Positions 1 through 24,816 of a DNA stretch of 24,816 bases are shown here, piece after piece. The translations under genes were made by a program, and so were the position numbers. The stretch is from assembly GCA_027686065.1 (NCBI GenBank), contig JAQCTH010000054.1, positions 1 to 24,816 of the forward strand. Direction: 5' to 3'. This stretch comes from Clostridiaceae bacterium AF10-41. GTDB taxonomy: Bacteria; Bacillota; Clostridia; Clostridiales; Clostridiaceae. The notes below the pieces were generated by a model, which was not told the DNA's origin, ran no database searches, and saw nothing but the letters and a program-made list of their open reading frames with translations. The number at the start of each line of letters is the position of its first letter. The first letter of the stretch is position 1.

Positions 1-30
1 AATAGTAATCTTTAATAAAAATTTAATTTA

Positions 31-59
31 TTGTATAGAAATTTCAAATATAATATAAA
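31..59 (+). promoter_or_regulatory. Candidate vegetative promoter of the alpha/beta hydrolase gene
   Basis: TTGTAT at 31-36 and TATAAA at 54-59 are separated by 17 bases, which fits a sigma-A promoter. The surroundings are almost pure A/T, so chance matches are common and the call is tentative. Confidence 0.3.
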
Positions 60-117
60 TTAAATAAAAATATATATAATTTAATAAGCTTTTTATATAA
101 CGAAGAAAGGAGAGAAC

Positions 118-1098
118 ATGAAAAAATTTTTCAAGATTTTAGGGATACTATTAATAACAATAGTTTTAATAGTAGGAACATTTATATATTCTATAAGAGA
201 TAGGATATCTTTATATACTAATATATTAAAAAAGTATAGTGAATTTGTGGATAATGGCGAAAGATTAACAGAAGATACCTCTTTAAAAGCAATAGAACAT
301 ATAGATTATAATAATATTGAATATAAAAATACTAATGGAGTTCCTTTAAATTTAGATATATATTCTCCAAAGAAAGATGTAAAAGGAGGATCACCTGTAA
401 TTCTTTATGTTCATGGAGGAAGCTGGGTTTATGGGGGAAAAGAAATACCGCAGGCTATATCTCCATTATTAGATTCTTTTAGAGAAGAAGGATTTACCAT
501 AATAAGCACTAGTTATGAACTTATGAGAAATGAAGAAAATTTCAGTAAGCAAATAAGTGATGTTAAGGATACTATAAGATGGATTTATAAAAATAAAGAT
601 AAGTTCAATTTTAATACAGATAGAATAGGTGTTATAGGAGCTTCTTCAGGAGCACATTTAGCTTTAATGGCAGCCTATAGTGATAATAATGAGTTTATTG
701 ATTCACAAGAATTAAAAGATTATCCTTGTGATATAAAATATATAATAGATTTTTTTGGGCCAACAGATTTAACTACTTTAGATATCAACAATGTTCAATG
801 GGATTTGGAGCAGATTATAAATTCAGTTGGAGAAAATAAAGATGAAATATTAAATAAATATAGTCCAATAAATTATGTAGATAAAGGAGAACCAACAACC
901 CTTATAGTTCATAGCAAGCAAGATAAAATAGTTCCATACGAAAATGCAGAATCATTATATAATAAACTAAAAAGTAATGGAAATAAGGCGGAGCTTATAA
1001 CATTAGAAGGAACTAGTCATGATTTTTCTCAAATAGATGTAGATGAACTTGTAGGTGTAGGAATTAAAATGTTAGAATTTATAGCTAAGAATATGTAG
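118..1098 (+). CDS. Membrane-anchored alpha/beta hydrolase (esterase/lipase-like)
   Basis: 326 residues. The start follows a strong AGGAGAG ribosome binding site. Residues 5-24 form one hydrophobic segment after a KK start, so the protein is probably an N-terminally anchored enzyme facing the outside, or a lipid-free secreted form if cleaved. The catalytic domain begins near residue 75. HGGSW at 99-103 is the oxyanion-hole motif of the hormone-sensitive-lipase/BD-FAE type. GASSG at 174-178 holds the nucleophile Ser176. Asp269 and His301 complete the likely triad. The family hydrolyses carboxyl esters; the substrate cannot be read from sequence. The gene stands alone with its own promoter region, and the stem-loop at 1213-1248 probably ends its transcript. 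No link to the yge operon downstream is evident. Confidence 0.85.
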   Translation: MKKFFKILGILLITIVLIVGTFIYSIRDRISLYTNILKKYSEFVDNGERLTEDTSLKAIEHIDYNNIEYKNTNGVPLNLDIYSPKKDVKGGSPVILYVHGGSWVYGGKEIPQAISPLLDSFREEGFTIISTSYELMRNEENFSKQISDVKDTIRWIYKNKDKFNFNTDRIGVIGASSGAHLALMAAYSDNNEFIDSQELKDYPCDIKYIIDFFGPTDLTTLDINNVQWDLEQIINSVGENKDEILNKYSPINYVDKGEPTTLIVHSKQDKIVPYENAESLYNKLKSNGNKAELITLEGTSHDFSQIDVDELVGVGIKMLEFIAKNM

Positions 1099-1144
1099 AG
1101 AGAATTAATAAAAGTAAAATTATACTTTCTAAATTAAATAATGG

Positions 1145-1159
1145 TTATCAATTTGATAA
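1145..1159. promoter_or_regulatory. Distal GATA-like dyad upstream of the sigma-54 promoter
   Basis: TTATCA-ATT-TGATAA is a perfect 6+6 inverted repeat about 190 bases upstream of the sigma-54 -12 element. A close relative with the same arms and spacing lies at 1221-1235, exactly 76 bases further on. The pair is a plausible upstream activator site for a sigma-54 enhancer-binding protein. This is inference from position and symmetry only. Confidence 0.4.
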
Positions 1160-1210
1160 AAAACTATTTAAAGCCTCTAAAAGCCAAGAAAACTGTAGAA
1201 TTAACCAAAG

Positions 1211-1235
1211 TGATAAAGGGTTATCAAAATGATAA
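1211..1235. promoter_or_regulatory. Proximal GATA-like dyad array upstream of ygeY
   Basis: Three half-sites in a row, TGATAA-N4-TTATCA-N3-TGATAA, have centres 9 to 10 bases apart, about one helical turn. They lie roughly 115-140 bases upstream of the sigma-54 -12 element, a usual distance for activator sites. The same bases also form the terminator-like stem at 1213-1243, so the symmetry may serve termination, activator binding, or both. Confidence 0.4.
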
Positions 1236-1248
1236 TCCTTTATTTTTT
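1213..1248 (+). terminator. Rho-independent terminator after the alpha/beta hydrolase
   Basis: A 14-bp stem (1213-1226 with 1230-1243, one G-U pair) with a three-base AAA loop is followed by six T residues (1243-1248). It lies 115 bases after the stop codon of the hydrolase gene. Confidence 0.65.
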
Positions 1249-1334
1249 ATATAAAAAAATGTGAATAAATATAGTAAATAACTAATAAAATCAAACAAAA
1301 TCATATATAAAATCAAAAAAACTACCTGTAAGAC

Positions 1335-1351
1335 TTGGCATGAATTTTGCT
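1335..1351 (+). promoter_or_regulatory. Sigma-54 (RpoN) promoter of the ygeY-ygeW-arcC-ygeX operon
   Basis: TTGGCATG-AATT-TTGCT matches the sigma-54 consensus TTGGCACG-N4-TTGCW at all but one position. The invariant GG (1337-1338) and GC (1349-1350) have the required ten bases between them. Transcription would start near 1361-1363, leaving a leader of about 63 bases before the ribosome binding site at 1411 and the ATG at 1425. Confidence 0.8.
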
Positions 1352-1424
1352 TAGTATATAAATGAAGTTTAGAATAAAAATATTTAAAATTAAATACATT
1401 AGTAAAGATAAGGGGGAAAAGAAT

Positions 1425-2741
1425 ATGGATTTTAAAAATATTAAATTACAAGCAGAGGGATATGAAGTTCAAATGACTAAATTCTTAAGAGATTTGGTTG
1501 CTATTCCTGGAGAAAGCTGTGAAGAAAAAGGTGTTGTTGAACGTATAGCTGAAGAAATGAGAGCTGTAGGTTTTGATAAAGTTGAAATAGACCCACAAGG
1601 TAATGTTTTAGGATATATGGGAGCAGGAGAAACATTAATAGGATTTGATGCTCATATTGATACAGTTGGTATAGGAAACAGAGGTAACTGGAATTTTGAC
1701 CCATATGAAGGATATGAAACAGAAACTGAAATAGGTGGACGTGGTACTTCTGACCAATTAGGCGGAATTGTTTCATCTGTTTATGGTGCAAAAATAATGA
1801 AAGATTTAGGACTTTTAAATGAAAAATATACAGCATTAGTTGTTGGATCAGTTCAAGAAGAAGACTGCGATGGACTTTGCTGGGAATATATAATTAAGGA
1901 AGATAAAGTAAGACCAGAATTTGTAGTGTCTACAGAACCAACAGATGGTGGTATATATAGAGGACAAAGAGGACGTATGGAGATACGTGTTGATGTTCAA
2001 GGAGTTTCATGTCATGGTTCCGCTCCAGAAAGAGGAGATAATGCAATTTATAAAATGGCTGAAATATTAACTAATGTTCGTGACCTTAACGAAAATGATG
2101 CAGCTGATGATAAAGAAATTAAAGGCTTAGTAAAAATGTTAGATGAAAAATATAATCCAGAATATAAAGAAGCTAACTTTTTAGGAAGAGGTACAGTTAC
2201 AACTTCTGAAATTTTCTTTACTTCACCAAGCCGTTGTGCAGTTGCTGATTCATGCTCAATTTCATTAGACCGTCGTATGACTGCAGGTGAAACTTGGGAG
2301 AGCTGCTTAGAAGAAATTCGTGAGCTTCCAGCTGTTAAAAAGTATAATGCAACAGTAAGTATGTATAACTATGATAGACCAAGTTATACAGGTTTAGTAT
2401 ATCCAATTGAATGTTACTTCCCAACTTGGGTAATTCCAGAAGATCATATTGTAACAAAGGCAATGGAAGAATCATATAAGGGGCTTTATGGAACAACAAG
2501 AAGTGGTGCTGCTGTAACTGAAGAAATGAGAAAAGCACGCCCTCTTACTGATAAATGGACATTCTCAACAAATGGTGTTTCAATAATGGGACGTAATGGA
2601 ATACCTGTAATAGGATTTGGACCTGGTGCAGAAGCACAGGCACATGCTCCTAATGAAAAAACTTGGAAAGAAGATTTAGTGAAGTGTGCTGCTGTTTATG
2701 CTGCATTACCAACAATTTACTGTGATAATAAAGATAAATAA
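1425..2741 (+). CDS. ygeY: YgeY-family M20 metallo-hydrolase (selenium/purine-cluster type)
   Basis: 438 residues from the ATG at 1425, chosen because AGGGGG at 1411-1416 is correctly spaced and the in-frame ATG at 1362 falls at the predicted sigma-54 transcription start. It is an M20 di-zinc amidohydrolase. Ligands are visible: His77 and Asp79 (AHIDT), bridging Asp110 (RGTSDQ), Glu145/Glu146 (QEED), Glu171 (STEP) and His407 (QAHAPNE). [12 protein letters not shown] near 196-207 belongs to the lid/dimer domain. In E. coli the homologue lies in the ygeWXY cluster for anaerobic purine/urate breakdown; it is thought to cleave a ureido or peptide-like intermediate, but the exact substrate is unsettled. 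It is first in the operon. Half of its arginine codons are CGT/CGC, whereas ygeW and the carbamate kinase gene next to it use only AGA/AGG, which hints at a separate origin or strong translational selection. Confidence 0.92.
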
Positions 2742-2820
2742 AAAAATATAATATAGGTTAAATTTAAAAATCAAAATAAAATCAAAATAAAATTAAAATA
2801 TGAAGGGTAGGAATATTAAG

Positions 2821-4014
2821 ATGGCTTTAATGGACAAATATATTAATAAACTTAACGAATTAGATTTTTCAAAGATGCATAATGACGATTTTATGTTAAC
2901 TTGGGAAAAGAGTGATGATGAATTACAAGCTGTATTCACAGTTGCAGAGGCATTGAGAACTTTAAGAGAAAACAATATTTCATCAAAGATATTTGATAGT
3001 GGTCTTGGAATATCCTTATTTAGAGATAACTCTACAAGAACAAGATTTAGCTTTGCATCAGCTTGTAACCTTTTAGGTTTAGAAGTACAAGACTTGGATG
3101 AAGGAAAATCTCAAGTAGCTCATGGAGAAACAGTTAGAGAAACTGCTAACATGGTTTCATTTATGGCAGATGTTATAGGTATTAGAGATGATATGTATAT
3201 CGGAAAAGGAAATACTTACATGAGAGAAGTATCAAAGGCTGTAAGAGAAGGGCATGAAGAAGGAACATTAGAACAAATTCCTACTCTTGTTAATTTACAA
3301 TGTGATATAGACCATCCTACTCAAGCTATGGCAGATGCACTTCATTTAATAAACGAGTTTGGTGGTGTAGAAAACTTAAAAGGTAAGAAAGTTGCTATGT
3401 CTTGGGCATATTCTCCATCATATGGTAAACCATTATCAGTTCCTCAAGGAATAATTGGATTATTAACAAGATTCGGAATGGATGTTGTTTTAGCTCATCC
3501 AGAAGGATATGAAGTAATGCCAGAAGTTGAAGAAGTAGCTAAAAAGAATGCTGAACTTTCAGGTGGATCATTTACTAAAACTAACTCAATGGAAGAAGCA
3601 TTTAAAGATGCGGACATAGTGTATCCAAAGAGCTGGGCTCCGTTTGTTGCTATGGAAAAGAGAACTGAATTATATGGTAATGGAGATTTTGATGGAATAA
3701 AAGCTTTAGAAAAAGAATTATTGGCACATAATGCTGAACATAAAGATTGGCAATGTACTGAAGAGTTAATGAAGACAACTAAGGATGGAAAGGCTTTATA
3801 CCTACACTGCTTACCAGCAGATATTACAGGTGTTAGCTGTGAAGTTGGAGAAGTGGATGCTTCAGTATTTGATAGATACAGAAAGCCATTATATAAAGAA
3901 GCTAGCTATAAGCCATATGCTATAGCAGCTATGATATTCTTAAGCAAAGTAAAAAATCCACAAGAAGTTTTAGCTAAACTAGAAGCTGAAACTAAGGAAA
4001 GACAAGTTAAATAA
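2821..4014 (+). CDS. ygeW: Knotted carbamoyltransferase YgeW
   Basis: 397 residues from the ATG at 2821, eight bases after GGGTAGGA; this matches the E. coli length of about 396 and rejects the ATG at 2800, which lies before the ribosome binding site. The protein aligns almost throughout with E. coli YgeW as I recall it. Visible motifs are STRT at 71-74 (carbamoyl-phosphate site), HGETVRET at 101-108, HPTQ at 165-168, a long proline/tyrosine stretch near 197-209 (AYSPSYGKPLSVPQG) typical of YgeW, and HCLP at 329-332. The family is a trefoil-knotted transcarbamylase whose physiological substrate is not firmly established. With a carbamate kinase immediately downstream, it probably runs in the phosphorolytic direction, releasing carbamoyl phosphate from a ureido acid. 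All its arginines are AGA-coded. Confidence 0.95.
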   Translation: MALMDKYINKLNELDFSKMHNDDFMLTWEKSDDELQAVFTVAEALRTLRENNISSKIFDSGLGISLFRDNSTRTRFSFASACNLLGLEVQDLDEGKSQVAHGETVRETANMVSFMADVIGIRDDMYIGKGNTYMREVSKAVREGHEEGTLEQIPTLVNLQCDIDHPTQAMADALHLINEFGGVENLKGKKVAMSWAYSPSYGKPLSVPQGIIGLLTRFGMDVVLAHPEGYEVMPEVEEVAKKNAELSGGSFTKTNSMEEAFKDADIVYPKSWAPFVAMEKRTELYGNGDFDGIKALEKELLAHNAEHKDWQCTEELMKTTKDGKALYLHCLPADITGVSCEVGEVDASVFDRYRKPLYKEASYKPYAIAAMIFLSKVKNPQEVLAKLEAETKERQVK

Positions 4015-4050
4015 TATAATTTAGATGTTATATTTAGAATAAACACACTA

Positions 4051-4086
4051 ATGGGCTTTTATTCAGTTTATTGAATAAGGGCCCAT
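4051..4086 (+). other. Stem-loop between ygeW and arcC
   Basis: Fifteen paired bases (4051-4065 with 4072-4086, two of them G-U) enclose a six-base loop. There is no T-run afterwards, so it is not a standard terminator. It lies 40 bases before the carbamate kinase start and could be an mRNA processing or stability element that tunes expression within the operon. Confidence 0.5.
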
Positions 4087-4126
4087 GCAATATAAAAATA
4101 AATCCAAATTAATAGGGAGAGAAATT

Positions 4127-5056
4127 ATGAAAAAGAAAATAGTAATAGCATTAGGTGGGAATGCATTAGGAAATAATTTAGAAGAACAAATGGGTGCTGT
4201 TAAATCAACAGCAAGAGCTATTGTGGATTTAATTGAAGAAGGACATGATGTGGTAATATCTCATGGAAATGGACCTCAAGTAGGAATGATAAATCTTGCT
4301 ATGGATGCATTAACGAAATCAAATTATAAATACTCATCAATTCCAATGTCTGTATGTGTGGCTATGAGTCAAGGATATGTAGGATATGACTTGCAAAATG
4401 CTCTTAGAGAAGAATTGTTAAACAGGAATATAGATAAATCAGTAGCAACAATTGTTACTCAAGTTGAAGTAGATAAAGATGATAAAGCTTTTAGTAATCC
4501 AACTAAGCCAATTGGAAGTTTCATGACTAAAGATGAAGCAGAGTCTTTAATTGCAAAGGGTGAAAATGTAGTTGAAGATTCAGGAAGAGGATATAGAAGG
4601 GTTGTTGCATCACCAAGACCAAAAAGTATTATAGAAATTGATACAATTAGAAGTTTAGTAAATTCTGGACAAGTTGTTATAGCATGTGGCGGTGGTGGAA
4701 TTCCAGTAGTGAAAGAAGGAAACCATCTAAAAGGCGCTAGCGCAGTTATAGATAAAGATTTTGCTAGTGCTACATTAGCTAAAGAATTAGATGCTGATTT
4801 TCTAATTATATTAACAGCTGTAGAAAAGGCAGCTATAAATTATGGTAAAGAGAATGAAAAATGGCTTGATGATGTTACAGTTGAGGAAATGACTAAGTAT
4901 GTAGAAGAGGGACATTTTGCCCCTGGATCAATGAAACCTAAAGTAGAGGCAGGAATAGAATTTGCATCTTCTAAAGAAGGAAGATATGCACTTATTACTT
5001 TACTTGAAAAAGCTAAAGATGGAATTTTAGGTAAGACAGGAACAAGAATAAAATAA
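4127..5056 (+). CDS. arcC: Carbamate kinase
   Basis: 309 residues from the ATG at 4127, which follows AGGGAGAG; the upstream in-frame ATG at 4085 is inside a stem-loop and lacks a ribosome binding site. It is a member of the amino-acid kinase fold. Visible motifs are ALGGNAL at the N-terminus, SHGNGPQVG near residue 47, ACGGGGIPVV in the middle, DKDFASATLA (nucleotide/substrate binding) and a KTGT-like C-terminus. The enzyme converts carbamoyl phosphate plus ADP to ATP, ammonia and CO2 in the cytoplasm. It follows the carbamoyltransferase and precedes ygeX by 18 bases, so it is very likely the energy-yielding step of this operon (equivalent to E. coli YqeA). A role in the arginine deiminase pathway is less likely because no arcA or arcB is present. 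Confidence 0.95.
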   Translation: MKKKIVIALGGNALGNNLEEQMGAVKSTARAIVDLIEEGHDVVISHGNGPQVGMINLAMDALTKSNYKYSSIPMSVCVAMSQGYVGYDLQNALREELLNRNIDKSVATIVTQVEVDKDDKAFSNPTKPIGSFMTKDEAESLIAKGENVVEDSGRGYRRVVASPRPKSIIEIDTIRSLVNSGQVVIACGGGGIPVVKEGNHLKGASAVIDKDFASATLAKELDADFLIILTAVEKAAINYGKENEKWLDDVTVEEMTKYVEEGHFAPGSMKPKVEAGIEFASSKEGRYALITLLEKAKDGILGKTGTRIK

Positions 5057-5074
5057 GCTCAAGGGGGAGAAGTA

Positions 5075-6289
5075 ATGTCTGAAAAAATTCAATGGAAAGA
5101 AAATACCATGCCAAAGAATAAAAAAGATGGTGACTTAGACTTTTTAAATATAGATGAAATAAATAAAGCAAGAAACTTTCATAAAAGTTTCCCAGAATAT
5201 AGTGTGACACCATTAGTTAATTTAGAAAATTTAAGTAAGAGATTAGGTTTAAAAGGAATATATTTAAAAGATGAATCTTATAGATTTGGATTAAATGCAT
5301 TTAAAGTTTTAGGTGGTTCTTATTCAATGGGAAAATATTTAGCACAAAGATTGAATAAGGATATTGCTGAGTTACCATATGAAAAACTAACATCAGAAGA
5401 GGTTAAAAGTGAATTGGGAGAAATAACATTTGTAACTGCAACTGATGGAAATCACGGAAGAGGAGTTGCATGGACTGCTAATAGATTGAAACAGAAATCA
5501 GTAGTATATATGCCTAAAGGATCTTCACTAATAAGATTAGAAAATATAAGAAAAGAAGGAGCAGAAGCTTCAATTACTGATATGAATTATGATGATGCTG
5601 TAAGACTTGCAGCAAAATATGCAGAAGAACATAACGGAGTGGTAGTTCAAGATACAGCTTGGGAAGGTTATGAAGAAATACCAGCATGGATAATGCAAGG
5701 CTATGGAACTATGGGACTTGAAGCATTAGAACAATTAAGAAATGATTATAATGTAGAAAAACCAACTCATATATTCCTACAAGCAGGAGTAGGCTCTCTT
5801 GCAGGAGGAATTCAAGGATTCTTTGCATCAGTATTTGGAGAAAATTGTCCAACAACTGTTGTAGTAGAAGCAAAAGAAGCAGCATGTTATTATGAATCAG
5901 CAATAGCAAATGATGGAAATCCAAGAGCAGTTGGTGGGGATATGCCAACAATAATGGCTGGACTTGCATGTGGAGAGGTTAATATAACAGGGTTTGAAGT
6001 GTTAAAAAATCACTCAAAAGTTTTTGTTTCAGCTCCAAATTATGTTGCAGCAAATGGAATGAGGGTTCTTGGAAATCCTTTAAATGGCGATAATAAGGTT
6101 ATATCTGGAGAATCAGGAGCTGTTACATTAGGATTAGTATATGAATTAATGACAAATCCAGAATATAAAGATTTAAAGGAATCTATTAGCTTAGATGAAA
6201 ACTCAAGGGTATTATTATTTAGTACTGAAGGAGATACAGATCCAGATAAGTACAGAGAGATTGTTTGGGAAGGAAGCTACAATAGATAA
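5075..6289 (+). CDS. ygeX: 2,3-diaminopropionate ammonia-lyase
   Basis: 404 residues, with a strong AAGGGGGAGA site (5061-5070) just before the ATG. It is a fold type II PLP enzyme. Lys77 in NAFKVLGG is the Schiff-base lysine; TDGNHGRG near 123-130 binds the cofactor and contributes Asp124; Asp193 in VVQDTAW fits the second catalytic Asp of the E. coli enzyme; AGVGSLAGG at 237-245 is the phosphate loop. The reaction splits 2,3-diaminopropionate into pyruvate and two ammonia in the cytoplasm. The length agrees with E. coli YgeX (about 398). It is last in the ygeY-ygeW-arcC-ygeX operon and is followed by a strong terminator. Two-carbon-skeleton recovery as pyruvate, plus ATP from carbamate kinase, makes the operon a fermentative module. 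Confidence 0.95.
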   Translation: MSEKIQWKENTMPKNKKDGDLDFLNIDEINKARNFHKSFPEYSVTPLVNLENLSKRLGLKGIYLKDESYRFGLNAFKVLGGSYSMGKYLAQRLNKDIAELPYEKLTSEEVKSELGEITFVTATDGNHGRGVAWTANRLKQKSVVYMPKGSSLIRLENIRKEGAEASITDMNYDDAVRLAAKYAEEHNGVVVQDTAWEGYEEIPAWIMQGYGTMGLEALEQLRNDYNVEKPTHIFLQAGVGSLAGGIQGFFASVFGENCPTTVVVEAKEAACYYESAIANDGNPRAVGGDMPTIMAGLACGEVNITGFEVLKNHSKVFVSAPNYVAANGMRVLGNPLNGDNKVISGESGAVTLGLVYELMTNPEYKDLKESISLDENSRVLLFSTEGDTDPDKYREIVWEGSYNR

Positions 6290-6341
6290 TTGATAGTGGA
6301 GAGCACTAATTGATAATTTAGAATAGACAATAGATAATCTA

Positions 6342-6378
6342 AGAAGTAATTCAGAGTAGCTGAATTACTTCTTTTTTT
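6342..6378 (+). terminator. Terminator of the ygeY-ygeX operon
   Basis: A perfect 13-bp stem (6342-6354 with 6360-6372) with a five-base loop is followed by a run of seven T residues (6372-6378). The rest of the 336-base gap before the ABC gene holds only A/T-rich sequence and the promoter at 6555-6587. Confidence 0.9.
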
Positions 6379-6554
6379 AAAAGTTTTTCGCTTTTCAAAT
6401 TTTCAACTATTAATTCTTAATTTTTTTATAAATTTGGTTATAATGTTAAGTATAATAACAATTTAGGACAGAAAACATTAAGGTTATTTCTTAGGATTTT
6501 ATATAAGGGAATAAATGACTAACTTAATAAAAATTAAATAAATTTAATTTTTAA

Positions 6555-6587
6555 GTTCATATTCAGTTCATATAAATAAAATATTAT
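6555..6587 (+). promoter_or_regulatory. Promoter with response-regulator-like direct repeat
   Basis: GTTCATAT occurs at 6555-6562 and again at 6566-6573, an 11-base period. OmpR/PhoB-type regulators usually bind such one-turn direct repeats as dimers. TATTAT at 6582-6587 fits a -10 box; the -35 position (about 6559-6564) falls inside the repeats, as in activator-dependent promoters. The OmpR-type regulator encoded at 9079 is the natural candidate. Confidence 0.5.
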
Positions 6588-6625
6588 AAACATATCGTAG
6601 CAAAATTTATTGTAGGAGGAAAAGT

Positions 6626-8950
6626 ATGTTATCGTTAAAAAATATAAAAAAGTCATATGTAACAGGCGAATTTAAGCAAGTAGCATTAAATGGTGTAAGT
6701 CTAAGTTTTAGACAAAATGAATTTGTTGCAATATTAGGTCCAAGTGGTTCAGGAAAAACTACTTGTCTAAATGTTATTGGTGGATTAGATAATTATGATA
6801 GCGGAGATTTAATTATTAATGGAAAATCCACTAGAGAATTTAAGGATTCCGATTGGGATGCATATCGTAATAATAGTATAGGCTTTGTATTTCAAAGCTA
6901 TAACTTAATAAATCATTTAAGCATTTTAGATAATGTAGAGATGGGGATGACATTAAGTGGGGTTTCATCATCTGAAAAACATAAAAAAGCTATGGAAGTC
7001 TTAGAACGTGTTGGACTTAAAGAACATGTTCATAAAAGGCCTAATCAACTTTCCGGAGGCCAAATGCAAAGAGTTGCTATTGCAAGAGCTCTTGCTAATG
7101 ATCCAGATATAATATTGGCAGATGAACCTACTGGTGCATTAGATACTAAGACTAGTATTCAAATAATGGATTTGATAAAAGATATTGCAAAAGATAAGCT
7201 TGTTATTATGGTAACTCATAATCCAGAACTTGCAAAAGAATATGCAGATAGAATAGTTGAGTTTCGAGATGGAAATGTAATTTCAGATACTAATTCATTA
7301 GAAGATGAAAAAGGCAATACTTCATATAGTCTTAGAAAGACAAGTATGAGTTTCCTTACAGCATTAAAGTTATCTGGAATGAATATTAGAACTAAAAAAT
7401 GGAGAACTTTCTTAACAGCATTTGCATCAAGTATTGGGATTATAGGAATAGCTTTAATTCTCTCTCTTTCAAATGGATTTGATAAGCAAATAGATATGTT
7501 TGAAACAGATACATTGTCAGGTTTTCCAATAATGATTAATCAAACAGCAACAGAAATAGATGTAAATGATATGAAATCACAAAGAAATAAAATGCTTGGT
7601 TTAGATAAAGAGGAAGGAAAATACCCAGATTCAGAAGTTATTTATCCTTACAACGCAGAAGAAAATAGACGAACACATAAAAATAATTTAACTGAAGATT
7701 ATGTAAAATATATAGAAGATATAGATAAAAGTTTATTATCAGGTCTAGGATATACACGTTTAGTTAACATGAATATTTTAAAAATGGTAGATGATACTGC
7801 AACAACAATAAATACTAAAGATTTAAATTTATCTTCTTATCCAATAAGTACAGATGGAAATAAAATAGGCTATTTAGAAAAGAATTATGATTTATTATAT
7901 GGAAATTATCCAGAAACAATGAATGATTTAGTTTTAGTAGTTGATGAATATAATAAAATCGACACAAAGGTTTTAGAGGCATTAGGAATAAGTAGTAATT
8001 TAGAAGAGATTAATTTTAACAATATTGTAGGACATGAAATTAAAGCAGTTTTAAATGATGATTACTATAAGAAAGTTGGAAACTTTTTTACATTATCAGT
8101 AAATCCCTCAGATATGAGTGAACTTTATAATAATGAAAGGGCTATTCCACTAAAAATAGCAGGTATTATAAGACTTAAAGACGGCGTGGATATTTCATTA
8201 TTATCTAATGGTATTTCATATTCAGATGATTTAAGCAAATATTTCATAGAAAAATCAAAAGATTCAGAAGTAGTTAAAGCACAGCAAGAGGCAGATTATA
8301 ATGTATTTACAGGACAAAGTTTTGCAGAAGATAATGGCACATCTAATGCAAAAGAAAGCTTATTAGCAAGCCTAGGGGCAACAGAGGTTCCTTATATGAT
8401 AACTTTATATCCAAAAGATTTTACAACAAAAGATGAAGTAATATCATATTTAGATTCTTGGAATGATGGAAAAGATAAGGAGGATATGATAATATATAAT
8501 GATATGGCAAGTACCTTTGTAAGCTTATCAAGTGGGATTATGGATGCAATAACAATGGTTCTTATAGCATTTGCAGCAATATCATTAGTAGTATCATTAA
8601 TAATGGTTTCAATAATAACTTATATTTCTGTGTTAGAAAGAACAAAAGAAATAGGAGTATTAAGGGCATTAGGAGCTAGAAAGAAGGATATAACAAGAGT
8701 ATTTAATGCTGAAACATTTATAATTGGAAGTTTATCAGGTTTTCTTGGAATACTTATAGCTTGGATTTTAACTTTCCCAACAAATCATATACTATATAAG
8801 GTAACTGATTTAGAAAATGTTGCTGTTTTAAATCCAATTCATGCAATATTATTAGTAATAATAAGTGTAACATTAACCATACTTGGAGGATTTATACCAG
8901 CTAAAATGGCATCAAAGAAAGATCCAGTTGAAGCTTTAAGAACAGAATAA
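6626..8950 (+). CDS. MacB-like ABC transporter, fused ATPase and FtsX-type permease
   Basis: 774 residues behind a TAGGAGG site. The N-terminal ATPase (1-225) has Walker A GPSGSGKT at 38-45, Q-loop Gln90, signature LSGGQ at 142-146, Walker B with Asp166-Glu167 and the switch His198. A linker leads to membrane segment 1 (about 258-283), then a large extracellular domain (about 284-640), then three membrane segments (about 641-670, 695-718, 740-757) with the FtsX-family motif [13 protein letters not shown] and a DPVEALR tail. This is the four-helix type VII (MacB/mechanotransmission) layout. Such proteins work as dimers and extrude peptides, antibiotics or lipoproteins, or act on envelope enzymes. 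The two-component genes downstream suggest a role in antimicrobial-peptide or envelope stress. The substrate is unknown, and a separate ATPase gene is not needed. Confidence 0.92.
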
Positions 8951-8964
8951 AATATTGATAATAT

Positions 8965-9002
8965 TAGGCAAATATCTTTTTTAGGTATTTGCCTATATTT
9001 TT
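8965..9002 (+). terminator. Terminator after the ABC exporter
   Basis: A ten-bp stem (8965-8974 with 8986-8995) with an 11-base loop is followed by TATTTTT. It separates the exporter from the two-component genes, so these are probably two transcripts. Confidence 0.75.
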
Positions 9003-9078
9003 AACTATATTATAATAAATAATAAGATATAAAACTTACTTTTAATTATAAGAAACTATAAATGTTAAGGAGAACACA

Positions 9079-9753
9079 ATGATTAATATACTAATTGTTG
9101 AAGATGATAAAAGCTTAAGAAGATTAATGGAAGTGATTTTAAAACAAAAAGGATATTATGTTTATTTAGCACAAAATGGGGAAGAAGCTATAGAAATCTT
9201 TGAAGATAAAATTATTAATTTGGTAATCTGCGATATAATGATGCCTAAGGTTAATGGATATGAATTAGTAAAGGTTTTACGTAGTTCTTATTATGATTTA
9301 CCAATTTTAATGGTTACGGCTAAAGAAAATATAGAAGATAAAAGAAAAGCCTTTTCAATTGGTGCAGATGATTATATGGTAAAGCCAATAGATTTAGATG
9401 AGATGCTTCTTAGAATTAATGCACTTTTAAGACGGTCAAAAATAGTTAATGAAAACAAATTAAGTATTGGAGATGTAGTTATAAATTATGATACTTTAAC
9501 AATAATAAAGAAAGACAAAATAGTGGAATTACCTAAAAAGGAATTTTATTTATTATTTAAACTTTTAAGTTATCCAAAACAAATATTTACTAGAGGACAG
9601 CTTATGGAAGAAATATGGGGGATGGATATTGAAAGTGATGAGAGGACAGTAGATGTTCATATAAAAAGAATTAGAGAAAAATTAAATGATTTTAATGAAT
9701 TTAAAATAATAACAGTTAGAGGATTGGGATATAAGGCGGAAAAAAATGTATGA
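9079..9753 (+). CDS. OmpR/PhoB-family response regulator
   Basis: 224 residues, started by an ATG after TTAAGGAG. The receiver domain (1-120) has the acidic pair Asp9/Asp10, phospho-acceptor Asp52 (CDIMMP), Thr80 and Lys102. The C-terminal winged-helix DNA-binding domain (about 128-222) has the expected LPKKEF, VDVHIKRIREK and TVRGLGYK patterns. Its stop overlaps the kinase start (ATGA), which implies coupled translation and a cognate pair. The direct repeat upstream of the exporter at 6555-6573 is its likely target, an inference from site type and proximity. Confidence 0.95.
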   Translation: MINILIVEDDKSLRRLMEVILKQKGYYVYLAQNGEEAIEIFEDKIINLVICDIMMPKVNGYELVKVLRSSYYDLPILMVTAKENIEDKRKAFSIGADDYMVKPIDLDEMLLRINALLRRSKIVNENKLSIGDVVINYDTLTIIKKDKIVELPKKEFYLLFKLLSYPKQIFTRGQLMEEIWGMDIESDERTVDVHIKRIREKLNDFNEFKIITVRGLGYKAEKNV

Positions 9754-10808
9754 AGAAAGTATATAACTATTTTAGAAATACCCTTCAAGGCAAAATAATA
9801 ATCTATTTTTTTACTACAATATTTATAAGTAATGCAATTACATTTTTTATAGTTTCTCCGATAATAAATAAGAAAATATCTATAATTAAAGAAAATTCAA
9901 GTGTAGAATTTAATGATTTTCATACATTAAGATTTCTAACCTTATTAATAAGTTTTATAATCTGCGTGACATCCTTGTGTTTTATATCCACATTAGTGGT
10001 AAAAAAGATAAAGGTATTAACAAAAGCAACCAATGAAGTTGCTCAAGGAAATTTTGACATTAATCTAGAAACAAAGGAAAAAGATGAGATAGCCCAGTTA
10101 ATTTTTCATTTTAATGAAATGACAAATAAACTAAGGAATACTGCTTATATACAAAAAGATTTTGTAAATAATATTTCTCATGAACTAAAAACCCCAATTT
10201 CATCTATACAAGGTTTTGCAAAAATACTTAAAGATGATAATTTAACTAAAGAAGAAAGATTAGAGTATTTAGATATTATAATAGAGGAGTCTAAAAGATT
10301 AGAAAAATTATCAATTAACACATTACGTTTATCTAAGCTTGAAAATCAAGATATTATAGATAATGAAAATAAGTTTTCTTTAGATGAAAATATAAGAAAA
10401 GCTATCCTTATATTGCAAGGAAAGTGGATAGGAAAAAATATAAATTTCAATTTAGATCTTCCTAAAACATATTATTATGGAAATGAAGAATTATTTTTGC
10501 AAGTTTGGACTAATATAATAGAAAATGCGATTAAATTTTCAAATAATAATGGAAACATAAGTATTTGGATAGAAAAAAGCTTAGATTTTATCAAGGTTAA
10601 TATAAAAGATGAAGGAATAGGAATGGAGAAAGAGGTTATAAATTTTATATTTGATAAATTTTATCAGCAGGACAATTCAAGAAGTGAACTTGGCTATGGG
10701 CTAGGGCTTGCAATTGCAAAAAGAATTGTACAACTTTCCAAAGGGACTATTTCAGCAGAAAGTGAACTAAATAAGGGAAGTACTTTTATTATAAGTTTAA
10801 GTAGGTAA
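9750..10808 (+). CDS. Sensor histidine kinase with short extracellular loop and HAMP domain
   Basis: 352 residues. The start codon overlaps the regulator stop by four bases. Membrane segments lie at about 16-38 and 61-84, leaving only about 22 residues outside the cell. A HAMP linker (about 84-135) precedes the dimerisation domain, whose phospho-accepting His144 is in NISHELKTP. The ATPase domain has the N-box (Asn255, Asn259), G1 DEGIG at 287-291, an F-box FDKFYQQD and G2 GYGLGL at 315-320. All key residues are present. Such a short sensor loop suggests signals perceived at or within the membrane, or through a partner such as the nearby exporter, rather than by a ligand-binding domain. It phosphorylates the regulator encoded just upstream. 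Confidence 0.95.
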   Translation: MKKVYNYFRNTLQGKIIIYFFTTIFISNAITFFIVSPIINKKISIIKENSSVEFNDFHTLRFLTLLISFIICVTSLCFISTLVVKKIKVLTKATNEVAQGNFDINLETKEKDEIAQLIFHFNEMTNKLRNTAYIQKDFVNNISHELKTPISSIQGFAKILKDDNLTKEERLEYLDIIIEESKRLEKLSINTLRLSKLENQDIIDNENKFSLDENIRKAILILQGKWIGKNINFNLDLPKTYYYGNEELFLQVWTNIIENAIKFSNNNGNISIWIEKSLDFIKVNIKDEGIGMEKEVINFIFDKFYQQDNSRSELGYGLGLAIAKRIVQLSKGTISAESELNKGSTFIISLSR

Positions 10809-10835
10809 TAGGGAGTTTATTAATCTCCCTATTTT
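10807..10835 (+). terminator. Terminator at the end of the two-component operon
   Basis: AATAGGGAG (10807-10815) pairs with CTCCCTATT (10825-10833) around a nine-base loop, followed by TT. The stem overlaps the kinase stop codon and lies between convergent genes. The T-run is short and the minus-strand side has none, so termination may be partial. Confidence 0.55.
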
Positions 10836-10854
10836 AAGTATTAAAATTCATAAG

Positions 10855-11895
10855 TTAAAGGTTAGATAAAAAATCTTTTAAAGTAGAAACTACCCTAAAC
10901 ACATCATCTTTTGTAATCCAATAATGAGTTACAAATCTCATAAGTCCATTTTCAGCATCATTTATCTTAATATTATTTTCTAAAAAGTATTTAACTAAAT
11001 TTTTAGTATCTATATTATTATCTTTAAAGCTAAAGAATACCATATTTATTTTAACATTATCTAGATTAACTTTAATTTCAGGAAGCTTATTTAATTCACT
11101 TGCAAGAAGTTTAGCATTTTCATGATCTTCATTTAATCTTTTACTCATATCATTAAGGGCTACTATTCCAGCAGCAGCAAGGAATCCAGCTTGTCTTAAT
11201 CCACCACCCATAAGTTTTCTTTTCTTTCTTGCTTTATCTATAAATTCTTTGCTTCCAGCTAAGATAGAACCTACAGGAGCACATAACCCCTTAGATAAAC
11301 AAAACATAACTGAATCACAATATTTAGTAATTTCCTTTACCTCAACATTTAGTGAAGCTGCAGCATTAAAAACTCTTGCGCCATCTAAGTGAACAGGTAA
11401 GTTATATTTTTTTGCTACAGTATAAATTTCATTCATTTCATCTAAAGATAAAACATTTCCACTAGAATGAGCATTTTCAACACATATTAGAGAAGTGGAA
11501 GGAAAGTGAATATCTTCATCTTCAAAGCGAATTCTTTTTTCTATTTCATTTGGTTTTATAACTCCATCCTCAGAATCTATTGAGCGTAGTTGAACACCAG
11601 CAATTATAGAACTTGCTCCAACTTCATGAGCAATTATATGATTAGAATCAGCTAAAATAACTTCACTACCTCGTTTGCAATGAGTAAATAATGCAAGTTG
11701 ATTACCAAATGTACCACTAGGAACAAAAAGAGTAGCTTCTTTTCCAATTATTTTAGCAGCAAGCTTCTCAAGTTTTATAATTGTAGGATCATCTCCATAA
11801 ACATCATCACCAACTTCAGCTTTAAACATAGCTTCTTTCATAAAGTCAGGTTGTTTAGTAACAGTATCACTTCTTAGATCTATAAAATTATTCAA
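10855..11895 (-). CDS. ltaE: Low-specificity L-threonine aldolase
   Basis: 346 residues, encoded on the minus strand from a TTG start codon; GAGGTG (forward 11903-11908) lies seven bases before it and no better ATG is nearby. It is a fold type I PLP enzyme. Its N-terminus IDLRSDTVTKQ is diagnostic of the family. His86 lies in the ring-stacking region, Asp171 (HLDGAR) contacts the PLP nitrogen and Arg174 follows it, and Lys202 (CLSKGLCAPVGS) forms the Schiff base. The enzyme cleaves L-threonine or L-allo-threonine to glycine and acetaldehyde in the cytoplasm, and related beta-hydroxy amino acids more slowly. The length fits the family. It is monocistronic and convergent with the kinase. The TTG start should keep its translation moderate. 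Confidence 0.93.
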   Translation of the reverse strand: MNNFIDLRSDTVTKQPDFMKEAMFKAEVGDDVYGDDPTIIKLEKLAAKIIGKEATLFVPSGTFGNQLALFTHCKRGSEVILADSNHIIAHEVGASSIIAGVQLRSIDSEDGVIKPNEIEKRIRFEDEDIHFPSTSLICVENAHSSGNVLSLDEMNEIYTVAKKYNLPVHLDGARVFNAAASLNVEVKEITKYCDSVMFCLSKGLCAPVGSILAGSKEFIDKARKKRKLMGGGLRQAGFLAAAGIVALNDMSKRLNEDHENAKLLASELNKLPEIKVNLDNVKINMVFFSFKDNNIDTKNLVKYFLENNIKINDAENGLMRFVTHYWITKDDVFRVVSTLKDFLSNL

Positions 11896-12024
11896 TTAAA
11901 AACACCTCGTTTACATAAATTTATAACAATAATTAACACTATTATAATATAATAGAAGTAAATAATGAAATTATTTTTTTGAAGTATAAAGATTATTGAT
12001 CTTTTATAATAAGGAGTAAGTATT

Positions 12025-12921
12025 ATGGGATCAGAAAGAAGAAGTTTAGAAAATATAAGAATATTTGGAGTTATAGGAATACTTTTAGGAATAATGGGAA
12101 ATATATCGTATTATCTTAGATTTAAAGGAATTAATATTTCATTTTTTTATAGTATTGATATTGAATCAATAAGTATAATGATGATATTATCTATAATAAC
12201 ATTAGGATTTTTTTCTATTAATAACTTGAAACTTAATTTAGAGAATGAAACACTTATAAAAATGAAAGGGAAAACAAAAATATTTAAAATAATATGTGTT
12301 TTATTTGCTATATATAGTATTTTAATAGCTGTAATATCTAAGGATTTAATTTTAATTAGGGTAGAAATATTAACTGAAATTATTTTGATTTTAAGCTATA
12401 TAATTGAAAGAAAAATAATTGTTTTGAAACTTACAGATAGACAATTAAAATGGAAAAGAGATTACGATTATCCTGGAACTTACAATAAAGAAAGCAATTT
12501 CCTTTGGAGAATTAATATAAAATTTTCTCCTAATATAAAAGTTAAATGGAAGGATAGAGTTGATAGAATAAAGTGGCTAAAGATATTGATGTTGATTTTC
12601 ATATTATTAAAGAGTTTTGAAAGAGAGTTTCATATAATTTTAATAATATTTATTCCAGATATAATATATTTTTTTGAAGTAATATTTGGCTTATATACAA
12701 AAACTAGTGGTATATGCACTGGGATTGTAGAAACAGTAAAAAACTCTACTAATATACCTATATATAAAATTTATATTACTGATTATGAAAATGAAGAGGA
12801 AATAGCCTTTAAGGTAAAAGACTATTGTTATATAGCTGAAAGAGATGAAGTGGTGGTTGTTCACAGTATGATTACTAAAAGAGTAATAGAGGTTCAAGGA
12901 ATAAGAATGAATTTTTTATAA
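12025..12921 (+). CDS. Uncharacterised multi-pass membrane protein
   Basis: 298 residues after an AAGGAG site. I do not recognise the family. Hydrophobic segments are at about 11-31, 45-64, 86-105 and 108-127, then two more at about 184-197 and 203-224, so up to six membrane passes. A charged cytoplasmic or external stretch (about 130-183) is rich in Lys and Arg. The C-terminal 75 residues look soluble and beta-rich, alternating hydrophobic positions and acidic turns (YENEEEIAFKVKDY, RDEVVVVHSM), like the small beta-barrel appended to DUF3592- or NfeD-type membrane proteins; this is only a resemblance. The gene stands alone between threonine aldolase (divergent) and a terminator, so context gives no function. 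Confidence 0.75.
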   Translation: MGSERRSLENIRIFGVIGILLGIMGNISYYLRFKGINISFFYSIDIESISIMMILSIITLGFFSINNLKLNLENETLIKMKGKTKIFKIICVLFAIYSILIAVISKDLILIRVEILTEIILILSYIIERKIIVLKLTDRQLKWKRDYDYPGTYNKESNFLWRINIKFSPNIKVKWKDRVDRIKWLKILMLIFILLKSFEREFHIILIIFIPDIIYFFEVIFGLYTKTSGICTGIVETVKNSTNIPIYKIYITDYENEEEIAFKVKDYCYIAERDEVVVVHSMITKRVIEVQGIRMNFL

Positions 12922-12934
12922 AATAGTAAAAATT

Positions 12935-12970
12935 GCTATCATAAATTAGTTTATGATAGCCTTTTCATTT
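12935..12970 (+). terminator. Terminator after the membrane protein gene
   Basis: A perfect 11-bp stem (12935-12945 with 12950-12960) with a TTAG loop is followed by CTTTTCATTT. Confidence 0.75.
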
Positions 12971-13059
12971 GGGTAAGAAAATAGAAGTTAGAATTTATAT
13001 ATGTTATTATATAAAGTATGGGATAAATTAAAGATAATATCAAAGGATAGGTGAAAAAA

Positions 13060-13833
13060 ATGAAAACTAATTATCATACACATAATTATAGATGTAATCA
13101 TGCAGTAGGAACAGTTGAGGATTATATAAAAGAAGCAATAAAAGAAGGATATGATGAAATAGGAATATCAGATCATCTACCTCATCCAGGTAAGAATATA
13201 GATAACTGTAGCAGAATGACTTATGAGCAATTAGAAGAATATTTTAAAGAAATAGATAATTCAAGAGAAAAATATAAAGATAAAATTTCTATTAAAAAAG
13301 CAATGGAATGTGAATATTTTGAAGATTATCACTGGTTATATAGAGAGCTTAAAGAAAAATATAATGTAGATTATTTATTATTAGGAGTACATTTCTTTCC
13401 TTATAAAGGTGAGTGGTTATATGTAGGAGATATTAATTTTACTCCAGAGATATTAGAAATTTATGTGGATCATGTAATAAAGTCTATGGAGGGTTTAGAT
13501 TTTGCTTATATAGCTCATCCTGATTTGTTTGGAATATCTTACAGAAACTGGGATGAATATTCAATTAAAGCATCAAGAAGAATACTAGAAGCCGCAGAAA
13601 AATTAAATATGCCAATTGAAATTAACATAAATGGAATGAAAAGAGGGAAAATTAACTATAACTTAGGCGAAAGATATCATTATCCTATGAAAGATTTTTG
13701 GATTTTATCAAAGGAATATAATGTAAAAAGAATATTAGGAGTAGATGCACATGATCCTAAAAATTTAAGGAATAGGCATATAGGAGAAGAATTTGTAAAA
13801 GAACTAAATTTTAAAATTATAGATAAAATATAA
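13060..13833 (+). CDS. PHP-domain phosphoesterase, HisJ/HisK histidinol-phosphatase type
   Basis: 257 residues from the ATG at 13060, which AGGTGA precedes by five bases; the in-frame GTG at 13051 overlaps that site and is unlikely to be the start. The metal-binding residues of the PHP fold are all visible: His6 and His8 (HTH), His14, Asp38-His39 (SDH), Glu83/Glu85, His111 (GVHFF), His153 (AHPD), Asp229 and His231 (DAHDP). Members remove phosphate from histidinol phosphate using three metal ions in the cytoplasm. No other histidine-biosynthesis gene is nearby, so another phosphate monoester remains possible. It has its own transcript; the weak GGTAAC/GTTACC hairpin at 13847-13862 after it has no T-run. 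Confidence 0.85.
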   Translation: MKTNYHTHNYRCNHAVGTVEDYIKEAIKEGYDEIGISDHLPHPGKNIDNCSRMTYEQLEEYFKEIDNSREKYKDKISIKKAMECEYFEDYHWLYRELKEKYNVDYLLLGVHFFPYKGEWLYVGDINFTPEILEIYVDHVIKSMEGLDFAYIAHPDLFGISYRNWDEYSIKASRRILEAAEKLNMPIEININGMKRGKINYNLGERYHYPMKDFWILSKEYNVKRILGVDAHDPKNLRNRHIGEEFVKELNFKIIDKI

Positions 13834-13929
13834 AATCAACACAAGGGGTAACGAGGGTTACCGATAAAGAAATAACTATATGATACACTTTCATTAATAA
13901 ATAAGTTATAGATATTGGAGGAAAAAGGC

Positions 13930-14565
13930 ATGAGCTTATATTTAGGGAAAATTCATTATTGGTTATTTAATAAAATAGTTTGGTTTGAAGGTCTTGAAGC
14001 AGAAATAATAGATCTTGCTAAAAATGAAAATTTAAATATAGAAGAATTATCAAAAGAAATAAATAGTAAGAATGGAGAAAAATTACCTAATCTTCCATTA
14101 GAAGAAATGATAGATACTTCAAATATTCATGGGTGGCTTCAAAGTAAGATTCATTCGGCAGAAGGAAGGCTTGCAACTTGGACAGTTAAAGTTTTAGAAA
14201 AAGAAAATACAGATATCAAGTTAGAAAATTTATATATAAAGCAAGGTATAAAGGCAGCTAAAGAAGCAAAAGAAGAAATGAAATCTTTAAATAATGCTGT
14301 AGATATATTTAATGCGGTAAATGATTATATCTTAGATGGAATGCCATGTGATAGAGTAAATGAAGTATTAGTACAGGAAGAAAATAAAGTTCTTTGGAAA
14401 AGAAGGGTTTGTGTTCATAAAAGCATTTGGGATTCTGTAGGTGGAGATGTAAATTATTTTTATGCTTTAAGAAACTTATGGATAAAAGCTTTTGTAAATG
14501 AAGCTAATAAAGAATTTAATTATGTTTTATTGGAAGAGGACGAGTTTTCAATAGAAAGAGTATAA
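13930..14565 (+). CDS. Uncharacterised helical protein with possible metal-binding His/Glu residues
   Basis: 211 residues from the ATG at 13930, eight bases after GGAGG (13917-13921); an in-frame TTG at 13915 is part of that region and less likely. I do not recognise the family. The protein has no signal peptide or membrane segment and appears almost fully helical. Candidate ligands sit on separate helices: His9 with Glu20/Glu23; His67, His75 and Glu78; then Cys161, His163 and Asp173 in a helix rich in Trp and Tyr. Cys140 lies in a turn. This pattern is reminiscent of four-helix metal proteins (ferritin-like, DinB or hemerythrin), but the ligand spacing matches none that I know. The hemerythrin gene follows after 12 bases and shares the ribosome binding region with this stop codon, so the two are one operon and probably act together. 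Confidence 0.75.
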   Translation: MSLYLGKIHYWLFNKIVWFEGLEAEIIDLAKNENLNIEELSKEINSKNGEKLPNLPLEEMIDTSNIHGWLQSKIHSAEGRLATWTVKVLEKENTDIKLENLYIKQGIKAAKEAKEEMKSLNNAVDIFNAVNDYILDGMPCDRVNEVLVQEENKVLWKRRVCVHKSIWDSVGGDVNYFYALRNLWIKAFVNEANKEFNYVLLEEDEFSIERV

Positions 14566-14577
14566 GGAGCTGAGAAA

Positions 14578-15129
14578 ATGAATGCAATAGAATTAATGGT
14601 TGAAGAACATAAAAACATTAAACAAATGTTGAAGATAGTTAGAAAAGCTTCTTTATCTTTTTTAAATGGTGATGAATTAAACTATGATGATTTTTACAAA
14701 ATGATACATTTTATAAAAAATTATGCAGATTCACATCATCATAAAAAAGAAGAAGTTATGCTATTTAATAGAATGGTTGATGAAATTGGAGAAACAGCAG
14801 AAAAAGTAATTAAGTATGGGATGCTTGTAGAGCATGACCTTGGAAGATTATATATAACAAGTTTAATAGAGGCATTAGAAAATTTGAAAAATGGAAATGA
14901 AGAAGCCAAATTAGATGTAATAGCAAATGCAGTTTCCTATACTAATCTTTTAGATAGACATATTAATAAAGAAGATAATGTAGTTTATAAGTTTGCACAA
15001 AGAGAATTAAAAAACGAAGTTATTGATAACATCAATGAGGAATGTGCAAATTTTGAAAATGAAAATAACAGTATAAAAGATGAAAATCTAGCTATTTTAG
15101 AAGAATTAAAGATAAAATATTGCATTTAA
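14578..15129 (+). CDS. Hemerythrin-like HHE cation-binding protein
   Basis: 183 residues. AAGGAG overlapping the upstream stop codon is the ribosome binding site, indicating coupled translation. The HHE pattern is visible: His11 (EEHKNIK), the triple His53-55 followed by Glu58/Glu59 (HHHKKEE), His86 (VEHDLGR), and His128 with Glu132 (DRHINKED). These residues build a di-iron site in a four-helix bundle, acting in the cytoplasm. In anaerobes such proteins bind or sense O2 or NO, or help repair iron-sulfur clusters. The C-terminal 35 residues (from about 148) are an acidic helical extension beyond the usual domain. It is cotranscribed with the unknown helical protein upstream, and a DUF1858 redox protein follows after 159 bases. 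Confidence 0.9.
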   Translation: MNAIELMVEEHKNIKQMLKIVRKASLSFLNGDELNYDDFYKMIHFIKNYADSHHHKKEEVMLFNRMVDEIGETAEKVIKYGMLVEHDLGRLYITSLIEALENLKNGNEEAKLDVIANAVSYTNLLDRHINKEDNVVYKFAQRELKNEVIDNINEECANFENENNSIKDENLAILEELKIKYCI

Positions 15130-15205
15130 TATTTAACATAGATTAAAATTAATATATATGCTTTCAATTTTGCTATTTTACTTAAATAAGCTATTAATTG
15201 TTAAC

Positions 15206-15233
15206 TTCATAAGAGCGTAATTATGAATATTAT
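15206..15233 (+). promoter_or_regulatory. Candidate promoter with an operator-like dyad before the DUF1858 gene
   Basis: TTCATAA (15206-15212) and TTATGAA (15221-15227) form a perfect inverted repeat with an eight-base spacer. TTCATA at 15206 could serve as a -35 and TATTAT at 15228-15233 as a -10, 16 bases apart, so a bound dimer would cover the promoter. The regulator is unknown. Confidence 0.35.
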
Positions 15234-15288
15234 TAATTGAAACATATAAAGAAAATAAATTTAAATAATGCGAGGAAAGGTGATTAAT

Positions 15289-15471
15289 ATGATAACTAAG
15301 GACATGACAATAGGAGAAGTTATAAGAATAAAAGAAAATGCACCAGAAATTTTGATGAGCTTTGGAATGGGATGTATAGGATGCCCATCAGCTCAAGCAG
15401 AATCAATAGAAGATGCTGCTATGGTACATGGATTAAACTTAGAAACTTTAATGGAAGCTTTAAATAAATAA
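15289..15471 (+). CDS. DUF1858 small CxxC redox-disulfide protein
   Basis: 60 residues from the ATG at 15289, preceded by AAAGGTGAT; the in-frame ATG at 15268 lies before that site. The sequence matches the DUF1858 / hybrid-cluster-protein-associated domain: ITKDMTIGEVI at the start, a PEI-L-SFGMGCIGCP core with Cys29 and Cys32, and a C-terminal amphipathic helix. The CxxC pair is thought to act as a redox disulfide. Family members are often fused to, or encoded beside, hybrid cluster protein or hemerythrin-like genes, which agrees with the hemerythrin gene just upstream. It has its own promoter region and a strong terminator, so it may be expressed separately. It is probably a small cytoplasmic electron or sulfur handling factor; the partner is not known. 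Confidence 0.88.
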   Translation: MITKDMTIGEVIRIKENAPEILMSFGMGCIGCPSAQAESIEDAAMVHGLNLETLMEALNK

Positions 15472-15475
15472 TAAG

Positions 15476-15516
15476 AAAAACTGCACTAAAAGTAGAAGAT
15501 TTAGTGCAGTTTTTTT
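15476..15516 (+). terminator. Terminator after the DUF1858 gene
   Basis: A 13-bp perfect stem (15478-15490 with 15500-15512), extendable by A-T pairs, with a nine-base loop and continuing T residues to 15516. Confidence 0.92.
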
Positions 15517-15540
15517 ATAATCTTTTCTTTAATATTTCAA

Positions 15541-15602
15541 TTGGATATATACAAGTTTATGGACCCTTTAAGATAAGGGAATACAAACTTATATATATCC
15601 AA
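15541..15602. other. Large 62-base imperfect stem-loop, possible terminator or small RNA
   Basis: The outer stem pairs 15541-15551 with 15592-15602 (11 bp). After a C-A mismatch, 15553-15558 pairs with 15585-15590. A five-base internal loop follows, then 15564-15568 (CCCTT) pairs with 15575-15579 (AAGGG) around a six-base loop. AATTTTTA follows. It sits in the gap between the DUF1858 terminator and the sigma-K promoter, where no gene is evident. The rest of this gap is A/T-rich and shows nothing else. Confidence 0.55.
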
Positions 15603-15666
15603 ATTTTTATGCAAAAAAATAAAAAAATAATGATATAAAAACTACATTATAAGATATTTTAATATC

Positions 15667-15693
15667 ACATCTTTTATATTCCGACATAATATA
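15667..15693 (+). promoter_or_regulatory. Sigma-K-like promoter of the first cysteine-rich coat paralog
   Basis: AC at 15667-15668, 16 bases, then CATAATATA at 15685-15693 fits the B. subtilis sigma-K pattern AC-N16-CATANNNTA exactly. The -35 context TTAATATCAC is shared with the promoter of the inverted paralog at 21222-21248. Confidence 0.65.
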
Positions 15694-15748
15694 TACTATA
15701 ATTACAAAATTAATTTTAAGTATTATAGTTTTTACGAAAGGAGAAAAT

Positions 15749-16507
15749 ATGTCCATTAACTATAAGAAATTCGTGCCACGACCAGGATTGGTAAATAAGC
15801 AAGGCCGTTTACCTGATCCATCAGAATTAGTTTGTGTAGAAGTTCCGAAGGTTTTTGACCAATGCTTAATAAAGAGATGCTTAGTATATGCTGAAGGACC
15901 AGATACTTTAACTACAGATGAAGAGTTAAGGAGCGATCCAATAGCCAATATTAAGAGATATATTTCTAGCAGGGACTTTAGAGTAAGACTATTATCAATA
16001 GATAAGATTCCTCTTAGAGGAGATCCTAATTTTAAAAAATTAGTTCTTAATTATGTAATTAGTTTTTATGCAGATTATATTGATGATAACGGAGCAACTC
16101 AAAGCGAATTCTACGAAATTAATAGAACTGACATTATTGGAAGATTCTACTGTCCAGATTCTATAGCACAAATTTCATCAAGCAGTGAAGATGATGTTAT
16201 GTGCGATGAATCAAATATAATTAAGCTTGAAATGGTAGCAGAAGCATTAAATGGAGAAATAACAGAAGATGAAGCTGGAAATTTAGTTTTAGATATAACT
16301 TTAGGTTACTTTATAGTAGTTAAATGTCAACTTATAGTTCAATTATTAATTCCAGCTTATGATTACTGCCCAACACCAAGAGAAGCTTGCGAAGAAGAGC
16401 CAGAAGAAGATCCATGTGAAAGATTTGAAAGAGCTCCAGTACCTAAGTTCTACCCAGATCAGAACTTAGAACCATTATTCCAAGAATGTGATGGAACTGA
16501 AGTATAA
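15749..16507 (+). CDS. Cysteine-rich putative spore coat/exosporium protein, copy 1
   Basis: 252 residues after AAAGGAG, with no signal peptide or membrane segment. There are ten cysteines, at 29, 39, 44, 135, 152, 193, 207, 214, 223 and 247. The N-terminal stretch with VCVEVPKVFDQC and KRCLVY, then beta-rich segments ending in ADY, NRTD and YCP, recall clostridial spore proteins of the DUF3794/SPOCS group; this is resemblance, not an established match. The tail is acidic (EEEPEEDP) and ends in a PKFYPDQNL segment. The copy at 20407-21171 on the other strand is about three quarters identical by eye. A sigma-K-like promoter 56 bases upstream implies late mother-cell expression and a place on the spore surface. 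The DUF4489-type gene follows with no terminator between, so they may form one operon. Confidence 0.78.
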   Translation: MSINYKKFVPRPGLVNKQGRLPDPSELVCVEVPKVFDQCLIKRCLVYAEGPDTLTTDEELRSDPIANIKRYISSRDFRVRLLSIDKIPLRGDPNFKKLVLNYVISFYADYIDDNGATQSEFYEINRTDIIGRFYCPDSIAQISSSSEDDVMCDESNIIKLEMVAEALNGEITEDEAGNLVLDITLGYFIVVKCQLIVQLLIPAYDYCPTPREACEEEPEEDPCERFERAPVPKFYPDQNLEPLFQECDGTEV

Positions 16508-16620
16508 TTAAGAACAAAATTTACTAAAGAAAAAATTATAATTTATAACAATAAAAAATTAAAGAGAAAACTATTAATACTAAATTAAAAAAAACTTTAT
16601 ATAAAGGGAGGATTCAATTT

Positions 16621-17169
16621 ATGAATTCAATGTCAAAAGGTTATTATGATTATTGTGGAAAAGAAAGAAGAAAAGAAGAAAAACAATGTCCAACAATTGT
16701 AAAATGTGGATGTCCAGGAGCAGTTACACTTCCAATAGCTACTACAGTAGGAACTACATTAACACTTGCATCACTTACTTTAGATACTTCTTGCTTATGT
16801 GACCCAAGTACTAAATTAGAATTTGCAAGTAATATAGTTGTCCCAGTGGCTGCAACAGGTGGTTTTACTGTTCAAATATTTAAACAATGCAGAAATCAAA
16901 TGACTGCAGTACCTGTTGGACCTGCATGGTCTTGGGCTCAATTAGTGGCATTAGCTGGTTCAGAAAGTTTCTCATTCTTTATTTGTGATTCAGACTCTTG
17001 TAATAATGATTGTTGCACTTATACAGCAGTATTAACAGTTACAACTGTTGTAGCAGCTGGTACTATATCTATTAATAACGCTACACTTGGAGCAGTATCA
17101 ACTTGTAAATCAAATGCTTGCACAACTGATTGCAATAGAAGAAGATGTCACTGTGAATGTGATTGTTAA
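16621..17169 (+). CDS. DUF4489-type cysteine-rich spore-surface protein
   Basis: 182 residues, with GGGAGG about nine bases before the ATG. The layout is a charged N-terminus (KERRKEEKQ), KCGCPG, then a Thr/Ala/Val-rich beta domain containing TLDTSCLCDPSTKLEF, FKQCRNQMTAVPVG and FFICDSDSCNNDCCTYT, then a second Thr/Val-rich strand region, and a C-terminal cluster with more than half a dozen cysteines (STCKS through CHCECDC). These core motifs match the clostridial DUF4489 family as I recall it. Proteins of this cysteine-rich kind can cross-link and self-assemble in the exosporium. It lies 113 bases after the coat paralog and has no clear promoter of its own. The terminator at 17233 ends the pair. 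The function is structural by inference. Confidence 0.8.
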   Translation: MNSMSKGYYDYCGKERRKEEKQCPTIVKCGCPGAVTLPIATTVGTTLTLASLTLDTSCLCDPSTKLEFASNIVVPVAATGGFTVQIFKQCRNQMTAVPVGPAWSWAQLVALAGSESFSFFICDSDSCNNDCCTYTAVLTVTTVVAAGTISINNATLGAVSTCKSNACTTDCNRRRCHCECDC

Positions 17170-17226
17170 TAAAGAATTTAGATAGTAGAAATTTTAAGCT
17201 ATAAAATTAAAATAATATTGTAAATA

Positions 17227-17267
17227 AAAATGAATCCCGAAGATGTTTCCTTCTTCGGGATTTATTT
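17227..17267 (+). terminator. Terminator after the DUF4489-type gene
   Basis: AATCCCGAAGA (17233-17243) pairs with TCTTCGGGATT (17252-17262) around an eight-base loop. The stem continues outward by weaker pairs (17228-17232 with 17263-17267). It is noticeably G/C-richer than the surroundings, and may work on both strands. Confidence 0.8.
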
Positions 17268-17378
17268 ACTCTTTAAAAACTTATAAAATTAGAAATTTGT
17301 TTTAGATTAATCATAATAAGAACTAAAAACTATTAGAGTTAATATAATGTAATAGAGTATTTAAAATAAGGTGGTAAG

Positions 17379-18518
17379 ATGATTTATTTAGACAATGCAG
17401 CTACGTCTTTCCCGAAGCCTTCTAAAGTATATGAAGAAGTTTTAAATTGTATGAAAAATTATTGTGCAAATCCAGGAAGAGGCTCTCATAATATGGCTAT
17501 TAAATCCGCTCTTAAAGTTATGGATGCAAGAAATCTGATTTCAGAAATATTTAATATAAAAGATCTATTAAATATAGTATTTACAAGTAATGCAACTGAA
17601 GCTTTGAATATAGCGATTAGAGGAACTTTAAAAAAGGGAGATCATGTTATTAGCACAGTTATAGAGCATAATTCAGTTTTAAGACCTCTTAATTTAATAG
17701 CCAAAAGTGGGGTAGAAGTAACACTGGTATCTAGTGACAGAGGGGGATTTATTAATCCATTAGATATAAAAGATGCTATTAAAGTAAATACAAAGGCAAT
17801 AATTATTAATCATGCTTCAAATGTTTTAGGCACAGTTCAAGATATAAAATCTATAGGAAAAATAGCTAAGAGCTATGGACTTATTTTCATAGTAGATGCA
17901 TCCCAAAGTGCTGGAAGTATAAATATAGATGTAGATAAAGATAATATAGCTTTACTTGCATTTCCAGGGCATAAGGGACTATTAGGACCACAAGGAACTG
18001 GAGGGCTGTATATAAAAGAAGGGTTGGCAATAAAAAGTTTTAAAGTTGGAGGAACTGGAAGTAGTTCTAATTCAATGAAGCAACCAAATGAAATACCAGA
18101 TAAGTTTGAAAGTGGAACATTAAATACTCCAGGGATAGCAGGACTTTGTGCAGGGATAGATTTTATTAAGAAAATTGGGATAAATAATATTTATAAAGAA
18201 GAAATGAATTTACTTGGAGAACTGTTATTAGAATTAAAGAAGCTTCCTTTTGTAAAAATATATGGAAGTAATACACTAGAAAATAGAGCGTCAGTACTTT
18301 CTTTTAATATAGAAGGGATAGATGCATCTATTGTTGGTGAAGAATTAAATGAGGCTAATATTGCAGTAAGAACAGGATATCATTGTGCAGCTTTAATACA
18401 CAAAGTAATTGGAACTGAGTATATGGGAACAGTTAGAGTAAGTCCAGGATATTTTAACACATCAAAAGACATAGAGGATTTAATAAAAAGTATTATTAGA
18501 ATTTATAAATCAAAATAA
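17379..18518 (+). CDS. Class V aminotransferase-fold protein, cysteine desulfurase-like (TIGR01977 type)
   Basis: 379 residues, with AAGGTGGT before the ATG. It is a PLP enzyme starting with the diagnostic IYLDNAATSFPKP. Visible residues are His97 (VIEHNSV), Asp173 and Gln176 (VDASQSAG), the Schiff-base Lys199 (FPGHKG) and Cys336 in the RTGYHCA loop, which corresponds to the sulfur- or selenium-accepting cysteine of NifS/SufS. The family is annotated as cysteine-desulfurase-like. In many anaerobes it is associated with selenium-trait genes such as orphan selD, YedF and DUF3343, from my memory of genome surveys. It probably mobilises S or Se from (seleno)cysteine in the cytoplasm. It lies inside the spore-coat region rather than beside Fe-S or tRNA-thiolation genes, and a DUF3343 gene is present 4.6 kb downstream. 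Confidence 0.88.
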   Translation: MIYLDNAATSFPKPSKVYEEVLNCMKNYCANPGRGSHNMAIKSALKVMDARNLISEIFNIKDLLNIVFTSNATEALNIAIRGTLKKGDHVISTVIEHNSVLRPLNLIAKSGVEVTLVSSDRGGFINPLDIKDAIKVNTKAIIINHASNVLGTVQDIKSIGKIAKSYGLIFIVDASQSAGSINIDVDKDNIALLAFPGHKGLLGPQGTGGLYIKEGLAIKSFKVGGTGSSSNSMKQPNEIPDKFESGTLNTPGIAGLCAGIDFIKKIGINNIYKEEMNLLGELLLELKKLPFVKIYGSNTLENRASVLSFNIEGIDASIVGEELNEANIAVRTGYHCAALIHKVIGTEYMGTVRVSPGYFNTSKDIEDLIKSIIRIYKSK

Positions 18519-18532
18519 ATTATTTTAACAAG

Positions 18533-18556
18533 TACATATATAGTTTTATATATGTA
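18533..18556. other. Short perfect stem-loop before the amine oxidase gene
   Basis: TACATATATA (18533-18542) pairs with TATATATGTA (18547-18556) around GTTT. There is no T-run, so it is a poor terminator. It lies 24 bases before the amine oxidase start and could be an operator or mRNA structure. Confidence 0.35.
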
Positions 18557-18580
18557 ATATGAATCTTAGGATGTGAAGTT

Positions 18581-20284
18581 ATGGAAGAAAAAAATAATTC
18601 AAGAAATATTTATTATATAAATAGCCCTAGTGATTATGATAGATATAATATTCTTGAGAAGGAACTAAAGAAAGAAGGAAGACTTGAGGATTTAAATAAT
18701 ATTATAAATTTCATGAGTCCTCCAAAAGACATAAGAAATATATGCCAAAATAAATATGGTAAAAAGGCAAAAGTTGCAATAATAGGCGCTGGAGAAGCAG
18801 GACTTGCCGCTGCTTTCGAGCTAAAAAAAATAGGCTGTGATATTACCATTTTTGAAGCTAGTAAAAGAATAGGTGGAAGAGTATATACTTATTATTTTGA
18901 CAGATTAAATAATTATTATGGGGATTTTGGAGAGATAAGTATTCCTGTTTCACATTATACTGCTTGGCATTATATAAATATTTTCAATTTAAAGACAAAG
19001 GCTTTTATAAACAATAGTCAATATTATTATTTAAGAAATGTAGGAACCTATAATAAAGAAAGGCAAGTATTGAAAAATATATATCCTAAATATAACCTTA
19101 CGAAAGCTGATAAAATAAAATTAAAAGATGAAGAATATATAAATATTTGTAATAAATATTTGAAGAAGTTAACTGCAGAAGAAAAAAAAGAATTAATAGA
19201 TATAAAAAAGAATTATTCTAAAAAGATTATTGCTTTAGATAAGTTAAGTTATAAAAAAGCTTATGAAGAATACGGATTTAGTGAAGAAGCGATAAATATG
19301 ATAGGTTATATTAATGGAAGCAAAGAATTTTTCAATGAAAGTTTAATAGAGGCTCTACAAAAGCAATATACTTTAGATTCTAATACTAACTACACCATAG
19401 AAGGTGGAATGATAAAACTCCCATTAGCTTTATATGAAGCAATTACAGAAAAAGATTTAAAAGCTTATAAAGATATTAAAAAGAAAGAGTTAGGAAATGT
19501 AAATATTAAATTAGGAAACTCTGTAGAAGGAATTTATAATACTAATGATAAAGTTACGGTAAAATATGTGGATTTAGAAAGTAAAACAGAAGGGACAGAT
19601 GAGTTTGATTATTTAATTTCAACTATACCATTTCCGAATCTTAAAAGAATAGATATTAGTGATAGCTTTAGTAATGAAAAGTTAAGAGCAATAGAAGAAA
19701 TAAGTTTTAAAAATTCTCAAAAAGTATATTTATATGTTAAAGAAAGATTCTGGGAAATGGGTGGGAAAAATAAAAGAATAATTGGAGGAAAGACAATAAC
19801 AGATTTACCGTTATATTCAATTTATTATCCTTCAGATCATATAGAATATGAAGATAAAAGTGGCGAAGTTATAAAATTAAATGGAAATCCTAAAGAATCT
19901 GGAGTATTGTTAGCAAGCTATAGTACAGGAGAGAAAGCAAAAGATTTTTCATTTATAGATGATGAAATAAAAATAAAAGATACGATAAGATATATAGAAA
20001 AGATTCATAATTTACCTAAGGGATATCTAGATAGTATATTACTAGATTATAAATCTTTAGTATGGTCTGACATTCAATATATTTGGGGTTTTTCTACTTT
20101 ATTTAAACCAGAAGATAAAACACTATATTCTTATATAAGTAGATGTCCAGAAATGAATAATAAGATATTCTTTGCAGGAGATAATGTATCTAATAAACAT
20201 GGAACTCAGCAAGGAGCACTTCAAAGTGGAATGGTGGCAGCCAATGATATAGCAAAAGAAATAGCAAATAAATATAGCGTTTAA
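18581..20284 (+). CDS. FAD-dependent amine oxidase / NAD(P)-binding Rossmann oxidoreductase
   Basis: 567 residues. A weak AGGATGTGA site precedes the ATG. An N-terminal tail of about 63 residues, rich in Asn, Tyr and Lys, comes before the dinucleotide-binding fold: VAIIGAGEAG with Gly69, Gly71 and Gly74, then Glu92 (FEAS) and the flavin motif RIGGR at 96-100. The C-terminus has the flavin-ring motif FFAGDN (about 530-535) and a GALQSGMVAA helix, as in monoamine and L-amino-acid oxidases. Middle residues (about 125-480) form the substrate domain. The reaction is oxidation of an amine or amino acid by FAD; the acceptor in an anaerobe may not be O2. Its position between cysteine-rich coat genes raises the possibility of a spore-surface modifying role, an inference only. 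The hairpin at 20284-20325 terminates it. Confidence 0.88.
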   Translation: MEEKNNSRNIYYINSPSDYDRYNILEKELKKEGRLEDLNNIINFMSPPKDIRNICQNKYGKKAKVAIIGAGEAGLAAAFELKKIGCDITIFEASKRIGGRVYTYYFDRLNNYYGDFGEISIPVSHYTAWHYINIFNLKTKAFINNSQYYYLRNVGTYNKERQVLKNIYPKYNLTKADKIKLKDEEYINICNKYLKKLTAEEKKELIDIKKNYSKKIIALDKLSYKKAYEEYGFSEEAINMIGYINGSKEFFNESLIEALQKQYTLDSNTNYTIEGGMIKLPLALYEAITEKDLKAYKDIKKKELGNVNIKLGNSVEGIYNTNDKVTVKYVDLESKTEGTDEFDYLISTIPFPNLKRIDISDSFSNEKLRAIEEISFKNSQKVYLYVKERFWEMGGKNKRIIGGKTITDLPLYSIYYPSDHIEYEDKSGEVIKLNGNPKESGVLLASYSTGEKAKDFSFIDDEIKIKDTIRYIEKIHNLPKGYLDSILLDYKSLVWSDIQYIWGFSTLFKPEDKTLYSYISRCPEMNNKIFFAGDNVSNKHGTQQGALQSGMVAANDIAKEIANKYSV

Positions 20285-20325
20285 ATAAAAATGACCTACA
20301 TCAATATTTGTAGGTCATTTTTATT
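20284..20325. terminator. Bidirectional terminator between convergent genes
   Basis: A perfect 17-bp stem (20284-20300 with 20309-20325) has an A-tract on the left arm and a T-tract on the right, so it can end transcripts from both the amine oxidase and the minus-strand coat gene. Confidence 0.9.
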
Positions 20326-20369
20326 ATTTCGCTACCTTAAGTACTTTTATAAAAGTATAAAAAATTACT

Positions 20370-20395
20370 AGGTTAAAAACTACTTATTTAAGTAG
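20370..20395 (-). terminator. Weak minus-strand terminator after coat paralog copy 2
   Basis: CTACTT (20380-20385) pairs with AAGTAG (20390-20395) around a four-base loop. Read on the minus strand, GTTTTT follows. It lies just past the stop codon of the minus-strand gene; the stem is only six bp. Confidence 0.45.
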
Positions 20396-20406
20396 AAAAA
20401 ATTAAA

Positions 20407-21171
20407 CTAATCCAATTCATCTTCACATGAACAATCAGGATCTGGGAATAATGGGTCTAAGTTTTGATCTGGATAGAACTTAGGTACTGGAGCCCTTTCA
20501 AATATTTCACATGGATCATCTTCTGGTTCATCAATACAAGGCATTTTTGGAACTGGACAATAGTCGTAAGCTGGAATCAATAATTGAACTACAAGCTCAC
20601 ATTTAACAACAATATAATAACCTAAAGTAATATCTAATACTTCATTACAATGTTCATCTTTAAGTATTTCACCATTTAATGCATCTGCCACCATTTCTAG
20701 CTTAATCAAATTGTTATCACAAGGTTCATCTTCTAAAGTAGTGGTTGCTTGAGAAAGTGATTCTGGACAATAGAATTTACCTATTACATCTGTTCTGTTA
20801 ATTTCGTAAAATTCGCTCTTAGTTCTGCCATCACAATCAATGTAGTCTGCATAGAAGGAAATCATGTAGTGTAGCACTATTCTTTTAAAACATGGATCCT
20901 TCTTTAGTGGAATTTTGTCAACATGTAGTAGAGTTATTTTAAAATCTCTACTTGAAATATACCTCTTAGGGTCAGTAAGAGGGTCACTTCTTAATTCGCA
21001 ATCAGTTGTATCGGTATCAGGTCCTTCACAGTAAACAAGGCATCTTTTAATTAAACATTGGTCAAAGACCTTAGGAACTTCCACACAAACTAATTCAGCT
21101 GGATCAGGTAATCGGCCTTGTTTGTTCACTAGTCCAGGACGAGGCACGAATTTTTTAAAGTTAATGGACAT
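20407..21171 (-). CDS. Cysteine-rich putative spore coat/exosporium protein, copy 2
   Basis: 254 residues on the minus strand behind AAAGGAGG. It is a paralog of the protein at 15749-16507: the first 50 residues differ at only three positions, and the whole is about three quarters identical by eye. It has 16 cysteines against 10; the extra ones include 48, 58, 94, 113 and 175, where copy 1 has Ala, Glu, Asn, Asp and Gly. The C-terminus ends with DPDCSCEDELD. The acidic, proline-rich tail and the PKFYPDQNL segment are kept. The gain of cysteines suggests more disulfide cross-linking or metal binding. Its sigma-K-like promoter shares the -35 region with that of copy 1, so both are likely made late in the mother cell. 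The gene is divergent from the propeller/coiled-coil gene. Confidence 0.78.
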   Translation of the reverse strand: MSINFKKFVPRPGLVNKQGRLPDPAELVCVEVPKVFDQCLIKRCLVYCEGPDTDTTDCELRSDPLTDPKRYISSRDFKITLLHVDKIPLKKDPCFKRIVLHYMISFYADYIDCDGRTKSEFYEINRTDVIGKFYCPESLSQATTTLEDEPCDNNLIKLEMVADALNGEILKDEHCNEVLDITLGYYIVVKCELVVQLLIPAYDYCPVPKMPCIDEPEDDPCEIFERAPVPKFYPDQNLDPLFPDPDCSCEDELD

Positions 21172-21221
21172 ATATATCCTCCTTTATAAAATAATATATT
21201 ATCATTTTAGTACTCACAATA

Positions 21222-21248
21222 CATGATATGAAAGATATAGAAAGTGGT
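21222..21248 (-). promoter_or_regulatory. Sigma-K-like promoter of coat paralog copy 2
   Basis: On the minus strand, AC (forward 21247-21248), 16 bases, then CATATCATG (forward 21222-21230) fits AC-N16-CATANNNTA with a single mismatch in the final TA. The -35 context TTAATATCAC is identical to that of the copy 1 promoter, which supports both. Confidence 0.55.
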
Positions 21249-21365
21249 GATATTAAAAAATAGAAATTAAGAAGTTTTTTAGTATATAAAACTGCATAAT
21301 CTTTAATAATTATAAATATAATTTTATAGATATATATGTTTATTAATGACTAAATGATTAAATGA

Positions 21366-21391
21366 ATAGTATATTAAATAATTAATACAGT
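21366..21391 (+). promoter_or_regulatory. Tentative sigma-E-like promoter of the propeller/coiled-coil gene
   Basis: AATACAGT at 21384-21391 matches seven of eight positions of the sigma-E -10 (CATACANT), with ATA at 21366-21368 fifteen bases upstream. A/T richness makes chance likely. Nothing else notable is visible in the 268-base divergent gap apart from the minus-strand promoter. Confidence 0.25.
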
Positions 21392-21439
21392 ATATGTATA
21401 TAGAGATAATTAAATAAAGTTTATAAAGGAGCGTTGAGC

Positions 21440-23056
21440 ATGAGGGGGGTATATCCATGGCTATATGCTGATTACAAAGAAAATTTATGGAAGTTTTCTT
21501 TAAATGAAAATAAAGAATTGAACTATGGAATAATGTATAGAGAAGGAAAATGGACAAAAGAAAATATAATTGATAGTAGAGTAACTGCCTTTGGACTATT
21601 TATAGATGATAATGAAGGAATACATTTAGTATATTCCAATACTAAAGGCGAGCTACGATATTGTACAATGAAGGATAAACAATGGGTTGGTAAAATTTTA
21701 TATAAAGTAGAAGACACTAATTATGATATTGAAAGTATAAAAATTGAAATAATAGGACCTAGTATGCATATTTTTTATGCATTAGCTAGTAAAGATGGAA
21801 GTGACCATGGTGTACTAATGCACTGCATATGGGATGGACATAAAACTGATATAAATAATATTCAAGACATAATTTTAAAGCCTGAATTAAAGGAGTATTA
21901 CTTAATTAACATAAATATTAAAGGGGAAATTTATTTATTTTATCTATCAGATGAAGGGGATGAAATATCATTAAACTACTCAATTTATCAAAATAACTCT
22001 TGGTTAGCATCTAATAGGCTTTATGGAATTCAAGGAGAGGAAGTACATTTTGAAGCTGAAGTAGACAAAAACAATATTCATATTTTAAATAAATATAGAG
22101 AAGATTCAATGTATTTATTAGATCACGTAATAGTAGATCTTTTAGGAGGTCTTAAGGATTTTAGAGTTTATGAAGGTAGAAAAAACATAAGGGAGCCTTT
22201 AATTTTTAATGATGGAAATAAAATCTGCTCTTGTTGGATAGATAATAATGAAATATACTATTCAATTTTTACAGGAGCAAATTGGAGTAAACCTATAAAG
22301 TACAATGTGGAAAATAGTGATAGAATCGAAAGGTATAATGGATATATTAGTGAAGGGCGAAGTGGATATATTAAAGAGAAAAAATTATACGGGACAACAG
22401 GATTAGATTTATATATGTACTTTCCAAAAGATTTTCTGGTTGGTAATGATGTTCAAAGCGCTAATATAAATAGAAATATTAATATTAATATGAATAATGA
22501 TATATATAATGAGGATTTAGAGTTAATAAGAGAAGAACTCTATAGAGCTAAAGAAGAAAATAAAGTTCTAGAAGATAGAATAGCTCATTTAAATTTATTA
22601 TTTCAAAAAAACCAACAAGGAATAGAAAAATATCAGCAACAAGTAATTAGAGCTATGGATCAAAAGAGAAAAGCTGAAGAAAATAGCAATATTTTTTTAG
22701 AACTTCAGAAAAAAATTCAAGGAGAGTATGAAGTTTTAAGCGAAAACTTAGTTGCAGTGGAAAAAGAAAAAATAGCTATAAAACAATCATTAGATGGATA
22801 TATTAATGAAATTGAATCATTAAAAGAAGAAATAAATAATTTAAGAGACAAAGTTGCTATGAAGGAAGAAAAACTTCAAGAGGAATTAAATCTAAGAAAA
22901 GTATTAGAGGAGCAAAATATAGCAATTTCGGAAGAGAATAAATTAATAAAAAAGGAATTATCCTTATTACTAGAAGAAAATAAGAGAATTAGTACAGAAC
23001 TTGAAATAGAAAGAAATCAATCAGTAATGGATAGGCTTTTAAGAAGAAGGAATTAG
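21440..23056 (+). CDS. Protein with apparent beta-propeller N-terminus and long C-terminal coiled coil
   Basis: 538 residues from the ATG at 21440, eight bases after AAAGGAG; an in-frame TTG at 21434 sits too close to that site. I do not recognise the family. Residues 1-338 are beta-rich and repeat loosely every 45-55 residues with patterns such as G-IHLVYSN-KGELRY, EIYLFYLSDEGDEISLNYS and NEIYYSIFTGANWSKP, as in lectin-like or sialidase-like propellers. A linker of alternating Asn and Ile (about 340-355) leads to a continuous Glu/Lys-rich heptad coiled coil (357-528) and a basic end (RLLRRRN). There is no signal peptide. This head-plus-stalk shape, next to spore-surface genes, suggests a spore coat or filament component, by inference. 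The divergent neighbour is the cysteine-rich coat paralog. Confidence 0.75.
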   Translation: MRGVYPWLYADYKENLWKFSLNENKELNYGIMYREGKWTKENIIDSRVTAFGLFIDDNEGIHLVYSNTKGELRYCTMKDKQWVGKILYKVEDTNYDIESIKIEIIGPSMHIFYALASKDGSDHGVLMHCIWDGHKTDINNIQDIILKPELKEYYLININIKGEIYLFYLSDEGDEISLNYSIYQNNSWLASNRLYGIQGEEVHFEAEVDKNNIHILNKYREDSMYLLDHVIVDLLGGLKDFRVYEGRKNIREPLIFNDGNKICSCWIDNNEIYYSIFTGANWSKPIKYNVENSDRIERYNGYISEGRSGYIKEKKLYGTTGLDLYMYFPKDFLVGNDVQSANINRNININMNNDIYNEDLELIREELYRAKEENKVLEDRIAHLNLLFQKNQQGIEKYQQQVIRAMDQKRKAEENSNIFLELQKKIQGEYEVLSENLVAVEKEKIAIKQSLDGYINEIESLKEEINNLRDKVAMKEEKLQEELNLRKVLEEQNIAISEENKLIKKELSLLLEENKRISTELEIERNQSVMDRLLRRRN

Positions 23057-23067
23057 CTTTAAATGTA

Positions 23068-23094
23068 ACTTATAAATAATCTTAGCATAAAATA
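23068..23094 (+). promoter_or_regulatory. Sigma-K-like promoter of the DUF3343/propeller operon
   Basis: AC at 23068-23069, 16 bases, then CATAAAATA at 23086-23094 fits AC-N16-CATANNNTA exactly. It lies in the short gap after the coiled-coil gene, 44 bases before the DUF3343 start. Confidence 0.55.
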
Positions 23095-23137
23095 AAATAG
23101 AATAATAAAAAAAGACCAGAGGTATTGGAGAGTAATT

Positions 23138-23407
23138 ATGAAATTAGACGAGTATGATTATATAATGGTGTTTACTTCTCATTATAGAGCACTTTATATT
23201 TATGATAGATTAAGAGTAAAGAAGATAAAAACAAAATTAGTTACAGCTCCTAATAAGATTAATATAAGTTGCACACAAGCCTTAAAGATTAAAGAAGATG
23301 ATAAAGAAACAATTAAATTAGAGCTAGAAAGAAATAATATATTCCCAACAGCTGTTTTTAAAATTATAGCAGATGGAAATAAAGAAGAGTATGAATTGAT
23401 AGAATAA
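23138..23407 (+). CDS. DUF3343 small protein (putative Se/S carrier-like)
   Basis: 89 residues, with TTGGAGAG before the ATG. The sequence fits DUF3343: an N-terminal strand ending in FTSHYRALYIYDRL, then KLVTAPNKINISC with Cys45, a QALKIKEDD segment and an acidic helix. In the family the conserved cysteine in this place (usually followed by Gly) is proposed to carry sulfur or selenium; here Cys45 is followed by Thr, a small departure. Members often lie beside orphan-selD genes and class V cysteine-desulfurase-like genes, one of which is at 17379 in this window. Here it instead precedes a propeller gene by 21 bases, sharing its transcript, behind a sigma-K-like promoter. So either it has a sporulation role or it is the family fold reused. 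The carrier role is proposed, not proven. Confidence 0.75.
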   Translation: MKLDEYDYIMVFTSHYRALYIYDRLRVKKIKTKLVTAPNKINISCTQALKIKEDDKETIKLELERNNIFPTAVFKIIADGNKEEYELIE

Positions 23408-23428
23408 AATAGGAGGAAAAAGGAATCC

Positions 23429-24816
23429 ATGATTAATGCAGTTAGTAAAAACATTTATTATGTGTCTAAGCTTGGAACAGATACAGTATCTATTGTTGAT
23501 GGAGATAATCTAAGCATTATAGAGGAAGTTAAAGTTGGTCCAAGGCCTTATGATATAGCTATAGATAATAAGAATAATGTGTATATTGCAACTGATAGAG
23601 ATAACAAAGTTACTATTATTAATCATGCTACTAAAGCAAAAAAAAGTTTATATATACCTAACAATGGACATATTAAAGTGGATTCCATCTCTCAAAGAAT
23701 TTATGTTTCTAGTACAGAAGAAGTACATGCATATAGCTTATATGATGGTGAGGAATTTGGAAGGATAAATGGATTTATTGCTGTAGATTGTATCGGTTTA
23801 AATAGTGATGGTAGTAAGCTTTTTATTCTTGATATTTTTCAAAATGAAATAACAGTTTATAATACATCATCATTAATGTTAATTAAAAAATACAATAAAA
23901 TTGGAATGGCTCCAAATTATATTTTTATAGAAGAGGAAGAAAGATACATTTATATATCAAACAAAAGTGCAAGCAGAGGGAAATTTACAGGCAATATACA
24001 TGTAGTAGACTTAGAAAGTGATAAGATTTCATATATAGAATTTCCCTTAGGATCTAGCATTACAGATTTAGAAGGAAATTCTAATTATTTATACGCAGTT
24101 AATAATGGATTAAATAGAATAGATATTATAGATTTAAAAAAATATGAAATTACAGAAAGTATAAAAACTACCTTAGAAGAACCTCAAAAAATAAGAATAT
24201 CTTACGATAAAAGGTTTCTTTTAGCAACAAGTAAAGATAATAAAGGAAGAGGAGCTTTAGATATAATTGATATAGAAAAACAAATAATAGTAAATACATT
24301 TAAGTTTAAAGAAAACAATTGCAATCCATATGATATAGGAATTATTAAAGAAGAAAAAATTTTATATAATAGCTTAAAGGAAAACTTAAATGAAAATAAA
24401 GTGTCAGCCATATTAGCAAATAAAGTATTATCTACTTATAAAGAAAAAATAATATTTCAGCAGGAAACTAATGAATTGATTTCAGAGGAAATAATAGAAG
24501 TAGAAGAAGTAATATTTGAAAATTGTAAAGTTGTAGAAGAAAGCAAAAGTAGAGAGTTAATAGATAATAAAAAAAATTATTTAATATTTAAGTTCGAATT
24601 TTATATTCCATATTATATAAGTTGCATTAATTCTGAAAAGGAAAAAATAATTATTAAAGGTATCTTAAATGGAAAGCAAAAAGCTGTTTTATATATTGAA
24701 GATAATACTTCTTTAGATGATTTAGATTTTATTATAAGATCATCAACTCAGCTTATGATAACACCTTATATAAAAGATAGATTTATTATATTTGATGCAA
24801 GTTCAATTATAACAAC
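23429..24816 (+). CDS. YncE-like beta-propeller protein with SPOCS-like C-terminus (partial, runs off the end)
   Basis: At least 462 residues with no stop before the window end. The ATG follows AGGAGG (23411-23416) at a spacing of about 12. Residues 1-310 carry YVTN/YncE-type propeller repeats of about 45 residues, each with a strand such as YYVSKLGTDTVSIVDGDN, then a VGPRPYDIAID-like turn; similar units recur at NNVYIATDRDNKVTIIN, LYAVNNGLNRIDIIDL and FLLATSKDNKGRGALDIID. A spacer rich in Glu/Ile follows (about 345-380). The last part, from about 384, LIFKFEFYIPYYIS and KIIIKGILNG, resembles the SPOCS/DUF3794 domain of clostridial spore proteins, again by likeness only. There is no signal peptide. 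Cotranscribed with DUF3343 from a sigma-K-like promoter, it is probably a spore coat protein. No other gene is seen in this stretch. Confidence 0.8.
   Translation, partial: MINAVSKNIYYVSKLGTDTVSIVDGDNLSIIEEVKVGPRPYDIAIDNKNNVYIATDRDNKVTIINHATKAKKSLYIPNNGHIKVDSISQRIYVSSTEEVHAYSLYDGEEFGRINGFIAVDCIGLNSDGSKLFILDIFQNEITVYNTSSLMLIKKYNKIGMAPNYIFIEEEERYIYISNKSASRGKFTGNIHVVDLESDKISYIEFPLGSSITDLEGNSNYLYAVNNGLNRIDIIDLKKYEITESIKTTLEEPQKIRISYDKRFLLATSKDNKGRGALDIIDIEKQIIVNTFKFKENNCNPYDIGIIKEEKILYNSLKENLNENKVSAILANKVLSTYKEKIIFQQETNELISEEIIEVEEVIFENCKVVEESKSRELIDNKKNYLIFKFEFYIPYYISCINSEKEKIIIKGILNGKQKAVLYIEDNTSLDDLDFIIRSSTQLMITPYIKDRFIIFDASSIIT

Follow-up and report, generated by a model that had tools for sequence, protein, structure and literature searches.

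The question raised by this locus is how four genes for reductive uric-acid degradation, found within a stretch of 24,816 nucleotides from Clostridiaceae bacterium AF10-41 (here called the window), are switched on. YgeY, YgeW, a carbamate kinase, and YgeX are encoded together, and all four proteins score above their NCBIfam cutoffs (Table 1). Gut bacteria remove uric acid by this pathway, which has also been overexpressed in probiotic Escherichia coli with gout in view (PMC12507026). In a biochemical study from 2025, YgeW is described as carrying out phosphorolysis of the 2-ureido group, and albizziin is converted to pyruvate by YgeY together with YgeX. Little was found on the transcriptional control of the pathway in the open-access literature searched. 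A sequence-only reading of the window had interpreted the genes as an activator-controlled operon with a sigma-54 promoter, and this interpretation is supported by the sequence comparisons reported here. Within the operon, inspection by eye showed an inverted repeat between ygeW and arcC (4051-4086; atgggctttt...aagggcccat); it lacks a T run and possibly acts in processing or stability. Farther along the window, two proteins of roughly 250 aa, encoded on opposite strands (15749-16507 and 20407-21171), were seen by eye to resemble each other (MSIN[YF]KKFVPRPGLVNKQGRLPDP...) and are perhaps spore-surface proteins.

Table 1. Features of the operon and of its upstream region (window coordinates)
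Feature	Position	Strand	Basis
Distal candidate activator palindrome UAS1, TTATCAATTTGATAA, perfect TTATCA-N3-TGATAA	1145..1159	.	Perfect counterpart in 7/7 closest relatives
Degenerate candidate activator site UAS3, TAACCAAAGTGATAA, 19 bp from UAS2	1202..1216	.	15/15 positions identical in 8 aligned sequences
Terminator-like hairpin, 15 pairs and T run, contains UAS2	1212..1244	+	-16.5 kcal/mol, z -3.41
Proximal candidate activator palindrome UAS2, TTATCAAAATGATAA	1221..1235	.	Perfect in 6/7 closest relatives, two mismatches in L022
Sigma-54 core promoter TTGGCATGAATTTTGCT (-24/-12)	1335..1351	+	Strict match, kept in relatives, Clostridiales consensus
Transcription start, predicted	1362..1362	+	Inferred from GC at 1349-1350
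Ribosome binding site AGGGGG of ygeY	1411..1416	+	Read in the sequence; AGGGGG in 6/8 aligned sequences
ygeY, M20-family ureido hydrolase, 438 aa	1425..2741	+	TIGR03526, 682.8 bits (cutoff 321.5)
ygeW, knotted carbamoyltransferase, 397 aa	2821..4014	+	TIGR03316, 790.8 bits (cutoff 500)
arcC-type carbamate kinase (YqeA role), 309 aa	4127..5056	+	TIGR00746, 391.6 bits (cutoff 358.25)
ygeX, 2,3-diaminopropionate ammonia-lyase, 404 aa	5075..6289	+	TIGR03528, 665.9 bits (cutoff 532.25)
Terminator-like hairpin at operon end, 14 pairs and T run	6341..6373	+	2 such sites in 2700-6600 versus 1.3 in shuffles

The classical sigma-54 consensus is TGGCAC-N5-TTGCA, and by the usual -24/-12 rule the transcript starts 12 bp past the GC. 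Upstream of ygeY, the sequence TTGGCATGAATTTTGCT matches the pattern TTGGCAY-N5-TTGCW without mismatch at its 12 specified positions, and the exact spacing of GG (1337-1338) and GC (1349-1350) claimed in the sequence-only reading is borne out. This is the sole strict match on either strand of the window (expected, 0.00; a match in 0 of 100 dinucleotide shuffles). It differs from the classical consensus at two positions and is identical to the Clostridiales consensus TTGGCATNNNNNTTGCT at all 12 specified positions (Nie et al. 2019, PMC6615313). The site noted in the sequence-only reading is confirmed. The count of 16 agreeing positions out of 17 given in that reading has no meaning, since five positions of the pattern are unspecified. 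From the GC and the spacing rule, transcription is predicted to start at about 1362, the same position as had been proposed. Between the end of the core and the ATG of ygeY lie 73 bp.

Conservation was followed in an alignment of the window with its seven closest relatives (L017 to L023; eight sequences, with a mean column identity of 64%). These relatives are not independent samples, and one of them, Clostridium sartagoforme AAU1 (L017), was taken as the same DNA as G001, the closest genome compared (48% of sampled 31-letter words in common and 92% identity over the promoter region). The sigma-54 site is kept in all seven, beginning 71 to 90 bp before the ygeY ATG, and no column varies in TTGGCA, TTGCT, UAS3 as a whole, or either half-site of UAS1. 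The constancy of TTGGCA and TTGCT, in an alignment of that mean identity, argues against a chance match with transcription of the operon from an ordinary sigma-70-type promoter or through read-through. A scan of 1080-1460 for sigma-70-type promoters did return one weak match (9/12, at 1246-1275), but a single match falls below the shuffle mean of 3.1 matches, on which ground a sigma-70 promoter for the operon was rejected, and a terminator-like hairpin separates the operon from the upstream gene. We regard this explanation as so improbable as to be negligible, and the putative sigma-54 promoter holds under the sequence tests applied.

The same relatives inform the choice of start codon. Translation of ygeY likely begins at the ATG at 1425, as had been claimed along with its ribosome binding site, since AGGGGG precedes this codon and the first start of the open reading frame scan is its counterpart in five of the seven relatives (L018 to L021 and L023). 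If transcription starts near 1362, translation from the ATG at that position would be leaderless; it was rejected as the ygeY start for this reason and because only L017 among the seven has an in-frame start at its counterpart; in L022 a start was found 18 bases upstream.

Two perfect copies of the palindrome TTATCA-N3-TGATAA occur upstream of the promoter (UAS1 and UAS2) and none elsewhere in the window, with 0.01 expected. Together with the degenerate UAS3, which is paired with UAS2, they form a set of candidate activator sites that begin 190 (UAS1), 133 (UAS3), and 114 bp (UAS2) upstream of the sigma-54 core, the range in which such sites are found, mostly 100 to 250 bp away (Nie et al., PMC6615313). 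Neither these palindromes nor the prediction of the regulator DioR, published in 2019, had entered the sequence-only reading. The distance between the proximal palindrome and the promoter in the eight sequences is 93, 93, 93, 102, 103, 103, 113, and 114 bp. Because these values vary mostly in 10-bp steps, they suggest, for a set of related sequences, that the helical phase between palindrome and promoter has been kept.

At the same time, UAS2 makes up the upper part of the stem of a 15-pair hairpin with a run of T's behind it. This hairpin likely terminates the upstream hydrolase gene. All 120 cells of the hairpin are paired across the eight sequences, two of the 15 pairs have changed on both sides, and in L022, where the DNA palindrome of UAS2 is spoilt, the RNA pairs survive as G-U. 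These observations suggest that the UAS2 block probably doubles as the terminator of the upstream gene.

The wider distribution of the arrangement was surveyed in 80 orthologous ygeY loci, with up to one mismatch allowed in the sigma-54 site and a gene start required within 260 bp downstream; sigma-54 sites inside genes on the same strand were counted only with a palindrome near. A noncoding sigma-54 site with upstream palindromes was found in 13 of the 80 loci. In the seven closest relatives this module precedes ygeY, and in six loci with a different gene order (L024, L026, L032, L033, L034, and L054) it precedes a gene that resembles ygeX, as judged by eye from the first residues; in L054 a second module stands ahead of another gene. 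Four loci (L029, L036, L083, and L095) have a noncoding sigma-54-like site with no palindromes, L036 being represented by 48 bp of upstream sequence, and L072 has a sigma-54-like site inside a gene with a two-mismatch palindrome. No qualifying site was found by the scan in the remaining 62 loci, which include many from Lachnospiraceae, Brachyspira, and Veillonella as well as C. beijerinckii HUN142. The alignment that the sequence-only reading had proposed as a check thus gives a divided answer: the site is kept in the seven closest relatives and in the six loci with ygeX first, but the module was not found in 67 of the 80 orthologous loci scanned. Conservation as judged from these sequences is therefore lineage-bound, and the predicted control is not universal for the pathway.

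A sigma-54 promoter calls attention to rpoN and to an enhancer-binding protein, the two genes for which a genome search had been proposed. In G001, rpoN is present with all three sigma-54 Pfam domains, and it was also found in 45 of the 59 genomes sampled from the genus; a YgeV-like activator is likewise encoded in G001, as described below. The presence of both genes in the window's own genome is inferred from G001.

Strict sigma-54 sites number eight in G001, versus none for the reversed pattern. Three of the eight precede purine-type genes, namely, the ygeY operon, a Xan_ur_permease gene (PF00860), and a gene for a HyuA-like amidohydrolase (PF01979); the other five lie by PTS-type genes (four) and by a dehydrogenase gene (one), all named by eye. 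Amidohydrolases (PF01979) resembling SsnA and HyuA, also judged by eye, are encoded in this genome. A fourth purine-type promoter, picked by reading upstream sequence, has an imperfect sigma-54 site before a second ygeY (L116). With up to two mismatches allowed within 350 bp upstream, palindromes accompany all four purine-type promoters versus none of the five others, or three of three versus none of five when strict sigma-54 sites only are counted. The background at this threshold, these promoters included, is 37 palindromes in 82,259 bases of G001 stretches, or 0.16 per 350 bp. Each of the four promoters carries a pair 18 or 19 bp apart, that of the second ygeY with one mismatch in each member, and among the sigma-54 promoters of G001 perfect copies are found only at the ygeY operon. 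The perfect palindrome by itself occurs at five places in G001 versus three for the reversed control, so its rarity is not convincing. Three perfect copies (L120:1982, L121:2688, and L123:846) have no strict sigma-54 site in their stretch and may be chance occurrences, terminator stems, or unseen targets.

These distributions bear on a second alternative, in which the palindromes are only terminator stems or are bound by an unrelated repressor, the sigma-54 site being served by another activator. The location of UAS2 inside a T-run hairpin with pairing kept by two-sided changes would suit this alternative, as would the perfect palindromes of G001 away from strict sigma-54 sites, but UAS1 lies outside the sole terminator-like hairpin found in 1080-1460. 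Against it, too, the palindromes follow the purine-type sigma-54 promoters of G001 and are absent from the five others, they stand at the head of the operon even where a different gene comes first, and similar sites precede sigma-54 promoters in E. coli. A role as terminators only was rejected on the operon-head placement and the specificity for purine-type promoters, and the alternative as a whole appears very unlikely. The palindromes are better read as candidate activator sites.

A search of G001 with PF00158 gave 13 matches: three were strong, three stood near 1e-40 (proteins of 762 to 914 aa), and seven were weak. The strong three were compared. One is a full-length YgeV orthologue of 587 aa, 40% identical to E. 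coli YgeV over 602 columns; its gene adjoins a permease gene, and it has the GAFTGA loop that contacts sigma-54. The second is a protein of 426 aa (contig C69) that aligns from YgeV residue 160 onward. The third, an AdhR-like protein encoded beside a dehydrogenase gene, aligns with 37% identity from residue 162 onward; it was rejected as the activator on this late beginning of the alignment and on its different recognition helix. Of the 25 clostridial YgeVs compared (L157, L158, L171, and L172 were left out), 22 have exactly the recognition helix of E. coli YgeV, LGIGIATLYRK. For both YgeVs, from G001 and E. coli, the top NCBIfam match is PrdR, which aligns along the AAA+ and C-terminal parts, and all 25 NCBIfam matches shown for each YgeV fall below their cutoffs. 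The N-terminal domain of the G001 protein had no Pfam match, and the N-terminal 265 residues of YgeV had no match in PDB by sequence at an E value of 0.1. Within this domain, a C-x2-C-x5-C motif (C84, C87, and C93 in E. coli) is invariant in the 26 sequences aligned (covering L125:4012-5787, L141 to L156, L159 to L162, L167 to L170, and L173), and the domain is possibly a metal or iron-sulfur sensor.

The association between activator and operator was examined with a composite of palindrome, 75 to 105 bp, and sigma-54 core, for which 68 genomes of the genus were scanned. It was present in 12 genomes (15 places in all), and the reversed control gave none. Fourteen of the 15 places were read, with the genes named by eye: ten precede ygeY, two precede a permease-like gene, and two have no gene start in the sequence available. 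Several appear to come from the same species as loci in the ygeY set. The YgeV N-terminal domain occurs in 22 of the 68 genomes, among them all 12 with the composite, and the composite is absent from the 46 genomes without the domain (Fisher test, 8.9e-8, with relatedness ignored). The flanks of ygeV were then considered in the YgeV-bearing genomes, allowing up to one mismatch in the palindrome and in the sigma-54 site. Of the ten YgeV genomes lacking the composite, nine have palindromes and a sigma-54 site in these flanks, and G068 does not. Both elements also flank all 15 of the more distant ygeV genes of the genus (L148 to L162) and five of seven ygeV loci of other genera, L171 and L172 having neither. 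No palindrome-promoter module was found beside the seven close ygeV genes (L141 to L147); ygeV is unlinked to the operon there, and the activator-operon link in the window's group therefore rests on co-occurrence. Among 391 genomes at the class level, the strict composite occurs in three, all of the same genus and with none found outside it, and some match to the YgeV domain occurs in 42, many of these matches being weak. Separately, a sigma-54-like sequence, ATGGCAT-N5-TTGCT, lies before ygeV in the C. sartagoforme group with no palindrome beside it (L115:5600-5860); it was seen in five of the seven close loci (L141, L142, L143, L145, and L146, the last on the minus strand of the locus), and autoregulation of ygeV is possible in this group.

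Because the recognition helix of a short paralogue in G001 is similar, full-length YgeV is to be read as a candidate activator. The paralogue (426 aa; L116:3881-5161), in which about 160 residues are missing from the N-terminal part of YgeV, might serve a sigma-54-dependent promoter in place of the full-length protein or together with it. Its recognition helix, LGIGLATLYRK, is nearly identical, and its gene follows the second ygeY with the palindrome pair and sigma-54-like site. This protein was nevertheless found in just seven of the 68 genomes at an E value below 1e-10; six of the 12 composite genomes are without it at that threshold, so it cannot account for all composites, whereas the YgeV N-terminal domain is present in all 12, and the E. 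coli YgeV is itself the long form. We consider a role of the paralogue in place of or beside full-length YgeV unlikely.

Full-length YgeV is thus our preferred candidate. Drawing on the promoter, the palindromes, their conservation, their co-occurrence with YgeV, the specificity of the G001 regulon, and the like sites in E. coli, we think it quite probable that positions 1145-1362 form a complete sigma-54 promoter and enhancer under a YgeV-type (DioR) activator. In the mechanism that we propose, the enhancer-binding protein, encoded elsewhere in the genome, would bind as dimers to the tandem UAS3 and UAS2 and to the distal UAS1, and three dimer sites would suit a hexamer. Looping of about 115 bp of DNA would bring the activator to the sigma-54 polymerase, where its AAA+ ATPase with the GAFTGA loop would open the closed complex at the core promoter, and transcription would proceed from near 1362. 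The predicted mRNA would encode ygeY-ygeW-arcC-ygeX, the last steps of anaerobic urate breakdown, in which ureido groups would be cleaved, one of them by phosphorolysis to yield carbamoyl phosphate for ATP, and diaminopropionate would be converted to pyruvate. The same activator would serve the three further purine-type promoters of G001, the terminator stem at UAS2 would insulate the operon from the upstream gene, and the inducer would presumably be a purine.

A much broader and more speculative idea, which we hold to be possible though doubtful, is that anaerobic purine breakdown is governed by YgeV as an ancient master switch, its operator TTATCA-N3-TGATAA having remained readable from Clostridia to E. 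coli even as the order of the genes, the head of the operon, and the position of the activator gene were reshuffled, and that the C-x2-C-x5-C motif belongs to a metal- or iron-sulfur-dependent sensor coupling purine supply to the absence of oxygen. If DioR is YgeV and its operator is the one defined here, the regulon could be read from genomes, and the sequence of an enhancer would have been kept across phyla though the genes were rearranged. YgeV has been named IsrR and given a role in indole signaling in E. coli (PMC9426417), and it would become a testable activator of the purine pathway.

The YgeV regulon of E. coli K-12 is one of the nearest systems for comparison. Sigma-54 sites have been mapped by ChIP before xdhA, ygeW, ygfK, and ygfT (Bonocora et al. 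2015, PMC4591121), ygeV/ygeW is listed in a genomic SELEX study of RpoN, and a YgeV iModulon is reported to contain xdhABC, ygeWXY, hyuA, ygfK, ssnA, ygfM, xdhD, ygfT, and uacT among others (2025 preprint, PMC12132413). In the one E. coli genome used here, a palindrome-like site lies 132 to 214 bp upstream of all four ChIP-mapped promoters of the uric-acid cluster, at -132 (xdhA), -214 and -185 (ygeW), -182 (ygfK), and -179 (ygfT). With up to two mismatches allowed, the 32-kb region holds seven sites, five of which are the ones just listed, compared with 1.1 for 60 shuffles. The two systems are alike in the activator family, in common pathway genes, in the sigma-54 promoters, and in the palindrome-like sites. 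They differ in gene order, which in E. coli is ygeW-ygeX-ygeY-hyuA-yqeA, in the activator gene, which adjoins the operon there (the sequence-only reading had placed ygeV beside ygeW), and in that four of the five E. coli sites are imperfect (two mismatches each), that of ygfK being perfect. With the same activator family and matching sites in E. coli, the on-switch seems, from these sequences, to have been retained between bacteria that are very far apart. The guess that the regulatory logic is shared between enterobacteria and Clostridium is strengthened by an operator-like site in both and by the conserved recognition helix.

Among clostridia, sigma-54 control of such operons has been predicted before. 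Nie, Dong, and Yang (2019, PMC6615313) described a predicted group of sigma-54 activators, DioR, in Clostridioides, Clostridium, and Desulfotomaculum, with the predicted targets dpaL-pyrC-argE, tdcF, yqeB, pbuX, ygeW-ygfK-ssnA-ygeY, dioR, and the yqeC-ygfJ-yqeB-xdhC operon and with a function entry of "Unknown"; this prediction and its purine content were noted in a study of C. difficile. The name YgeV was not found in the main text of PMC6615313. No mention of ygeY, purine, or DioR was found in a sigma-54 paper on C. beijerinckii; ygeY, ygeW, and ygeV are unnamed in a comparative sigma-54 paper from 2025; and no statement that YgeV is DioR, or that the operator is shared, was found in the open-access literature searched. 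Measured against the main text of PMC6615313, the present comparison would add that the activator is the orthologue of E. coli YgeV and that the operator is shared across phyla. The AAA+ core is common to YgeV and to enhancer-binding proteins of the PrdR, NtrC, and NifA types. The DioR regulon resembles the system described here in its pathway genes under predicted sigma-54 control and in a sigma-54 consensus with which the site of the window is identical.
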